DNA from: Bremerella volcania
GTDB taxonomy: Bacteria; Planctomycetota; Planctomycetia; Pirellulales; Pirellulaceae
DNA length: 64,000 bases
Direction of reading: 5' to 3'
Assembly (NCBI RefSeq): GCF_007748115.1
Contig: NZ_CP036289.1
Location: 6,076,001-6,140,000, forward strand
Shown: in pieces, positions 1 to 64,000 of the stretch
How positions within the stretch are numbered: position 1 is the first letter of the stretch
Layout: each line of letters opens with the position of its first letter
Translations under genes and position numbers: made by a program
The notes under the pieces: generated by a model
What the model was told of the DNA's origin: nothing
Databases searched by the model: none
What the model saw: only the letters and a program-made list of their open reading frames with translations

Positions 1-673
1 TCAAGTTGCCGGCCCAGTGATCCATGGCCGTGATCAGCTCGTAGTTGCGTTTCCAGTCCTCGCGCACGACCGGCGGGTCGGGATAGTAAGGGGGCAGCTG
101 CAGCTTCTCGGGATCTTGTCGCTGCTCAGGCGTCAGCACTTTCGTGACCGATTCATATTTACCCTTCGAGGCAATGCCCGACTCGTGACAACCGGTGAAG
201 TTGAACACCGAAAAGAACGGCTGCGACTTGTCAGGTCGGTTCCGCCAATGGGCTTTCCCGGATGAGTCGTCCCAGGTTCCCTTGGGCGTGCGGAACTGAT
301 AATCCTGCTTCGAGTTGTTCGTGCAGTAATAGCCTGCTTCACGCATATACACAGGAAACGGTTTGATCTCGTCAGGCAATGTCGCCGTGCAGCGCATATG
401 CTGCGAACCAAGCGACGTCTGGTACATGCCGGTGATGATCCCGCTCCGGCAAGGAGCACATACGCCGGCGGTCGTAAACGTGTTGGTGTAACGTACGCCT
501 TCGGTGGCCAGCTGATCGATGTTCGGGGTGATCGCGTGCGCGTCACCGAAGCAGCCGATATGCGGGCTGATGTCTTCGCACGAAAGCCAGACGATATTGG
601 GACGATGATCGGCACCCAGTGCAGATCCAGCCAGAGCAATGCACGACAGGGCGAGCGCAGACAAGATTTTCAT
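1..673 (-). CDS. Sulfatase, N-terminal part (runs off the left edge)
   Basis: The first 224 codons of a formylglycine-dependent sulfatase; the C-terminus lies outside the window. The start is ATG at 673, giving a signal peptide of about 20 residues (MKILSALALSCIALAGSALG) and then the sulfatase opening RPNIVWLSCEDISPHIG. The active-site motif C-x-P-x-R is present as CAPCR at residues 72-76, followed by SGIITG, so the Cys should be convertible to formylglycine. The protein is predicted to be exported and to hydrolyse sulfate esters, probably on polysaccharides; the substrate cannot be told. It is the last visible gene of a leftward operon after the isomerase-like gene (58 bp gap) and the NHL gene. 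The family call is firm. Confidence 0.9.
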   Translation of the reverse strand, partial: MKILSALALSCIALAGSALGADHRPNIVWLSCEDISPHIGCFGDAHAITPNIDQLATEGVRYTNTFTTAGVCAPCRSGIITGMYQTSLGSQHMRCTATLPDEIKPFPVYMREAGYYCTNNSKQDYQFRTPKGTWDDSSGKAHWRNRPDKSQPFFSVFNFTGCHESGIASKGKYESVTKVLTPEQRQDPEKLQLPPYYPDPPVVREDWKRNYELITAMDHWAGNL

Positions 674-731
674 AATGCTCTCCGGGAAAGGCGGGCTGTT
701 TCTAGGCGGGGATTTAACAGCGTCGGCAGGA

Positions 732-1637
732 CTAAGACGCCAGCTTCTGCTTGAGCCAGGCCAGGTCCCGTTTCATCGCCGCGATATGATTGGATACCTG
801 TTTCGCTTCTTCGCCATGCAGGTACTCGACGTGCAGCGAAATTGGTCCGTTGTAGTCGCTCGCTTTGAGCAGCTTCCAGAACTCGCCAGGAAGTTCCCCT
901 TCAGTGACCGAGCACCACGCCGGCCGGCCGCCGTTCCCTTTAAAATCCTTGATGTAGACCGAGCCAAGGTGCGACTGGACGAGGTTCCATTGGATAGGCC
1001 ACGATGTGTTTCCTTCGACGCGGGCATGGCCGATATCGAAAGCCATCGACACCACCTTCGGATCGTACTGACGCACCAACTGCATGATGTCCCAGACCGG
1101 GGCACCGACGTAGTGGCTGCCGGAGTGATTCTGATAGACGGCCTGAATGCCGATCTCCTCGTTCATCGCCGCCAGGTCTTTCAGTTGGGCACCCGCTTCA
1201 CGCAGTTGACGGGTTACCGGTTTCTTGAGGTCATACTTGTAGTACGACATGCGATACCGCGGGATGCCCAGTTCTTTGGCGACCTTTAGCGTCTCTTCCG
1301 CGTTGGGGGAATCGATGCTGTTAATGCTGGACGTCAGAATGTCGATCGTCAGCCCCTGCTTCTTGAGTGCTTCGACGAACTTCGGCAATTCCTCCGCAAC
1401 GTTCTCAGGTTCGATATGGCCGCCGGTGCGGATGGGGGCCTCGATGCCTTCAAAGCCGATCGCGGCGACCCGCTCGGCCATCTCGTCATAGCTCAGCGGC
1501 TGCAGGAACTTGGTAAACGTAATCAGCTTCCAGCGGCTGGGTGAAGCCTGCTGAGCCGCAAGGGAACTACCCAGGCCCACCGCGGCCGAAGCCGCCAAAG
1601 AAGCCTGAAGCATCTGTCGTCGATTCATTGCGTGCAT
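732..1637 (-). CDS. Sugar phosphate isomerase/epimerase-like TIM-barrel protein, exported
   Basis: 301 residues. The N-terminus MHAMNRRQMLQASLAASAAVGLGSS has a twin Arg followed by a hydrophobic stretch, which fits Tat export, common for this family in planctomycetes. The body matches AP endonuclease family 2 / xylose-isomerase-like barrels: WKLITFTKFLQPLSYDEM, GFEGIEAPIR, and ligand-type residues in YQNHSG, AFDIGHARVEG and SLHVEYL. The reaction is unknown; relatives isomerise or epimerise sugars or hydrolyse sugar-derived compounds. The start at 1637 has a GGAAAG-type ribosome site a few bases upstream; a second ATG at 1628 is possible. It lies 15 bp after the NHL gene and 58 bp before the sulfatase, so the three are probably co-transcribed and may act on one polymer. 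Confidence 0.85.
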   Translation of the reverse strand: MHAMNRRQMLQASLAASAAVGLGSSLAAQQASPSRWKLITFTKFLQPLSYDEMAERVAAIGFEGIEAPIRTGGHIEPENVAEELPKFVEALKKQGLTIDILTSSINSIDSPNAEETLKVAKELGIPRYRMSYYKYDLKKPVTRQLREAGAQLKDLAAMNEEIGIQAVYQNHSGSHYVGAPVWDIMQLVRQYDPKVVSMAFDIGHARVEGNTSWPIQWNLVQSHLGSVYIKDFKGNGGRPAWCSVTEGELPGEFWKLLKASDYNGPISLHVEYLHGEEAKQVSNHIAAMKRDLAWLKQKLAS

Positions 1638-1652
1638 GGGTCTTTCCTTCGG

Positions 1653-2765
1653 TTATTCGGTAACAGGCACGACTTTGCGTACCCGGTGATTGTTCGTGTC
1701 GCCGATGTACAAAGCATTATCCGCCCCGACGCCAATTCCATGAGGACGATCCATCTTGGCCTTGGTCGCAGGGCCATTGTCGCCGGAGTAACCGCGCCCC
1801 TTCGGGCCGATACCAGCCACCGTACGGATGCGGTCGTTCTTCACGTCGATCTCACGAATGGCTTGGTTTTCGGTATCGACGACGTACAAGTTGCCGTTGG
1901 GTGCCTTCACGATTCCCTTGGGGCCGTTCATCGTGGCCTCTTTGGCACTGCCACCGTCGCCGCTGTATCCCTGCTTGCCCGAGCATGCCACGTGATGCAC
2001 GATGCCGGTCTTCAAGTCCAACCGCCAGACACTGTGCCCTTCCCGCAAGGCGATCCACAGGTCGTTGCCATCGAGGTAAAGTGCTCGCGGTCCCACCATC
2101 GACTTACCTACGGTCGTCTCGCCGTCGATCGGCAGCTTCTTCTCGCCATTTCCGGCGATCGACTGAATGACGCCGGTCTTTAGATCGATGGCGCGGATTC
2201 GATGGTTCTGAATGTCGGCCACGTAGAGCGTAGAGTCATCTTCGGTCAACACAATGCTGTGCGGTCGATTGAACTGCGCCTTGAGGGCCGGGCCGCCATC
2301 GCCGGAGTAGCCAGGCTTGCCGGTGCCAGCGACGGTGGAGATGGTTCCGGTCTTCGCATCGACCTTGCGAATGAGATGGTTCTGCATCTCGACGAAATAC
2401 ATATCGCCGTTTTTGGCGAAACGCACCTCGTACGGTTCGTTCAATTGGGCTTCAGTCGCCGGGCCCCCATCGCCGGAATACCCTTTGGTGCCGTTGCCAG
2501 CGACGGTCGTGACCTGCCTGGTCTTCAGGTCGACGCGCAGCACGCGATGGTTTTCAACTTCCGTCACGTAAAGAGCACCGTCCGGACCGATCAGAACACC
2601 GAACGTCTGGCCAATGTTGACTTCATCGACCGGACCTTCCATCTTGCCCAACTCTTTATCGCCGGTACCGGCCACGGTGACGATCTCGCCGAATTCGGTT
2701 GCGAAAGCACGAGAGATCGGCAAAAACGAGAGGAGGGTTAGCAGTAAGCAGAGGCGGGACAACAT
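1653..2765 (-). CDS. NHL-repeat beta-propeller protein, secreted
   Basis: About 370 residues with a signal peptide (MLSRLCLLLTLLSFLPISRAFA). The rest is built from repeated units with the signature TVAGTGxxGYSGDGGPAxxAxLNxPxGI, typical of NHL repeats; six repeats are easily counted. Such propellers act as binding scaffolds in the periplasm or at the surface; no catalytic residues are evident. ATG at 2765 is preferred because it begins the signal peptide cleanly; a GTG at 2774 is possible. It is the first gene of a probable operon with the isomerase-like and sulfatase genes. Confidence 0.88.
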   Translation of the reverse strand: MLSRLCLLLTLLSFLPISRAFATEFGEIVTVAGTGDKELGKMEGPVDEVNIGQTFGVLIGPDGALYVTEVENHRVLRVDLKTRQVTTVAGNGTKGYSGDGGPATEAQLNEPYEVRFAKNGDMYFVEMQNHLIRKVDAKTGTISTVAGTGKPGYSGDGGPALKAQFNRPHSIVLTEDDSTLYVADIQNHRIRAIDLKTGVIQSIAGNGEKKLPIDGETTVGKSMVGPRALYLDGNDLWIALREGHSVWRLDLKTGIVHHVACSGKQGYSGDGGSAKEATMNGPKGIVKAPNGNLYVVDTENQAIREIDVKNDRIRTVAGIGPKGRGYSGDNGPATKAKMDRPHGIGVGADNALYIGDTNNHRVRKVVPVTE

Positions 2766-2847
2766 GCGGCTCACTCGCGAAAGGGATTCAATTCGTTTGA
2801 CGATGGTTACGAGTCGAGCCGCATTATAGTTCCTCTGGATGCCCGGT

Positions 2848-3843
2848 TCACGGCTTGATCAGGATTTTCCCTGCCAGGGTGCCTGCTTGCCGCAATGTGT
2901 TGTCTTCCTGCAGCTTGTGGGCAGCCGCTGCTTCGGCCAGGGGAAAGATCTTCCCGATCTGCGGCTTCAGCTTCCCTTCCGAGAGCCACCGGCTGATCTG
3001 TTGGCCGCACACATCCATTTCCTCGGGGCTCACTTTGAACATCACGAACCCGTGCAGGCTGCATCCTTTCACATAGAACGGCCCCACGGGAAACTCCGGC
3101 CGGGCATCGCGGCCGGCCATCAGCACCATGCGGCAGCGCTCGGCGGCAATACTGACCAGAAAATCGAAGTCCGGCTCGCGGATCGTTTCCCAAATCACAT
3201 TCACCCCGGCGGGACAAACCTTAAGGACTTCCTCGGCGACGTTCTGTGTTTTGTAGTTGAAGACGTAGTCGGCTCCCAGTTCTTTGCACAGTTCCGCTTT
3301 CTCGTCGGAGCCTGCGGTCGCCAGAACGGTTGCTCCCATCGCTTTGGCCATCTGCACGACCATCGAACCGACGCCCCCAGAACCGCCATGCACGAAGATC
3401 GTTTCGCCTGTCTTCAGTGCCGCGTTGTCGGCACCCAGCCCCAAGTGGGCCGTCACGCCGGTCAGCGCGCACGCGGCGGCTGCGTCGTCGGAAACATTAT
3501 CAGGCGTGGCATACAACCAGTGCTCGTCCACCACGGCGTACTCGGCGAACGTTCCCTGGCGCCCGACCAGTCCCTGGTTCGTTCCCCACACGTGCTGACC
3601 AACCTGGTAGCGACTTGCGCCGGGGCCTACCTTTTCGATCGTGCCGGCCAAGTCACTACCGGTGACAAACGGCTTGGGCAGTTCCCAATAGTTGGCACCG
3701 TTGCGAATGTACGTATCGATCGGGTTGAGCGCTGCCGTAACGACTTTCACCAATACCTGACCTTCGCCCGGTTCCGGCGTGGGGATTTCACCAACCTGGA
3801 TGACTTCAGGGGGGCCCGTTTGTTCAATGTAGGCTGCTTTCAT
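2848..3843 (-). CDS. NADPH:quinone oxidoreductase-type MDR dehydrogenase
   Basis: 331 residues of the medium-chain dehydrogenase/reductase superfamily. It opens MKAAYIEQTGPPEVIQVGEIPTPEPGEG, the usual start of zinc-free quinone oxidoreductases, and carries the nucleotide-binding segment VHGGSGGVGSMVVQMAKAMG. No structural or catalytic zinc cysteines are seen in the usual places. Likely a cytosolic NADPH-dependent reductase of quinones or enones. ATG at 3843 is preceded by AAGGAAA; longer upstream readings have no such support. It ends 82 bp before the NHL gene and may be transcribed separately. Confidence 0.88.
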   Translation of the reverse strand: MKAAYIEQTGPPEVIQVGEIPTPEPGEGQVLVKVVTAALNPIDTYIRNGANYWELPKPFVTGSDLAGTIEKVGPGASRYQVGQHVWGTNQGLVGRQGTFAEYAVVDEHWLYATPDNVSDDAAAACALTGVTAHLGLGADNAALKTGETIFVHGGSGGVGSMVVQMAKAMGATVLATAGSDEKAELCKELGADYVFNYKTQNVAEEVLKVCPAGVNVIWETIREPDFDFLVSIAAERCRMVLMAGRDARPEFPVGPFYVKGCSLHGFVMFKVSPEEMDVCGQQISRWLSEGKLKPQIGKIFPLAEAAAAHKLQEDNTLRQAGTLAGKILIKP

Positions 3844-4016
3844 CAGTTTCCTTTCTTCGGGGTGATCGCCGCGTAATTTCTCCCCCCATCCTATCGCTCC
3901 TGCTATCGCAGACAAGTTAGGCCCGCGTCCACGCGAATGGAGTCTTCCAATTGTTTCCCTGGCCGATCGTATGTCAGAATAGCAGCATGCAAGCACACCA
4001 TTGAGGAGCACGCACC

Positions 4017-4796
4017 ATGAAGAACACTGCCCTGATCACCGGAGCCTCCAGCGGCATCGGCCGCGAGTTGGCCTGGGTCCATGCCGAGCACGGGGGGGAC
4101 CTGGTCTTGATCGCGCGGCGCGGGGAAGTACTCGAAGAACTCAAGCAGCAGATCGTCGAGAAGCACCAGGTCAACGTCCTGTGCATCGCCATCGACCTGA
4201 ACGAGCCAGGGGCCGTGCACCAGGTTTACGACCAGGTCGAGGCTGCCGGCATCGAGGTCGACTTCCTGATCAACAACGCAGGCTTCGGCAATCATGGCCC
4301 TTTCTATCAGCACGACTGGAAGACCGACGGCGCGATGATCCACCTGAACGTCACCGTCCTCAGCGAAATGACCCACCGCTTCGTGCAAGGAATGCTTGAG
4401 CGGCAACACGGACGCATCCTCAACGTCGGCAGCACAGCCGGCTTCTTGCCAGGCCCCATGATGGCGGTCTACTACGCCTCGAAAGCATACGTCCTCAGCT
4501 TCTCCCAGGCGATTAACGAAGAAGTCGCCGAACTGGGCGTCACCGTCACCGCGTTATGTCCCGGCCCGGTCGAAACGGATTTCTTCCAACGCGCCCACGC
4601 CAAGCACGTGGGCATGTTCAGAAAGGGCTCGACGGCCACCGCCCGCAGCGTAGCCGAGTTGGGCTACCGCGCGATGAAGAAGGGACGCCTGGTCGTGATC
4701 AACGAGTGGCGACTGTGGTTGCTACTCAACTGGATCACACCGTGGGTGCCGCGGCGGACGTTGTTGAAGATTTCGCGGTGGCTGTTGAGTTCTTGA
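4017..4796 (+). CDS. SDR-family NAD(P)-dependent oxidoreductase
   Basis: 259 residues, a classical short-chain dehydrogenase. Visible are the cofactor motif TGASSGIG at the N-terminus, NNAG after the fourth strand, the catalytic Ser in NVGSTAGF and the Tyr-x-x-x-Lys pair in YYASKAY, then PGPVETDF. The C-terminus has a hydrophobic stretch (LWLLLNWITPWVPRRTLLKI), so it may sit at the membrane. The substrate is unknown; the DltE/YdfG type is closest by eye. ATG at 4017 follows a strong GAGGAG site. It is divergent from the quinone oxidoreductase gene. Confidence 0.9.
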   Translation: MKNTALITGASSGIGRELAWVHAEHGGDLVLIARRGEVLEELKQQIVEKHQVNVLCIAIDLNEPGAVHQVYDQVEAAGIEVDFLINNAGFGNHGPFYQHDWKTDGAMIHLNVTVLSEMTHRFVQGMLERQHGRILNVGSTAGFLPGPMMAVYYASKAYVLSFSQAINEEVAELGVTVTALCPGPVETDFFQRAHAKHVGMFRKGSTATARSVAELGYRAMKKGRLVVINEWRLWLLLNWITPWVPRRTLLKISRWLLSS

Positions 4797-4978
4797 AGTG
4801 GCCTATTCGCTAGGACTACACAAAACACGAGTCAAGTCACGCAACAGCACCTTTGGACGATATCCATCGAAATTTTTGGTATATTATTAGCACGCAACTC
4901 TTTGGCAGATTGTTGGGCCCCTCGTGACCAACGCGCCGGATCCGCTCACATCTACACTTGTGCCACTTGAGGATCCAG

Positions 4979-6151
4979 ATGACTCCAACCGCGTTTTACC
5001 ATCTCGACGATGCAGACGAACTTAACTCTATTCGCGGAACAGACGATACCTTTTCTAGTCTTCCGTTCATCAAGTCAAACAACAGCAACAAATCCCAACT
5101 TGAAGGGGCGATATCGGGAACGCGATTCGAAAGAAGTCGATCCTACCTTAACCTTCTTCATGGTATCGATTGGCTAATTGGACCAGAAGCCGAAATTGAT
5201 ATCCTAAATCTTAGTCTCGGCTTGAAATCTCGTGATTTTAACGAACACGAACCATTACAAATTGCAACTCGATACGCATACCAATCCAACAAAGTTGTAG
5301 TCACCGCCGCTGGTAACGACGGCCCATGCGAGAACACGCTCCAAAGTTTGGCCCGTGCTCGTTGGGTAATCTCAGTAGGAGCAACGGACTGCGATCGCAA
5401 TCTGCTTGACCTCTCAAGTCGCGGTGTCGCCAACAAAATGTCCCCGACACTGGTTACCAATGGAGTACCCAATCCAGAGGATTATCAACACCCAAACATG
5501 CCCGAAACAGCAAGAAAATTCGGGCCCTCTACAAGCTTAGCGTGCGCAAGAATGAGCAGAATTGCCGCCTTTACGATGAGCATGATGCGTTTCTTGTTTG
5601 CTTGCATGGCAGAAGTACAACAAGCACATGTCTTAGGCATATTCGCTCCTCCAATTCGCTTTGTTGTAATTGGTTTTGCTGATACTGGCATATTTCCAGG
5701 ATATCAAGACCTCTGGAACCCAACTGTTCGGTCATTCATGGCAAACGGAAATACGAGCTATCAGGTCTCCTGTGACCACAACACCATCAAATCTCTCTAC
5801 GATATATTCTCTTTCTTGTTGGAAGAAAAACTAGCGATTGAACTGAGCACGTCTCCAGAAGCCGTTCGCACCTTCCTCAATGTCATGGCGATACCATTAG
5901 AGAACCGCAAATGCCATGAAGTTGGTTCGGGATATCTCGACCTTGATGTCGCAATTGACTTTTGGACAAATATTACCCCTGTTAAACTATTAAAAATATT
6001 GCTTCCTCGAAAACACCACGGCAAACTCGTATACCACTTTCAGGACAGCGGTCCGATTTTTCGCGATAGCTTTGTGATCTATCTTTCAGACATGGCTTCC
6101 CGCGGACCAACTCACGGCGATTGCGCCATGATGGGTTATCTGCGACACTGA
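4979..6151 (+). CDS. Subtilisin-like (S8) domain protein, its 3' end replaced by IS sequence
   Basis: 390 residues from ATG 4979 (a TTG at 4958 would add seven). Three S8 landmarks are in order: DILNLSLGL, VVTAAGNDGP (oxyanion Asn about residue 113) and ISVGATD, then STSLACARM, whose Ser (about residue 186) matches the catalytic Ser of the usual GTSMA. A late stretch, SPEAVRTFL through HEVGSGYLDLDVAIDF, matches the usual S8 C-terminal helix and turn. No counterpart of the catalytic Asp (DSG) or His (HGT) segment is visible upstream, and about 120 residues are inserted after the Ser helix. Activity is therefore doubtful. The last 12 codons and stop (6113-6151) belong to the IS; joining 6112 to 7382 restores six codons and a TAG at 7400. 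Base composition is more AT-rich than the flanks. It could be a pseudogene or a catalytically modified member. Confidence 0.75.
   Translation: MTPTAFYHLDDADELNSIRGTDDTFSSLPFIKSNNSNKSQLEGAISGTRFERSRSYLNLLHGIDWLIGPEAEIDILNLSLGLKSRDFNEHEPLQIATRYAYQSNKVVVTAAGNDGPCENTLQSLARARWVISVGATDCDRNLLDLSSRGVANKMSPTLVTNGVPNPEDYQHPNMPETARKFGPSTSLACARMSRIAAFTMSMMRFLFACMAEVQQAHVLGIFAPPIRFVVIGFADTGIFPGYQDLWNPTVRSFMANGNTSYQVSCDHNTIKSLYDIFSFLLEEKLAIELSTSPEAVRTFLNVMAIPLENRKCHEVGSGYLDLDVAIDFWTNITPVKLLKILLPRKHHGKLVYHFQDSGPIFRDSFVIYLSDMASRGPTHGDCAMMGYLRH
6103..6112. repeat. Target site duplication of the ISAs1-family element, left copy
   Basis: The 10 bases cggaccaact directly before the left terminal repeat are identical to those directly after the right one (7372-7381). 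Ten bases is within the usual range for ISAs1-family insertions. Confidence 0.95.
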
Positions 6152-7371
6152 GGCAATGGCGGTCAGGCGATTTTGTGACGGAGGTTGTCGCGGCCTGATC
6201 CGGTGTTCTCAGGTGCCTTTCTCATGTCGTCACGTTCGCCTGTTTCCCTTCAAGAGTGCTTTGCCGATCTGACCGATCCGCGGACTCGCAAGGTGACTTA
6301 TCCGTTAACGAATATCGTGACCATCGCGCTGTGTGCGGTGATGAGTGGGGCGGATGATTTTGTGGCTATCGCCGACTGGGCCGAGATGAAGAAGGAGTGG
6401 CTGGGTAAGTTCCTTGATTTGAGTTCCGGCATCCCTTCGCACGATCGCTTTAATGCGATCTTGGCTTCGCTGAATCCGGCTGAGTTTGAGAAGTGTTTGC
6501 TGACTTGGATCACCGCCTTACACGAAATCACCGACGGGCAGATCATCGCGATTGACGGCAAGACGCTGCGGCGGAGTTTCGACAAGGCCAGCAGCAAGGC
6601 GGCCATTCACATGGTCAGTGCCTGGGCGACTGCCAATCATGTGAGTCTCGGCCAGGTAGTAACCGACGCGAAGAGCAACGAGATCACCGCCATTCCCAAA
6701 CTGCTTGAAATCGTCGAGGTTTCCGGCAGTTTAGTGACGATTGACGCTCAAGGTTGCCAACAGGACATCGCTCAGAAGATCGTCGACCAGGGAGCCGATT
6801 ATTGCCTGGCCGTGAAGCGCAATCAGCCGACCCTCCACGATTCGATCGAAGATTTTTTTGTCGCGCAGCAGGAAAGCAATTTCAAGCGAGCCAAAGTACA
6901 CCGTCACGAAACGCACGAGAAAGGGCATGGTCGCGAGGAGTCGCGTTCCTATTATATCTGCCCTGTGAACGACGAGATCATCACACGAGATCGTTGGTCG
7001 AACTTGAGGGCGATCGGGATGACGATCAATATCGTGAAGCAAGGCGGGAACGAGACGAGCGAGGTGCGATACTATATCCTGAGCAAGTACCTTTCCGGCA
7101 AGCGTTTCGCCGAGGCCGTTCGCGGTCATTGGGGCATTGAAAACAGCCTGCACTGGCAACTGGACGTGACGTTCGGTGAAGATCAATCTCGCATCCGCAA
7201 AGGGCACGCCGACGCCAACTTTAGCCTGCTACGAAGGACGAGCCTGAGCCTGCTGAAGAACAACAAGACAGCCAAGGTCGGCGTGAAGAACAAACGATTA
7301 AAATGCGGCTGGGGCGATGACTACCGCATGGAAGTCCTGCTGGGACGGTGAGTTATGGTGCAATCGCCGTG
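6113..7371 (+). mobile_element. Complete ISAs1-family insertion sequence, 1259 bp
   Basis: Its borders are defined by terminal inverted repeats: the left end 6113-6129 reads CACGGCGATTGCGCCAT and the reverse complement of 7355-7371 reads CACGGCGATTGCACCAT, 16 of 17 matching. Both sides carry the 10-bp direct repeat cggaccaact. One transposase gene fills it. The perfect duplication and intact gene suggest a fairly recent insertion. It entered the last codons of the subtilisin-like gene and separated it from the Trypco2-like gene. Confidence 0.95.
6224..7351 (+). CDS. ISAs1-family DDE transposase
   Basis: 375 residues from ATG 6224, full length for the family. Family segments include QECFADLTDPRTRKVTYPL, IALCAVMSGADDF, IPSHDRFNAIL, the first-Asp segment IIAIDGKTLRRS, VTIDAQGCQ, DYCLAVKRNQ, YYILSK and GHWGIENSLHWQLDVTFGED with the late acidic residues. 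It catalyses movement of its own element. An earlier in-frame start at 6185 lies closer to the left repeat and is less likely. No frameshift or internal stop is seen, so the element may still be active. Confidence 0.95.
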   Translation: MSSRSPVSLQECFADLTDPRTRKVTYPLTNIVTIALCAVMSGADDFVAIADWAEMKKEWLGKFLDLSSGIPSHDRFNAILASLNPAEFEKCLLTWITALHEITDGQIIAIDGKTLRRSFDKASSKAAIHMVSAWATANHVSLGQVVTDAKSNEITAIPKLLEIVEVSGSLVTIDAQGCQQDIAQKIVDQGADYCLAVKRNQPTLHDSIEDFFVAQQESNFKRAKVHRHETHEKGHGREESRSYYICPVNDEIITRDRWSNLRAIGMTINIVKQGGNETSEVRYYILSKYLSGKRFAEAVRGHWGIENSLHWQLDVTFGEDQSRIRKGHADANFSLLRRTSLSLLKNNKTAKVGVKNKRLKCGWGDDYRMEVLLGR

Positions 7372-7381
7372 CGGACCAACT
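7372..7381. repeat. Target site duplication of the ISAs1-family element, right copy
   Basis: Identical to 6103-6112 and directly adjacent to the right terminal inverted repeat. Confidence 0.95.
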
Positions 7382-7403
7382 GTACATGCAAAGGTTGCCT
7401 AGC

Positions 7404-7877
7404 ATGCAAGAAATCGAATTGGTAATACAACAAATCAAGCGTGCAATATCAGATAGCCAATCAGATCTTTCTGATAGGAACATAGTCATTGATAAAGTCG
7501 AACTCGAAATCAACTCGATTCTAAAAGATGCACCGAGCGGCGCCTTTGAACTCGAATGGGGGCCTGTGAAATTTGGGGGAGGTGCAAGCGTTTCTGAAAA
7601 CCAAGTCACTAAGATCAAGCTTAGTCTTGTGCCTGTAGAGATAGAGTACGAACTCCTAGCACCTAAGATCCATGATAGACTTACACGTTCCTTAGAAAGC
7701 CTCCTTGCTACCGTTGATGAAGCTAACTCAACGCCTCCAGAGTTTGGATTTCAAATGGGATCGATCGAATTGTCGTTCGTTATTACCGAAAAAAGTGAAG
7801 TCAAAATCCTCGGGCTAGGAACAAAGGCTTCTTCATCGGAATCACAGAGAATCATACTTCATCTTAGACCAAAGTAA
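7404..7877 (+). CDS. Protein with two Trypco2-like domains
   Basis: 157 residues, soluble, no signal peptide. The C-terminal half (GSIELSFVITEKSEVKILGL, then SSSESQRIILHLRPK) closely fits the Trypco2 pattern: a strand ending in -IELxF-, a Gly/Ser-rich turn and a final LxLxP strand. The N-terminal half shows the same plan (KVELEINSILKDAPSGAFEL, then GGGASVSENQVTKIKLSLVP), so I read it as a tandem pair. Trypco domains are known from conflict-system operons where they accompany trypsin-like peptidases. ATG 7404 is chosen because AAGG at 7391 is well placed and the interrupted peptidase gene would stop at 7402, one base upstream; ATG 7386 is the alternative. The IS cuts it off from its original promoter. 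AT-richer than the flanks. The Trypco2 call is by pattern. Confidence 0.72.
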   Translation: MQEIELVIQQIKRAISDSQSDLSDRNIVIDKVELEINSILKDAPSGAFELEWGPVKFGGGASVSENQVTKIKLSLVPVEIEYELLAPKIHDRLTRSLESLLATVDEANSTPPEFGFQMGSIELSFVITEKSEVKILGLGTKASSSESQRIILHLRPK

Positions 7878-8004
7878 ACTTTGGGGCGTTTCTCTAGTTG
7901 CAAGACTCGAAAGGCTTGAGGGCTTCATTGGTAGTGGCAACCAAGTCGACCTGCGAGCATGGCATTGAGGATGTGACTTTGTTGCAGCAGGTCCGAAAAC
8001 CGAA

Positions 8005-8724
8005 CTACGGCTCTTCCCCCGAGAGCTTCATCATCGACTTCAGCTTCGCGAGGGAATCGTCGTGATACATTTCGACGTCCAGGTAGTCGGACGTCGGGCT
8101 GGTGGTGATCACGAGGGTTCCGCCGGTCGGCTGATCATCGAGGGTCGCCCAGGCCGCGAAGGTTTCTGGCGACATCTCGTTCGGCTCGCTCCAGAAGACC
8201 GGGTTGGCATGGTCCGCAATCACCGCCATTGCGGCTCCGCCGCTGGTGATGCCCTCGCCGGCCGCGGTTGGGCTCGTGCTGAGCACTGTGTCTGGTCCCG
8301 CTAACGCGACGAAAGGGGTGTGGGTTTCTCGAATGTCGCGCGGCAGGTAAATGCTTTCGTAAACCAGCGGCATCCACTGGGCTGCGGCCAGGTTGGTCTC
8401 GGTATCCCATGGCTGATCGAGGTCGAATTCCTGATACAGCTGATCGCTGAACATGTACGGCAACAACAGCACGCGCCACGAAAGCAGCGGCGTGCCGTCC
8501 TGGTCGGTCGTATAGGCCGGCGGGTAGGCGCCGTAGTCCTGATGATATTCCTGCAATGCCATCGCGATCATCTTCATCTTATTGGTCACCACGACCGGCT
8601 TGGCATACTCCGACGCGATCATCAAGTAGACGACTCCCCCCACCACCAAAATAACGATGAGGATTCCAACGAGCGCAAGGAATCCTAGAAAGGTTTTGGC
8701 GGGCGAGCTTGATTCGTTTTCCAT
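8005..8724 (-). CDS. DUF1559-type membrane-anchored protein without prepilin motif
   Basis: 239 residues from ATG 8724. One transmembrane segment (TFLGFLALVGILIVILVVGGVVYLMIA) near the N-terminus, then a segment typical of DUF1559: MKMIAMALQEYHQDYGAYPP, LLSWRVLLLPYM and DQPWDTETN. Unlike the other DUF1559 proteins here it lacks FTLVE and the C-terminal H-x9-D motif. It is probably exported and anchored with a large outer domain; the role is unknown. Reading could extend to 9099, but that sequence shows no recognisable domain. Confidence 0.75.
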   Translation of the reverse strand: MENESSSPAKTFLGFLALVGILIVILVVGGVVYLMIASEYAKPVVVTNKMKMIAMALQEYHQDYGAYPPAYTTDQDGTPLLSWRVLLLPYMFSDQLYQEFDLDQPWDTETNLAAAQWMPLVYESIYLPRDIRETHTPFVALAGPDTVLSTSPTAAGEGITSGGAAMAVIADHANPVFWSEPNEMSPETFAAWATLDDQPTGGTLVITTSPTSDYLDVEMYHDDSLAKLKSMMKLSGEEP

Positions 8725-9405
8725 GAGATCGTCTTTACTGTTAGTGTGCCAAACAGTTTGAAGCGAAATCGCATCGTAGCGATTGCCCACACACGACTCA
8801 AGTTCGTAAGGCACGGCTGCTGTGGCTCGTCTCGCATCGGATCGGATCATACAGTCGACGTTGTTGCAGCCATCGCAGTGGCTGGGGGCGTAGCGGAAAA
8901 AGCATGCCAGCGAGTGTCGGTGGATCTCCAGATTCATGATCTCGACATCCGGACCGAAACCATAATTCTCAAAATGGGTTAACTCCACCACTACCCCCCC
9001 TCCCTTTCGAACAGAACACCATCCCATAAAGGGAATCCTTCTCACGAGCGATCCCTTCGCGGCGTTAGTTTCGAAAAGCCAAAACTTGCACACCAGCAAA
9101 GCAATCTGAGACCCAACGCACCCGCCAAGCTTCTCATTGGCCCAGCGAGATATTTCGCAATATCGAGCCTTATTCTTAGGCGAGAAACTCGTTCACAAGC
9201 AAGCTAAGTACTTTGCCTACTTTCGATTTCCCACTGCTGTGCCTGGGAAAAAAAGGACCGCGACTCATTTCCACACATTTACCATTGCAATTATTTTTTA
9301 ATAAAAAATCACATTCCCGTAGATTCGCAAATCGGGTGTGGGTAGAATCGGCGACCGTCTTATCATCCTTCTCTTTTCCAACCTCTCGAGATCAGGAATT
9401 CACCC
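8725..9405. other. Intergenic region between divergent DUF1559 genes
   Basis: Long spacer with short open frames on both strands that match nothing I recognise. An AT-rich stretch at about 9285-9320 and the string CCCGTAGAT (9315-9323) upstream of the 9406 gene probably lie in its promoter or leader. No RNA gene or repeat was recognised. Confidence 0.5.
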
Positions 9406-10413
9406 ATGGCTTCGTATCTCACCCGGAACCGCCGCGGTTTCACACTCGTGGAACTGCTTGTCGTTATCGCCATCATCGGGGTTCTCATCGCCTTGCTACT
9501 TCCGGCCGTTCAACAGGCACGCGAGGCGGCCCGGCGAATGTCGTGCAGCAATAACTTCCGACAGATGGGAATCGGGCTGCATAACTACCACGACGTCATG
9601 AAGCGATTTCCCATTAACTGGTACAACGGTTCCGGCCGCGGCGGAAACAACATGTGCGTCTTGATCGGCCTGTTGCCGTTCATCGAGCAAACGGCCTTGT
9701 TCGATGGAATTGACATGAAAGATACGAACCTCACGCTTTATACCGTCAACGGAAAGCGTGTCTGCGATCATCAGATTGAAGCGTATCAATGCCCCAGTGA
9801 CCCTGACGTCGAAACCAACAACCCAACCACTGGGGCCGCGCGATCCAGCTACGCACCCAGCATCGGCTCGCAGTTCATGCAGTCGGCTGCCGGTTGCGAT
9901 CTTCTGGCGACCGCCGGGGCGTTTCCCTCAGGCATGGGGCTCGATACCGACAACGACGGCGAAGACCCCTTCAACCGTGGTAACGTGCGTTCAGACTATG
10001 GCGAACAAGCCGTTTCCGGTCCGTTCGGTCGTGGTTACTTTACTCCCTACTCGGCTCGAATCGCGGACATTACCGACGGCACGTCGAACACGATTCTCAT
10101 GGGCGAGATCCGCATGACCTGCCAGACCTTCGCTTCCTGGGGATGGTCGTGGCCAGATTCGCTTTGGTACGCGACAACTGCCCCCATCAACTTTCCGACC
10201 TGCCCCGGAGATGCTCGGTATGGCACGAACACCTGCTTCTCTAATGCCAGTAACAACTGGAATGCCACCTTCGGCTTCAAGTCGGCACACCCCGGTGGGT
10301 GCCAGTTTGTCATGGGTGACGCCTCGGTCCACTTCCTGCCCGAGACAATCGACCGCCTAACCTATGCCCGACTCGGCGACAAGTCCGACGGGGGGGTGAT
10401 CGGCGAATTCTAA
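9406..10413 (+). CDS. DUF1559 protein with prepilin-type N-terminus
   Basis: 335 residues. The N-terminus has the type IV prepilin/type II pseudopilin signal [20 protein letters not shown] with the cleavage Gly at residue 11 and Glu five residues into the mature part, then [14 protein letters not shown]. The C-terminus has the planctomycete motif beginning HPGG, but with D-A-S in place of the usual D-G-S. It is likely processed by prepilin peptidase and carried to the envelope; the role is unknown. It is paired with the lipoprotein gene 90 bp downstream, the first of six such modules in the window. Confidence 0.9.
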   Translation: MASYLTRNRRGFTLVELLVVIAIIGVLIALLLPAVQQAREAARRMSCSNNFRQMGIGLHNYHDVMKRFPINWYNGSGRGGNNMCVLIGLLPFIEQTALFDGIDMKDTNLTLYTVNGKRVCDHQIEAYQCPSDPDVETNNPTTGAARSSYAPSIGSQFMQSAAGCDLLATAGAFPSGMGLDTDNDGEDPFNRGNVRSDYGEQAVSGPFGRGYFTPYSARIADITDGTSNTILMGEIRMTCQTFASWGWSWPDSLWYATTAPINFPTCPGDARYGTNTCFSNASNNWNATFGFKSAHPGGCQFVMGDASVHFLPETIDRLTYARLGDKSDGGVIGEF

Positions 10414-10503
10414 CGGTGCGGACCATCACGCCACGCAGCATCAATTTCATCCCAGTCGACAACGCCCGCTTACCACATCCGATTTTTAAGGACACGGCCG
10501 AGT

Positions 10504-10968
10504 ATGTCCCACAATAGAATTCTAGCGCTGTCTCCCATGTTGTTGGTTCTCGTGACCGGTTGCTGGTCTTCAGGCGGGCCGACGACCTATCCTGTGAAAG
10601 GACTGGTTCAATACGAAGGGAAGCCAGTCGAAGATGCCACGGTCACGCTGATTCCCAAGCAATCGGACGGACGTTCTGCCAGCGGAACGACCAATGCCGA
10701 AGGTACCTTCGAAGTGACGACGTACATCTCGCCGTCACTTCAGGCACCCGGTGCGATGCCTGGTGAGTATGACATCGTCGTCAGCAAGATCGAAGTCCGC
10801 GAACTGGATCCCGATCTCAATCCTCAGGAAGCTCAAGCGGCATTCCAGAAGCTGGGACCGCCGAAGAACCTTCTTCCCAAGAAGTACCGCAGCCCGAACA
10901 CCTCTGGACTGTCGGTGACCATCGAAAACGGCTCGCCGGAACCGCTGGCACTCGATCTGGCCGACTAG
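10504..10968 (+). CDS. Lipoprotein with carboxypeptidase-regulatory-like fold (module partner)
   Basis: 154 residues. The N-terminal signal ends in the lipobox LVTGC, so it is probably lipidated at Cys 19. The body YPVKGLVQYEGKPVEDATVTLIP is the prealbumin/carboxypeptidase-regulatory-like pattern, then SGTTNAEGTFEV and MPGEYDIVVSKIE. Small surface-exposed beta-sandwich of unknown ligand. ATG 10504 follows AAGGA. The DUF1559 gene lies upstream and the kinase gene follows 104 bp later. Confidence 0.85.
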   Translation: MSHNRILALSPMLLVLVTGCWSSGGPTTYPVKGLVQYEGKPVEDATVTLIPKQSDGRSASGTTNAEGTFEVTTYISPSLQAPGAMPGEYDIVVSKIEVRELDPDLNPQEAQAAFQKLGPPKNLLPKKYRSPNTSGLSVTIENGSPEPLALDLAD

Positions 10969-11072
10969 TCGGAACGGCCCAATTGCCCCTAAAACTTCTC
11001 CCACGGGTCCCATTGGGCAACTAAACTTGAGGAAGTACCAGCTCAACTCGCTTCCTTGGGACCTTACTTCGC

Positions 11073-13385
11073 ATGCCTTCTGATCAAGCCCCAGTTCCTG
11101 ATGCTCGTTATGCGGAAACGATGGCCGGCTCCAGCGGTGATTTCAGCAAGGAGCAACAAGACATCGCCGTGGCAGCGCTGATTCTGCGTATGGGGGTCAT
11201 CTCGGAACGCCAGTTGTCTCAGGCCCTTTCCACTTGGACACTGCACGGCGATCTTCCTCTGCACGAACATTTAGTCGCGCTGGGGCAGATCGACGTCGAC
11301 ACCTGCAACATGCTGATCGAACGAAGTCCGTCGCTGCTGAAGGAAGTCACGCCGGCCAGCGATACCGGCTTTACCTCGGCGGAAACGGTCGTCGCGCGGA
11401 CGCTCGACTCGGTCGACCCTTCCGGAGCGATTGCCCGACTGATGGGAATCCGTAGCGTCTCAGGCTCGGGTGCCAACGACGCCACCGGCGTGCGTGCGTC
11501 GATGGCTCGCTACCGACTGATCCGCAAGCTCGGCCAAGGGGGGCTGGGTCGCGTCTGGCTGGCCTACGACGAACATCTCAAGCGCCCCGTCGCCGTCAAA
11601 GAAGTCACCGCCCCCGATCAATCGGCGGCCCAAGAGCGTTTTCGCCGCGAAGCAGAAATCACCGGTCGGCTCGAGCATCCTGGCATCGTCCCTATTTATC
11701 ACCTGGGGGAAGACCTCGAAACCGGCCAATCCTTCTACGCAATGCGTTTCCTCGGCAAGCAAACGCTGCACGATACGATTCAAGAATATCACGAACGCCT
11801 GAGCGAAGGGGAACACAACCCGATGCTCTTGCGGCGGCTGCTGACCGACTTCGTCAACGTTTGCCAGGCCATCGGCCATGCCCATTCGCGCAAGGTCATT
11901 CACCGCGACCTGAAGCCTGAGAACGTCGCCATCGACAACTTCGGCCAGGTGATCGTGATCGACTGGGGCATCGCCAAAGTCATCAACGAATTGCAAACCA
12001 GCGACAGCCAGTCGAGCACGCACGCCTCGCACCCCAGTAGTCAAAGCACGATGGATGGCCAGGTTCTCGGGACCCCCCTGTACATGGCCCCCGAGCAAGC
12101 CGCCGGCCGCATTGACGAGTTGGACGAACGCACCGACATCTACGGGCTCGGCGCAATCCTCTTCTCGATCCTGGCCGGGTGCGGTCCCCATGAACATACG
12201 CGGAACGCTTCCAACTCGGTCAACGGCCGAGAACTGTTGACGGCGATCGCCGGTCAGCCAACACCCAATGCCGCCGATGTGAACCCCGACGTCGACCCCG
12301 CGCTGGCCGCCATCTGCGCCAAGGCCATGGCCAAGCGACAATATGCCCGGTATCAATCGGCGTCGGAGCTTGCCGAGGAAGTGCAGCGCTGGATGGCTGG
12401 CGAAAAGGTCGATGCCTATCGCGAGCGCCCCGAGCAGCGGCTGGCACGCTGGATTCAGCATCATCGCATCGCTTCGCAACTTGTGGGCCTGGTGCTGGTG
12501 ACCTGCCTGGTCGCGATGACGGTCTTCGTCGTCGACTCGTACAAAGCCAGGAAGGCCGCACGCCAAAGCCGCTTCGATCAAATGCAGGCCTACAGCCGTG
12601 AACTGGAAGTCCAACTCAAAGCCACCGCCGAGAGCCTCTCGAAAGATGTTCGCTTCATGTCGAGTCTCCCGCCCATCCAAGGCATCATCCAGGCTAACGG
12701 CGACAACGCGGAAGCCGAGCCTGAAGACGTCTGGCGCGATCGTCTCGAACAGATTTACGAAGAGTTCCTGCGAGCCAACGTCGAGTACCTCTCGATCAGC
12801 TTCACCAAGATCACCGACGAAGCCGCGGAAGACGTCGTGTGCGTCGAGCGGAATGCCCGCGACCCCGCCTACCTGCGTCGTGTGCCAGCGTCTCGACTGA
12901 CGACCCATAACGAACCGGAGATCCTCGCCCAGGTTTCGCGGCTCAGCCAGGGAGACATCTTGCTAGCCATCCGCAGCGCCGACGATAAAGAAGACGATCG
13001 CGTCGAAGAAGGAGTGCGCCTGGTCGCGATCACGCCAATCTACGACTCAGCCACTGGCAGCCTGTTCGGCGCGGCCGTCATCGCGATCGATCTGCGGCAC
13101 CAGATCGTCGATTTCCTCACCGAGTTGGACCAAGGCACGTCCATCATTCAAGTCACCGATCGCCAAGGCAAGGTCTGGGTTCGCGACACGCCGGAAGATG
13201 GCGTCATCGAAACCAATAAACCGACCAGCATCACGAGCGAACTCCCCGAGTTGAAACTGTTCTTCGACGACCAAGAGACGAAGCACTATAGCGATCCCAG
13301 CGACGGCGTGATCGCCTCGAAGGTGTTGCTCGATCACTTCAACGGGACCACCGCCGTGGGCATCGTACTGGAATTGGTCGAATAA
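11073..13385 (+). CDS. Membrane Ser/Thr protein kinase with PDC-type sensor domain
   Basis: 770 residues. Residues 1-100 are a helical N-terminal region. The kinase spans about 147-430: glycine loop LGQGGLGRVW, Lys 176 in VAVKEV, HRDLKPEN at 277-284, D-W-G at 297-299 instead of DFG, and APE near 339. One transmembrane segment lies at about 466-488, followed by an outside domain of about 270 residues with the layout of double-Cache/PDC sensors (LKATAESLSKDVRFMSSLP, AAVIAIDLRH). It probably phosphorylates cytosolic targets in response to a ligand outside the membrane. No HAMP or second output domain follows. It is 104 bp downstream of the lipoprotein gene. Confidence 0.88.
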   Translation: MPSDQAPVPDARYAETMAGSSGDFSKEQQDIAVAALILRMGVISERQLSQALSTWTLHGDLPLHEHLVALGQIDVDTCNMLIERSPSLLKEVTPASDTGFTSAETVVARTLDSVDPSGAIARLMGIRSVSGSGANDATGVRASMARYRLIRKLGQGGLGRVWLAYDEHLKRPVAVKEVTAPDQSAAQERFRREAEITGRLEHPGIVPIYHLGEDLETGQSFYAMRFLGKQTLHDTIQEYHERLSEGEHNPMLLRRLLTDFVNVCQAIGHAHSRKVIHRDLKPENVAIDNFGQVIVIDWGIAKVINELQTSDSQSSTHASHPSSQSTMDGQVLGTPLYMAPEQAAGRIDELDERTDIYGLGAILFSILAGCGPHEHTRNASNSVNGRELLTAIAGQPTPNAADVNPDVDPALAAICAKAMAKRQYARYQSASELAEEVQRWMAGEKVDAYRERPEQRLARWIQHHRIASQLVGLVLVTCLVAMTVFVVDSYKARKAARQSRFDQMQAYSRELEVQLKATAESLSKDVRFMSSLPPIQGIIQANGDNAEAEPEDVWRDRLEQIYEEFLRANVEYLSISFTKITDEAAEDVVCVERNARDPAYLRRVPASRLTTHNEPEILAQVSRLSQGDILLAIRSADDKEDDRVEEGVRLVAITPIYDSATGSLFGAAVIAIDLRHQIVDFLTELDQGTSIIQVTDRQGKVWVRDTPEDGVIETNKPTSITSELPELKLFFDDQETKHYSDPSDGVIASKVLLDHFNGTTAVGIVLELVE

Positions 13386-13747
13386 GACGAAATGCTTTCC
13401 ACTTCCGCTCGGCACCGATGGGAATTGTGCCGATTACGCGAGTATCCGGAACGCTGTCAATCACCTGAAAACGTTCGCAATCGATGCCTGAACGCACGGG
13501 TATCCCGATCTCACGCGACTGGCGGCCAGGCGCATGATCGAAGTCTTGTGGCAGTCGCGCGATCAAGAGATCCCCTAATTTCAGCCCTGCCGTCCGCCGC
13601 GACTGGGCCGAAGACGCCAAGTTGCTGCTGGAAGAAGTGAACGTTCCGACAAACGTCCCCCGTAGCGTGCGATCTCGTTCGTGATGCGTTATGCTGGTTA
13701 CTCGATTTAATGAAATGAGTAACCCCCCGAGCCGAGAGCGAAGCTTC
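13386..13747. other. Intergenic region
   Basis: 362 bp between the kinase and the TPM gene. Short open frames on both strands contain protein-like phrases, for instance around 13500-13580 on the plus strand, but each is broken by stops. It may contain decayed coding sequence plus the promoter of the next gene. Nothing in it is firmly recognised. Confidence 0.4.
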
Positions 13748-14536
13748 ATGGGCAAATGGTTGAGTAACAGGCTGATCCTGATCGCGGTACTCCTACTTGG
13801 TTTCGCATCGACCGCTTCGGCCATTCAAATCGATATCGAGAAGCCGGGCGAGCGCGAGTTCGTGCGCGACCTGGCCGAGATGATCACGCCGGAAGACGAA
13901 GAGAAAATTCGGGAAGTGTGCGACAAGCTGCTGACCGAGAAAGCGACGCCGATCATCGTCATTACGATCGACTCGATGGCTAACCATGGGGGCGAAGGGT
14001 TGCGGATTGAAACGTTCGCAACGCTGCTGTTCGACCAGTGGGGCATCGGGCACGCGCAAATCAACGGCCAAGAGTGGAACACCGGCATCCTGCTGTTGGT
14101 CTCGAAGAACGATCGCAAGGCCCGCATCGAACTGGGGGGCGGCTGGGGACGCCGCGAAGACGCTCTGTGCCAACAGATCATGGACGAGCAAATCATTCCC
14201 CGCTTCAAGCAAGGACAGTTCTCGGAAGGGATCGTCGCCGGGGTTGACTCGCTCGACAAGATGGCCCGCAAGCTCGAGCTTCCCGCCCAACCGCGACCTT
14301 GGTGGCATTATGCGGTGGGAGCTGGCTTCGTCGGCTTGGCGATCTTCACCGCGGTTTCCCTCTATCGAAGCGGCTCCAGTGGCTGGGCCTGGGCCTTCTG
14401 GGCGGTCGTGTTCACCGTGGTGGGTACCATCCTCTATCACATGGCGACCAGCCGCGGCAGTGGTGGAGGCGGCTTCAGCGGCGGTTCGTTTGGCGGTGGG
14501 TCTTCCGGTGGCGGTGGCGCCACAGGGTCTTGGTAA
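13748..14536 (+). CDS. TPM-domain membrane protein (YgcG-like)
   Basis: 262 residues from ATG 13748. Signal peptide (LILIAVLLLGFASTASA), then a TPM domain (FVRDLAEMITPEDEEKIREV, TPIIVITIDSM, WNTGILLLVSKNDRKARIEL, GRREDALCQQIMDEQIIPRF). After it come two membrane segments (about 200-240) and a Gly/Ser-rich tail ending GGGGATGSW, the usual tail of these proteins. TPM proteins sit in the envelope and some act as acid phosphatases; function here is unknown. The next gene, 13 bp downstream, is a second TPM protein. Confidence 0.88.
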   Translation: MGKWLSNRLILIAVLLLGFASTASAIQIDIEKPGEREFVRDLAEMITPEDEEKIREVCDKLLTEKATPIIVITIDSMANHGGEGLRIETFATLLFDQWGIGHAQINGQEWNTGILLLVSKNDRKARIELGGGWGRREDALCQQIMDEQIIPRFKQGQFSEGIVAGVDSLDKMARKLELPAQPRPWWHYAVGAGFVGLAIFTAVSLYRSGSSGWAWAFWAVVFTVVGTILYHMATSRGSGGGGFSGGSFGGGSSGGGGATGSW

Positions 14537-14549
14537 GGAAATTAAAGTC

Positions 14550-15227
14550 ATGCAGCGCGCATCAACTCTCTTCAGCACCGACGAGCGTCAGAAGATCCAG
14601 GAAACCGTCGCCCAGGCCGAAGCCAGTACCTCGTGCGAGATCGTCCCGGTCGTCGCCACCGCATCGGGCCGCTACGATCGAGCCGAAGACGTCCTCGGCC
14701 TCTGGCTAGCCACTATCGCGGCGATTATGATTTGGACTCTGTACCCTCGATCGACGGACGAACTAGGGGACTGGACCGGCACGTCATTTGATTCCGGCCT
14801 AATCGCTTTGGCAGCCAGCATCGTGGTGGCGTTTCTCGTCGGGGCGATGCTCGGCAGTCGGATCGGCTGGCTGCGTCGGCTGTTCACTCCCAGCGATCAG
14901 ATGAAAGATGAAGTTGCTGCCCGCGCGCGGCAGGTCTTCTTCGATCGCCGGGTGCATCACACCAGCGGCGCGACGGGCCTGTTGGTTTACGTTTCCCTCT
15001 TCGAGCACACAGCCACCATCCTGGCCGACCAGGAAGTCCTCGAGAAGCTCGGCCAGGCAAAACTCGACGAGCTATGCAGGCAGCTGACCGAAGGCCTAGG
15101 GCAAGGTCACCCGACCGAAGCCATCTGCGCGGTCATCCAGTCAGCAGGGCAACAGCTATCCGAAGTATTGCCGCGCAGCGAGGGTGCCGCGAACCAGCTG
15201 CCGGATGTTTTGGTGCTGATGGACTAA
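14550..15227 (+). CDS. TPM-domain protein, second of a pair
   Basis: 225 residues from ATG 14550. It starts directly with the cytoplasmic-type TPM region (FSTDERQKIQETVAQAEAST, CEIVPVVATAS), has two transmembrane helices at about 50-105 and then continues (VFFDRRVHHTSGATGLLVYV, LADQEVLEKLG). Pairs of a secreted TPM protein and a membrane TPM protein with split topology are common in bacteria, and the 13-bp spacing supports a two-gene operon. Confidence 0.85.
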   Translation: MQRASTLFSTDERQKIQETVAQAEASTSCEIVPVVATASGRYDRAEDVLGLWLATIAAIMIWTLYPRSTDELGDWTGTSFDSGLIALAASIVVAFLVGAMLGSRIGWLRRLFTPSDQMKDEVAARARQVFFDRRVHHTSGATGLLVYVSLFEHTATILADQEVLEKLGQAKLDELCRQLTEGLGQGHPTEAICAVIQSAGQQLSEVLPRSEGAANQLPDVLVLMD

Positions 15228-15269
15228 CGGTCTTCGATAGCAACCACTACCTCGAACAAGCCTCGTTCG

Positions 15270-15680
15270 TCACCCGTGTATCGCCCCCCAGCCATAAATC
15301 AGCACCAGCGTCAGGAAGATGACGCTGAGGGTGTGGTAGCCGGCGGTCAGCCACCAGGCGGTTAAATGCTGCTTGACGTCCAGCACGGCTTGAAGGCCGA
15401 GTCGAATGAGCCAGAAGAGGCAAACGTAACCGCAGAATGCCCGGGCCAGGCCGCTTCCCGCGGCAATCTCCGTGGCGTTGGTAACGCTGATCACGCCAAA
15501 CGCGATGATCGACAACACGACGTAGCCACCATAGACCCAGTACATCTGCCAGTGCAACTTCGGCAGGCTGGCCAGTTGGTTCTTCCAATCGAGCCGAAAG
15601 GGAACCAGCGCCGAGGCAATCAAGATGCCGAAGTGCATCAGACCGGCGACGAAGATCAAGTTAGCGAGCGACGGCATCAT
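15270..15680 (-). CDS. Small integral membrane protein, partner of the MBOAT protein
   Basis: 136 residues with four predicted membrane helices (LIFVAGLMHFGILIASALVP, YWVYGGYVVLSIIAFGVI, FCGYVCLFWLIRLGLQA, GYHTLSVIFLTLVLIYG). No family is recognised with certainty. Its ATG overlaps the stop of the MBOAT gene in an ATGA arrangement (15677-15680), which implies translational coupling, so the two probably work together in lipid acylation. Confidence 0.75.
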   Translation of the reverse strand: MMPSLANLIFVAGLMHFGILIASALVPFRLDWKNQLASLPKLHWQMYWVYGGYVVLSIIAFGVISVTNATEIAAGSGLARAFCGYVCLFWLIRLGLQAVLDVKQHLTAWWLTAGYHTLSVIFLTLVLIYGWGAIHG

Positions 15681-16519
15681 GCGGCACCTATCGCTTGAAG
15701 AAATGGAACGATCACGTTGCGGATAAACGCGGGATGAAACAGCATCCCCACCGGAACGAGTAAACAAGCGGCGGTAAACAGCCAGCCCACAGCACCGCTG
15801 CCCAGGCCAACCTTGCGTCCAAGCGAACTGCGTTCGGCTAACATGCCGATCCCCTGCACGACAAAGAACAAGGTCGGACCTCCATAACCGCTCCCAGCCG
15901 GGATCGAGATCACCACGTCGTGCACCAGCCCGCTCATGAGGAAGCCGGCCATCAATCCCCAAGCCGCTCCAAACCGCTGAGTCAGGGGCCGGAAGAGATA
16001 TCGGAACGTCAGATCACGGAAGGCTCGATTCCAACGGCGTCCCCAAAATTCGCCCAAACTCGTCGCCAAGATCGGCCAATCCATCAGCGGTTTCGCGTCG
16101 ACTCCCCGCGATCGCCACCAGCACGAAAGCAAATGAAACAGGCCGAAGTGCAGCACGAAGATAAGACCGATCATGCCCACCCATCCCACCACTAGCACGT
16201 GGTCCGGCGAAAGTCTCGGCACAGCGCCATACAAGAGAACGAATCCGCAGCCCATTTTCGCGGGGGCAAACAGCCACTCGCCAAGCGTCGGCGGCACGAC
16301 GTCGCGGCGGCGGTCGAGAAAGGCCTCGATATCCATCCCGGGCCAAAGCAGCAGGTAAGCTACGTTGCGATTTGCGGGAACACTTACTTTAATGGCCGAA
16401 CGCCAGGTGAGCCCTTTACAACCGGCATAGATGAAAACCGCCATCGACCACATCACTACCCAAGGTGATATAGCTGTGACCGCAAGGAGGAAAGCAATGA
16501 TGTTGAAACCGTCGAACAA
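15677..16519 (-). CDS. MBOAT/wax-synthase-like membrane acyltransferase
   Basis: 280 residues with about seven membrane helices. SLGEFWGRRWNRAFRDLTFR is the hallmark of the MBOAT_2/wax-synthase family, and the His of GLVHDVVIS fits the catalytic histidine. It probably transfers an acyl chain from acyl-CoA to an alcohol or other acceptor in the inner membrane; the acceptor is unknown. It lies upstream of a small membrane protein with a 4-base overlap and is divergent from the secreted HExxH protein. Confidence 0.85.
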   Translation of the reverse strand: MFDGFNIIAFLLAVTAISPWVVMWSMAVFIYAGCKGLTWRSAIKVSVPANRNVAYLLLWPGMDIEAFLDRRRDVVPPTLGEWLFAPAKMGCGFVLLYGAVPRLSPDHVLVVGWVGMIGLIFVLHFGLFHLLSCWWRSRGVDAKPLMDWPILATSLGEFWGRRWNRAFRDLTFRYLFRPLTQRFGAAWGLMAGFLMSGLVHDVVISIPAGSGYGGPTLFFVVQGIGMLAERSSLGRKVGLGSGAVGWLFTAACLLVPVGMLFHPAFIRNVIVPFLQAIGAA

Positions 16520-16711
16520 TAGACCTCAATCCCAAAACCCAATATTTCAAGCATCCTATGAACTGTCGGCACAACGGACCATTAACCGAGACCTTCATCG
16601 ATTCCATCCACAAATGACACGATTTGAACTTTCTTTTCATTCGGTCTCCGCCGTGGTAGCCTAATTATCGCGAATAAAGTTCTTCCCGCCTGACGAGTCT
16701 AGACTACCAAG

Positions 16712-18301
16712 ATGTCGACACGCGAACTTATCGTGATTCTCCTAGCGATGGCCCTTCTTTGGGTACAGCCAGAAAAGGTGTTTGCCATGGCCGCAACCAT
16801 CGCGGCTCCCGAGATCCCCGTGGAGGACAAACAGCAACTAACGATTTTGACGCTGAAGTGGGACCCGAAATGGAATCGTTTCGAGCAGGCCGACTTGAGT
16901 TGGTCGCTGGACGACGATGGCCAATGGACCGCTGACCTTCCTCCTGGTGGATACCAGGTCGAGATCCATGGAGAAGTTCTAGGTGAAAAGGCATTCTTTC
17001 GTTCGCCGCGTTGGTTGGTAACCACCGCGGCGGTCGATTGGGTACTCGAGCTACAGCCGCTCAGAATTGAGTTGGAAAACCAATCAGAACCACTTGGGAT
17101 ACGACACCTCAAATTACGCAGTTTCGCAACGACAGGGGAGGTGAGCATCCATGAAGGGGAACCAATCGGATCGGTAAGACTGTACACAACGACCGAAACC
17201 CAGCTGGATGTCACGTTGATTGGCGAGAATCACGACACGATCGCACTCGGGCATGTGAAGATTATGCCGACGCACTCGCGGATCCGCGGAGCGCGAGACG
17301 GGGAAACGTTTGCCGCCATTACGACAATCTCGACCTCCGGCCGCTACTGGTATCGTCGGCCTGTCTCTTTGGCGGAAGGGAACCCGCCGATCGCGTCCGC
17401 CACGCTCAACCTGGCGCATCCACGTGGTGAACTAAACGTGAACTTTCGAGAAGGGCTGCATCTGGTCACCAACCGTCCGACCTTCCACATGAGCTACGAA
17501 CTGAACGCCGAGTCAGGCCGCAAGTTGATCTCGCGGAAGTGCCTGGTTTCAGTCAAGGACTTGGAAGAGTTTCAGCTGGGTGGTCCTTTGCAGGTATCGG
17601 CGTTCGCGAAGATCCTGACCCGGCTTCCCAGCACCCAGGAATATCGTGTCGGTGGCATATTGAACGATCCTTCTGGGATCGAAATCGATAAGGGCAGGTC
17701 GGATATCCACTGGTCAGAGACCTTCACCATGCGGGGCAATCAGCCACTTCCGAAGAATCCGCCCGATGAAATCAATCTTGGGCTGCTGGGTAATCCTCTG
17801 GAAACGGTGAAGTTGGCCGCCTCGTGGGAGTGGGCAAGCAAACACGAAGAGCTCGTTACGCCCGCGGAGTTCGTCAAATTCCGATCCGCGAATTTTCAGT
17901 TGGATGCTCCCGCCGGCTGGCGAGACCGGGCGGCAATCTATTTGCACCAACTGGAGCACTGCCGGGCAGTTTTGAAAGTGACGACTGGCCGCAAAGGTCC
18001 CAACACAACTCAGATTCGCTGGCGTCTGAACACCCACAACGCAAAAGCCCAAGTGGGCGGAAAGCAGTCGTGGATGAGCATGCCGCTAAATGGGCTGTAT
18101 GAAGCCGTCGATCCCTTTGGTCGCCCCTGGTTTATGGTGCACGAAATGCTGCACACGTTTAACTACAATCACGGTAAACCAATGACCGAGCAGGTAAACA
18201 TCGGTCGCAAAGAACTTGGCCTGACTCGCTGGCGCATCCCCGAGGATCTTTATCATAGCGAAGACGTCCACATCTCGGTCATCCCCACGAATCTGAACTG
18301 A
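16712..18301 (+). CDS. Secreted protein with HExxH metallopeptidase motif
   Basis: 529 residues, signal peptide of about 25 residues. The N-terminal two-thirds look like beta-rich domains with no family I can name. Near the C-terminus FMVHEMLHTFNYNHG gives the zinc motif HEMLH (residues 477-481) with an N-terminal bulky hydrophobic, as in gluzincin or metzincin-like peptidases; a Glu about 20 residues later (TEQVNIGRKE) could be the third ligand. I infer an extracellular or periplasmic zinc peptidase. Start ATG 16712 is the first in frame. Confidence 0.68.
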   Translation: MSTRELIVILLAMALLWVQPEKVFAMAATIAAPEIPVEDKQQLTILTLKWDPKWNRFEQADLSWSLDDDGQWTADLPPGGYQVEIHGEVLGEKAFFRSPRWLVTTAAVDWVLELQPLRIELENQSEPLGIRHLKLRSFATTGEVSIHEGEPIGSVRLYTTTETQLDVTLIGENHDTIALGHVKIMPTHSRIRGARDGETFAAITTISTSGRYWYRRPVSLAEGNPPIASATLNLAHPRGELNVNFREGLHLVTNRPTFHMSYELNAESGRKLISRKCLVSVKDLEEFQLGGPLQVSAFAKILTRLPSTQEYRVGGILNDPSGIEIDKGRSDIHWSETFTMRGNQPLPKNPPDEINLGLLGNPLETVKLAASWEWASKHEELVTPAEFVKFRSANFQLDAPAGWRDRAAIYLHQLEHCRAVLKVTTGRKGPNTTQIRWRLNTHNAKAQVGGKQSWMSMPLNGLYEAVDPFGRPWFMVHEMLHTFNYNHGKPMTEQVNIGRKELGLTRWRIPEDLYHSEDVHISVIPTNLN

Positions 18302-18386
18302 TCGTATCGATTCCGCAGTATGGTGACTTGCCCCAGAAGTTACTCCGCTTGTTGCCCGCGGCAGCGTTTCCCTCTTGGCAAGCGTC

Positions 18387-18413
18387 GTCAAGCAATGTTT
18401 AATCCGCTTGACG
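18387..18413. terminator. Hairpin downstream of the HExxH gene
   Basis: GTCAAGC and GCTTGAC face each other across a 12-base loop, a seven to eight base-pair stem between two co-oriented genes. No T tract follows, so it may be a weak or factor-assisted terminator. Confidence 0.35.
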
Positions 18414-18481
18414 ATCAGGCAATGGGTTGCCTCCGATCGCGGTTGAATTCCTAGTACGGCAACGTGATTGGCCAGCGGCGA

Positions 18482-19807
18482 ATGGCTTCTGAGGAAAACG
18501 AAAAGCTGGGCGTGCTCTCGACCCTTTCCATCGGGATTGGTGGAATGGTCGGAGGGGGAATCTTTGCCGTGACCGGGCTGACGGTCGAAGTGACCAAAGG
18601 GGGTGCTCCGGCGGCTTTTTTGATTTCGGGAATCGTCGCTCTGCTGACCAGCTACTCGTATCTCAAGCTAACGCTGCGATATCCGGGCGAAGGGGGTACG
18701 GTTGAGTTCTTGAACCGGGCCTTCGGCGGAGGCATTCTCACCGGGGCGGCGAACATCCTCCTGCTGCTGAGCTACGTCGTGCTGCTGGCCATCTATGCCT
18801 ACGCGTTTGGAAGCTACGCGGCCAGCTTCTTTCCCAAAGAGGATCAGGCGTTCTGGCTGCATAAGTTCATTTGCGCGGTGATCGTCGGTTTGTTTCTCTT
18901 GAACCTGTTCGCGTCGAAGCTGGTCGTGCGGTCCGAGAATTTCTTCAATGCCGCCAAGATGATCTTGCTGCTGGCATTCATCCTGTTTGGCCTGGCAACG
19001 CCGATCGAGTGGAGCCGGCTCGATTACGAGCACTACGTTTCGGCGCCAGGCCTGATCGCCGGCGCCATGCTCATTTTTCTGAACTACGAAGGCTTTGAAC
19101 TGATTGCCAACGCCTCCAACGACGTGGCCAACCCGAAACGTACGCTGCCCATTGCGTACCTGGGGGGTGTGGCGATCGTCATGGTGCTCTATTTTCTGAT
19201 CGCGCTGGTCGTCGTCGGACATCTTGGTTTCGAAGAAGTTTCCCAGTCCAGCGCACACGTCCTTTCCGTCGCCGCCGACGACGTCATGGGGCGCACAGGC
19301 TACATCGCGATTGCGGTCGCTGCCATCTTCGCGACCAGTTCGGCCATTAACGCCACCTTTTACAGTACCGGAAGACTCACTTACATCATCGCCAAGAGTG
19401 GTGAACTACCGACCGAGCTAGAGCGTTCGATCCGCGGTCAGCATGCCGAAGGAACGTTCATCACGGCGGCCCTGGCCCTGCTGATCGCGAACTTCGTTCC
19501 TTTGGAAGCCATCGCAACGATGGGCAGTGCTGGCTTTCTGCTAATCTTTCTGGGCGTGAACGTCGCCGCGGTTCGCCTGGCGAAAGAGACCGGCGGCCGG
19601 GTATGGATTTCCGCGCTGGCGGCCATTAGCACCTGGATTGCTTTGGTAGTGCTTTGCATCGAAGTCGACGAGAACGCTGCCACCCGGAAACATCTCTGGA
19701 TTCTCTTTGGCATGATCGTTCTTTCCCTGGCAATCGAAGTCGTCTACCGTAGCGTCACTGGGCGGAAAATTCGCCTGGTGAAATGGAAGAATCACGATGC
19801 GAAGTGA
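18482..19807 (+). CDS. APC-family amino acid permease
   Basis: 441 residues with about twelve membrane helices. The first helix carries IGGMVGGGIFAVTG, the substrate-binding break of the amino acid-polyamine-organocation superfamily, followed by GGAPAAFLISGIVALLTSYSY. The middle EGFELIANASNDVANPKRTL fits helix 6 and the loop after it. Probably amino acid uptake; the substrate is not evident. ATG 18482 is preferred, GTG 18464 is possible. Confidence 0.9.
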   Translation: MASEENEKLGVLSTLSIGIGGMVGGGIFAVTGLTVEVTKGGAPAAFLISGIVALLTSYSYLKLTLRYPGEGGTVEFLNRAFGGGILTGAANILLLLSYVVLLAIYAYAFGSYAASFFPKEDQAFWLHKFICAVIVGLFLLNLFASKLVVRSENFFNAAKMILLLAFILFGLATPIEWSRLDYEHYVSAPGLIAGAMLIFLNYEGFELIANASNDVANPKRTLPIAYLGGVAIVMVLYFLIALVVVGHLGFEEVSQSSAHVLSVAADDVMGRTGYIAIAVAAIFATSSAINATFYSTGRLTYIIAKSGELPTELERSIRGQHAEGTFITAALALLIANFVPLEAIATMGSAGFLLIFLGVNVAAVRLAKETGGRVWISALAAISTWIALVVLCIEVDENAATRKHLWILFGMIVLSLAIEVVYRSVTGRKIRLVKWKNHDAK

Positions 19808-19864
19808 AGTAAGATGAACGCTGCCCCTTTCATCTGATCCACTTCGATCCTCGGAAAGCTTCCC

Positions 19865-20899
19865 ATGCGAAGTCGTGCTTTGTGCCTGGTATGCCTGTGG
19901 ACTCTTGCCATCGCAGGTCCGATTCTCGCCCAAGAGCCCAATATGCCCCGGCCACGCCTCTTGGTGCTGACCGATATCGGTGGCGACCCCGACGACCAGC
20001 AGTCGATGGTTCGCCTGATGATTTATGCGAACCAGTTTCGCCTGGAAGGACTGGTGGCTTCCGCTTCGGGTACGCCTGGCGAGCTGAAGAAAGCGATCAC
20101 GCAGCCTCAGCTCATTCGCGAGATCGTCGACGCGTACGCCCAGGTACGGCCCAACCTGGCCAAGCACGAGTCGAACTGGCCAGAGGCCGCGCAACTGGCC
20201 GCGTGCATCAAGTCGGGCAATCCCGAGCGAGGGCGAAAGCACATCGGCGACAAGCACGACACCGAAGGCTCCAAGTTTCTAATCGAGCGAATCGATGCCG
20301 GCACGAAGGACGATCCCTTGAACATCGCCATCTGGGGTGGCCAGACCGACCTGGCTCAGGCACTATGGCGTGTGAAGCATGATCGCAGCGAAGCCGAATA
20401 TCAAACGTTCGTCCAGAAGCTTCACGTCTACGACATTGCCGACCAGGACGGCATCGCCGATTGGATGCACGACGAGTTCCCCGGCATGTTCTACATCCTC
20501 AGCAAAGCCCCGCCGGGAGAGGACCGACGCCAAGCCACCTTCCGCGGGATGTACCTGACCGGAGACCTTTCCCTGACCAGCCGCGAGTGGATCGACCAAC
20601 ACATCCGCTCCCAGGGACCGCTCGGCAAGCTCTATCCGACTAAGACCTGGACCAGTCCCAATCCACATGGCTGCCTGAAGGAAGGGGACACGCCGTCGTG
20701 GTTCTTCTTTCTGCCAAGTGGAGGCAACACGCCGAGCGATCCTTCTCAGCCTGGCTGGGGAGGTCAATATACGCTAGCTCAAGACGGATGGTACCGCGAC
20801 CGGCCAAAAAGCAGCGGCGACCCGCGCGAGTCGGTCTCGCGCTGGAGGCCTGAATTCCAGAAAGACTTCGCAAAACGAATGGCGTGGTGCGTTGACTAA
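19865..20899 (+). CDS. DUF1593 nucleoside-hydrolase-like secreted protein
   Basis: 344 residues with a signal peptide cleaved near AGPILAQ. The mature part begins RPRLLVLTDIGGDPDDQQSM, the DUF1593 signature, which resembles the aspartate cluster of inosine-uridine nucleoside hydrolases, and continues with WGGQTDLAQALWRV. Predicted periplasmic or extracellular hydrolase, likely on a glycoside; substrate unknown. Only the catalytic domain is present, ending at RMAWCVD, without a further binding domain. Confidence 0.88.
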   Translation: MRSRALCLVCLWTLAIAGPILAQEPNMPRPRLLVLTDIGGDPDDQQSMVRLMIYANQFRLEGLVASASGTPGELKKAITQPQLIREIVDAYAQVRPNLAKHESNWPEAAQLAACIKSGNPERGRKHIGDKHDTEGSKFLIERIDAGTKDDPLNIAIWGGQTDLAQALWRVKHDRSEAEYQTFVQKLHVYDIADQDGIADWMHDEFPGMFYILSKAPPGEDRRQATFRGMYLTGDLSLTSREWIDQHIRSQGPLGKLYPTKTWTSPNPHGCLKEGDTPSWFFFLPSGGNTPSDPSQPGWGGQYTLAQDGWYRDRPKSSGDPRESVSRWRPEFQKDFAKRMAWCVD

Positions 20900-21029
20900 G
20901 CACGGGGGCTATCGATCATTCTCGATGAAATACGAAGAAAACAGTTCTTTTTCATCCGTCGCGTAGATATTCTGAATGGTTAGCCATGGGCAGACTTTTC
21001 ACTATGAGCATACTTCGGGGGAGAGCGCG

Positions 21030-22451
21030 ATGAAGACCACCTTGGCATCGATGATCTTATTGTTGGTTTGTCTTCTCAGCCCTGGCATCCTTTCCGCCGA
21101 GGACCCGGCAGCCGACGATGTCGCCACGGCCGAAACGGCGATGATCTATGGCTATCCGATGGTGATGAACTACGCGGCCATCTACGAGTTCTTCATCGAT
21201 ACGACTTCCAGTCAATACAAGTGCGGCTTCAACGAGGTCTTCAACACGGCCCACGTCGCGACACCCGCCGACACAGCCGTCGTAACGCCCAATAGCGACA
21301 CGCCCTATTCTTTCTTCTGCGCCGACCTGCGAGCGGAACCGGTCGTCTTTGCCGTGCCGCAAATCGAAGAAGATCGCTACTTCTCGGTGCAGTTGGTCGA
21401 TCTTTACACCTACAACTATGGTTACGTTGGCAGTCGCACGACCGGCAACCAAGGAGGTAAGTACATGGTCGCGGGACCGAACTGGACCGGTGAGAAGCCC
21501 CCTGGCATCGACCAGGTATTCCGCTGCGAAACTGACTTCTCGATGGCCATCATTCGCACGCAGCTGTTCGATCCGGCAGACATCGAGAACGTCAAGAAGG
21601 TCCAGAAAGGGTACCAGATCCTGCCCCTCTCGACCTTCCTGGGCGAGCCTTCGCCAGAGAGTCCTCCGCAAGTCAACTGGCCCAAGATCGACAAAGAACT
21701 GGCCACCAAAGATCCGTATGCCTACCTGGCATTCCTCTTACGATTCTGCCCCACGGTCGGTCAGGCGAAGGTCGAAGAGCCCCTTCGGGCTCAGTTCATG
21801 AACATCGGCATTGAAGCCGGTAAGCCCTTCCCGTGCTGCGAACTTTCCGAAGGGCAGAAAGTTGCTTTAAAGCTCGGCGGCGAAAAGGGAATCGCGGCCA
21901 TCAAAAACAAGGTCGCTAAGATCGGCACCGAGATGAACAGTTGGCGCGTCACCGCCGCGTTCGGAGATCGCGACTTCTTTCAAGGAGACTGGACTCTACG
22001 TGCCGCGGCCGCCATGGCCGGTCTGTACGGTAACGATGCCGAGGAAGCCACTTATCCGCTGACCGTTCAAGACGTCGACGGCCACCCGCTCGACAGCAGC
22101 AAACAGAACTACGCCCTCACGTTTCCCGCCGGCCAGTTGCCGCCGGTCAACGCGTTCTGGTCGGTCACCATGTACGACGGCAAGACGCAGCTATTGATCG
22201 AAAACCCGATCGATCGTTACCTGATCAATTCCCCCATGCTGCCAGGCATGAAGAAGAATGCCGACGGCTCGCTCACCATCTACATCCAGAAGGATTCGCC
22301 GGGCAAGGAGAAAGAGGCCAACTGGCTGCCAGCTCCCGACGGCCCAATCTACCTGGTCATGCGGCTCTACTGGCCCAAGACCGAACCACCATCGATCCTT
22401 CCGCCAGGCAAGGGAAGCTGGAAACCGCCAGGGGTCGTCAAAGCCGACTAA
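21030..22451 (+). CDS. DUF1254/DUF1214 secreted protein
   Basis: 473 residues from ATG 21030, signal peptide to about LLSPGILSA. The N-terminal half has the DUF1254 phrases [40 protein letters not shown] and [20 protein letters not shown]; the C-terminal half ([39 protein letters not shown]) is DUF1214. Members are widespread and exported; their activity is not established. It is convergent with the glycosyltransferase gene and shares four bases with it at the stops. Confidence 0.9.
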
Positions 22452-23434
22452 GCGGCTTGGCGACGCATCTTGATCGAATGCGGACTATCGTCGTCGAAGT
22501 TAGTCAGGCTGCGCACCGCGTACGAATCATTGCCGTTGGAAGCATAGTAGATCCGGGCATTCACTTCACCCAGCAGCCCCATGCCGAACATCTGCGAGCC
22601 GAGGATCGTGCTCAGCACGGCAAACAGCAGTAGCGGGTTGCCGGTCATATCGACCTGGCCGATCAGCTTCATGCCGATGGTAGTCAACACGCTAAGACCC
22701 GCAATGCCCAGGCAGGCAAAGCCCATCCGGCCGAACAGCTTCATCGGGCTGGTGAAGAACTGCTGCATGTAGGCGACGGTCAGCAAATCGAGCACCACCC
22801 GCGTGGTGCGGCCGATGCCGTACTTCGTTTGACCGAAGCGGCGGGCATGATGCCGCGTGACGACTTCCACGCACTTCGCCCCGCGCTGATGCGCCAGAAT
22901 CGGGATGAAGCGGTGCATCTCGCCGTACAGTTCCAGCTCGACGGCGATCTCGCGGCGAATCGCCTTGAGGGTACAGCCGAGGTCATGAATCGGAAACTTG
23001 GTCACCTTCGAGATCAACCAGTTGGCGATCTTGGAAGGAAGCTTGCGATTGACGAACGCGTCCTGGCGATTCTTCCGCCAGCCATGTACCAGGTCGAAGC
23101 CTTCGTCGATCTTCTCGAGCATCATCGGAATGTCTTCCGGATCGTTCTGCATGTCGCCGTCAAGCGTGATCACCACGTCCATCGACGCGTGCTGAATGCC
23201 CGCGTGCATGGCCGCCGTCTGGCCATAGTTCCGGCGAAACTCAACCACCTTCACATGCGGATCGGTCGCGGCCACTTCCTTGAGCTTCGCCGTCGACCCA
23301 TCGCTGGAACCGTCGTCGACGAACAAAATCTCATAGTCCCGCCCCAGGTTTGCTAGCACGCCGTGCAAGCTGCTGTAGAGCAGGGGAATGGTCTCGATTT
23401 CGTTGTAAATCGGAACGACAACGGAAACGCTCAT
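22448..23434 (-). CDS. Family 2 glycosyltransferase, polyprenyl-phosphate type
   Basis: 328 residues from ATG 23434. GT-A fold with [14 protein letters not shown] at the start, [11 protein letters not shown], and the metal-binding region [18 protein letters not shown]. Two membrane helices near the C-terminus ([40 protein letters not shown]) match the DPM1/GtrB/ArnC group that charges undecaprenyl phosphate with a sugar. It probably supplies a lipid-linked sugar for envelope glycans. It stands alone; no partner polymerase is nearby. Confidence 0.9.
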
Positions 23435-23798
23435 AATGGCAAAACCCGCGTGAAACTCGAAAAAAATAGGGGCCAAGGGTCGCAGTGATGCCCTACCGCC
23501 AGAGCCCTGGTCGCGGGAATGTTAGCAAAGGGTGGGTTTCGGGGGCAATGTCGGTTATCAAGTGGTGAGGAAACAACCACCATTCCAGTCCCCTCTCCCC
23601 TCCGCAACATTATTCAACTGATAGCGGGCGAACCGACTAAAGCGCGGGTGCTTTCCGTGAACCTTTCAATAATTTCCCCCTCGCCAGCTGAAAAGTACTT
23701 GTTTACCCGTACGCTGGCGACTTAACTGAATGGTTCTTCCCATGTTACGATGTATGCCCTGGTGTGCGTGCGACGCGATCGACACGAAGGATGCTGCG
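23435..23798. other. Intergenic region
   Basis: 364 bp between divergent genes; it must hold both promoters. Several ATGs precede the chosen start of the next gene without a clear ribosome site. No repeat or RNA gene was recognised. Confidence 0.4.
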
Positions 23799-24446
23799 AT
23801 GAGAATACTCCTGTGGATGGCGTGTTGCCTGTTGGCGACTTCTCCTGTTTATGCCCAGGGCTACGTTGCCCCGGTGGCCCCTTTGTATGGTAACTATGGG
23901 TATGCCTCGACGGCGGCCGAAGGGGCGCTTAATGGGATGGCCAACGTGGTCAGTGCCCAGGGTTCGTACAACCTGCAAACGTCCGAAGCGGCGATCAACA
24001 TGACTCAGGCCCAAAGCCAAGAGATCGCCAACCACCAGCAGTACGCCAATACCTACTTCCAGATGCGAGCCCAGCGCGACGCCTACGAGGCGAAGAAGCA
24101 CCCGCGTCCGACCGAGGAACAACTGGTGAGCCTGGCCCAGTCAGAGGCCCCAAAGGGCCTTCCCCCAGGCAGCGTCGACAAAGAAACCGGCAAGCTCAAT
24201 TGGCCCACCTTGCTGCAATACCCCGACTTTGAAAAGCAGCGCGAAGTCGTGGAAAGCCTGCTGAATAAGAACTCGGCCCACGGCATGCTCGGCGCCCAGG
24301 ACGCTCAGCAGTTCACCGAGGCGGTCGAGCAAATGGCGACCACGCTGAAGCGCGGCATCACCAAGGTGCCTCCGCAGCAGTACATGGACGCCTACACGTT
24401 TCTGAAGAAGTTGCTTTACTCGACCTGTCAAACCCAGTTGCCTTAG
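23799..24446 (+). CDS. Secreted protein of unknown function
   Basis: 215 residues from ATG 23799, which starts a clean signal peptide (MRILLWMACCLLATSPVYAQ); in-frame ATGs exist upstream. The mature protein has a Gly/Tyr-rich start, a Gln/Ala-rich helical region (NLQTSEAAINMTQAQSQEIA) and a helical C-terminus. I do not recognise the family. It is followed after 35 bp by the HEAT-repeat gene, so the two may be co-transcribed. Confidence 0.7.
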   Translation: MRILLWMACCLLATSPVYAQGYVAPVAPLYGNYGYASTAAEGALNGMANVVSAQGSYNLQTSEAAINMTQAQSQEIANHQQYANTYFQMRAQRDAYEAKKHPRPTEEQLVSLAQSEAPKGLPPGSVDKETGKLNWPTLLQYPDFEKQREVVESLLNKNSAHGMLGAQDAQQFTEAVEQMATTLKRGITKVPPQQYMDAYTFLKKLLYSTCQTQLP

Positions 24447-24481
24447 TCAGCATTTTGCGTTTCGCTTTGGAGAACCCCGTC

Positions 24482-25846
24482 GTGATTCGACCTGCAACTT
24501 TATTCGCATTGGCTGTCCTGACTGCGGCAACCTGGCACTCCGTCGCCATCGCGGAAGACGCCCCAAAACCATCCGTGGAAGCCCTCGTTGAGGCAACCGC
24601 CAGCGAAGATGCCACCGTGCGGCGCGAAGCGATCGCCAAGCTGGTGGAGCTGCAGCCTGGCGCGGACGTCACCATCCCGCTGTTCACCAAGCTGCTGGAA
24701 GATTCCGATCCGGCCGTTCGCTTGCGGGTGATGAATGCCATCGCCGATGCCGGCCCGGCAGCGGTTCCTGGCTTGATCGAAGCATTGAAGAATGACAAAG
24801 CAGCCTTCTGGGCGTGCTTGATCTTGCGTGAACTCGGCCCTCAAGCTGCCGACGCCGCCCCAGCTTTGGCTGGCCTGGTTGAGAACGGCCAAGGCGAGAT
24901 TCGCCGCGAGGCCCTGCTGGCGTTGGCATCGATGCCCAAGGCAGCCGAGAGTTACTTGCCGCTGATCACGAAGAGCCTCGCAGATGAGCAGCTCGAGATC
25001 GCGGCCATCTACACGTTGGGCTGCATCGGCAAATTGCCCCAGGAAGCGGCCGATCGTCTGCAGGCCAATGCCCGTGGCGAAGGACTGTTGTCGCTGGTCA
25101 GCCTCTGGGCACTCGCTCGCTCGAATCCGGCGGACCAAGAGCTGAACAAGCAGGCCATTCAGCGCCTGGCTGCTGGACTGAACTCGAAGTATCCCCTCGT
25201 TCGCGCGATGGCGTCGCAAGGGCTGGTTTCGCTCAAGGCTCCGCCCGCGCTGCTTAAAGAAGCCCTCAAGGATGACTTGAGCATGGCCGACGTGCCGGTC
25301 GTGCGTAACGCGCTGAACGTGTTGGCATCGATGGGCCCCGACGCGATTGAGCTGCTGACCGAAGCCTTGAAGCACCCGAGCGTTCAATACGACGCGATCC
25401 TGATCATTGGCGACATGGGCCCCAAGGGGGCGCCAGCCACCAGCGCGGTGGCCAAACTGATCGACAGCGACAACCTGCGGGTAGCCAACGAAGCGGTCGT
25501 GACGCTGGGTAAGATCGGCCCCGCTGCCAAGTCGGCCGTGCCGCAGCTGACCAAGGCGCTGGAAAAGGGTCAAGGATCGATCGCCCACAACGCGGCCCTG
25601 GCCCTGGGACGCATCGGCCCCGACGCGAAAGCCGCTCAGCCGAATCTCATTCAGGCGATGCAAGACGCCGAAGATCCAGGCTTGCGAATGCTGTGTGCTT
25701 GGGCGCTGGTCCACATCGACGCCGGTTCGCAGGCAACGCAAAAGGCCGTTGCCCCGATCGTGGATGAGGCCGCCAAGTCGGACAACCCGGTTCTGAAAAA
25801 GGCGGCAGACGAACTTCTGGCGAAGATGAAGGGGGCTGGCAACTAA
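24482..25846 (+). CDS. Secreted HEAT-repeat protein
   Basis: 454 residues from GTG 24482, preceded by GGAGA; a TTG at 24455 is possible. After a signal peptide (LFALAVLTAATWHSVAIA) the whole protein is helical repeats of about 35-40 residues of the HEAT/PBS-lyase type, for example VRREAIAKLVELQPG, VRLRVMNAIADAGPAAVPGL, RVANEAVVTLGKIGPAAKSA and HNAALALGRIGPDAKAAQPN. Such solenoids are binding scaffolds; no catalytic motif is seen. Confidence 0.85.
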   Translation: MIRPATLFALAVLTAATWHSVAIAEDAPKPSVEALVEATASEDATVRREAIAKLVELQPGADVTIPLFTKLLEDSDPAVRLRVMNAIADAGPAAVPGLIEALKNDKAAFWACLILRELGPQAADAAPALAGLVENGQGEIRREALLALASMPKAAESYLPLITKSLADEQLEIAAIYTLGCIGKLPQEAADRLQANARGEGLLSLVSLWALARSNPADQELNKQAIQRLAAGLNSKYPLVRAMASQGLVSLKAPPALLKEALKDDLSMADVPVVRNALNVLASMGPDAIELLTEALKHPSVQYDAILIIGDMGPKGAPATSAVAKLIDSDNLRVANEAVVTLGKIGPAAKSAVPQLTKALEKGQGSIAHNAALALGRIGPDAKAAQPNLIQAMQDAEDPGLRMLCAWALVHIDAGSQATQKAVAPIVDEAAKSDNPVLKKAADELLAKMKGAGN

Positions 25847-25889
25847 TCGTTGCCTGTAAGCTTTCCGCAAACGACGAAGCGCCCCGTGG

Positions 25890-26306
25890 CTACCGCCAGG
25901 CAATCAGTGCCGCGCCGGCCACGATCAGCACGCCACCAACCCAGTGCTGCCACGCGAGCTTCTCACCCAGAAAGATCGCGGCTAGCGCGATCGCAAAGAC
26001 AACGCTTAGCTTGTCGACCGGGGCCACCGACGACGCTTGCCCTACGCTGAGAGCTTGAAAGTAGCATAGCCACGAAGCTCCGGTCGCCAGGCCGGATAGC
26101 GTAAGAAACAGGATCGCACTGCCCGAAAGAGAGCCCCAAGCCGGCATGCCGGTGGCAAAGACGATCCCCCAGGCCAGCACCAGGACGACGGTCGTTCGTA
26201 TGGCCGTCGCCAGGTTCGGATCGATGCCGCTGGTTCCCGCTTTGGCCAGTACGGCCGTTATGCCAGCGAACAAGGCAGCCAAAAGCGACCAGTAAAACCA
26301 GTTCAT
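25890..26306 (-). CDS. EamA-type (DMT superfamily) small transporter
   Basis: 138 residues with four to five membrane helices, one EamA domain: LAALFAGITAVLAKAGTSGI, a central WLCYFQALSVGQASSVAPVDKLS and the final segment LGEKLAWQHWVGGVLIVAG. Single-domain members are thought to work as dimers. Substrate unknown. It is convergent with the HEAT-repeat gene. Confidence 0.85.
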   Translation of the reverse strand: MNWFYWSLLAALFAGITAVLAKAGTSGIDPNLATAIRTTVVLVLAWGIVFATGMPAWGSLSGSAILFLTLSGLATGASWLCYFQALSVGQASSVAPVDKLSVVFAIALAAIFLGEKLAWQHWVGGVLIVAGAALIAWR

Positions 26307-26354
26307 CGTGCGTAACCTCGTAGGCGAATACGTTCAGACAGAGTGCGTTGTGGC

Positions 26355-26672
26355 TCAGTCTTCGCGATCACGAACCACCGGGTTGCCGGTCCACCGGGCG
26401 ACGGCCCGGAGTCCTTGAAACGAGAAGACCGTGACGACCACCATCGTGATGAAGAAGCTCAAGCCGGAAGCTTTGCCGGCGTTAACGCCTTGCTGGTTGC
26501 CCCCAGCAGCGACCAGTGAGTAGACCAGGTATCCGGCGAAGCCGCCGAGCACCAGTGACCCAATCGCCACCACCCAGCCCACCAGCGTGAAGCTGCTGAA
26601 ATCGATGTCGAGTTGATTGATCCACCTTCCAAAGCGGGCCGGTGCGCTGTGATCGTCGTCGTCGGGAACCAT
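26355..26672 (-). CDS. Small membrane protein of unknown function
   Basis: 105 residues from ATG 26672. An acidic cytosolic start (MVPDDDDH), two membrane helices (LVGWVVAIGSLVLGGFAGYL, LSFFITMVVVTVFSFQGLRA) and a charged tail. No family recognised. It lies just upstream of the EamA gene with a 48-bp gap, so the two may form an operon. Confidence 0.6.
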   Translation of the reverse strand: MVPDDDDHSAPARFGRWINQLDIDFSSFTLVGWVVAIGSLVLGGFAGYLVYSLVAAGGNQQGVNAGKASGLSFFITMVVVTVFSFQGLRAVARWTGNPVVRDRED

Positions 26673-26851
26673 CGATTCAAACCTGCCAGGGGTGAGCGAA
26701 ACCATTCGCCTCGTAGTATGCGAATCGTTGTCGAAGGGATCAAGCGTTTCCTTGATTTCTCACGCGTCAACAAATCCTTTGCCTTAAAATCACCATTGCC
26801 GTAGGCTGTCGGAAAACCACTTCTTTTCCTCCTTCCTCGGGAAATCTCGTC

Positions 26852-27580
26852 ATGCGATGCGCGCCGATTTGGACTCTGGTATTGGTACTTGGCTTGGCCC
26901 CTTCTGCCTGGGCGCAGTTCGGCGGTGGTGGTTTTGGCAACGGAGGGGTCATGGAAGGTGGAATGGGAGGCTTTGAAGTGGCTCCTCCACCGGCACAAGA
27001 AGGCATTGCCGCCTATCGACCAGCCCCCGGGGACGCAGGCCGCTTTCAAGTGACCTGGACCGGCACCGATGCCCAGGCCAGCCAGAAGATCGCCGCCAGG
27101 ATGCAAGACGAAACCAAAGTTCAATTCGTCGATACGCCTCTTTCCGAAGTGGTGGCCTATTTGAAGAACCTGCACCACATTCCCATCGTGATCGATCAGA
27201 CCGCATTGGATGACAGCGATATCGACCTCGACGTCCCCATCAACGCCAACTTCGAGTCGCTCACGCTTGCGGCGGCGCTCGACCTTCTTACCCAGCAGCA
27301 CGAGCTAGGGTGGATCATCGAAAAAGGAGCCCTGGTCATCACCTCCTACGATGCCGCCGACGAGCGGCTTTCCACTCGGATTTACAAGCTTCATCAACTG
27401 GAAGCCGTGGGAGCGGCAAAGGTCGTTGAAAAGATCGTTTTTCCCGAGTCGTGGAACGCTTTGGGAGGACACGCGGACATCGCCGTGATCCGCGATCGCA
27501 ATTTGCTGGTCATCCGCCAGAATCGCGAAGGACATGAAGCGGTCGAATCGCTGCTCACGCAGTTAGAATCGATGAAGTAG
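26852..27580 (+). CDS. Secreted protein with STN-like (secretin N0-type) domain
   Basis: 242 residues. Signal peptide to about PSAWAQ, then a Gly-rich linker. Residues 85-150 (KVQFVDTPLSEVVAYLKNLH, PIVIDQTALDDSDIDLDVPI, LTLAAALDLLTQQHELGWII) follow the STN/N0 pattern seen in secretins and TonB receptors. A second similar alpha/beta unit follows (TRIYKLHQLE through AVESLLTQLESM). There is no secretin beta-barrel. Likely periplasmic; it could bind a secretion or pilus component, which is inference. Confidence 0.7.
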   Translation: MRCAPIWTLVLVLGLAPSAWAQFGGGGFGNGGVMEGGMGGFEVAPPPAQEGIAAYRPAPGDAGRFQVTWTGTDAQASQKIAARMQDETKVQFVDTPLSEVVAYLKNLHHIPIVIDQTALDDSDIDLDVPINANFESLTLAAALDLLTQQHELGWIIEKGALVITSYDAADERLSTRIYKLHQLEAVGAAKVVEKIVFPESWNALGGHADIAVIRDRNLLVIRQNREGHEAVESLLTQLESMK

Positions 27581-27595
27581 GATTTGCGTGGTCGG

Positions 27596-27913
27596 CTAAA
27601 CGTCGCTGGGGTTAACGCGGCGTAACCCCAGTTCGACCAGGATCGATCGCAACATCAAAACGACGGTCATGAACGCGGCCAAAACCATCAAGGCTCCGTC
27701 CGATGTCACTTCCCAATGATGTAGTCCAAGCAAAAAGAAGGTCGTCAGCACAACCGTCACCAACGTGGCGACGTGCCGCAGATTCTTCTCTGCCCGGGTA
27801 GCTTTCGCCGAGTAGGCCACCCTGCCGCGATGGTAGGCGACGTAGACAAGGACCAAACCGTAGCCCAGAGCAATCGCTAGGAGCAGAATAAGGATGAACA
27901 TATTTCGCGACAT
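27596..27913 (-). CDS. Small membrane protein, three helices
   Basis: 105 residues from ATG 27913; a longer reading to 27979 has no added domain. Three membrane helices: MFILILLLAIALGYGLVLVY, LVTVVLTTFFLLGLHHW and ALMVLAAFMTVVLMLRSILV. No family recognised. Convergent with the STN-like gene. Confidence 0.55.
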   Translation of the reverse strand: MSRNMFILILLLAIALGYGLVLVYVAYHRGRVAYSAKATRAEKNLRHVATLVTVVLTTFFLLGLHHWEVTSDGALMVLAAFMTVVLMLRSILVELGLRRVNPSDV

Positions 27914-28030
27914 GATAAGAGGAACGAGCCGCGAGAAATTGTAACACAGCCAGCGGAAGCCTACCCCGAATGGAGGCAACCATGTTCGGCATTGGGGAAG
28001 TTTCGACGTGAAAGCTACCGCCTAAGCCGA

Positions 28031-28273
28031 CTAACCAACCGGGCGTCGTTTTCCCCGGCGGGTGCTTCCTCCGTCGCCGTTGTCGTCCTCATTACTGAAG
28101 ACGAACAGCATCGCCACAACCATGCAAATCGGCACGATGATGTACCAACTGATGCCGGTGACCCAGGTCAGTATTATCCCGATCGCCAGGCCAACGGCTG
28201 CATGAACGGCGACCAGTAAGCCGATCACCACCAGCACGGCGTCTCGCAGCAGATGGAACAGATGTTTTTTCAC
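28031..28273 (-). CDS. Small membrane protein, two helices
   Basis: 80 residues from a GTG at 28273. Two membrane helices (AVLVVIGLLVAVHAAVGLAI, ISWYIIVPICMVVAMLFVF) and a charged tail ending TRRGKRRPVG. No family recognised; the start has no strong ribosome site. A believable but unproven gene. Confidence 0.45.
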   Translation of the reverse strand: MKKHLFHLLRDAVLVVIGLLVAVHAAVGLAIGIILTWVTGISWYIIVPICMVVAMLFVFSNEDDNGDGGSTRRGKRRPVG

Positions 28274-28355
28274 TGAGGCGATTCCCGTGGTGCGTCAAGA
28301 AGAGATTCCACGGGAAGTGTACCTCACAAATCGCCGGGCGGCCCGATGGCAGGCA

Positions 28356-29378
28356 CTAAAACGAGTGATCTTCCCCGCCAGCGATACTTCCCAGGGCACC
28401 CCAAACCCCATACGGACTGGGCTGCTGGGAATTGGCTGGGAGCGGGGCCTGGCTGAGATCGCCCGTGTCGACGTCATCGGTCACGTACCGTGTCGAGCCA
28501 TCCGCCAAGACGACATGAGCCCCTTCCGCATGATAACTTGCCAAGCTGAAGAGCCCGTCGACCGCTTCGGTTCCGCTCAAACCGCAGCTGGGGCGATTGG
28601 GTGGCAGAATCGTATTGAACATCGCCGGACCCGCGGCCCCATCGGCCCAGCTGTAGCCGCGTGCGTGCGAGGCAAGATCGCGTCGATCCGACTCCCTTTT
28701 TTCGCCGGAACAAATCTCGGCATTGGATAGCTGCTCCAGCGACTGAGCGACCACGTTCATTTCAACGGCGATCTCCCCGAGCATCATCGTGTTCGAGGTG
28801 CCATCCGTGATATCGCGCATGTGAGTCCAACGCCCTGGCGAAAACGCCCCGCGTTGGCTTTCGCCTGAATGGTAAATGCGGGGCGTGTCCCCGATGCAGA
28901 ACACATAATTGGTCGTTCCCAACGGCCGGGCACCGTCATATTGATCGGAAGGACAATTGAAATCGTGAAGCTGCGTCGTCCATGGCGCGTACGCTTCGAC
29001 CCACGGGTCTGGCCCCAGCGCCGGATAGGTCTGACCGTCGACCGTTAAGGGAGCCATGATCGTTTCGTACAGCGTCCCCTGTTCCACGAACGGCAGCAGG
29101 GCAATCAAACCGCTCCGGCGATAGCCGCTATCGGTCATCTCGGTGGCTTCCGGTCGGTCGCCGCTCGAACAACTCGGCAGCGACTCGAACGTATCGTGAT
29201 AGTTATGCACGCTCAGGCCAAGCTGCTTCAGATTGTTCTGGCACTGCATCCGGCGACTCGCCTCACGCGAGGTTCGCGACGCCGGCAGCAGCAAAGCGAT
29301 CAGCAGCCCGATAATCGCCAGCACCACTAACAACTCGACAATCGTGAACCCACTCCGTAGTTTGTCGTAGGTAGTCAT
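28356..29378 (-). CDS. DUF1559 protein with prepilin-type N-terminus, no lipoprotein partner
   Basis: 340 residues. Prepilin signal SGFTIVELLVVLAIIGLLIAL with the cleavage Gly at residue 10; then ASRRMQCQNNLKQLGLSVHN and a C-terminal motif starting HAEG and reaching DGST at the expected distance. Near the end YGVWGALGSIAGGE resembles the ending of the 44509 protein, so these two belong to one subgroup. It starts two bases after the stop of the DUF2306-like gene, an operon arrangement unlike the other DUF1559 genes here, and has no lipoprotein next to it. Confidence 0.88.
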   Translation of the reverse strand: MTTYDKLRSGFTIVELLVVLAIIGLLIALLLPASRTSREASRRMQCQNNLKQLGLSVHNYHDTFESLPSCSSGDRPEATEMTDSGYRRSGLIALLPFVEQGTLYETIMAPLTVDGQTYPALGPDPWVEAYAPWTTQLHDFNCPSDQYDGARPLGTTNYVFCIGDTPRIYHSGESQRGAFSPGRWTHMRDITDGTSNTMMLGEIAVEMNVVAQSLEQLSNAEICSGEKRESDRRDLASHARGYSWADGAAGPAMFNTILPPNRPSCGLSGTEAVDGLFSLASYHAEGAHVVLADGSTRYVTDDVDTGDLSQAPLPANSQQPSPYGVWGALGSIAGGEDHSF

Positions 29379-29380
29379 GA

Positions 29381-30076
29381 CTAGGCCTCTTGCAGTTGCA
29401 TGTCGGGGGTTGTTTTTCGCTTCATCGCATTGCGTTTTTTACGCCAGCGGATGACCTCGTAGGCGACCATCGGCACGACCCAGCTGAGCCAGGCATTGGC
29501 CTGGTAGGCAGCGAAGCTTTCGGTATCGGTGACGATCAGAATGCCAGCCGCAATGCGGAAGAACAGGGGAGCGATCAGCAGCAGAAAGCAGTGCGTGGCC
29601 CAGCGTTGATGAAGCGGGAAGTTCCGCTGCATCGCGTACCTGGCCGCCATGGCGACGGTCAGCGCGGTGGCGATCGCCTGCATGGCGAATCCGACTCCCG
29701 CAATCGGCCCGGTGAATGCCCAGAACGCCATGACGAAGCCGCTTGGTGCGACCAGACCCAACACGAGAAACAGCTGAGCCTTGCCCAGACGCCGGTGCCA
29801 GGTACCGTGCGATTTCCGCTTGCCGCTGACCATCAAGTAAGCGGCCAGTAGGATGGCGATCGGCGAAGCGATGATGTGCGTGTAGAAGGCCGGCGGGTAG
29901 ATGCCGCGAAACGACTCTTCCCGCCCCAACAGAAAGACGGCGTCGAAGTTGGGGGGAAAGTAGTTCACGTACTCGGACACGACCGATACAAGCACCTTGC
30001 TCAGCAGCAGCACGACGACGCCTGCGGCGAGTGCTTTCAGGATTCGATAACGCGATGACGAGCCGTGCGGCTTCAC
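29381..30076 (-). CDS. DUF2306-like multi-pass membrane protein
   Basis: About 231 residues if the GTG at 30076 is used; the frame is open upstream to 30277 but would overlap the next gene. Six or more helices, with IIASPIAILLAAYLMVSGKR and NFPLHQRWATHCFLLLIAPL in the DUF2306 pattern. Role unknown. Its stop is two bases before the DUF1559 start, so they are probably translated from one message. Confidence 0.7.
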   Translation of the reverse strand: MKPHGSSSRYRILKALAAGVVVLLLSKVLVSVVSEYVNYFPPNFDAVFLLGREESFRGIYPPAFYTHIIASPIAILLAAYLMVSGKRKSHGTWHRRLGKAQLFLVLGLVAPSGFVMAFWAFTGPIAGVGFAMQAIATALTVAMAARYAMQRNFPLHQRWATHCFLLLIAPLFFRIAAGILIVTDTESFAAYQANAWLSWVVPMVAYEVIRWRKKRNAMKRKTTPDMQLQEA

Positions 30077-30227
30077 GATCCCGCGGCCAAGTGCCGCCTC
30101 CGACGAGGTGATCCGATGAGACTCAAGACGAGCGAGGCCACCCGGGTAGTACGTGCGGGCCACCCTTGGAGGATAACCGAAGTTGCCGGGGGAGTCGATC
30201 AGATTGCAAGCGTTACTCGGCGGCGGC

Positions 30228-31712
30228 CTAGTGCCCGGACAGTTGGTCCGCTGCGTCCGCCTTGTCGTGAATGGCAAAGCGGTCGACCATCAGGGCGCTC
30301 GCTTCGTTCAGGCCGATCAGTTCGACTTCGATTTCCTTCTGGCGATACTTCACGATCACCTTGTCGAGCGCCCCGATCGCCGTGATGTCCCAGAAGTGAG
30401 CGGCGCTGACGTCGATGTGGACTCGGTCGAGTTTCTCTTGGTAATCGAATGAATTGAAGAAGCGATCGGCCGAGGCGAAGAAGACCTGCCCGGTGACGTT
30501 GTAGGTCTTTCCGGTGTTGCATTCGTGCATCTCCCCTTCGACGTTCAGAATCTGACCGACCTTGTGGGCGAAGAAGAAGCCAGACATCAGCACGCCGACC
30601 AGCACCCCTTGGGCCAGGTCGTGCGTCGCGACGACGACCACCACCGTGCTGACCATCACGGCGCTCGAGCTTTTCGGATGCAGCACCAGGTTCTTCAGCG
30701 ATTCCCATTTGAACGTGCCAATGGAAACCATGATCATCACCGAGACGAGCGCGGCCATGGGAATCATCGAGACGTACTCTCCCAGAAACACGATCAGAAT
30801 CAACAGGAAAACCCCAGCACACAGCGTCGACAGACGGCCTCGGCCGCCTGACTTCACGTTGATCACCGATTGCCCGATCATCGCACAACCAGCCATCCCA
30901 CCCAGGAAACCAGCCAGGATGTTGGCACACCCTTGACCGACGCATTCCTGGTTCTTGTCACTGTGGGTGTCGGTCATTTCGTCGACGATCGACGCGGTCA
31001 TCAATGATTCGAGCAAACCCACCACGGCCAAGGTAACCGAGACCGGGAAGATGATCTGCAGCGTTTCCCACGTCCAAGGGATTTCCGGCAACAGAAACAC
31101 CGGCAGGCTGTCAGGCAGTTGTCCCATGTCGCCGACCGTGCGGATCTGGAAGCCGCACATGATCGAAACCACCGTCAGCACGCAGATGGCAATCAGCGGC
31201 GAGGGGACCGCTTTGGTCAGGTACGGGAACAAGTAGATGATCGCCAGCCCGGCGGCCACCATGGGGTAAACGATCCATGGCACGCCGATCAGTTCCGGCA
31301 GTTGTGCCATGAAGATCAGGATGGCCAGCGCGTTCACGAAGCCGGTGATCACCGACTTCGAGACGAATCGCATCAAGACGCCCAGCTTGAAGTAACCCGC
31401 GGCGATCTGCAGCAGCCCGGTCAGAATAGTAGCGGCCAAGAGGTACTGCAGGCCGTGCTCTTTGACCAGCGTGACCATGACCAGGGCCATCGCCCCGGTC
31501 GCGGCCGAGATCATGCCCGGCCGGCCGCCGACGAAAGCACTGACCGCGGCAATGCAGAAGGAAGCGTAAAGCCCGACCTTCGGGTCGACCCCGGCGATGA
31601 TCGAAAACGCGATCGCTTCGGGAATCAGGGCCAACGCCACCACCAGGCCTGCGAGCAGGTCCTTCGGTACGTTGCCAAACCATTGTTGACGCAGAGGTTC
31701 AGGCTTATGCAT
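30228..31712 (-). CDS. SulP-family anion transporter with STAS domain
   Basis: 494 residues from ATG 31712; an earlier ATG at 31787 is possible. The N-terminal motif [20 protein letters not shown], then [20 protein letters not shown], is typical of SulP carriers, followed by about ten further helices and a C-terminal STAS domain ([32 protein letters not shown]). Members carry sulfate, bicarbonate or other anions; the presence of sulfatases in the window makes sulfate a reasonable guess but not a demonstrated one. Confidence 0.92.
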
Positions 31713-32141
31713 CTCGTTGTTTTTCCGGACGGTGTTTTCGGGTGAGGATCGGCGAAAGGCATTTCCGTCAGATCCGGTGGGGGGCATGGAGGGCACGAAC
31801 TCGGTGTACATCAGCGGAGGATAGAGAAAGTTTCGCTGGCCTGATGTGGAAATAATCCACGTTCAAGCTAGGACATGGTGGGCGAACTTCACGCTGAGAG
31901 ACAAATACCTACACCGGTTTAACTGCCTTTATTAAGTCTTTTTGTTACTTGTACGGCGATCATATTACCACAATCAGTTTTTAGGCGGTAGTTCAAATCT
32001 CGTGAAGTTTCCCCCACCCATTCGGCCAAGTCCCGAATGGAAAGTTGTCTGCCGTAAGTAGCTCTTTAAAAAGGAATATAAACACGCTAGACTTTAAGTC
32101 CTCTTTCAATCTCATTTTTCTCTTTACCTGAGACTCTTCCC
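31713..32141. other. Intergenic region between divergent genes
   Basis: 429 bp holding the promoters of the SulP and DUF1559 genes. It contains AT-rich stretches (about 31915-31985 and 32060-32110) and the string TGCCGTAAGTA (32050-32060), similar to CCGTAG strings before other DUF1559 genes. No RNA gene recognised. Confidence 0.45.
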
Positions 32142-33134
32142 ATGAAGACTGTGAATCGCGGTTTCACGCTCGTGGAGCTCTTGGTCGTCATCGCTATCAT
32201 TGGCGTCTTGATTGCCCTGCTGCTACCTGCCGTCCAACAAGCTCGTGAGGCTGCCCGACGTATGACGTGCAGCAACCATCTGAAACAGATCGGCCTGGCC
32301 CTGCACAACTATCACGACACGTTTCAATCGCTGCCTCCTGGCGGCCTTTGGGCGAACGACATGCCTTGGGTGACGCCGGCCCCTGCGTCCCCCAACCCGT
32401 ACCGTGGCGGCGTGTTCACCAGTCTGTTACCGTTCATTGAACAGGCTTCGCTTCACAACCAGATTGACTTCACCAACAGCACCAACGTTCACGATCAGTG
32501 GGCCGACAGTCCGGCGAATACCATTCGCGTGCGACAGGTCATCATCGAAGCGTACCAATGCCCCAGCGATACGCACGGAGGTCTGATCCCCGGTACGACC
32601 AATGCCGCCCACAACTACTCGGCCAACTACGGCCCGTCTGGGGTTGGCAGCACCGGCAATCCGAATTGCTCGTGTGCGCAGGGCGCTGTCTTTAACGGAT
32701 TCAAGATCGACAACAAGCACAATCAGGATAACCCTGCTGGCCCCTTTACCCGGGGTGGCAATCGCTACTGCGGCAAGTTCAGCGAAACGACCGACGGGCT
32801 ATCGAACACCATCTACTTCGGCGAAGTTCGTTCCGATTGCTCGGTGCATGCTCGCAACGGATGGTCTCACTCCAATAACGGCAGCGGCCTGGTGAACACA
32901 TTGATTCCGATCAATACCGATACCTGCCACGATCCGGCGGATGCCCCGGGCGGCGATACTTGCTATGCGAAGTGCAACTGGAATTTGGAGTTCGGGTTTC
33001 GCTCGATGCACCCAGGCGGCGCCCAGTTCGTGCATGGTGATGGCTCGGTTGCCTTTCGCGCCGAAACGATCGACCACGACGCCTACCAGCGTCTTGGCCA
33101 GCGAGACGACGGCCAGCCGGTCAATTTGAATTAA
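32142..33134 (+). CDS. DUF1559 protein with prepilin-type N-terminus
   Basis: 330 residues. [20 protein letters not shown] gives a very short prepilin leader cut after Gly 7. Body: [35 protein letters not shown]-terminus: [16 protein letters not shown], the full H-x9-D-G motif. It is predicted to be displayed at the envelope. The lipoprotein partner starts 37 bp downstream. Confidence 0.92.
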
Positions 33135-33171
33135 TCCCACCTCGCCACTCCTTCCTGCTGGTACCTTAGTT

Positions 33172-33639
33172 ATGCACAAGCGAACTTCTGCGCTGATGAT
33201 GTCGATCTGCCTGGGTCTGGGCACCGCTTTGCTAGGCTGTTCCGGCAATGGAATGCTGCCAGTCGAAGGGACCGTCACACTCGATGGCCAGCCACTTGAC
33301 GGCGCCGCGATCAGTTTCGTGCCGGCCGAAGGTGGTCGTCCTTCGACGGGGCAAACCGACGATCAGGGTCACTTCACGCTCGCTTCGTACACCGCCGGCG
33401 ATGGCGTGCCCCCAGGCGAGTACAAAGTAACCGTCGTCAAGCTGGATACCCGCCGCCAGGCCGAAGCGGCCCCTGTGGAAGAAGGTACTGAAGCGGACCA
33501 GCAGGTGATGGGCAACATTGAACAGGCAGTCAAATTCCTCACGCCGATGAAGTATTCGTCGCCAGCGACGACCGATTTGAAAGTCGAAGTGAAAGCGAAC
33601 ATGGAACCGGTGCAGATCGACCTGAAGTCCGGCCGCTAG
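33172..33639 (+). CDS. Lipoprotein with carboxypeptidase-regulatory-like fold (module partner)
   Basis: 155 residues with lipobox ALLGC. The mature part LPVEGTVTLDGQPLDGAAIS, then TGQTDDQGHFTLASYT and VPPGEYKVTVVKLD, is the same beta-sandwich as the 10504 product. It ends MEPVQIDLKSGR. Partner of the 32142 DUF1559 gene. Its last four bases overlap the convergent 33636 gene. Confidence 0.87.
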   Translation: MHKRTSALMMSICLGLGTALLGCSGNGMLPVEGTVTLDGQPLDGAAISFVPAEGGRPSTGQTDDQGHFTLASYTAGDGVPPGEYKVTVVKLDTRRQAEAAPVEEGTEADQQVMGNIEQAVKFLTPMKYSSPATTDLKVEVKANMEPVQIDLKSGR

Positions 33640-33980
33640 TGCTGCGAGGTAATCGTCGTGGCCTGGCCGATGGCGACGCGCTGGCCAGAGCGGATGTAGC
33701 CCCAGTGACCAACGCCATCCGTTTCAAATTGGACGAACATGTTATCCAGCCGGCGCGAGCGAATTAAGAGAGATCGGCTGTCTTCCGAGAGTTCGATCTG
33801 GCTCTCTCCCTGGTCGCGACGTTCCAGTAGTTGAACGATTTCGGGGTCCTCCAGCAGTTGGGCATTATCGGGCACGATCGAAAACATGCAGTCCCCTTCG
33901 ATATCGCCTGGCGGAATCGCGCAGAGGATAAAGCCAATATGCTGGGTGCCGTCGAGAGTCTGCAGGACGATGGCTTTCAT
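33636..33980 (-). CDS. Small soluble protein of unknown function
   Basis: 114 residues with no signal peptide or membrane helix. The sequence is rich in charged and polar residues (IVQLLERRDQGESQIELSED) and begins MKAIVLQTLDGTQHIGFILC. No family recognised. It is convergent with the lipoprotein gene and overlaps it by four bases at the stops. Confidence 0.6.
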   Translation of the reverse strand: MKAIVLQTLDGTQHIGFILCAIPPGDIEGDCMFSIVPDNAQLLEDPEIVQLLERRDQGESQIELSEDSRSLLIRSRRLDNMFVQFETDGVGHWGYIRSGQRVAIGQATTITSQH

Positions 33981-34171
33981 GGAAAGGATTCACTGAGAAC
34001 ATGTAGCCGCCATAAAGGAAGTTCCAGGTCATTGTAATCCAAACTTGCTGGGACTCTCCTACTTTTTAATCTCTCCCTCGCAGGAAGTCTCCTCTTTGCG
34101 GACCATGACTTTATGTTTTCGCGCAAATCACTTCGTCACGACCCAAGAACTCGAAGCCAAACGCTCCGACG

Positions 34172-34209
34172 AAAAAAAACGCCACGCACACAAGTGCACG
34201 CGGCGTTTT
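34172..34209. terminator. Probable bidirectional intrinsic terminator
   Basis: AAAACGCC (34176-34183) pairs with GGCGTTTT (34202-34209), with further pairing inside (GCAC with GTGC). The A-run on the left is a T-run on the minus strand, which suits termination of the M56 gene that ends at 34237; on the plus strand the stem ends in TTTTC. Confidence 0.7.
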
Positions 34210-34236
34210 CACAGGATAGGCGAAAGAGCCCATGAG

Positions 34237-35958
34237 CTAGTCTAACAACTGGTCCAACTCATTGAGGATGCCTTGTAACTGGGCGTCACCTGATGCGTCG
34301 TTTTTCATCGATTCGATTTGTTCTCGCATGAGGGCCCGAGCATCGGGAAATTTTCCCAGCGAGGAATTTGAACTGCTGAGGGGCGATCTTGCAGGCGTCC
34401 TCGAATCCTTAACCAGTCTCTTGTACAAATCGGCGGCCTCAGGCGATTTAGCCGCTAGTTCATTGAGAGTTGACGCGACAAACACTTGTTCGCTGCCATC
34501 CCTCTTCTTGATCGAAACGGAGACTTCCTTATCCGACTCGACGATTTTAATTTCATTTCCTTCTAAGGTTGCTTCCGTCGTACGCTTCCATGATTGACTG
34601 GCGTCGGGGCCGCCCGACATCATCGTTTGCTTCATCCGGGTAGGTCGCATTCGAGCGTTACGCGGCAAGGCATCACGGTTGGGTCGATCTCCCTTCATTT
34701 CGGGCATGTTTTCGTCGTCATCTTCTCCGAGGGAAACCGAAACAGCCGCTCGAGACTGTGATCGAGACATCGATGCGGCTGCACCGAGGCCCCTTCCGTT
34801 GCCCCTGCCACCTTCTCCTGCTCCGGCTCCGGCCCCGGCTCCGAACCCGAACCCGCTCGCGCCGCCAGACGCGCTAGCTGACGCCGAAGCTCTCTTTCCT
34901 AATTTTGATTTCTCGACGGCATTGTCTGCCATTTCCTGATCCTGGTTTGGCTTTTCAACTTGCTGTGCAAGTGAAAATGGCACAAGGCTTAATACGCCTA
35001 CGCACATGAGTGCCCAAGCAATTGCACGGGGGGGTGAATGGTGTGAGCGATACATCGCCGCGATCCTTTCTCTGAGATTAGAAATACTACCTATCATCGC
35101 CGCGGCCCCTCCAAGGGATACCACCGGCTGCTCTGCAAGTTGAACTAGAAGGCGAGCATAATCCGCAGGAGCGCCTTCCGAATGAGACAACGCCATCTTG
35201 TCACAAGCTATTTCTTGCGCCGCCAGATAACGCTGGGTTGCGACCCATACAAGAGGATGAAAGAAAAATAAGGAACGGCAGCAGGCAACAAAACGATTCC
35301 AAGCTAAGTCTTTGCGAATGAAATGTGCCAGTTCATGAGCCAAAGCAAGTTGCAATTCCGTCGAGGAGCACCGCTCTAACCATCGTGCGGGAAGTAGCAC
35401 GACCGGCTGATTTCCCCGTTTGACCAAACAAGGACTACCACTGCCGTCGTAGACTCGTATCTGCGGCTTGGATACTAGGTGCAACCTTTTCATGATGACT
35501 TGCACATGCTGCACAACCGCGGTACCCACGGTCAGCCGGGAGGCTTCCAAGCGACGTCGTACATTTCGGGCATCTTGGTGCATCGAAAGAGCACAAACTC
35601 CGATGCCGGCGATCCAGGTGAAAAAGAGCATCAGTTGAAGGTTCGGAAAGTGTGCTTCAGGCGTTGCTCTGCTCGCTTCTAGCGAGGGAACGACGTTTAC
35701 ATGTTCGACGGACAACGATTGCGTCTCAACATGGGGAACCGGCCCGGGCAAGACAGGAATAGGAAGCGTGATAGGTAACAAGGCGAGAACGATCTTGAGG
35801 AAGACTAGACGCCATAACCAACTACGCCACGTCGCGGGCATCGATTGCCACCGTGAGTCGATCAGCCATGCGATGGATACGGCTATGGCCCCATGCCAAC
35901 TTGCCCGCCACATCGCCGCCGACCAGTACTCTATTACATCGGTCAGTACTTCAATCAT
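34237..35958 (-). CDS. BlaR1/M56-family membrane metallopeptidase
   Basis: 573 residues. Several N-terminal membrane helices, then the M56 zinc motif HELAH at 208-212 in LALAHELAHFIRKDLAWNRF, with a third-ligand candidate in AAQEIACD. A last helix (AIAWALMCVGVLSLVPFSLA) leads to an outside region that is Gly/Ala/Ser-rich at about 357-400 (GFGFGAGAGAGAGEGG), then a charged part. In BlaR1-type systems the sensor activates the protease, which removes the repressor. The repressor gene lies directly upstream with a four-base overlap. There is no penicillin-binding sensor domain, so the signal is unlikely to be a beta-lactam. Confidence 0.88.
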   Translation of the reverse strand: MIEVLTDVIEYWSAAMWRASWHGAIAVSIAWLIDSRWQSMPATWRSWLWRLVFLKIVLALLPITLPIPVLPGPVPHVETQSLSVEHVNVVPSLEASRATPEAHFPNLQLMLFFTWIAGIGVCALSMHQDARNVRRRLEASRLTVGTAVVQHVQVIMKRLHLVSKPQIRVYDGSGSPCLVKRGNQPVVLLPARWLERCSSTELQLALAHELAHFIRKDLAWNRFVACCRSLFFFHPLVWVATQRYLAAQEIACDKMALSHSEGAPADYARLLVQLAEQPVVSLGGAAAMIGSISNLRERIAAMYRSHHSPPRAIAWALMCVGVLSLVPFSLAQQVEKPNQDQEMADNAVEKSKLGKRASASASASGGASGFGFGAGAGAGAGEGGRGNGRGLGAAASMSRSQSRAAVSVSLGEDDDENMPEMKGDRPNRDALPRNARMRPTRMKQTMMSGGPDASQSWKRTTEATLEGNEIKIVESDKEVSVSIKKRDGSEQVFVASTLNELAAKSPEAADLYKRLVKDSRTPARSPLSSSNSSLGKFPDARALMREQIESMKNDASGDAQLQGILNELDQLLD

Positions 35959-36353
35959 GACCCCTCCTCGGCTTCGGACTGCCGGGCTTGAAGTTCTTCC
36001 ACCAGCGCCTTAAGTTGCTCAAGCTCTTCCGCATCTAGATTTCTATCTTGCAAATAAGCCACGACGGGAGAAACGGATCCACCGAGCATCTTGTGAACAA
36101 ACTCCCCCACAAGTCGCGGCAAAATCTCGGTGACCGACTGACGAGTCGAGTAATGATTGACCCCTTTTATCGAACGTCGGGAAAGATATCCCTTCTTCCT
36201 CAATCGCTCAAGAGTTGTCAGGACCGTCGTCCGAGCTTGACCGGTACGGCTAGCTAAATGCTCCGCCAGTGTTCTTACGGAAACCGGCTGCAACTGGTCT
36301 ACCGCCTGGAGCAGATCAAGTTCCACTTTCCCTAATGTTTTTCGTTCCGTCAT
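35955..36353 (-). CDS. BlaI/MecI/CopY-family repressor
   Basis: 132 residues, winged-helix DNA-binding protein: LDLLQAVDQLQPVSVRTLAE, then TTVLTTLERLRKKGYLSR and the C-terminal dimer helices. It should bind an operator near its own start and be inactivated by the adjacent M56 peptidase. Start ATG 36353. It overlaps the M56 gene by four bases (35955-35958). Confidence 0.92.
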   Translation of the reverse strand: MTERKTLGKVELDLLQAVDQLQPVSVRTLAEHLASRTGQARTTVLTTLERLRKKGYLSRRSIKGVNHYSTRQSVTEILPRLVGEFVHKMLGGSVSPVVAYLQDRNLDAEELEQLKALVEELQARQSEAEEGS

Positions 36354-36561
36354 GCCTCAAACGATCCTTTCTGACTACTGCTGTCGTCACATCTTAGCCG
36401 CCGACTACAGGACTAGTCAACAGAATTGCAAAAAATTTTTTACTCCCATGTTCTACAGGCGCAGCAAAATTCCAGGTGACTTTCAAAGCAGGCGTTACTG
36501 CCCCAGCGAAGCCATGCGAAGAACGTATCTCCAGGAAGTTCTCGGTTTCAGTGCGCTGCTT

Positions 36562-37896
36562 CTACTGCCTTCCAATGCAGTACAAGTATTTGCCACTGCG
36601 AATGAGCAGGCGATTGCCGTCGACGGCGGGGCTGGCGTCGAAGCGCGTTCCGTCGGAAAGCTCGTTGCGGGCCGACTGCTGGAATTCGGGCCGTGCGGCG
36701 ACAACCAGTGTGGCGCCATTGCGAGCGAGGTAGTAAATCCGCCCCTCAGCCATGACAGGAGAAGCGTAGACCTGGTCAAACCGCCCCAGACGTTCCTGGT
36801 AGACCACCTCTCCCGTCTTCGCATCGGCACAATAGGCGATGCTGCCGTTGTAATCGATATAGTAGAGATGCCCTTGGTGATAGATCGGCGACGGAACGTT
36901 GGTGCCGGCATTGCTTGTCCACAAGCGATGCGTATCGGTCACGTCGCCACTGCCACCAGCGCGCACTGCGAGGGCCGCGGTGCCAGAGCGACCACCGACG
37001 AAGTAAACCACCCCGTCAGCCGCGACACCGGTGGGCACCATGTACCAGGAGATGCCGGTCTTGCAGGTCCACAGCGAATCGCCGGTCGCAGGATCGAACG
37101 CCATGACGTCGCCGTGCCGCGCGACGACCAATTCCTTTCGGCCGGAATCGGCGGTGACGATGATCGGCGTGTTCCAGGCCTCCCGAATACCACCGGCCTG
37201 CCAACGCCGCTCGCCGGTGGCTCGATCAAGCGCCACCAGCGATTCACTTTCGATACTGGCATTGATGATCACCAGGTCTTCAACCAGCAGCGGCGATGCC
37301 GCGGTGCCCCAGCCGTTGGTGTTGCTTCCTACGTCGGCTTGCCACTTTTGGTTTCCTTGATGATCGTAAGCGATCACTCCTGACTTGCCGAGAAACGCCA
37401 CCACGCCGCTCTTATCAGCGACGCACGTGTTGGCAGCATAACCATGATCGCGAATGTTTTCTTCCTCAGGAAGCTTGGCAGCCACGGCTTTGTCCCACAC
37501 GATCTGCCCCGAAGCGCGATCCAGCGCCAACACGTGACGCTGCAAGTTGTCCAGGCTCCCTCTGTCCTGACCGGGAACCAGATAGCCGGTGTAGCTGGTC
37601 AGGTAGATATGGTCACCGTAAGTAACGGGACTCGAGGCTCCCGAGCCAGGGAGTTCGGTTTTCCAAACGATGTTCTCCGACTCGCTCCACGTCAACGGCA
37701 AACCGGTGGCCGCCGACGTCCCCATACCACTTGGGCCACGAAACCGGGGCCAATCATCAGAGGTTGCGGCGTCGCTTTCCGTCGCTGTCAAGGAAGTCGG
37801 TTCCTGCGGCGCCTGGGCATCACAAGAGGTCCCGATCAGTAGAACCGAAAACGAAAGAGACAAGATTCGGAAGGAAAGCGTGAAGAGACGAAGCAT
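36562..37896 (-). CDS. PQQ-like beta-propeller protein
   Basis: 444 residues. Signal peptide ending IGTSC, which may be a lipobox. The body starts DWPRFRGPSGMGTS and contains repeated PQQ/quinoprotein blades: NIVWKTELPGSGASSPVTYG, LALDRASGQIVWDK, VALDRATGERRWQAGG, MAFDPATGDSLWTCKTG and YCADAKTGEVVYQERLG. Planctomycetes encode many such proteins; they are periplasmic propellers related to BamB and quinoprotein dehydrogenases, usually without proof of cofactor. No heme motif is present. Confidence 0.9.
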   Translation of the reverse strand: MLRLFTLSFRILSLSFSVLLIGTSCDAQAPQEPTSLTATESDAATSDDWPRFRGPSGMGTSAATGLPLTWSESENIVWKTELPGSGASSPVTYGDHIYLTSYTGYLVPGQDRGSLDNLQRHVLALDRASGQIVWDKAVAAKLPEEENIRDHGYAANTCVADKSGVVAFLGKSGVIAYDHQGNQKWQADVGSNTNGWGTAASPLLVEDLVIINASIESESLVALDRATGERRWQAGGIREAWNTPIIVTADSGRKELVVARHGDVMAFDPATGDSLWTCKTGISWYMVPTGVAADGVVYFVGGRSGTAALAVRAGGSGDVTDTHRLWTSNAGTNVPSPIYHQGHLYYIDYNGSIAYCADAKTGEVVYQERLGRFDQVYASPVMAEGRIYYLARNGATLVVAARPEFQQSARNELSDGTRFDASPAVDGNRLLIRSGKYLYCIGRQ

Positions 37897-38127
37897 GACT
37901 CACCGTGGGGCTTGCGAGGGGAGGCAAATTCGGAAGCGTTGCGCCAAAACGTGCGACAACAGCGTTCACAGTAACTCATTCGAAATGATTTAGCCACAAA
38001 TAGCGGCGCGGTCCTCCACCGGCAAAGCGAAGCTCTCGGAGCGAGCCATCCCACGCCGTCGCTGGCGATCATCCTGCTGCTTTACCTATAATCAGGCCAC
38101 CTCAACTTATCGGCCGCACGAGCACTC

Positions 38128-39009
38128 ATGACATTCGACCGCGCACCCATTCGCAAAAAACTCAGCACCCATGTCGATCGGCTCGCCGGTTTGATTGGTC
38201 CTCGGATTCTGGCCAAGCCTGAGTCGATTACGGCGACGATCGGATACCTTTCTGGACAGTGGAAAGAGATGGGCTACGAGGTGCGTGAAGAGACGTACGA
38301 GTCTTCCGACGGTCCGGCGACCAACCTGGTGGTGGAAATCCCCGGCAAGTCCGCCAGGGACGTGATTGTTCTGGGGGCCCATTACGACACGGTCGCGACC
38401 ACGCCGGGTGCCGACGACAACGCTTCGGCCGTGGCGGTACTATTGGAGGCGAGCCGACTATTGAAAGAGGTCTATCCCCGAAAAACGATTCGCTTCGTCT
38501 CGTTTGCCTGCGAAGAGGCTCCCTACATGAGCCTGGGCTCGATGGGGAGCCAGCATCATGCTCGTCAAGCCAAACTGCGAGGGGAACGGATCGCGATGCT
38601 GTGCCTCGAGATGGTAGGCTACTTCCGTCATGAACCAGGCTCGCAGAAGGTGCCTGATACGATCCCCAAATTTCTGCACTGGATCTTTCCCAAGCGGGGG
38701 AACTTCCTGGGGGCGGTCGGCAACTTGCATTCGTGGCAGTTGTCGTGGTCGTTTCGCCGAGGGTTCAAGAAGGCTTCGCGAATGAGCCTCTTCTCGATCT
38801 GCTTGCCGGAAAAGATCCACGAGATTCGCCGCAGCGACAACAGTTCGTTCTGGGACGAAGGCTACCCAGCGCTGATGCTGACCGATACCAGCTTTTTGCG
38901 TAACCCGAACTATCATCAGCCCAGCGATACGCCTGACACGCTCGACTACGACGCGATGACCGAAGTCGCGTTAGGCGTTGCGAGTGCCTTGCGAAAACTG
39001 GCTGTTTAG
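38128..39009 (+). CDS. M28-family zinc peptidase
   Basis: 293 residues without a signal peptide. The metal ligands of M28 aminopeptidases are visible: VLGAHYDTV (His 85), GADDNASAV (Asp 96), SFACEEAP (Glu-Glu 129-130) and the last His in NPNYHQPSDTPDT. Likely an aminopeptidase in the cytosol, or exported by a route not visible. The stop TAG (39007-39009) lies within the left arm of an inverted repeat. Confidence 0.9.
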   Translation: MTFDRAPIRKKLSTHVDRLAGLIGPRILAKPESITATIGYLSGQWKEMGYEVREETYESSDGPATNLVVEIPGKSARDVIVLGAHYDTVATTPGADDNASAVAVLLEASRLLKEVYPRKTIRFVSFACEEAPYMSLGSMGSQHHARQAKLRGERIAMLCLEMVGYFRHEPGSQKVPDTIPKFLHWIFPKRGNFLGAVGNLHSWQLSWSFRRGFKKASRMSLFSICLPEKIHEIRRSDNSSFWDEGYPALMLTDTSFLRNPNYHQPSDTPDTLDYDAMTEVALGVASALRKLAV

Positions 39010-39168
39010 AGCGTTTCCAAGTTAGCTGTAGCGTTATGGGCGTCGGCGAGGCAAGCTGGACAAGGCGACCGAAGCAGGCGAATCCTCTAGATTCGTCGAT
39101 GCAGGTCAACGAAGTCCCGCGCAGCCGCAGCCAGCCAAGGACGCTACAGATGAATTGGAACCGCTCTA
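39007..39168. repeat. Inverted repeat element between convergent genes
   Basis: Arms of about 28 bases: the left begins TAGAGCG at 39007, and the right, read on the minus strand, begins TAGAGCG at 39168. The arms share GCTGTAGCGT/TCTGTAGCGT at their inner ends, with about five mismatches overall, around a core of about 106 bp. Its outer ends supply the TAG stops of both the M28 and the DUF4259 gene. It looks like a small non-coding mobile repeat. Confidence 0.75.
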
Positions 39169-39570
39169 GACGATGCGCCGACCGACGTCTTCTACCGTCG
39201 CCACCCATTGCTCGAACTGATCGGTTTGCTGCCACTGTTGCTTCAGTTGGCAATCATCGGAGGTGATGCGGGCCAGGGCCTGCGTGGCCAGAGGGACGAG
39301 GTGGTCCGTGTTGAGGTGCTTATGCCTGTCTACCCAGCGGTTGAGTTGATCCAACGAGGCCTCGTGCAGGCCAGGTCTTCCGCGGAGATGCGCGATCGCT
39401 TCACAGGCCGCCAAGGCTTCGCTCGCCTGGTCGACGTCGAGGTGGTCTTCGGCGTTGATACTCGTTTCGAGCGTCGTTTCGATCCACGAAAGATCGTCGC
39501 ACACCGTCAGGCTGTCGAGCCAGTCGCAGGCGGTGTCGTTGTCGAAAATCTCGTACCCCCAAGCACCCAT
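39166..39570 (-). CDS. DUF4259 protein
   Basis: 134 residues, soluble. MGAWGYEIFDNDTACDWLDS is the family signature, followed by SEALAACEAIAHLRGRPGLH and a helical C-terminus. The family function is unknown. Its stop codon lies in the right arm of the inverted repeat. Confidence 0.85.
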   Translation of the reverse strand: MGAWGYEIFDNDTACDWLDSLTVCDDLSWIETTLETSINAEDHLDVDQASEALAACEAIAHLRGRPGLHEASLDQLNRWVDRHKHLNTDHLVPLATQALARITSDDCQLKQQWQQTDQFEQWVATVEDVGRRIV

Positions 39571-39749
39571 TTAAAGAGAATCTCCACTTGTGGACTGACC
39601 TTTTCACACAAGATACGATGTCGCGAGGCATCACACAACGGATGAATGAGTCCCAAAGAAAATAATTACAATTCTCGAAGACTTCGGAAATACTATCAGG
39701 CAGCAACTCGATCGGTGGATCGGCAATCGCGAAAGACTCGCGAGGCAGA

Positions 39750-41150
39750 CTATTCCCCCTCTGCCGAGAGATGCCAGTTCGCACCATCGGCCATGATGCT
39801 GCCATTGATCTCCAGTAGTTTGCCTTTCAGCTTTGCCAACAACTCAGGCTTTTCCCTCGCCAAATCATGTTTCTGCTGCGGATCGTCTATCAGATCAAAC
39901 AATTGATAGTTGGCATAGGTTCCGTTCTTGATCAGGGGAATCCATTTTTCCTGGAACATGTTGTCGCTACTCATCTCGTAATCGCGCTGGGCTACCAGGC
40001 TGTACCGTCCGTCGCGCATCGCAACGATCGGACGCGACCTTTGCAGATGCCAGAACAGCGGCTGATGCCGGGCAAACGATGCCTTGCCGGGCACTAAGAG
40101 AGGTGTCAGATTGCTCCCATCCAGGTGACGTCCTTGGGGAGGATCGACCCCCAGCAAACCGCAGACGGTCGGAAAGATATCGACGATCCCGGCCGGCGTT
40201 TCGTTGGAAATCACCTGGCCTGCTTCAATGGTCCCAGGCCAGGTAAAGATACCTGGAACGCGAATTCCCCCTTCCCAGTTCACTCCCTTCTTCCCACACA
40301 GACCGCCGGTGCGATCGTCGCGATAGCTACCATTATCCGAAGCGTAAACGATCAGCGTATTCTCCGGCTTGTCGATCTCATGCAGTTTGGCGACCAGACG
40401 CTCGATGGCTAGGTTGGTGTTGTCGATCGTGCCAGAGTAGATCGCGGCATTGTCGTTCTTCTTGCCATACTTCACGACGACCTCTTCCGGAGCGGCGATC
40501 GGTGCGTGGGGCTCGTGAAACCAGACGTTGAGAAAGAAGGGCTTCTTCGCGTCGCGGTGATGATCGAGCCAGTCGATCGCTTCGTCGACGACCAACTGGC
40601 ACGAGTACCCTTCCAGCCTGCCGACCGGTTTTCCATTGCGAATGAAATTGTGAGGATTCTTATGGCTGGGCTCGGCGTTGTTCCAGGTCGCAAACCAATA
40701 GTCGAAGCCGTGCTGGTCAGGCGTGGGCTTATCGTACTTTTCGGTCGGCAGACCAAGATGCCACTTGCCGATATGCGCGGTGGCGTACCCCTCTTGCTTG
40801 AGCACCTCGGCCAGGGTGTTTTCGCGAAGCAGCAAGTGCGACCGCTGCGAGGCATCATGGATCCAACTGTAAACACCCGCGCGAATATGATGCCGACCCG
40901 TCAAAAGGGTTGCTCGAGACGGCGAACATACGGCACAGCCAGAATAGAACGCTTGAAAGCGCGTTCCACCAGCGGCCAGGGCATCGATTGCCGGGGTCTT
41001 AACCGGCCCGTCGTAGCACCCGATATCCTGGTATCCTAGATCGTCGGCCAAAAGAATAACCACATTCGGCTTCTGGGCGGCCTCAATCAATGCCAGCGGA
41101 ATGGCCAGATACGAAATCAAAGCGACAAAGAGCAGGGCAGGGCGAATCAT
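39750..41150 (-). CDS. Sulfatase (arylsulfatase type)
   Basis: 466 residues from ATG 41150 (an in-frame start at 41177 is possible). Signal peptide, then KPNVVILLADDLGYQDIGCY with the metal-binding Asp pair. The formylglycine motif CSPSR is at 75-79 in CAVCSPSRATLLTGRHH; GKWHLG, WFHEPHAPI and VYASDNGSYRDDRTG complete the active site. A secreted sulfatase acting on carbohydrate or aryl sulfate esters. It differs from the first sulfatase and has no neighbouring partner. Confidence 0.94.
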   Translation of the reverse strand: MIRPALLFVALISYLAIPLALIEAAQKPNVVILLADDLGYQDIGCYDGPVKTPAIDALAAGGTRFQAFYSGCAVCSPSRATLLTGRHHIRAGVYSWIHDASQRSHLLLRENTLAEVLKQEGYATAHIGKWHLGLPTEKYDKPTPDQHGFDYWFATWNNAEPSHKNPHNFIRNGKPVGRLEGYSCQLVVDEAIDWLDHHRDAKKPFFLNVWFHEPHAPIAAPEEVVVKYGKKNDNAAIYSGTIDNTNLAIERLVAKLHEIDKPENTLIVYASDNGSYRDDRTGGLCGKKGVNWEGGIRVPGIFTWPGTIEAGQVISNETPAGIVDIFPTVCGLLGVDPPQGRHLDGSNLTPLLVPGKASFARHQPLFWHLQRSRPIVAMRDGRYSLVAQRDYEMSSDNMFQEKWIPLIKNGTYANYQLFDLIDDPQQKHDLAREKPELLAKLKGKLLEINGSIMADGANWHLSAEGE

Positions 41151-41452
41151 GCGTAACCTTTCAGCAGGCAGGGCCATAATCTATGGGGAAGGATGTCGGC
41201 GTGGGACGAGAATGACTCGGCAGGCGGGGTTATCGTCTCATTATTACCTATGGTACCAAGCAACGGTAGCAACCTCAGTCCACTCATGGACTTGAGGTAG
41301 ACGACGTCTCCCTTACCAACTATCGTGAAGCGAACACGCCCCAAAGTCAAAAAGATTCGTCCGCGATCTTTTTCCCGCCGCGTCCTCCCAAATTTCTCCC
41401 CACACAGCCAGCCAATATTCCCTTCGTGATTGTGCTGTTCAGGAAAGCCGTG
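41151..41452. other. Intergenic region between divergent genes
   Basis: 302 bp that should hold the promoters of the sulfatase and the sugar dehydrogenase. A short hairpin of AAAAAGAT and ATCTTTTT around a nine-base loop lies at 41349-41373; its AT content makes a terminator role uncertain. Confidence 0.4.
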
Positions 41453-44170
41453 ATGCCTTCTTCCAATTTGATTTGTCTGCTTCTGTGCCTGGGCACCGTG
41501 CTCGCTCCGTTCACTACGCTAACCGCGGAAGAGCCGCCGTTTGATCCCTCGCGTCTGGAAGTCACCACGCTGGTTACCCAGTTGAAACAACCGATGGAAC
41601 TGGCCGTCGCTCCGGACGGACGCATCTTTTACATCGAGATCCAAGGGCAACTGAAGGTCTATGATCCCCACAAGCGACAAACGGACCTGGTCGGTGAAGT
41701 GGTGGTGACTACCGCTCAGGAAAACGGCCTGATCGGCCTGGCGCTCGATCCAAGCTTTGAAGACAACCATTGGATTTACCTGCAATACTCGCCGCCGGAG
41801 TTCTCGGGCCAGCACGTGAGCCGCTTCACGCTTGTCGATGGCAAACTCGACATGTCCAGCGAAAAGGTTCTGCTGAAGTACGAAGAGCAGCGTCTACAGT
41901 GCTGCCATCATGCTGGCTCTCTGGAGTTCGGCCCGGATGGTTGCCTGTTCATTGGCACCGGCGACAACACCCATCCGCATGGCGATTCGCACGGCTATGC
42001 CCCCATCGACGAACGCGCCGACAAGTTCCCTTGGGACGCCCAGAAGTCCTCGTCCAACACCCGCAGCTATAACGGCAAAGTGTTGCGGATTCGTCCCCTG
42101 GCCGACGGCACGTATGAAGTGCCTGATGGCAATCTGTTTCCCAAGGATGGCTCGCAGGGGCATCCCGAGATCTACGTAATGGGCTGCCGCAATCCATGGC
42201 GGATCAATGTCGATCAGAAAACTGGTTATCTGTACTGGGGCGAAGTCGGTCCCGATGCCGGCGGCGATGGCCCGCGTGGTCCTCGCGGTTACGACGAAAT
42301 CAACCAGGCCAAGAAGGCCGGCAACTTTGGCTGGCCTTACTTCATCGCCGACAATCAGGCCTACCATGACGTCGACTTCGCGACCGAAAAGATCGGCGCG
42401 AAATTCGATCCGGCTCACCCGGTGAACGAGTCCCCTAACAACACCGGGATTCGCGAGTTGCCTCCGGCCACCGAAGCGTTCATCTATTACCCCGGCGCCG
42501 CGTTCGAGAAGTTCCCGGAAGTTGGCTCCGGCGGACGCACCGCATGTGCGGGTCCCTCGTACGACTTCGACGCGGCCAATCCCAGCACGACCAAGTTTCC
42601 GCCTCATTTCAACCGCTGCTTGTTCGTGTACGAGTGGTCTCGCCACTGGATCCTGGCCGTTCATTTGACGGGCGACTCCGAGATCGCCTCGCTGGAACCC
42701 TTCATGCCCGACCACAAATTCACGCGCCCCGTCGACATGCAGTTCGGCCCGGATGGCGCTCTGTACATGCTCGAGTACGGTGAGACGTGGGGCGTGAACG
42801 ACGACGCCAAACTGGTGCGCATCGACTACGTGCGCGGCAATCGGCCTCCCAGTGCCGTGGCCTCCGCCGAAAACAACACCGGCAAACAGCCTCTGGCCGT
42901 GAGGCTTTTCAGCAACGGTACCAAGGACAAGGATGGGGACGATTTGAAGTACGCCTGGTACGCCCATCGTGCCGGGGAAGAGAAACCCACGCCGCAGCTT
43001 CTTTCCAACGACGCCAATCCGGAAATCACCTTCGAAGAAGCCGGCGTGTTCAATGTCGAGTTGAAAGTGACCGATCCGCAGGGAGCCGAGGCAATCGCGT
43101 CGGTACCCGTGATCGTAGGCAATGCACGACCCCAGGTCTCGTTCGTTTCGCCGCGGGATGGCGACTTCTTCGACTCGCTGGCCGCCATTCACTATCAGTT
43201 GAAGGTCAACGACGTCGAAGATGGCACCTCCGACTTTGAAGAAGCGGACGAAACCGGCGCGCCGGAAATCGATCTCGAAGCACCACGCCGCACGGCGGTC
43301 AACATGACCCTGGGAACCGGCAGCATTCCCCGCGGCCCCGGCGGTGACGTCAGCGACAACGACCCCGTCGGCCTGCGACTGATGAAGAAGAGTGACTGCT
43401 TCAACTGCCACGCGGTCGATGGACTGCGGGTAGGTCCTCCTTTCCTGAAGGTCGCCGAAAAGTATCGCGGCAACGCCGAGGCCTTGGAAGCATCGGTAAA
43501 GCGTGTCCGTGAAGGCTCGGCCGGCGTTTGGGGTAAGGTCCCCATGCTGCCCCACTCGCAGCATTCGATCGAGGAAATCCGAGACATGGTCGCGTGGGTC
43601 TACTCGCTGGAGAAGGACAACGCCGTCCGCGTGTTCGATGGCTTCGTCGGGAACATTGAACTCACCGACGCGGAGGTCGAGAAAGCAGGCTACGTACAGC
43701 TCGAAGCCAGTTATCGAGACTTAGGCGCCGGAGAGATTCCGCCGCTGGTCGGCACGGCCAAGCTCTTCTTGCGGCAACGCAAGATCGAAGCGGAAGCCGC
43801 GGACGAAATCAACGGCCCGCGAACGCTCGGCGGTCATACCGCTTCCGATGGCAAGTTTCTCGGCGCGATCAACCACAACCACTTCGCCCGATTCAATCAA
43901 ATCCCGTTGGATCGCGTCGGCAGCCTGACCTTACGGGTCACCTCGGCCGGGTCAGGGGGTCGGATTGAAGCCCGCCTGGACTCGCTCGACGGCCCGGTTA
44001 TTGCTTCCGCTCTGGTCGAGGTGAACGGTAGCTGGGATGCGTTCCATGACGTTACCTGCCCCATGGAGCCCCAGGCCGGCCGCCACGATATCTACCTCGT
44101 GTTCATCAACCCAGAGCGGCAAGGGGGCCTGATGAATCTCGACAGCGTAACATTCGCCCCCAGCAAGTGA
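41453..44170 (+). CDS. Glucose/sorbosone dehydrogenase-type propeller fused to PKD-like, cytochrome c and CBM6-like domains
   Basis: 905 residues from ATG 41453. Signal peptide, then a six-bladed propeller (to about 470) of the soluble glucose/sorbosone dehydrogenase kind: VTQLKQPMELAVAPDGRIFY, GLIGLALDPSFEDNHWIYLQ, GSLEFGPDGCLFIGTGDNTH, GCRNPWRINVD. A PKD-like domain follows, then one c-type heme site CFNCH (649-653) in a cytochrome domain, and a CBM6-like beta-sandwich at the C-terminus. Periplasmic sugar oxidation coupled to a heme is the likely job; substrate unknown. Confidence 0.9.
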   Translation: MPSSNLICLLLCLGTVLAPFTTLTAEEPPFDPSRLEVTTLVTQLKQPMELAVAPDGRIFYIEIQGQLKVYDPHKRQTDLVGEVVVTTAQENGLIGLALDPSFEDNHWIYLQYSPPEFSGQHVSRFTLVDGKLDMSSEKVLLKYEEQRLQCCHHAGSLEFGPDGCLFIGTGDNTHPHGDSHGYAPIDERADKFPWDAQKSSSNTRSYNGKVLRIRPLADGTYEVPDGNLFPKDGSQGHPEIYVMGCRNPWRINVDQKTGYLYWGEVGPDAGGDGPRGPRGYDEINQAKKAGNFGWPYFIADNQAYHDVDFATEKIGAKFDPAHPVNESPNNTGIRELPPATEAFIYYPGAAFEKFPEVGSGGRTACAGPSYDFDAANPSTTKFPPHFNRCLFVYEWSRHWILAVHLTGDSEIASLEPFMPDHKFTRPVDMQFGPDGALYMLEYGETWGVNDDAKLVRIDYVRGNRPPSAVASAENNTGKQPLAVRLFSNGTKDKDGDDLKYAWYAHRAGEEKPTPQLLSNDANPEITFEEAGVFNVELKVTDPQGAEAIASVPVIVGNARPQVSFVSPRDGDFFDSLAAIHYQLKVNDVEDGTSDFEEADETGAPEIDLEAPRRTAVNMTLGTGSIPRGPGGDVSDNDPVGLRLMKKSDCFNCHAVDGLRVGPPFLKVAEKYRGNAEALEASVKRVREGSAGVWGKVPMLPHSQHSIEEIRDMVAWVYSLEKDNAVRVFDGFVGNIELTDAEVEKAGYVQLEASYRDLGAGEIPPLVGTAKLFLRQRKIEAEAADEINGPRTLGGHTASDGKFLGAINHNHFARFNQIPLDRVGSLTLRVTSAGSGGRIEARLDSLDGPVIASALVEVNGSWDAFHDVTCPMEPQAGRHDIYLVFINPERQGGLMNLDSVTFAPSK

Positions 44171-44240
44171 AAACGTTCCTAAATTCGAGACCCCCCAGGC
44201 TTCCTAGCAGCCTGTTTTCGTCATCGAGATGACGAGACCG
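44171..44240. other. Intergenic spacer before the leader of the 44509 gene
   Basis: Short spacer with no feature recognised; the rest of the interval is the leader given next. Confidence 0.4.
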
Positions 44241-44508
44241 CATGCCGCAGAAGCATATTTTGATTGAGATATATTTCTCAACTCCCCCTATATCTACTGC
44301 CCTGTCCGTAGATTATCAGCGATTTCCCGCAATTTCCCCCTATCAACAATTGCACCCTTAAAGCCCCGTTACGATAATAGTAAAGAATGACTACCTCCTC
44401 TGAATCAGCATTTACGGCACTGACCCCACCGGTGCATTCTTTTTGATACACTTATCTCCGTTTTTTTCTTTCTCTGTTATCACCTTTCCGCCTCAAGGAA
44501 CCTCGTAC
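44241..44508 (+). promoter_or_regulatory. Long leader of the 44509 gene, similar to the leader of 46539
   Basis: Its start, CATGCCGCA and then ATTTTGATTGAGA and ATATTTC, is nearly identical to 46255-46292. A CCGTAG string follows in both. The last part, AAGGAACCTCGT (44495-44506), is identical in both and serves as ribosome-binding region. The middle is diverged and T-rich. The conserved distal block probably holds the promoter, which would leave an mRNA leader of about 200 bases. Confidence 0.55.
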
Positions 44509-45549
44509 ATGCATAAGCTTCTTTCAATGCGTTTTGGCCAACGGAAAGCCTTCACGCTGGTCGAATTGCTCGTTGTGATCGCCATTATCGGTGTGCTGAT
44601 TGCCCTGTTATTGCCAGCCGTTCAGCAAGCCCGTGAAGCCGCGCGCCGCATGCAGTGCTCGAACAATTTGAAACAGTTGGGACTCTCGCTACACAATCAC
44701 CACGATACGTACGGGTACATGCCGCCGCTGCGAGACATTGGTGGTGGCCATAGCGGACGTCGCAATGGATTTATCCTGTTGCTACCCTTCCTCGAGCAGA
44801 ACAACTCCTACGAACAGATCCAAGCCGATTTGGGGGCGAACCCATGGGACGACCGAGCCTATTGGAACGATTTCAGCTTTGATGGTTTTACGTGTCCATC
44901 GTCGGTGCCCCCAGCCACTTTTGAGGACTCACAGAAGTGCTCGAAGAATTACATGATGTGCTTGGGAGATCGGCTGGTTGATAGGGACGGCCCGATGCAG
45001 AATACCCGCGGCATGTTCCAACGAGGGAATGTCAGTAACAACCAAATCCAGAACAAGTTGAATTTCGCCTCCATTACCGATGGCCTGTCGAACACGATGG
45101 CGTTTTCCGAGAGGATTGCCTACGCATCCAATGCACGCCCGATGCAAGGCGCTTTTGCCCAAATCACGCTGGATGGCAACAGTTCGCCGTCGACTTGTAC
45201 CGCTGCTCTTACGGGGACCTGGGCGGGGCAAAGCGAAGGTGCACGCTGGAACGATGGAAGATCGCCGTTTTCTGGTTTCTTTGCCGCAGCTCCACCGAAC
45301 AGTGTCAGCTGTACTGGGGACGGCAACAGCGGCAACATCCATGATGGAACGTTTGCATTGCCAGGTGCCAGCAGCCTGCATCCAGGTGGCGTCTTGACGT
45401 GCTTGGGGGATGGTTCGGTGCGATTCATCTCCGAGACCATTGACACCGGCAACCAGGGAGCGAGCTTCAATTTCACCACCGGACAATCCCCCTATGGCAT
45501 TTGGGGTGCGTTGGGAAGTCGTAATGGTGGCGAGCCGGTGACTGACTAG
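44509..45549 (+). CDS. DUF1559 protein with prepilin-type N-terminus (tandem module 1)
   Basis: 346 residues. ATG 44509 follows AAGGAA; longer readings run into the leader. The signal is [20 protein letters not shown], with Ala instead of Gly before the cleavage point (residue 14), a permitted but less usual residue. C-terminal motif HPGGVLTCLGDGSV, then YGIWGALGSRNGGEPVTD. Strongly similar at the N-terminus to the 46539 product. A terminator separates it from its lipoprotein partner. Confidence 0.9.
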   Translation: MHKLLSMRFGQRKAFTLVELLVVIAIIGVLIALLLPAVQQAREAARRMQCSNNLKQLGLSLHNHHDTYGYMPPLRDIGGGHSGRRNGFILLLPFLEQNNSYEQIQADLGANPWDDRAYWNDFSFDGFTCPSSVPPATFEDSQKCSKNYMMCLGDRLVDRDGPMQNTRGMFQRGNVSNNQIQNKLNFASITDGLSNTMAFSERIAYASNARPMQGAFAQITLDGNSSPSTCTAALTGTWAGQSEGARWNDGRSPFSGFFAAAPPNSVSCTGDGNSGNIHDGTFALPGASSLHPGGVLTCLGDGSVRFISETIDTGNQGASFNFTTGQSPYGIWGALGSRNGGEPVTD

Positions 45550-45574
45550 TTGCCGATGCCATGTGATAGAGCAA

Positions 45575-45605
45575 ACGCCCGACCCCAATCGGTCGGGCGT
45601 TTTTT
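45575..45605 (+). terminator. Intrinsic terminator inside tandem module 1
   Basis: ACGCCCGACC pairs perfectly with GGTCGGGCGT around a six-base loop and is followed by a run of T. It lies 26 bp after the DUF1559 stop and 36 bp before the lipoprotein start, so it should reduce read-through into the lipoprotein gene. Confidence 0.88.
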
Positions 45606-45640
45606 CGTTCCACGATTTAGCCCAAAAAGGGGGAAGCCTA

Positions 45641-46087
45641 ATGAACAAGAATGTTCTGTTGTTGAGCGCGGCAGCTGTTTGCCTGTTCGTGATGGGATGC
45701 GAACCTGGCACTTCCAATCCACCCACATCTCCGGTCACCGGCAAGGTGACCTACAAGGGGGAAGCCGTGGAAGGAGCGACAATTCAGTTTCTTCCGAGTT
45801 CCTCGGAAGTTAAAGTCGCCAATGCCACATCCGGCACCGACGGTACCTATGCTTTGTCGACGTTCGAGACCGGTGACGGCGCCATGGCCGGTAAGTACAA
45901 AGTGACTGTACGGAAGTTAGTCCCTGTTCAACAAGGGGTTCAAAAGGATGGCGAGAACGCGGGCGAGCCAGCCTACGTGAACAAGGACATGCTGCCGAAG
46001 AAATACATGTCCATGGACTCGACGCCCCTGGAGTTTGAAGTGACGGCCAGCGGCAATCAAACGTTCGACATCGATTTGGTCGACTAG
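45641..46087 (+). CDS. Lipoprotein with carboxypeptidase-regulatory-like fold (tandem module 1)
   Basis: 148 residues from ATG 45641, preceded by AAAGGGGG. Lipobox FVMGC. Body: PVTGKVTYKGEAVEGATIQF, SGTDGTYALSTFETGDGAMA, GKYKVTVRKLVP. ATGs upstream of 45641 would read through the terminator and are unlikely. Partner of the 44509 product. Confidence 0.87.
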   Translation: MNKNVLLLSAAAVCLFVMGCEPGTSNPPTSPVTGKVTYKGEAVEGATIQFLPSSSEVKVANATSGTDGTYALSTFETGDGAMAGKYKVTVRKLVPVQQGVQKDGENAGEPAYVNKDMLPKKYMSMDSTPLEFEVTASGNQTFDIDLVD

Positions 46088-46254
46088 CAAGTGCGGCAGC
46101 AGAGGCAGGCTCACCAATCGCGATTGCGTGACGCTCGCCAGGTGTAAGCAACCATTCTCGAAATCGCTGGGCGGGAACGTTCTGTTGCCCGCCTCCCCAT
46201 CATTTGCCACGCCCAAAGATGAAATCGGCATCGTTGAATGATTTCGCACGTTTC

Positions 46255-46538
46255 CATGCCGCATAAACGCATTTTGATTGAGACATATTTCACCACACCC
46301 CCCTACACCTACGGTGTTCCCCGTAGGATCTCGGCTATTTAACTTATTTTTGTCGTATTTTTAGTTGCACCCGAGATCGCTCTTAGCGATAACCACTCCA
46401 GAGGCTGCCTCTCCTCTAAACTGGCATTTGTGGTGCTCTATAGCCCGGAAGGTCCTTTTTCTCACACATTTTCCATATTTTAACTTTTACTCATTATCGC
46501 TTCTTCGCCTCGCTGACTCTTATCAAGGAACCTCGTCA
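46255..46538 (+). promoter_or_regulatory. Long leader of the 46539 gene, similar to the leader of 44509
   Basis: Shares CATGCCGCA, ATTTTGATTGAGA and ATATTTC with 44241-44280, a CCGTAG string (46319-46324) and the proximal CAAGGAACCTCGT before the ATG. The bases between are diverged. The preceding stretch 46088-46254 shows nothing recognised. Confidence 0.55.
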
Positions 46539-47549
46539 ATGTATAAGCCTCTTGCAATACGTCTTGGGGGACGGAAAGCCTTTACGCTGGTTGAACTGCT
46601 CGTTGTGATCGCGATTATTGGCGTTCTGATTGCCCTGTTGCTGCCGGCCGTGCAGCAAGCACGCGAAGCCGCACGCCGCTCGCAGTGCATAAACAATCTC
46701 AAGCAAATCGGCCTGGCGGCACATAATCACCACGACACATTCCTGGCCTTCCCCGCCGCACTGTACAACCACAACAACGGTTATGCAGGGAACAACGAAT
46801 CGGATCAGATTGGTCCTAACTGGGCCGTTAAGTTCCTACCGTTCGTCGAACAGTCGGCTCTCTACGACCTCTTCGAGGTGAATGAGAACAACGCGAACAC
46901 AGTCGATAAGTGGCAGCGCGATGTGACGTTGCCCAACGGCGAATTTGCGCGAGCCCAGGAGATTCCTGCCTACCTCTGCCCGAGCGACGCGGCCTCCAAA
47001 ACTCCCTACAGCGGCATCGGCGGCAACTGGGGACGCGGCAACTATGCGGCCAATGGCGGTTTTCAATCGTGGTGGAATGACGGCGAGTCCTCGACCCCCA
47101 ACGGGTACAGCCAGAACATCAGTTCCGACGGCGTCTTTACCGTCAACAAAGGTAAGAACATGTCGGCGGTTACCGACGGAACTTCCAACTCCGCCCTCGT
47201 GGATGAAATTCGGATCGGTGAAGTCGCTACCGACCAGCGCGGCGTGTGGGCATTGGGCGTTTCCGGTTCCAGCATCGTGAACAACTTCTCACGCGGTGAC
47301 TGCCATGGCCCGAACGATAGGAATGCCAACTCCGACGACGTTCTCGATTGCCAGGACTTCGCCGACGGAAGAGGTGGATGCTGGGAAGGCTGCACGAACA
47401 CGCAGGCCGTCGCTCGCTCGCTGCACCCCGGCATCGTCAACATCGTGTTTGTGGACGGAAGCGTCAGCAGTATTGCCGAAACGATCGATCAGCCTACCTG
47501 GGCCATGATGCACGCCATCAACGACGGCATTCCTTACGAGAGACCTTAG
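46539..47549 (+). CDS. DUF1559 protein with prepilin-type N-terminus (tandem module 2)
   Basis: 336 residues from ATG 46539. N-terminus [20 protein letters not shown] closely resembles that of 44509, also with Ala before the cut. [20 protein letters not shown] follows. C-terminal motif [14 protein letters not shown]. It contains an extra Cys-bearing loop ([20 protein letters not shown]) near the end. The lipoprotein partner follows after 101 bp and a strong hairpin. Confidence 0.9.
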
Positions 47550-47571
47550 TCCTCGATCGACCTATCAACGC

Positions 47572-47599
47572 AATCGGCGAGGCGCGATCCTCGCCGATT
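47572..47599 (+). terminator. Hairpin inside tandem module 2
   Basis: AATCGGCGAGG pairs perfectly (11 bp) with CCTCGCCGATT around a six-base loop, directly after the DUF1559 gene. Only a weak T-rich tail (CTTATT) follows, so it may be an attenuator, an mRNA-end protector or a terminator. Equivalent in position to 45575-45605. Confidence 0.65.
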
Positions 47600-47650
47600 C
47601 TTATTGGAAGTTCATCAAGTCTTATCTTGCACATTGAAAGGTATGCCGAA

Positions 47651-48040
47651 GTGACAACCACTCGGATTTCTATTGGCTTGTTTGCCTGCTTGATGCTGGC
47701 TTGCGTCGGTTGCAGCGAAGCCCCTTCGATCGTTAAAGGCTCGGTAACCAAAGGTGGTGAAGCCCTTCAAGTAAGCAGCCAAGGAGACATCCAGATCCAC
47801 TTCATCCAAGAAGAAAATGGCAAGATGACCGGTCAAACGTATATGACCAGCATCGACCCCAGTGGCCATTTTGAAGCCGAAGTGCCTGCCGGCGAATATC
47901 GAATCTCCGTCCAGCAGCTTGATCCTTACCCCAATGTCGACAAGTTGAAGGGACAGTTCAGTCAGGCCAAGACGCCCATCAAGCAATCCATCAAGGGTGG
48001 CGATACGATCGATATCGATTTGAGTACGTATGCGAAGTAG
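47651..48040 (+). CDS. Lipoprotein with carboxypeptidase-regulatory-like fold (tandem module 2)
   Basis: 129 residues from a GTG at 47651. Lipobox LACVGC. Body: SIVKGSVTKGGEALQVSSQG, then DPSGHFEAEVPAGEYRISVQ and QSIKGGDTIDIDLSTYAK. The shortest of the module lipoproteins. Its end overlaps the start of the propeller/heme gene by 11 bases, which couples them. Confidence 0.82.
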   Translation: MTTTRISIGLFACLMLACVGCSEAPSIVKGSVTKGGEALQVSSQGDIQIHFIQEENGKMTGQTYMTSIDPSGHFEAEVPAGEYRISVQQLDPYPNVDKLKGQFSQAKTPIKQSIKGGDTIDIDLSTYAK

Positions 48041-49940
48041 GCTCGGCAGAACTCTTCTTGCTGTCTCTGCTGCTATCGGATTCGGACTCGTCGCGGTTGG
48101 GTTTTGGTACTTCAATCAAAGCCCATTACCGCCTGGCAGCCCTGAACTGACCGGCTACGTTCACGGGCGGGTTGTCTACCCTATCGTCTTTACGTCGCGC
48201 GGCAGCACCGCCAGCCTGCGCGCTGCCGCCGACCACGGCGAAACGTTCGTCTACCCTGGTCAGCCGCTATGGCAGGCCGAGCAAGGGCGGCTGAGAATGC
48301 TGCTTCCCAGTGGCGAGGTTAGCGAACTGACCTGGGAAAAGCCGCTGCCCGATGGTTCAACGTTAATCGACGTGATGAGCCCGAGCGTCTCGCCCGATGG
48401 TCAGAAAATCATCTTCGCCGGGCGTAAAGCAGCGCCTGATCCAGGCCACTTTCGCTTGTACGAGATTCAAATCGACGGGACAGGCCTGCGTCAACTGACC
48501 GGCGGACCCAACGATCCTGGCTGCACGGCGGTTCCTCCCATGCGCTACGACGAAACGGGAGAAGCCGTTCTCTCGGATACAAAGCGCAAAAGAATCGACT
48601 ATGACGACGTCGACCCGACGTACGCTCCTGGCGGTCACATCGTCTTCGCTTCCAGCCGCACGCCGGATCTGGGACGCGATCATGCCCGTCGTAGCACCAC
48701 GCTGTGGATCATGAAGGAAGATGGAAGCGACAAGAAGCCGTTATCGGCCAATCGCAATAATGATCGCTGGCCGTGGATCGCGTCCAACGGCTACGTCATT
48801 TTCAGTCTTTGGAGCCGCAATCGCGAAGTCATCTCGCGAGATTTGACGACGATCGAGCCGTATACCGATGGCGCGGACACCGCCACGCTGCCGACCGATG
48901 CGTGGCTGGGTGCGCACGTGGAGCCCAACGGCGATTTCTTTGGCAGCGTGCTGAAAACGAAAGAGCCTGTCTGGCGCGCACGTGGACTCGATAACGGCAA
49001 TTACGTCTTCATGACTGCTTCCGCGAACGGCGAAGATTCAACATCTATAATGACGGTCGTTCAGGCTAAAGCAGGCAGCATCAGTAATTCCCCCAGTTCG
49101 CTGGCCAAGGAATCGGTGCTTCCCACGACGAGCGACTCGGTACTGGTCTTCGGGCCTTCGCACGATAAAAATGGCAACGCGTTGCAACTGGCAACGCCTG
49201 GACCGTATCCTGACCACCAAATCATTCTCGCGGCCGCCAGCGCGCGGGAAGATGGTACCTGGGATGAAGCATCGTATGGAATTTATCTGGCCGATGCTGA
49301 CTGGAGCGCGGGTTCCACCGCGGAAAGCATCTCGCTGCGAAAAGTCTTCGATGATCCGCGGCTGGTCGATAGCGAACCGGTGGCCGTCACGCCCCGAAAG
49401 ATCAAGTACAACTTCCAAGCACTGGAAGTAGGGGACGGCAGCCAAACCGTTCGCTTTGCCAACGGAGAAACATTCGCTGGCCCGACGGCCGAGGTCCACA
49501 ATTCAGCCGTCAGCTTTGCCGGCAACCAGGATGCTCCAGGACAAAAGGCAACCAGCAGCGACGCGCCGATTTTCAACCCGGTCCCCAAGGACCTGATCGA
49601 GACCATTCGCGTTTATGGATCGTATCGCGATCGCTTCGATTTGCCTGACGAGCCGCGCACGCATGGCGGTTTCGAGTTGCTGATCGAGACGCCGGTGAAG
49701 AACGACGACTTCCGTTTCCGAATTCCGCCTGGGGCGCCAACCGTCTTGGCCGGTTTCGATTCCGAGGGGCACGTCGCCAGCTGGCAGAGCGAAGCCCAGA
49801 ACGACTCGGGTGAGCGAGCCACCTTCTACGCGTTTGCTGGCGATCACTACAGTGGAGCACGCCCTGGCTTCACGCACTTCTGCACTGGATGCCATACGGG
49901 GCACAGCGGCACCCCGACACTCCGCATGTCGCCTCGGTAG
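48030..49940 (+). CDS. PD40-type beta-propeller protein with C-terminal heme c site
   Basis: 636 residues. One N-terminal membrane anchor (LLAVSAAIGFGLVAVGFWYF). The body has TolB/PD40 blades: MSPSVSPDGQKIIFAGRKAA, YDDVDPTYAPGGHIVFASSR, TLWIMKEDGSDKKPLSANRN. At the end CTGCH (618-622) is a c-type heme site with no room for a full cytochrome fold after it. Similar proteins occur in planctomycetes without assigned function. It is coupled to the preceding lipoprotein gene by an 11-base overlap, extending the module to three genes. Confidence 0.82.
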   Translation: MRSRLGRTLLAVSAAIGFGLVAVGFWYFNQSPLPPGSPELTGYVHGRVVYPIVFTSRGSTASLRAAADHGETFVYPGQPLWQAEQGRLRMLLPSGEVSELTWEKPLPDGSTLIDVMSPSVSPDGQKIIFAGRKAAPDPGHFRLYEIQIDGTGLRQLTGGPNDPGCTAVPPMRYDETGEAVLSDTKRKRIDYDDVDPTYAPGGHIVFASSRTPDLGRDHARRSTTLWIMKEDGSDKKPLSANRNNDRWPWIASNGYVIFSLWSRNREVISRDLTTIEPYTDGADTATLPTDAWLGAHVEPNGDFFGSVLKTKEPVWRARGLDNGNYVFMTASANGEDSTSIMTVVQAKAGSISNSPSSLAKESVLPTTSDSVLVFGPSHDKNGNALQLATPGPYPDHQIILAAASAREDGTWDEASYGIYLADADWSAGSTAESISLRKVFDDPRLVDSEPVAVTPRKIKYNFQALEVGDGSQTVRFANGETFAGPTAEVHNSAVSFAGNQDAPGQKATSSDAPIFNPVPKDLIETIRVYGSYRDRFDLPDEPRTHGGFELLIETPVKNDDFRFRIPPGAPTVLAGFDSEGHVASWQSEAQNDSGERATFYAFAGDHYSGARPGFTHFCTGCHTGHSGTPTLRMSPR

Positions 49941-50331
49941 TCCGCAAGCCGGGTGTGGGCAAACCAGGGCCTTTCGCCTGTACTCTCGGCATGAATCCCG
50001 ATATCCCCCTGAAAAACGACCTTCTGAGCGTCCCCTCCTATATTGGCATATCGGGCCCTACCAAAGAAACCGTTGTCACCAGAAGTCCCTTTCATTGCCA
50101 TTATCCGGCTCGGTTGACTATTCAAAGGCAGCTCAAACGTCATTATAGATTTCTCCCAATATGCCAGGGAAAATTTTCCATCTTTATACATACTTTGCAC
50201 TGCACACAAAGACAGTGCTCGTCATCGTCGTTTGCGGTGCTCGTTCTTTTCCATAGCGGGCTCATCGATTCGTTGAATGGACGGACGACGAGTCCAACCT
50301 TTTCTTATCTCTCTTACCAGGACTCGGAATC
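49941..50331. other. Intergenic region
   Basis: 391 bp upstream of the 50332 gene, with an AT-rich part near 50140-50200. It should hold the promoter of the DUF1559 module. No RNA gene, repeat or CCGTAG string was recognised. Confidence 0.4.
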
Positions 50332-51264
<933 letters not shown>

Positions 51265-51317
51265 CGTTGGCCCATCGTTTCACGAATCGATACCAAGAAG
51301 AAGGTTAACCCCCAATC

Positions 51318-51746
51318 ATGAAACTTACGCAAAACCTAGGGACCGTCGCGCTGGTTGCCTTAGTCGTTCTCTTGGCTGGATGCAGCCAAGAGAACGAGAA
51401 TTTTGCTCCCGTCAGCGGAACAGTCACCGTCAAAGGAAAACCACAGCCGAACCTGATCGTCAGTTTCCTGCCGGTCACCCAAGGTGAAGAGCCTGCGATC
51501 GCTTCCTCGGGACTTACCGACGACCAGGGTCGCTTCACTCTGAAGACCACCGGAGAAGATGGCATGGAAGGTGCCATGATCGGTCAACACCAGGTCCGCA
51601 TTCGCAATCGTATCGTCCTGGGTGCCGAAGACGCCGTCGTGCCCGAGAAGTCCTCCGCCGTGAGACTCCCCAGCAAAGCCACCGACGGCAGCCTGACGGT
51701 CGACGTCCCCAAAGAAGGCCTCGATACGCTGACTTTTGAGCTGTAA
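51318..51746 (+). CDS. Lipoprotein with carboxypeptidase-regulatory-like fold (module partner)
   Basis: 142 residues, lipobox VLLAGC. Body: FAPVSGTVTVKGKPQPNLIV, LTDDQGRFTLKTTGEDGMEG, MIGQHQVRIRNRIVLG. Partner of the 50332 product. ATG 51318 is preceded by AAGAAGAAGG. Confidence 0.87.
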   Translation: MKLTQNLGTVALVALVVLLAGCSQENENFAPVSGTVTVKGKPQPNLIVSFLPVTQGEEPAIASSGLTDDQGRFTLKTTGEDGMEGAMIGQHQVRIRNRIVLGAEDAVVPEKSSAVRLPSKATDGSLTVDVPKEGLDTLTFEL

Positions 51747-51787
51747 GGGCTGGAACGCAAGAGTATTAACCAAAACGACTACGCTGA

Positions 51788-51962
51788 CTACCAGGGTGGC
51801 CCAGAGAGCCATCTCTGGGTCGGCGTAGCCGACAAGCGGCTAATGGATGGGCGTTGTCGAAGAACGAAACCTTCCACTTGGTTCACGTTGGACGCGTGAG
51901 CCTCCTGTGGCCTGCGGCCACCCAGAGATAGCTCTCTGGGGCACCCGGCCTGTTGCTGGTAG
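51788..51962. repeat. Palindromic repeat element, about 175 bp
   Basis: Outer ends CTACCAG (51788) and CTGGTAG (51962). Inside, the 25-base arms 51796-51820 and 51920-51944 match at 23 positions, and each contains CCCAGAG and CTCTGGG and can form its own hairpin. It lies between the module and rph and codes for nothing. It resembles small dispersed repeats and may be mobilised by a transposase elsewhere. Confidence 0.8.
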
Positions 51963-51980
51963 CATCCTTGCGATTTACAA

Positions 51981-52700
51981 CTAGGAAACGAGCGGCCATT
52001 TGCGGCCGAGGGCTTTTTGTTGCATCTCAGTCAGTTCCATGATGCCCCCTTTGGCCAGTTTCAGAAGCTTGGACAGTTCGTCTTCGCTGAAGGTCGCTTC
52101 TTCTCCGGTGCCCTGGATTTCGATGAACTTCCCGCTGCCGGTCATGACGACGTTCATATCGACCGTCGCGGCGAAGTCTTCCACGTAGTCCAGATCCAAG
52201 ACCGGCGAACCATTGACGATGCCGACGCTGATCGCGGCCAGGCTGTCTTTGAAGACCGAACGTTTCGGATCGGGCAGTTCGATGGTGCTCACCGCGTCGA
52301 CCAGCGCGATGAACGCCCCGGTAATGCTGGCCGTGCGCGTTCCCCCGTCGGCGTCCAGCACGTCGCAGTCGACCGTGATCATCTGCTCGCCCAACGCTTC
52401 CAGGTCGACGACCGCTCGCAGGCTCCGTCCAATCAACCGCTGAATCTCGGTCGTACGACCATCGACCTTCCGCGCCTTACGCGTCGGCGTGCTGCCTGGC
52501 AGCATGTTGTACTCGGCCGTGACCCAACCTTTTTCACTCCCCTTAAGCCACGGCGGCACTGACGACTCGACGCTGGCCGTGCATAGAACGGTGGTCGTGC
52601 CGGCTTGAATCAGCACGCTCCCAGGGGCGTTCTTGGTGTACTTTCGCTTCACCTTCAAAGGACGAAGCTGGGAAACAGAACGGCCATCGTGACGGGGCAT
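51981..52700 (-). CDS. rph: Ribonuclease PH
   Basis: 239 residues from ATG 52700. Phosphate-dependent 3' exoribonuclease that trims tRNA precursors in the cytosol. Family sequence throughout: [100 protein letters not shown]. Full length. Upstream frame to 52796 has no homology. It is the last gene of the leftward arg cluster but is separated from argF by a repeat, so co-transcription is uncertain. Confidence 0.96.
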
Positions 52701-52737
52701 GGTGTAATATCCTTGGGAGCAATTCGTGAATGCGTGA

Positions 52738-52902
52738 TAGCCGCAGAGGACACAGCGAAAGAAAAGAAGACAACCACAGATTTCACGGATAGACACGGAT
52801 GAAATTGGAATCGTCGAAGACGAATCTTCAGATATCTGTGTTCATCTGTGTAATTCGTGGTTAAAACTCTTCTCTCGGTGGTCTCTGTGTCCTCTGCGGC
52901 TA
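52738..52902. repeat. Palindromic repeat element, 165 bp, upstream of rph
   Basis: Eighteen-base perfect terminal inverted repeats (52738-52755 and 52885-52902; TAGCCGCAGAGGACACAG and its complement). Further similarity continues inward (ACCACAGATTTCACGG against ACCACGAATTACACAG). Non-coding; it fills nearly the whole gap between argF and rph. Confidence 0.82.
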
Positions 52903-52919
52903 ATCTCTTCTCGTAAGAA

Positions 52920-53855
52920 CTAGTCGAGGTGAACCTTGTCGACCGCTTCGGTCAATAGCCATACCAGCAGCCCCTTCTGGGCATGCATGCGGTTGCCGGC
53001 TTGTTCGACGATGCGGCTGGTTGGGCAATCCATCACTTCGTCCGTCACTTCCTGGCCTCGTTTGGCGGGCAGGCAGTGCAGGAAAATGGCGTCCTTCGCG
53101 GCGGCGTCCATCAACTTCTGATTGACCTGGAAGTCGGCGAAGTCTTTCTCCCGCTTGGCCTGTTCGGCCTCTTGCCCCATGCTGGCCCACACGTCGGTGT
53201 AAACGGCACAGGCACCTTCCACCGCGGCGATCGGATCGGAAGTCTGGTCGATCTTCGCGTCCGGGACAACCTTCAGGATGCGATCGATGAACTCTTGCTC
53301 AATCTCGTATCCCTTGGGATGGGCCAGCGTGAACTGCATGCTCATCTTCGCACAGGCCAGCGCCAGACTGCGGGAAACGTTATTGCCGTCGCCGACGAAC
53401 GTCAGCTTCTGACCTTTCAGCGTGCCGAACTCTTCGTGAATGGTCATCAGGTCGGCCAGCGCCTGGCAGGGATGGCACAGGTCGGTCAGGCCGTTGATGA
53501 TGACCGTATCGGCATACTTGGCCAGCGTTTCGACCTTGTCGTGCGACTTGGCTCGACAGACGATCACGTCCAGGTACTGGCCAATCACGCGGCTGAAATC
53601 TTGCGGAGCTTCTCGCTTCCCCCAGCCGACGTCTTCGCCCAGGAACAAGCTGCTGCCCCCCAGTTGAGCCATGCCGGCTTCAAAGCTGACGCGGGTACGC
53701 AGCGAAGGTTTCTCGAACAACAGCCCGGCCACTTTGCCCTGCAGGATAGGTTCACGGACGCCTGACTTCAAGCGTGTTTTCAGCTGGCGGCCCAACTCGA
53801 AGATTCGCTTTAGTTCGTCGTCGGAAACGTCAAAGAGGCTCAAGAAATGTCGCAT
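52920..53855 (-). CDS. argF: Ornithine carbamoyltransferase
   Basis: 311 residues from ATG 53855. Converts ornithine and carbamoyl phosphate to citrulline in arginine synthesis. Carbamoyl phosphate site SLRTRVSFE (the family often has STRTR), ornithine-side motif HPCQALADL, and HCLPAKRG with the active-site Cys. [15 protein letters not shown] is the usual beginning. It follows argD after a 57-bp gap in the same direction, so argB-argD-argF form a biosynthetic cluster. Confidence 0.95.
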
Positions 53856-53912
53856 GGAAACGATCTCGCGATGAAAAAACAGTGGCACCTACGTACCCAA
53901 AGAGAAAAGAGA

Positions 53913-55142
53913 TTACTCAGCCGTAGCTGGCAAATTTTTTAATACTTCAGAAAGAATATCGCACCCGTGGTGAATTTCTTCCTCGGTGATGTTCATCGCC
54001 GGCAGCAGACGGATGACTCGTCCTTGCGTGCAGTTGATGAGAAGCTGCTTCTCGAGGCAGGCCTTCACGGCCGGGGCCCCGTCGACCGAAAGCTCCAGGC
54101 CGATCATCATGCCGACGATGCGAACTTCCCGAATCAGATCGCACTCTTGCTTGAGCGCGGTCAGCCGCTCGCGGAAGATCTCGCTGGCCTGCTTGGCCTT
54201 TTCCAAGAGGCCGTCCCGTTCGATCTGCTCAATCGCCGCGATCCCTGCCCGGGCTGCCAGCGGGTTACCGCCAAACGTGGCCGCGTGCATGCCCGGCTTC
54301 AAGCTGTCGGCAATCTCCGACGTCGTCATCAACGCGCCGCCGGCGACGCCCCCGCACAAGCTCTTGGCCAGGGTCATGATGTCAGGCTGAACGCCAAAGT
54401 GCTGGTAGCCGAACCACTCGCCGGTTCGCCCGCAACCGGTCTGAACTTCGTCGAAGATCAGCAGCAAGTTGTTTTCGTCGGCAATCTTTCGCAAACCTTC
54501 CAGGAAGCCTTCCGGCGGCAGCTTGACGCCCCCTTCGCCTTGGATCGGTTCAATCATTATCGCACACGTATGTTCGTCGACCAGGTCGCGGACCGCTTCC
54601 AGATCGCCGTGCGGAGCATAACTGAAACCGGCCATCATCGGGCCGATGTGCTGATGGTACTTCGGCTGCGCGGTGGCGGTCACCGCGCCGTAGGTCCGGC
54701 CGTGAAAGCCGCCCAGAAAGGTGATGATCTTGTACTTTTCGTGCGGCGTGTGCAGACGAGCCAGCTTGATGGCTGCTTCGTTCGCTTCGGCACCGCTGTT
54801 ACAGAAGAACGCTTTGCCCCCGAAACTGCGATCGGAAAGCATCTTGGCCCACTGGCCTTGGACGTCCATGTGCCAGGTATTGGGCACATGAATCAGCTTG
54901 GCAACTTGATCCTGCACCGCGGCAACGACCATATCCGGGCAGTGACCCAACAGGTTGCAGCCCCAGCCGGGAAACAGGTCTAGGTACTCTTTCCCTTCGG
55001 CATCCCAGATTTTCGAGCCTTCGCCGCGAACCAGGTTCACCGGGTAGCGCACGTAGTTGGGCACCACGTACTTCTGAAAAAGTTCGACAGTGTCCGTCGA
55101 GCTTAACGGCTCGGTTCCGGCGGAAGCATCGGTCGTACTCAT
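53913..55142 (-). CDS. argD: Acetylornithine aminotransferase
   Basis: 409 residues from ATG 55142. A class III PLP-dependent transaminase making N-acetylornithine from the semialdehyde. [47 protein letters not shown] with the PLP Lys, and [13 protein letters not shown] are all in place. Length is normal apart from about 20 extra N-terminal residues. The region just upstream contains a repeat, so reading further would be artificial. The acetylornithine role is supported by the flanking argB and argF. Confidence 0.93.
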
Positions 55143-55230
55143 GACAGGTTCTCCAAGACCAGGTCCACTCATGGGAAAGCTAGTGGACAGCGGCCAGACT
55201 GAAAAAGTTCGGTGTGTTTTTCTCTCTCGG

Positions 55231-55332
55231 GTCCCCTCTCCCTTCCCGAGGGAGAGGGCTAGGGTGAGGGTTGGGCAGTTGGTACCCGCTTCGCCCCTCA
55301 CCCTAACCCTCTCCCCAAAGGGGCGAGGGGAC
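55231..55332. repeat. Palindromic repeat element, 102 bp, between argB and argD
   Basis: Outer arms GTCCCCTCTCCC (55231-55242) and GGGCGAGGGGAC (55321-55332) pair at 11 of 12 positions. Inner arms 55251-55270 and 55295-55314, built of GAGAGGG and AGGGTGAGGG, pair at 19 of 20. A strong two-part hairpin in the transcript, between two arg genes. Confidence 0.8.
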
Positions 55333-55358
55333 TAGTTGGTGAGCGGCGACGATAGTTG

Positions 55359-56237
55359 TTACAAAACGATTTCCGTTCCCACCCCAGTGTTCGTGTAAAT
55401 TTCCAGCAGCAGCGAATGACGTAGACGGCCGTCGATGATATGGATCTTGCTCACGCCGCGGGCCAGCGTTTCCAGGCAGGCTTCAACTTTGGGAATCATG
55501 CCGGAAGCAATTTGCCCCGACTTGATCATCGCTTCGGCCTTCTCGCGGTTGAGCGAATGGACCAGCGTATCGGGATCGTCCTTATCGGTACGCACGCCAT
55601 TCACGTCCGACAGGAAGACCAGCTTCTCGGCGCCCAGGGCTTCGGCCACGGCGTTGGCGGCCGTGTCGGCGTTGACGTTCAGCTTTTGTCCGGTCTTTTT
55701 ATCGATGCACATGCTCGGGATGATCGGTACCTGGCCGGCGTAGCACAGGTTCTCGATCGTGGCCCGGTCGACTTCCGTCACGTTGCCGACATGCCCCAGG
55801 TCGATCTCTTCGCCGTTTTCGCCTGGCAAGGTCATGCGCTCGCCAAACAGCACGCACTGCGGATCGAGGTTCAGGCTCATTGCCCGGCCGCCGATGTCTT
55901 CGACTTCCTGGGTGATGTGGCTGCAGACTTGGCCAGCGAGAACTTCTTCGACGATTTTCAGCGTGGCATCGTCGGTGTAGCGGCGTCCTTGAATGAAGTT
56001 GGGCTCGATCTTCGCTTCGGCCATGGCTCGGCTGATGGCGGCCCCGCCTCCATGAATCACGACCGGACGCATGCCGACCGTTTCCATAAAGACGATGTCA
56101 ATTAAGCAGTGCCGCAGCGCGTCGGGGTTCTCCATGACGCTTCCGCCCAACTTGATCACGGTGACTTTGTTGCGGAAGCGGCGGATCCATCCTAAGGCTT
56201 CAATCAGGACGTCCGCTTTTTCGATAGCGTCTCTCAA
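55359..56237 (-). CDS. argB: Acetylglutamate kinase
   Basis: 292 residues from a TTG at 56237; no ATG lies nearby in frame. Phosphorylates N-acetylglutamate, the second step of arginine synthesis and often the feedback-controlled step. Family sequence: [90 protein letters not shown]-terminal helix present, as in hexameric arginine-sensitive enzymes. First gene of the arg cluster. Confidence 0.95.
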
Positions 56238-56530
56238 GGATGGTTCTCTGGAAAGTGGAGCAAGCTCCGAGGTTGTTCATGCTTCGAACGAAAGGCACCT
56301 GAGATAAACCGATCGGAAGTCCGGTTTCCCCTGTCAAGACACCCCGCGTCCGGGAAAACTCAACATTTTACGGTCGTTCAAATCCCCATGTCAACGCAAG
56401 ACACCCCAGTTTCCCCCGCTATGGTACGGGCAAACCTGGGAGATCGCGTGAAGATAGGAAGAAGATAGAAGTCCGGGAACAATGGTGCAACCATCCAGTC
56501 CCCCTCGCCCCTGAGAGGCTGGACTAAGTT

Positions 56531-56956
56531 CTACCTTCTCGACTCCAACTCCAGATTCGCCTCGTCGGTGCCTCCTTCGGGCACTTCTATCACCAGTTGC
56601 GTATCATTGTTGTATCGCGAGGGAACACGTTCCTTCGTCAAACCAAGGATCTCGCCGTTGGGGCCTTCCTTGCCGACGACCGTACTGACCGAAACCCGGT
56701 GCTGGCCGACCAGCGCGCCGTCTTCATTGTTGAGGGAGCGCAGCGTGTAGCGGCCGTCGTCGTCGGTCCTGGCGTAGCTGCCGTAGCCAGCTTCGAGGTC
56801 ACCTTCCTGAGCGATCGGTTCATAGCCGACGACCGCTCCAGAGAGCGGCTCGCCATCCAAGGTCACCCGGCCCGATACCGGGACGATCTTGTCCGAGCCG
56901 AAACAGCCCACGAGCAAACAGAGCGGGGCGAGAGCCACGATTCGCGCAACCATCAT
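56531..56956 (-). CDS. Lipoprotein with carboxypeptidase-regulatory-like fold (module partner)
   Basis: 141 residues. Lipobox CLLVGC. Body: VPVSGRVTLDGEPLSGAVVG, YARTDDDGRYTLRSLNNEDG, ALVGQHRVSVSTVVG. Partner of the DUF1559 gene whose stop is 28 bp upstream. The intergenic stretch after it (56238-56530) shows nothing recognised. Confidence 0.87.
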   Translation of the reverse strand: MMVARIVALAPLCLLVGCFGSDKIVPVSGRVTLDGEPLSGAVVGYEPIAQEGDLEAGYGSYARTDDDGRYTLRSLNNEDGALVGQHRVSVSTVVGKEGPNGEILGLTKERVPSRYNNDTQLVIEVPEGGTDEANLELESRR

Positions 56957-56984
56957 GCGAGGTTCTTCCCGGCGAAAAGAGAGA

Positions 56985-57938
56985 CTAGGGCAACGAAGCG
57001 ACTTCGTTTCGGCCGATTGTTGAGAGGGCCTCGAAGATCACGTTATCGATCGTCTGCGGAATGCTGGTCACCGAACCGTCGCACATCACGAAGTTCATCG
57101 TGCCAGCGGCGTGCAAAGCGCCCCATGCGCGATAACACTTCCAATGCTGGCTGCCGCCGGTCGCCGCGTAACAGGCATCCCAGTCGGGAATTCGCGTGTA
57201 CGACTCAGGCTGAGCCGCCGCCAGGTTATGAAAGCTATGCGAACTGGCCCAAAACGTTTTGCAATCTGGCCGCGTCTTGGTGTGGTATTCGCCGACCAAC
57301 AATGTGTTGGTCGAACCATCGGTGATCGTGGCGAAACGCTCGCAGTTGAGTCCGTTCACGCCTGACACGTGCAGCGGACCGATGGATTCTTTCTCGGAGG
57401 CGGTATAAGTACCGGCGTAAGGAGGATAGTCGAAATAGCCGTTGGCCCCGCGGAACCGTCGGCCGATGTTCCCCTTGTAAGAGCCAGGGGCGATGTCGAA
57501 TGTGATGAGCTGGCTAGGCTGGGTGAGTACTTCGGAATTCACGTCCGACGGACAGAGCATGGCCGGCAAGATGGTCTGCAAAACATCCTGATTATCGGCA
57601 TGCGAGTTGTGGACGCTCTGATTGTATTGCTCGAATAGCGCAGACTGCTCTAAAAACGGCAGAATGGAAACGGCCCAGTTCGTGAGACTTTTGTTGGCCG
57701 CGGTCGTCAAATCGAGATTGACGCTACCGGGCGGAAAGACCTGGTAGGTGTCGTGATAGTTGTGCATTGCCAAGCCGATCTGCTTGAGCTGGTTGCTGCA
57801 CTGCATCCGGCGAGCGGCCTCGCGGGCTTGCTGCACGGCGGGAAGCAGCAGGGCAATCAAGACACCGATGATCGCAATGACGACGAGAAGCTCGACGAGC
57901 GTGAACCCACGCTGGGGCCGACCAGTAGACAAAACCAT
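56985..57938 (-). CDS. DUF1559 protein with prepilin-type N-terminus
   Basis: 317 residues from ATG 57938. [20 protein letters not shown] with cleavage Gly at residue 11; [35 protein letters not shown]. The C-terminal motif is HAAGTMNFVMCDGSV, with ten residues between His and Asp instead of nine. The only complete module on the minus strand. Confidence 0.92.
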   Translation of the reverse strand: MVLSTGRPQRGFTLVELLVVIAIIGVLIALLLPAVQQAREAARRMQCSNQLKQIGLAMHNYHDTYQVFPPGSVNLDLTTAANKSLTNWAVSILPFLEQSALFEQYNQSVHNSHADNQDVLQTILPAMLCPSDVNSEVLTQPSQLITFDIAPGSYKGNIGRRFRGANGYFDYPPYAGTYTASEKESIGPLHVSGVNGLNCERFATITDGSTNTLLVGEYHTKTRPDCKTFWASSHSFHNLAAAQPESYTRIPDWDACYAATGGSQHWKCYRAWGALHAAGTMNFVMCDGSVTSIPQTIDNVIFEALSTIGRNEVASLP

Positions 57939-58178
57939 AGGGAGTTCCTTAGAAGAGATAATGAGGAACCAACTATCCGGATGGAACTACGCTCAGTCAG
58001 GCGTTTTGTCCCATTCATATGGGTGAATAGCCACACCCACCATAAAGTATTTCCCAAACTGAGGCAATTTTTATTCTCACATTCGGTGAGGATGCCGTGG
58101 CGACATTGCTCTAGGTTGAATGGGGAGCTGGGCGGTACGATACCAGGGTTGCGACTTTGACCAAGTAAGGGTGCTATC

Positions 58179-58646
58179 ATGCGAACGATCGTTCTCACAT
58201 TCCTGTTGCTATTGGCTTCGACTCAAGTAACGACTGCTCAACAAGTTAACTACATCGGCCCGGGCAACGTACGTCTGCCGGACGGTCTAGTGTCATACAT
58301 GCGATACTTGCAGGCAGAGCAGCTTGAATCGCTGAAGCTGTTTACGACCTACCTGGAAAAGCGGGTGGAAGAGAAAGCCGTTCCCGAAGGCATTTTGCTG
58401 AACGCTCAAGCGATTTACACCGAAGCCCAGCTCCGCGCCACGGACGACCGTGCGGTGAAGCAAGAAAAACTGGATGAACTGGTCGAGATTGAAAACAAAC
58501 GCATCAAGCTCGATTCCCAGACGCCCAATACCACCTGGTTCGGCGTCGATCGGGTGGCCATCGGGAAGATGATGAAAGCGGAATACGAGGCCTTTAGCAA
58601 GGAGGCCGCCCTCCCAGAGAAAACGTCCTCACGCAAACTAAGATGA
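58179..58646 (+). CDS. Secreted helical protein of unknown function
   Basis: 155 residues. Signal peptide (LTFLLLLASTQVTTAQ), then a charged, mostly helical mature part (LESLKLFTTYLEKRVEEKAV, QEKLDELVEIENKRIKLDSQ). No family recognised. It overlaps the next gene in an ATGA arrangement (58643-58646), so the two are translationally coupled. ATG 58179 follows TAAGG. Confidence 0.72.
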   Translation: MRTIVLTFLLLLASTQVTTAQQVNYIGPGNVRLPDGLVSYMRYLQAEQLESLKLFTTYLEKRVEEKAVPEGILLNAQAIYTEAQLRATDDRAVKQEKLDELVEIENKRIKLDSQTPNTTWFGVDRVAIGKMMKAEYEAFSKEAALPEKTSSRKLR

Positions 58647-59200
58647 CCCACTACGCATCCTCCATTCCGGCCCCGCACGTCGATTTGATCGCAGAAGACG
58701 GTTGCAAGGTTCCCCTGGCTCATCTGTATGCGAAGCGTCCGTTACTGCTACAGTTCTCGCGGCACTTGGGCTGTGTCTTCTGCATCGATCACGCCAAGCA
58801 GTTGCTCAAGCACTACGAGACCTTCACGCGGCATAACCTGGACGTGGCCCTGGTCATCATGGGTGGGGCAGACGAGGCCAGGAAGTTCCGCGAAGCGCTC
58901 AAGCTGACTTTTCCGGTGTATGCCGACCCGGATCAAAGCGTGTACCAGGCCTTTGAAGTTCCTCGCGGCAACGTTTGGCAAGTTGCCGGGCCACAGCTAT
59001 GGTGGGAAGGTCTCAAGGCCCTCACGCGGAGCGGTATCGGCCGACCACGAGGAGACTTGATGCAGCTGTCAGGCACCTATCTGATCGACACCAACGGTCA
59101 GATCGTGTGGGACTTCCGTCCCTCGTCGTCGGTCGAGTTTCCCAATATCGACGAGATTTTGGTGGCCGCCGATACGCTCACGCCGATCGCGGATGCTTAA
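58643..59200 (+). CDS. Peroxiredoxin-like (AhpC-TSA_2) protein
   Basis: 185 residues, no signal peptide. Thioredoxin fold: APHVDLIAEDGCKVPLAHLY, LLLQFSRHLGCVFCIDHAKQ with the redox pair Cys 44 and Cys 47, and VALVIMGGADEARKFREALK. Close to the AhpC/TSA_2 branch that reduces peroxides or protein disulfides in the cytosol; activity not proved. Coupled to the upstream secreted protein. Confidence 0.85.
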   Translation: MTHYASSIPAPHVDLIAEDGCKVPLAHLYAKRPLLLQFSRHLGCVFCIDHAKQLLKHYETFTRHNLDVALVIMGGADEARKFREALKLTFPVYADPDQSVYQAFEVPRGNVWQVAGPQLWWEGLKALTRSGIGRPRGDLMQLSGTYLIDTNGQIVWDFRPSSSVEFPNIDEILVAADTLTPIADA

Positions 59201-59291
59201 CACGCTAGCGGCGAACCCTTCACTGACCAGCGGCATCTTGTGCTTATAATGCACGTTTCCATCCTGCGCCCTTTCGTACGGTGTACGCTTC

Positions 59292-60740
59292 ATGTCGATG
59301 ACGCAGATCGAAGAGACCGCCCCGCGCACGTCGATGACGTCGAAGGGGGATCTGCGCGCCGTGATGACGATCGCCACACCGGCGCTGGCCGAGCAGTTCC
59401 TGGAATTTTGCGTCGGCACGACCGATACCTACCTGGCCGGTAACTGCCTATCCGCCGAGAACTCGGTACCCGCGGTGGCTGCCGTCGGTTTGATGGCTTA
59501 CAGCTGCTGGATGATTTTCGTCATCTGTGCGTCGATCGGTATCGGCGCGACCGCGGTCGTGGCCCGAAACATCGGGGCTGGCAATTGGCAGGACGCCGAA
59601 CTTGCCACCGAGCAGGCCATTTCGTTGGGCATGATTTTGAGCCTTGTCACGACCGTTCTGTTTTGGTTTCTGGCCGATGATTATGTCGCCGCGATGCAGC
59701 TCGAAGGGCAGGCCTACGACATGGCCCTTACGTACCTTCGTATCCTCATCCCGGCGATCCCCGGCTTCATGATGATCGCGATCACGACGGCTTGCCTGCA
59801 CGGAGCAGGCGATACGGTGACCGGCCTGATCGTGATGACGATCGTCAACGTATTGAACATCGCGATCAGCGCCGCTTTGGCAATTGGCGTGGGGCCGATT
59901 CCCAAGCTTGGCTGGAGTGGCATCGCAATCGGAACCGCGGTCAGTCATGCAATTGGCGGACTGCTTCTGCTGGCGATTCTGTTTCAAGGAAGAGCGCACC
60001 TGAAAGTGCAATGGCGCGGCATGTGGCCGAACGTCGAAAGGATGCGACGCCTACTGCGTGTGGGACTACCAGGCGGATTGAACGATGCGATCGTGCTGTC
60101 ATCCCACCTGTGGTACCTGGGCATCATCAACAGCCTGGGCACGACACAAGCCGCCGCGCATGGACTGGCGATTCGCTTGGAGTCTCCTGGGTTTCTGGCA
60201 GCCTGGGCGTTTGCCGTATCGGCTTCGTCCCTGACCGGTCAGCACCTGGGGGCCAACAATCCACGTCGAGCGACCCGGGCAACGCTCGTGTCGCTATCGA
60301 TCTGCTTCGCGTTGCTCTCGGCGTACTCGCTGACGATCATGCTCGGAGGGGACTTCGTGGCCAACCTGTTTCTCGGCTTTCCTGAATCAGGGACCACCGC
60401 GTTTTCGACTAGCGAAGCCGTGCTGAAGATCCTATGGATCATGGCGGCCTGCTTGCCGTTTTACGCCGTGTTCAGTGTGATCAGCGGCTCGCTACGCGGG
60501 GCCGGCGATACCACGTGGCCGCTTTTGATCACGTTCGTCGGCTTCCTGCTGATCCGCATGCCGTTTACTTACTGGCTGGCATGGGAAACGATCGAGATCC
60601 CACTGACCGGCATCGCACTAAGCGGTGTCGGCTGGGGCCTGACCGGAGCGTGGATAGCCATGCTACTGGATAACGTTGCCCGCATGATTCTCATCCTGCT
60701 ACGTTATTGGCACGGGGCGTGGACGCGGATTGAGGTTTAG
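59292..60740 (+). CDS. MATE-family efflux transporter
   Basis: 482 residues, twelve membrane helices. Begins with a Thr/Glu-rich tail, then LRAVMTIATPALAEQFLEFC and TDTYLAGNCLSAENSVPAVA. ITTACLHGAGDTVTGLIVMT and SVISGSLRGAGDTTWPLLIT are the paired MATE motifs in the two halves. Likely exports drugs or metabolites with H+ or Na+. It is convergent with the NDH-2-like gene and shares four bases with it at the stops. Confidence 0.92.
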   Translation: MSMTQIEETAPRTSMTSKGDLRAVMTIATPALAEQFLEFCVGTTDTYLAGNCLSAENSVPAVAAVGLMAYSCWMIFVICASIGIGATAVVARNIGAGNWQDAELATEQAISLGMILSLVTTVLFWFLADDYVAAMQLEGQAYDMALTYLRILIPAIPGFMMIAITTACLHGAGDTVTGLIVMTIVNVLNIAISAALAIGVGPIPKLGWSGIAIGTAVSHAIGGLLLLAILFQGRAHLKVQWRGMWPNVERMRRLLRVGLPGGLNDAIVLSSHLWYLGIINSLGTTQAAAHGLAIRLESPGFLAAWAFAVSASSLTGQHLGANNPRRATRATLVSLSICFALLSAYSLTIMLGGDFVANLFLGFPESGTTAFSTSEAVLKILWIMAACLPFYAVFSVISGSLRGAGDTTWPLLITFVGFLLIRMPFTYWLAWETIEIPLTGIALSGVGWGLTGAWIAMLLDNVARMILILLRYWHGAWTRIEV

Positions 60741-62383
60741 CGCTGCACGGCGTCATCAACCGACGCTTCTTCATCCGCGTTTTGCTGCATGCGTTTCCGA
60801 TGGATCTCGGCCATTGCTTCGGCGGCACCAGGGACGTACTGGATGATCGAGTCGAACGCATCGCGCGGCAGGCTGACCAGGTCGGTCGACTCGACGGCCC
60901 TCACGGTCGCGCTGCGGGCTTTATGCGAGAGGAGAGCCATTTCGCCGATCACATCTCCTTCGCCGGTGGTATTGACGACGCGCCCGTCGACTTCGATCTC
61001 GAGCTTTCCCTTGGCCACAAAGTACAATCGGTCGCCGAAGTCTCCCTGGTGAAAGAGGGTCTGCCCGGCGGCCAGATGTTCGCGGCGAACTTGTTGTTCG
61101 TCGTGGACGTTCAGCTGCGTGATGTCGCGGGGGAGGAAAAAGTCTTTCAGCCAGTCCAAAAACACACGAATCTTGCGATCCAAACCAGGCATCTTGCCGA
61201 CATAGATGGCCCGCCACATGACCCAGGCGATGAAGCCAGAAAACGTGAAGCCCAACACTTCCGCGACCGCACAGCGAGCGCCCAGCGAGGCCAGCTTGCC
61301 GAGACCGGCGAACTTGAATCGCTTTCGTGGCTTGGCCTGCAGCGTGGCCAGGATGTTCTCGGCACAGATCACGGCCTGACGCACGGCATACTGGGCGGTG
61401 GGCGGGCTGAAGTAGCCTTCGCCACTGGGAACGGCCGCACAGTCCCCCAAACTCCACACGCCTGGATGACTGGTCGATTCCATTTCATCGCTGACCAGAA
61501 TACGCCCACGCTCGCGTTCCAGCGGTGTATCAAGGATCACCTGGTGCGGTTCGGTCGGCACGGTGGCGACGACTGTACGCGTGGGGATCGTGACTTGCTC
61601 GTTGTTCTCTTTGCACAAAATGATCGCGCGATCGGCCGAGACTTCGTGCAGACGATGCTCCAACACGATATTGATCCCGCGCCGACGCAGTAGCTTATCG
61701 GCATAGGTAGCGAGGCTTTCTTTCATCTCCGGCAGAATGCGATCGGCACTTTGAACCAAGACCATCCGCAAGTCGTTTCGCGTGATCCGAGGAAACGAAC
61801 GGACCGCCTTCTTGAGGAAGTCGTCCATTTCGGCGATGCACTCGACGCCCGAGAATCCACCCCCGGCGACCACGAACGTGAGCAGGCGTTCGCGTTCTTC
61901 GGCGTCCTCGCAAACGCTCGCTTCTTCCAGCATCTGCACGATATGGTTCCGCAGCCGCAGTGCGTCTCCCAGGTACTTAAATGGGATCGCATGCTCATAC
62001 ATGCCAGGCACCATGTTGTGGGCCAACTGATTCCCCAGCGCGATAACCAAGTGATCGTACTTGAGTACTTCGGACCGTGGCACGCGGCCGGGAGAAAGCT
62101 GCACGGTCATGTTGTCGACGTCGATCTTTTCGATCTGACGCGTGTACAGGACCACGCCTGGGGCGGTACGGCGAATGGGGCTGATGACGTGCAACTGCTC
62201 GACCGCCCCTGAAACCACTTCGGGCAGAAGCGGCTGAAAGGTGATATAGTTCTCTTCGCTGACGAGAATCACTTCGACGTCCAGGTTCGCCTTGTGAAAG
62301 CGTTTCGAGCGCCGAAGCAGTTCGCTCGCCGTATACACGCCGCCGAAGCCGCCACCGAGAATGATGATCCGTTTCTTTTCCAT
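60737..62383 (-). CDS. NDH-2-like flavoprotein with C-terminal cyclic-nucleotide-binding domain
   Basis: 548 residues. Dinucleotide motifs GGGFGGVY (FAD, about 10-17) and VVAGGGFSGVE (NADH, about 173), the flavin motif WSLGDCAAVPSGE, and the membrane-associated segment RCAVAEVLGFTFSGFIAWVM before about 420 mark a type II NADH dehydrogenase. After it, FHQGDFGDRLYFVAKGKLEI and GEMALLSHKARSATVRAVES form a cNMP-binding domain with the Glu and Arg-Ser of the phosphate cassette kept. It probably passes electrons from NADH to quinone at the inner membrane, with binding of cAMP or a relative to modulate it. The ligand is inference. Confidence 0.9.
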   Translation of the reverse strand: MEKKRIIILGGGFGGVYTASELLRRSKRFHKANLDVEVILVSEENYITFQPLLPEVVSGAVEQLHVISPIRRTAPGVVLYTRQIEKIDVDNMTVQLSPGRVPRSEVLKYDHLVIALGNQLAHNMVPGMYEHAIPFKYLGDALRLRNHIVQMLEEASVCEDAEERERLLTFVVAGGGFSGVECIAEMDDFLKKAVRSFPRITRNDLRMVLVQSADRILPEMKESLATYADKLLRRRGINIVLEHRLHEVSADRAIILCKENNEQVTIPTRTVVATVPTEPHQVILDTPLERERGRILVSDEMESTSHPGVWSLGDCAAVPSGEGYFSPPTAQYAVRQAVICAENILATLQAKPRKRFKFAGLGKLASLGARCAVAEVLGFTFSGFIAWVMWRAIYVGKMPGLDRKIRVFLDWLKDFFLPRDITQLNVHDEQQVRREHLAAGQTLFHQGDFGDRLYFVAKGKLEIEVDGRVVNTTGEGDVIGEMALLSHKARSATVRAVESTDLVSLPRDAFDSIIQYVPGAAEAMAEIHRKRMQQNADEEASVDDAVQR

Positions 62384-62637
62384 CGAGTCTTCCGCTGCCT
62401 GTGAAGAACTGCCGGGAGTGCAATCCGCCTTCGGTCGCCTATTGTAACCAGTTTATTCGTCACAATCGATTCGCGGCGCTTGCACCTGAAGAAAGCCCTT
62501 TTTACAGTAAAAATGAGCGACTGGCGCGGCATCCTTTTGTTAATCCAACAACAAGATTCCGCTTCCGATCTTTCGCCACAACCACCACTTATCTGAGAAA
62601 GAACCCGGCGCCGCCGCTGGCACTGGGAAATCGCCTA

Positions 62638-63402
62638 ATGAAGATTCGCCTGCTCATGCCGTCAGTCGATCATCAAAGTCGGCTGCAATTCGCGGTCTCG
62701 GTCTTGATTGACGAGCACATCGCAATCGATACCGGCGGGCTCCCTTACCTGGGCTGCATTGACGCTCAGCGTGCCGTCGACCACGTGCTGCTCACCCATT
62801 CGCACATCGATCATATTGGCGGGCTGCCCCTGTTTCTCGATAACATCTATGCGCCTTCGCTTGAGTGCCCGGCGGTGTATGCAGGCGAGGCGACGTGGAA
62901 CTGTCTGGAAGACCATGTCTTCAACGACCAGGTCTGGCCAGACCTCCAGCGTATTGCCGGTACCGAATTCCCTTTCTACCGGAAGCAGATCCTCGACCCG
63001 CACCGCCCGGTCAAGATTGCCGATTACCAGGTCACGCCGATTCCACTGGAGCACATCGTTCCGACGCTTGGGTACGTGTTCGAATCGGAAAACGGCACCG
63101 CGCTGTTTGCCTGGGATACGGCTCCGTTTTTGGAGTTCGACAAGATCGTTCAGTCGATTCCGAACTTGAAGATCATTTTCCTCGACGCCAGCTTCCCCAA
63201 CCAAATGCAGTGGCTGGCCGAAAAGAGTTTGCATACGACGCCAGGGCAATTCAAACGACAGATCGAACACGTCGCCCCCGACGTACGCATCGTCGCCGTG
63301 CATCTGAAGCCAGGCTTCCACGATCAGGTTTCTGAAGAACTAAAGGCGTTGGGCATGCCCAATGTGGAAGTTGCCTGCCATGATGCGGTGTACGAGATTT
63401 AG
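62638..63402 (+). CDS. MBL-fold metal-dependent hydrolase
   Basis: 254 residues from ATG 62638. The metal motif THSHIDHIGG (53-62) is HxHxDH; an Asp in LFAWDTAPF and a His in VAVHLKPGF fit the later ligands. The layout resembles RNase Z-type phosphodiesterases and class II cyclic-nucleotide phosphodiesterases; it could hydrolyse a phosphodiester. It is divergent from the cNMP-binding oxidoreductase with a 254-bp spacer (62384-62637) that should hold both promoters. Substrate unknown. Confidence 0.8.
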   Translation: MKIRLLMPSVDHQSRLQFAVSVLIDEHIAIDTGGLPYLGCIDAQRAVDHVLLTHSHIDHIGGLPLFLDNIYAPSLECPAVYAGEATWNCLEDHVFNDQVWPDLQRIAGTEFPFYRKQILDPHRPVKIADYQVTPIPLEHIVPTLGYVFESENGTALFAWDTAPFLEFDKIVQSIPNLKIIFLDASFPNQMQWLAEKSLHTTPGQFKRQIEHVAPDVRIVAVHLKPGFHDQVSEELKALGMPNVEVACHDAVYEI

Positions 63403-63422
63403 CCGTTCGCAACGAGTGGCAG

Positions 63423-64000
63423 CTACGCGTACAACTCCGCCAATCGATCGTGGTACGGCCCGTCTCCCATCAAGTCTAAGCTCTTCGCTAATCGCTTTTG
63501 ATCCGACTTGCGTGGCAGGTTTTCGAGTGCGGTGAGGACCTTCTCGACCTTCTCGGTATCTAGGCTCGAGGTCAGCGGCAGACCCAGGCCCATGATGAAC
63601 TTGGCGCGCTGCAAGTCGGCGAACTTCGTGGGATCGTCCTGCATGGCTTCGAAGAGCGCGGTGACCGCCTTCTGAGCCAGGGCCAGTTCGTCCCAGTCGT
63701 GCTCTTTGGCCGCTTCCAACATGTACAAGTATTGATAGACGGCGAACGACATCGGCCCCGACGTCACCCCGACGCGCTGCTTGTTCTCGATGTTCGAGCG
63801 CGGGCCTTCGCTGAGTGCCTGAGCCAAATGGGGGTCCCATCCCTGGACGATCTTCAGTTTCGACAGTCGTGGGCTGAGGAGGTACTCGCGCGTGCTCGCC
63901 AAGTAATCGGCCTCGGTGATCTTGGCCGCGACGATCTTATCGCCACCCGGCAGATCGAGTAGCTTTTCGGTCGCGGATGCCGGCAGGGGAACGCCACTCA
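63423..64000 (-). CDS. Helical protein of unknown function, partial (runs off the right edge)
   Basis: The frame is open from the stop at 63423 to the edge of the window, so the start lies outside; a TTG at 63902 is only an internal codon. At least 191 residues, mostly helical and charged (VEKVLTALENLPRKSDQKRL, LGLPLTSSLDTEKVEKVLTA). No family recognised. It is convergent with the MBL-fold gene. Confidence 0.7.
   Translation of the reverse strand, partial: SGVPLPASATEKLLDLPGGDKIVAAKITEADYLASTREYLLSPRLSKLKIVQGWDPHLAQALSEGPRSNIENKQRVGVTSGPMSFAVYQYLYMLEAAKEHDWDELALAQKAVTALFEAMQDDPTKFADLQRAKFIMGLGLPLTSSLDTEKVEKVLTALENLPRKSDQKRLAKSLDLMGDGPYHDRLAELYA

What the first reader, a model, noticed from the sequence alone, without database searches (positions are those of the whole stretch)
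4797..7877. A subtilisin-like / Trypco2 gene pair, a likely conflict system, split by an insertion sequence
Removing the IS leaves a subtilisin-like gene ending at 7402 and a Trypco2-like gene starting at 7404, an operon-type spacing. Trypco domains are known from bacterial conflict systems where they accompany trypsin-like peptidases; here the companion is S8-like instead. The pair sits in an AT-richer island between housekeeping-like genes, which fits horizontal gain. I infer a peptidase-based defence locus with an unusual protease partner.
Basis: partly seen in the sequence, partly recalled or inferred. Interest (0 to 1): 0.78.

Follow-up and report, generated by a model that had tools for sequence, protein, structure and literature searches.

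The report
Broken subtilisin–Trypco2 gene pair
A recently acquired pair of bacterial genes, half of a subtilisin-like protease followed by a small protein of a kind that usually accompanies defence proteases, looks like the remnant of a defence locus that a jumping gene has since split; the pairing was not found anywhere else.

Summary
An ISAs1-family element (6113-7371, 10-bp target duplication, 16 identical full copies in the genome) separates an S8-like gene from a Trypco2 gene. Read across the empty site, the S8 frame ends at 7402 and the next gene starts at 7404. The small protein is a genuine Trypco2 (51 bits; cut-off 24.2) with a second, Pepco-like copy of the domain. The segment is AT-rich and absent from the eight other genomes of the genus.

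Two corrections. First, only the C-terminal half of S8 is there: the oxyanion Asn and catalytic Ser are present, but no Asp or His motif is recognisable in any frame or anywhere in the window. The IS changes only the last six codons, so the serious damage is at the 5' end. Second, the S8-Trypco2 pairing is a singleton here: none of 26 other Trypco2/Pepco loci has an S8 gene, 80 S8 loci had no Trypco-like neighbour, and no homologue of this S8 turned up in 395 order genomes.

Best reading: a horizontally acquired, decaying two-gene remnant of a Trypco-associated peptidase system, probably inactive. A weak Asp-like motif after the Ser leaves a rearranged subtilisin formally open.

The parts
4017..4796 (+). 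left flank: short-chain dehydrogenase, conserved through the genus
   Evidence: PF00106 160 bits; 71-93% identical orthologues in 8 genus genomes
4979..6148 (+). S8-like (subtilase) gene; likely start ATG 4979 after a GAGG Shine-Dalgarno-like site; the frame now runs 12 codons into the IS (HGDCAMMGYLRH)
   Evidence: PF00082 E 1.2e-16 over profile 95-255 only; AF2 core matches subtilisins at Z about 10
5315..5317 (+). oxyanion-hole Asn codon (AAGND)
   Evidence: invariant column N113 in alignment A6
5534..5536 (+). catalytic Ser codon (PSTSLACARM, aligned to SGTSMATP)
   Evidence: invariant column S186 in alignment A6 (layout shown)
5660..5782 (+). FVVIGFADTGIFPGYQDLW ... CDHNT: Asp-box-like motif located after the Ser, with an His 32 residues on
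   Evidence: Asp-box PSSM reached by 4/2000 shuffles and 4/465 other ORFs; His box not supported
6103..6112 (.). target-site duplication, left copy (CGGACCAACT)
6113..7371 (+). ISAs1-family insertion sequence, 1259 bp
   Evidence: inverted repeats; 16 identical copies; NF033564 414 bits
6185..7351 (+). ISAs1 transposase
7372..7381 (.). target-site duplication, right copy
7382..7402 (+). displaced last six codons and stop of the S8 gene (VHAKVA*)
7404..7877 (+). Trypco2/Pepco protein, 157 aa, AAAGG upstream of the ATG
   Evidence: PF19631 51 bits and PF24393 29 bits; split into halves
7416..7634 (+). first domain copy, Trypco2
   Evidence: PF19631 40.8 bits on the N-terminal half alone
7647..7841 (+). 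second domain copy, Pepco/Trypco2-like
   Evidence: PF24393 29 bits in the whole protein, 24.9 bits alone, below its cut-off

Best explanation
This is a horizontally acquired, decaying two-gene remnant of a Trypco-associated peptidase system. The upstream gene encoded a subtilisin-family protein; what remains keeps the helix-sheet core, the oxyanion Asn and the catalytic Ser, but not a recognisable Asp/His half, so it is probably inactive. The downstream gene encodes a small double-domain Trypco2/Pepco protein that starts one base after the protease stop. By analogy with trypsin-Trypco2 and caspase-Pepco operons, the small protein would bind or hold the peptidase and couple it to a sensor, the peptidase being the effector (inferred, not shown). 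The pair landed in a variable spot between a dehydrogenase and a kinase gene. A recently active ISAs1 copy then hopped in six codons before the protease stop and parted the two genes. Shown: IS anatomy, the domain identities, absence of recognisable Asp/His motifs, foreign composition, absence from congeners, no other S8-Trypco2 pair found. Inferred: shared function, inactivity, any defence role.
For: Trypco2 and Pepco matches. S8 match limited to the C-terminal half, with no N-half signal in any frame of 4700-5250 or in the window. Five of the six other S8 domains found in the genome are near-complete. IS boundaries, TSD and 16 identical copies. Low GC3. Genus comparison: G088 has only about 76 bp between the dehydrogenase and the kinase-flank homology, and G032 lacks the pair but shares the neighbouring DUF1559 and 154-aa genes. 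Trypco2 beside trypsin, iSTAND and MoxR/VMAP genes, and Pepco beside caspase-SAVED or caspase-iHD-CE genes, in other genomes. Trypco domains were defined as neighbours of trypsin-like peptidases in VMAP conflict systems (PMC7159879).
Against: The S8 frame is still open for 390 codons and its putative start has a Shine-Dalgarno-like site, which fits a maintained gene. The AF2 model puts the N-terminal strand on subtilisin strand beta1, with Asp10 where Asp32 would be if the stretch is ungapped (low confidence, pLDDT about 55), so part of the N-half may survive in altered form. No close homologue shows what the intact gene looked like. Trypco2 also occurs with signal peptides and without a visible peptidase neighbour (L012, L155, L156), so it does not prove a conflict system.
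Confidence: 0.55

Rival explanations
1. A maintained pseudoprotease pair: the short S8 protein is a natural, inactive, peptide-binding module regulated by Trypco2, and the IS has merely uncoupled expression.
For: Long open frame; Shine-Dalgarno-like site before ATG 4979 (read); inactive peptidases are common in related systems (PMC7159879).
Against: No homologue with this architecture in 395 order or 391 phylum genomes; no Asp/His half detectable.
Confidence: 0.17
2. Accidental neighbours: a truncated S8 fragment and an unrelated Trypco2 gene brought together in a variable spot.
For: No other S8-Trypco2 pair among 26 Trypco2/Pepco loci or 80 S8 loci; in the trypsin loci examined Trypco2 lies upstream of its partner, here it lies downstream; the SDR-kinase spot is variable.
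Against: One-base spacing after the S8 stop and matching low GC3 fit one transferred operon.
Confidence: 0.17
3. A subtilisin with rearranged catalytic order (Ser, then Asp, then His): FVVIGFADTGIFPGYQDLW and an His 32 residues on would supply the missing residues.
For: Asp-box score reached in 4/2000 shuffles and 4/465 other ORFs; Asp-His spacing 32, within the 30-64 range of 51 canonical S8s; AF2 predicts a strand ending just before the Asp and a helix starting at the His.
Against: N-half HMM gives only 3.3 bits; the His box scores far below canonical and lacks HGT; pLDDT about 40-55 over the strand region; no homologue.
Confidence: 0.05

Closest known systems
Trypco2-trypsin operons of VMAP/iSTAND/STAND-TPR conflict systems (PMC7159879; here L161, L162, L016, L017, L165)
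   Same: Trypco2 protein encoded beside a serine peptidase in a short operon, often on mobile DNA
   Different: peptidase is S8, not trypsin; Trypco2 is downstream, not upstream; two domain copies; no MoxR, vWA, VMAP or STAND gene seen nearby
Pepco-caspase pairs (caspase-SAVED CBASS in L015; caspase-iHD-CE in L011 and L014; caspase-FGE in L157 and L158)
   Same: the second half of the small protein matches Pepco; Pepco sits next to a peptidase gene
   Different: partner is S8; no SAVED/CD-NTase or iHD-CE domain seen nearby; Trypco2 and Pepco-like copies are fused
PADLOC 'subtilase' model (PDLC03014), which I take from memory to be the subtilase of IetAS
   Same: partial match of the S8 core (21.5 bits)
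   Different: weak match; no AAA ATPase gene adjacent
Subtilases such as subtilisin BPN', Tk-SP and PatA
   Same: core fold, oxyanion Asn and catalytic Ser
   Different: Asp/His half not recognisable; about 85-residue insert between the Ser helix and the C-terminal helix

Membership tests
Peptidase family S8 (subtilase) | S8 domain profile match | tested here: met
   PF00082 61 bits, cut-off 21.8, but only profile positions 95-255 of 288
Peptidase family S8 (subtilase) | catalytic Asp and His motifs N-terminal to the Ser | tested here: not met
   no N-half signal in any frame of 4700-5250 or in the window; structure-based Asp10 is a low-confidence suggestion
Peptidase family S8 (subtilase) | catalytic Ser and oxyanion Asn | tested here: met
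   S186 and N113 fall in invariant columns
Trypco2 (PF19631) | profile match above the gathering score | tested here: met
   51 bits, cut-off 24.2
Pepco (PF24393) | profile match above the gathering score | tested here: met
   29 bits, cut-off 27 in the whole protein; 24.9 bits, below cut-off, for the C-terminal half alone: borderline
VMAP/ternary conflict system | MoxR ATPase, vWA and VMAP or iSTAND gene in the same neighbourhood | tested here: inconclusive
   the proteins scanned or compared at about 4-13 kb are SDR, DUF1559 proteins, a 154-aa lipoprotein-like ORF and a Ser/Thr kinase-like ORF; not every ORF of the window was scanned
Trypsin-Trypco2 pair | trypsin-like peptidase gene adjacent | tested here: not met
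   the adjacent peptidase matches S8 only
ISAs1 family insertion sequence | ISAs1 transposase, terminal inverted repeats, short TSD | tested here: met
   414 bits; 17-bp repeats; 10-bp TSD here and in 5 of 7 other copies inspected
Anti-phage defence system | protection against phage | not testable with these tools
   needs experiment

The most novel reading that the evidence does not exclude
A subtilisin-family protein whose catalytic residues occur in the order Ser-Asp-His, with the Asp/His segment placed after the Ser helix, working with a tandem Trypco2/Pepco cofactor in a new kind of conflict system.
Probability: 0.05. Interest if true: 0.8.

Novelty: new variant of a known kind. Interest (0 to 1): 0.33.

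Why it matters
If the pair is functional elsewhere, Trypco/Pepco proteins would be general peptidase cofactors spanning trypsin, caspase and subtilisin effectors, which would point to a shared way of controlling unrelated proteases. The weak cross-matches between Trypco1, Trypco2 and Pepco seen here, and a single protein carrying both Trypco2 and Pepco-like copies, support one superfamily. In this genome the locus itself is probably a dead remnant, so its value is mainly as a lead.

Tried and rejected
Recurrent S8-Trypco2 pairing: sought through order and phylum genomes, GTDB contigs, viral contigs, plasmids and phages: none found. The second GTDB scan used short conserved S8 peptides and returned only generic subtilases at 28-42% identity, so a close relative lacking those peptides could have been missed. 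Asp/His half displaced elsewhere in the window: no convincing hit. AF2 of the Trypco2 protein from a single sequence: pLDDT 35, unusable. Viral structure search: only generic subtilases. Rfam on 3500-12000: no match. One phylum Trypco2 hit (L004) lies in a PilM-like protein and was set aside. In the PDB second look, a family that is not listed is not thereby excluded.

Full report
Observation. The segment 4797-7877 holds an S8-like frame, an insertion sequence and a small protein gene. The insertion sequence is ISAs1 family with 17-bp inverted repeats and a perfect 10-bp target duplication. The genome carries 16 identical full copies and one fragment; of the eight full copies whose flanks were read, six, including this one, are bordered by an identical 10-bp repeat. 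Read across the duplication, the S8 frame ends in VHAKVA and a stop at 7400-7402, and the small gene starts at 7404.

The protease. Pfam S8 matches from profile position 95 to 255 only, whereas five of the six other S8 domains found in the genome are near-complete. Alignment with 20 S8 sequences from GTDB contigs places the oxyanion Asn and the catalytic Ser in invariant columns. A profile of the Asp/His half built from 51 complete subtilases finds nothing in any frame of 4700-5250 and nothing convincing in the window. An AlphaFold2 model built with an alignment of the core only has mean pLDDT 58; its core superposes on subtilisins at Z about 10 (172 residues, 4.1 A for PatA), and an order-preserving alignment starts at model residue 2 on subtilisin residue 24, so that Asp10 could lie at the Asp32 position, at low confidence and without a matching His. 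An insert of about 85 residues between the Ser helix and the C-terminal helix contains an Asp-box-like motif with an His 32 residues later. The Asp part scores better than all but 4 of 2000 shuffles, but the His part is unlike any canonical His box, so a rearranged subtilisin is only a lead.

The small protein. It has two copies of a helix-plus-strands domain: the first is Trypco2 (40.8 bits alone), the second Pepco-like (24.9 bits alone, slightly under the cut-off; 29 bits in the whole protein). Two Pepco proteins weakly match Trypco1, and the Pepco-like half of the window protein weakly matches Trypco2, which suggests one superfamily.

Neighbours elsewhere. I examined 26 other Trypco2 or Pepco loci. 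Trypco2 lies directly upstream of trypsin-like peptidases, in some cases followed by MoxR genes or with the peptidase fused to VMAP or iSTAND domains, or upstream of TPR/STAND proteins. Pepco lies beside caspase-SAVED (next to a CD-NTase gene, a CBASS arrangement), caspase-iHD-CE and caspase-FGE genes. Some Trypco2 genes have no peptidase neighbour in view. A profile for S8 finds no S8 gene in any of these loci but finds the window's. Conversely, 80 S8 genes from GTDB have no Trypco-like gene within the fetched flanks, up to 6 kb. The published definition of Trypco domains ties them to trypsin-like peptidases (PMC7159879). The sample is not exhaustive: plasmid loci dominate, one probe was modelled on actinobacterial proteins, and flanks were 1.5 to 10 kb.

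Origin. GC3 is 0.44 and 0.38 in the two genes against 0.83 and 0.74 in the flanking dehydrogenase and kinase genes. In the eight other genus genomes the dehydrogenase is present and the pair is absent. In G088 only about 76 bp separate the dehydrogenase from sequence homologous to the kinase flank, while G032 carries the adjacent DUF1559 and 154-aa genes but not the pair. The site is therefore a variable spot. The S8 protein has no homologue at E 1e-6 in 395 other order genomes, and only generic subtilases in the phylum.

Mechanism. Shown: adjacency, foreign composition, domain identities, IS history, absence of a recognisable Asp/His half. Inferred from the families: an intact system would keep a peptidase in check through the Trypco2/Pepco protein until a sensor signal, then release it on cell targets. 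Here the likely state is inactive, with expression of the second gene uncoupled from the first by the IS.

Verdict. The S8-Trypco2 combination is a new variant if it was ever functional, but it rests on a single, damaged locus.

Noticed in passing
window 4797-10972; L036, L038, L039: The stretch between the dehydrogenase and kinase genes is variable in the genus: about 76 bp in G088, DUF1559 plus 154-aa genes in G032, and LRR-type and other genes in G441.
   Followed up: partly
window 6113-7371: The ISAs1 element has 16 identical full-length copies and one 3' fragment in the genome, a sign of a very recent burst.
   Followed up: yes
L012:7685-8347, L155, L156: Trypco2 proteins in two genomes of another class of the phylum carry apparent signal peptides and have no peptidase gene in view, so Trypco2 alone does not mark a conflict locus.
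   Followed up: partly
L015:6920-10499: A Pepco gene heads a CBASS-like operon (caspase-SAVED plus CD-NTase) on an Oscillatoria plasmid.
   Followed up: partly
L011, L014: Pepco genes sit directly upstream of very large caspase-iHD-CE proteins with HSP90-associated wHTH regions in a distant planctomycete and on an Azospirillum plasmid.
   Followed up: no
L157, L158: Pepco-like genes follow caspase-FGE fusions on rhizobial plasmids.
   Followed up: no
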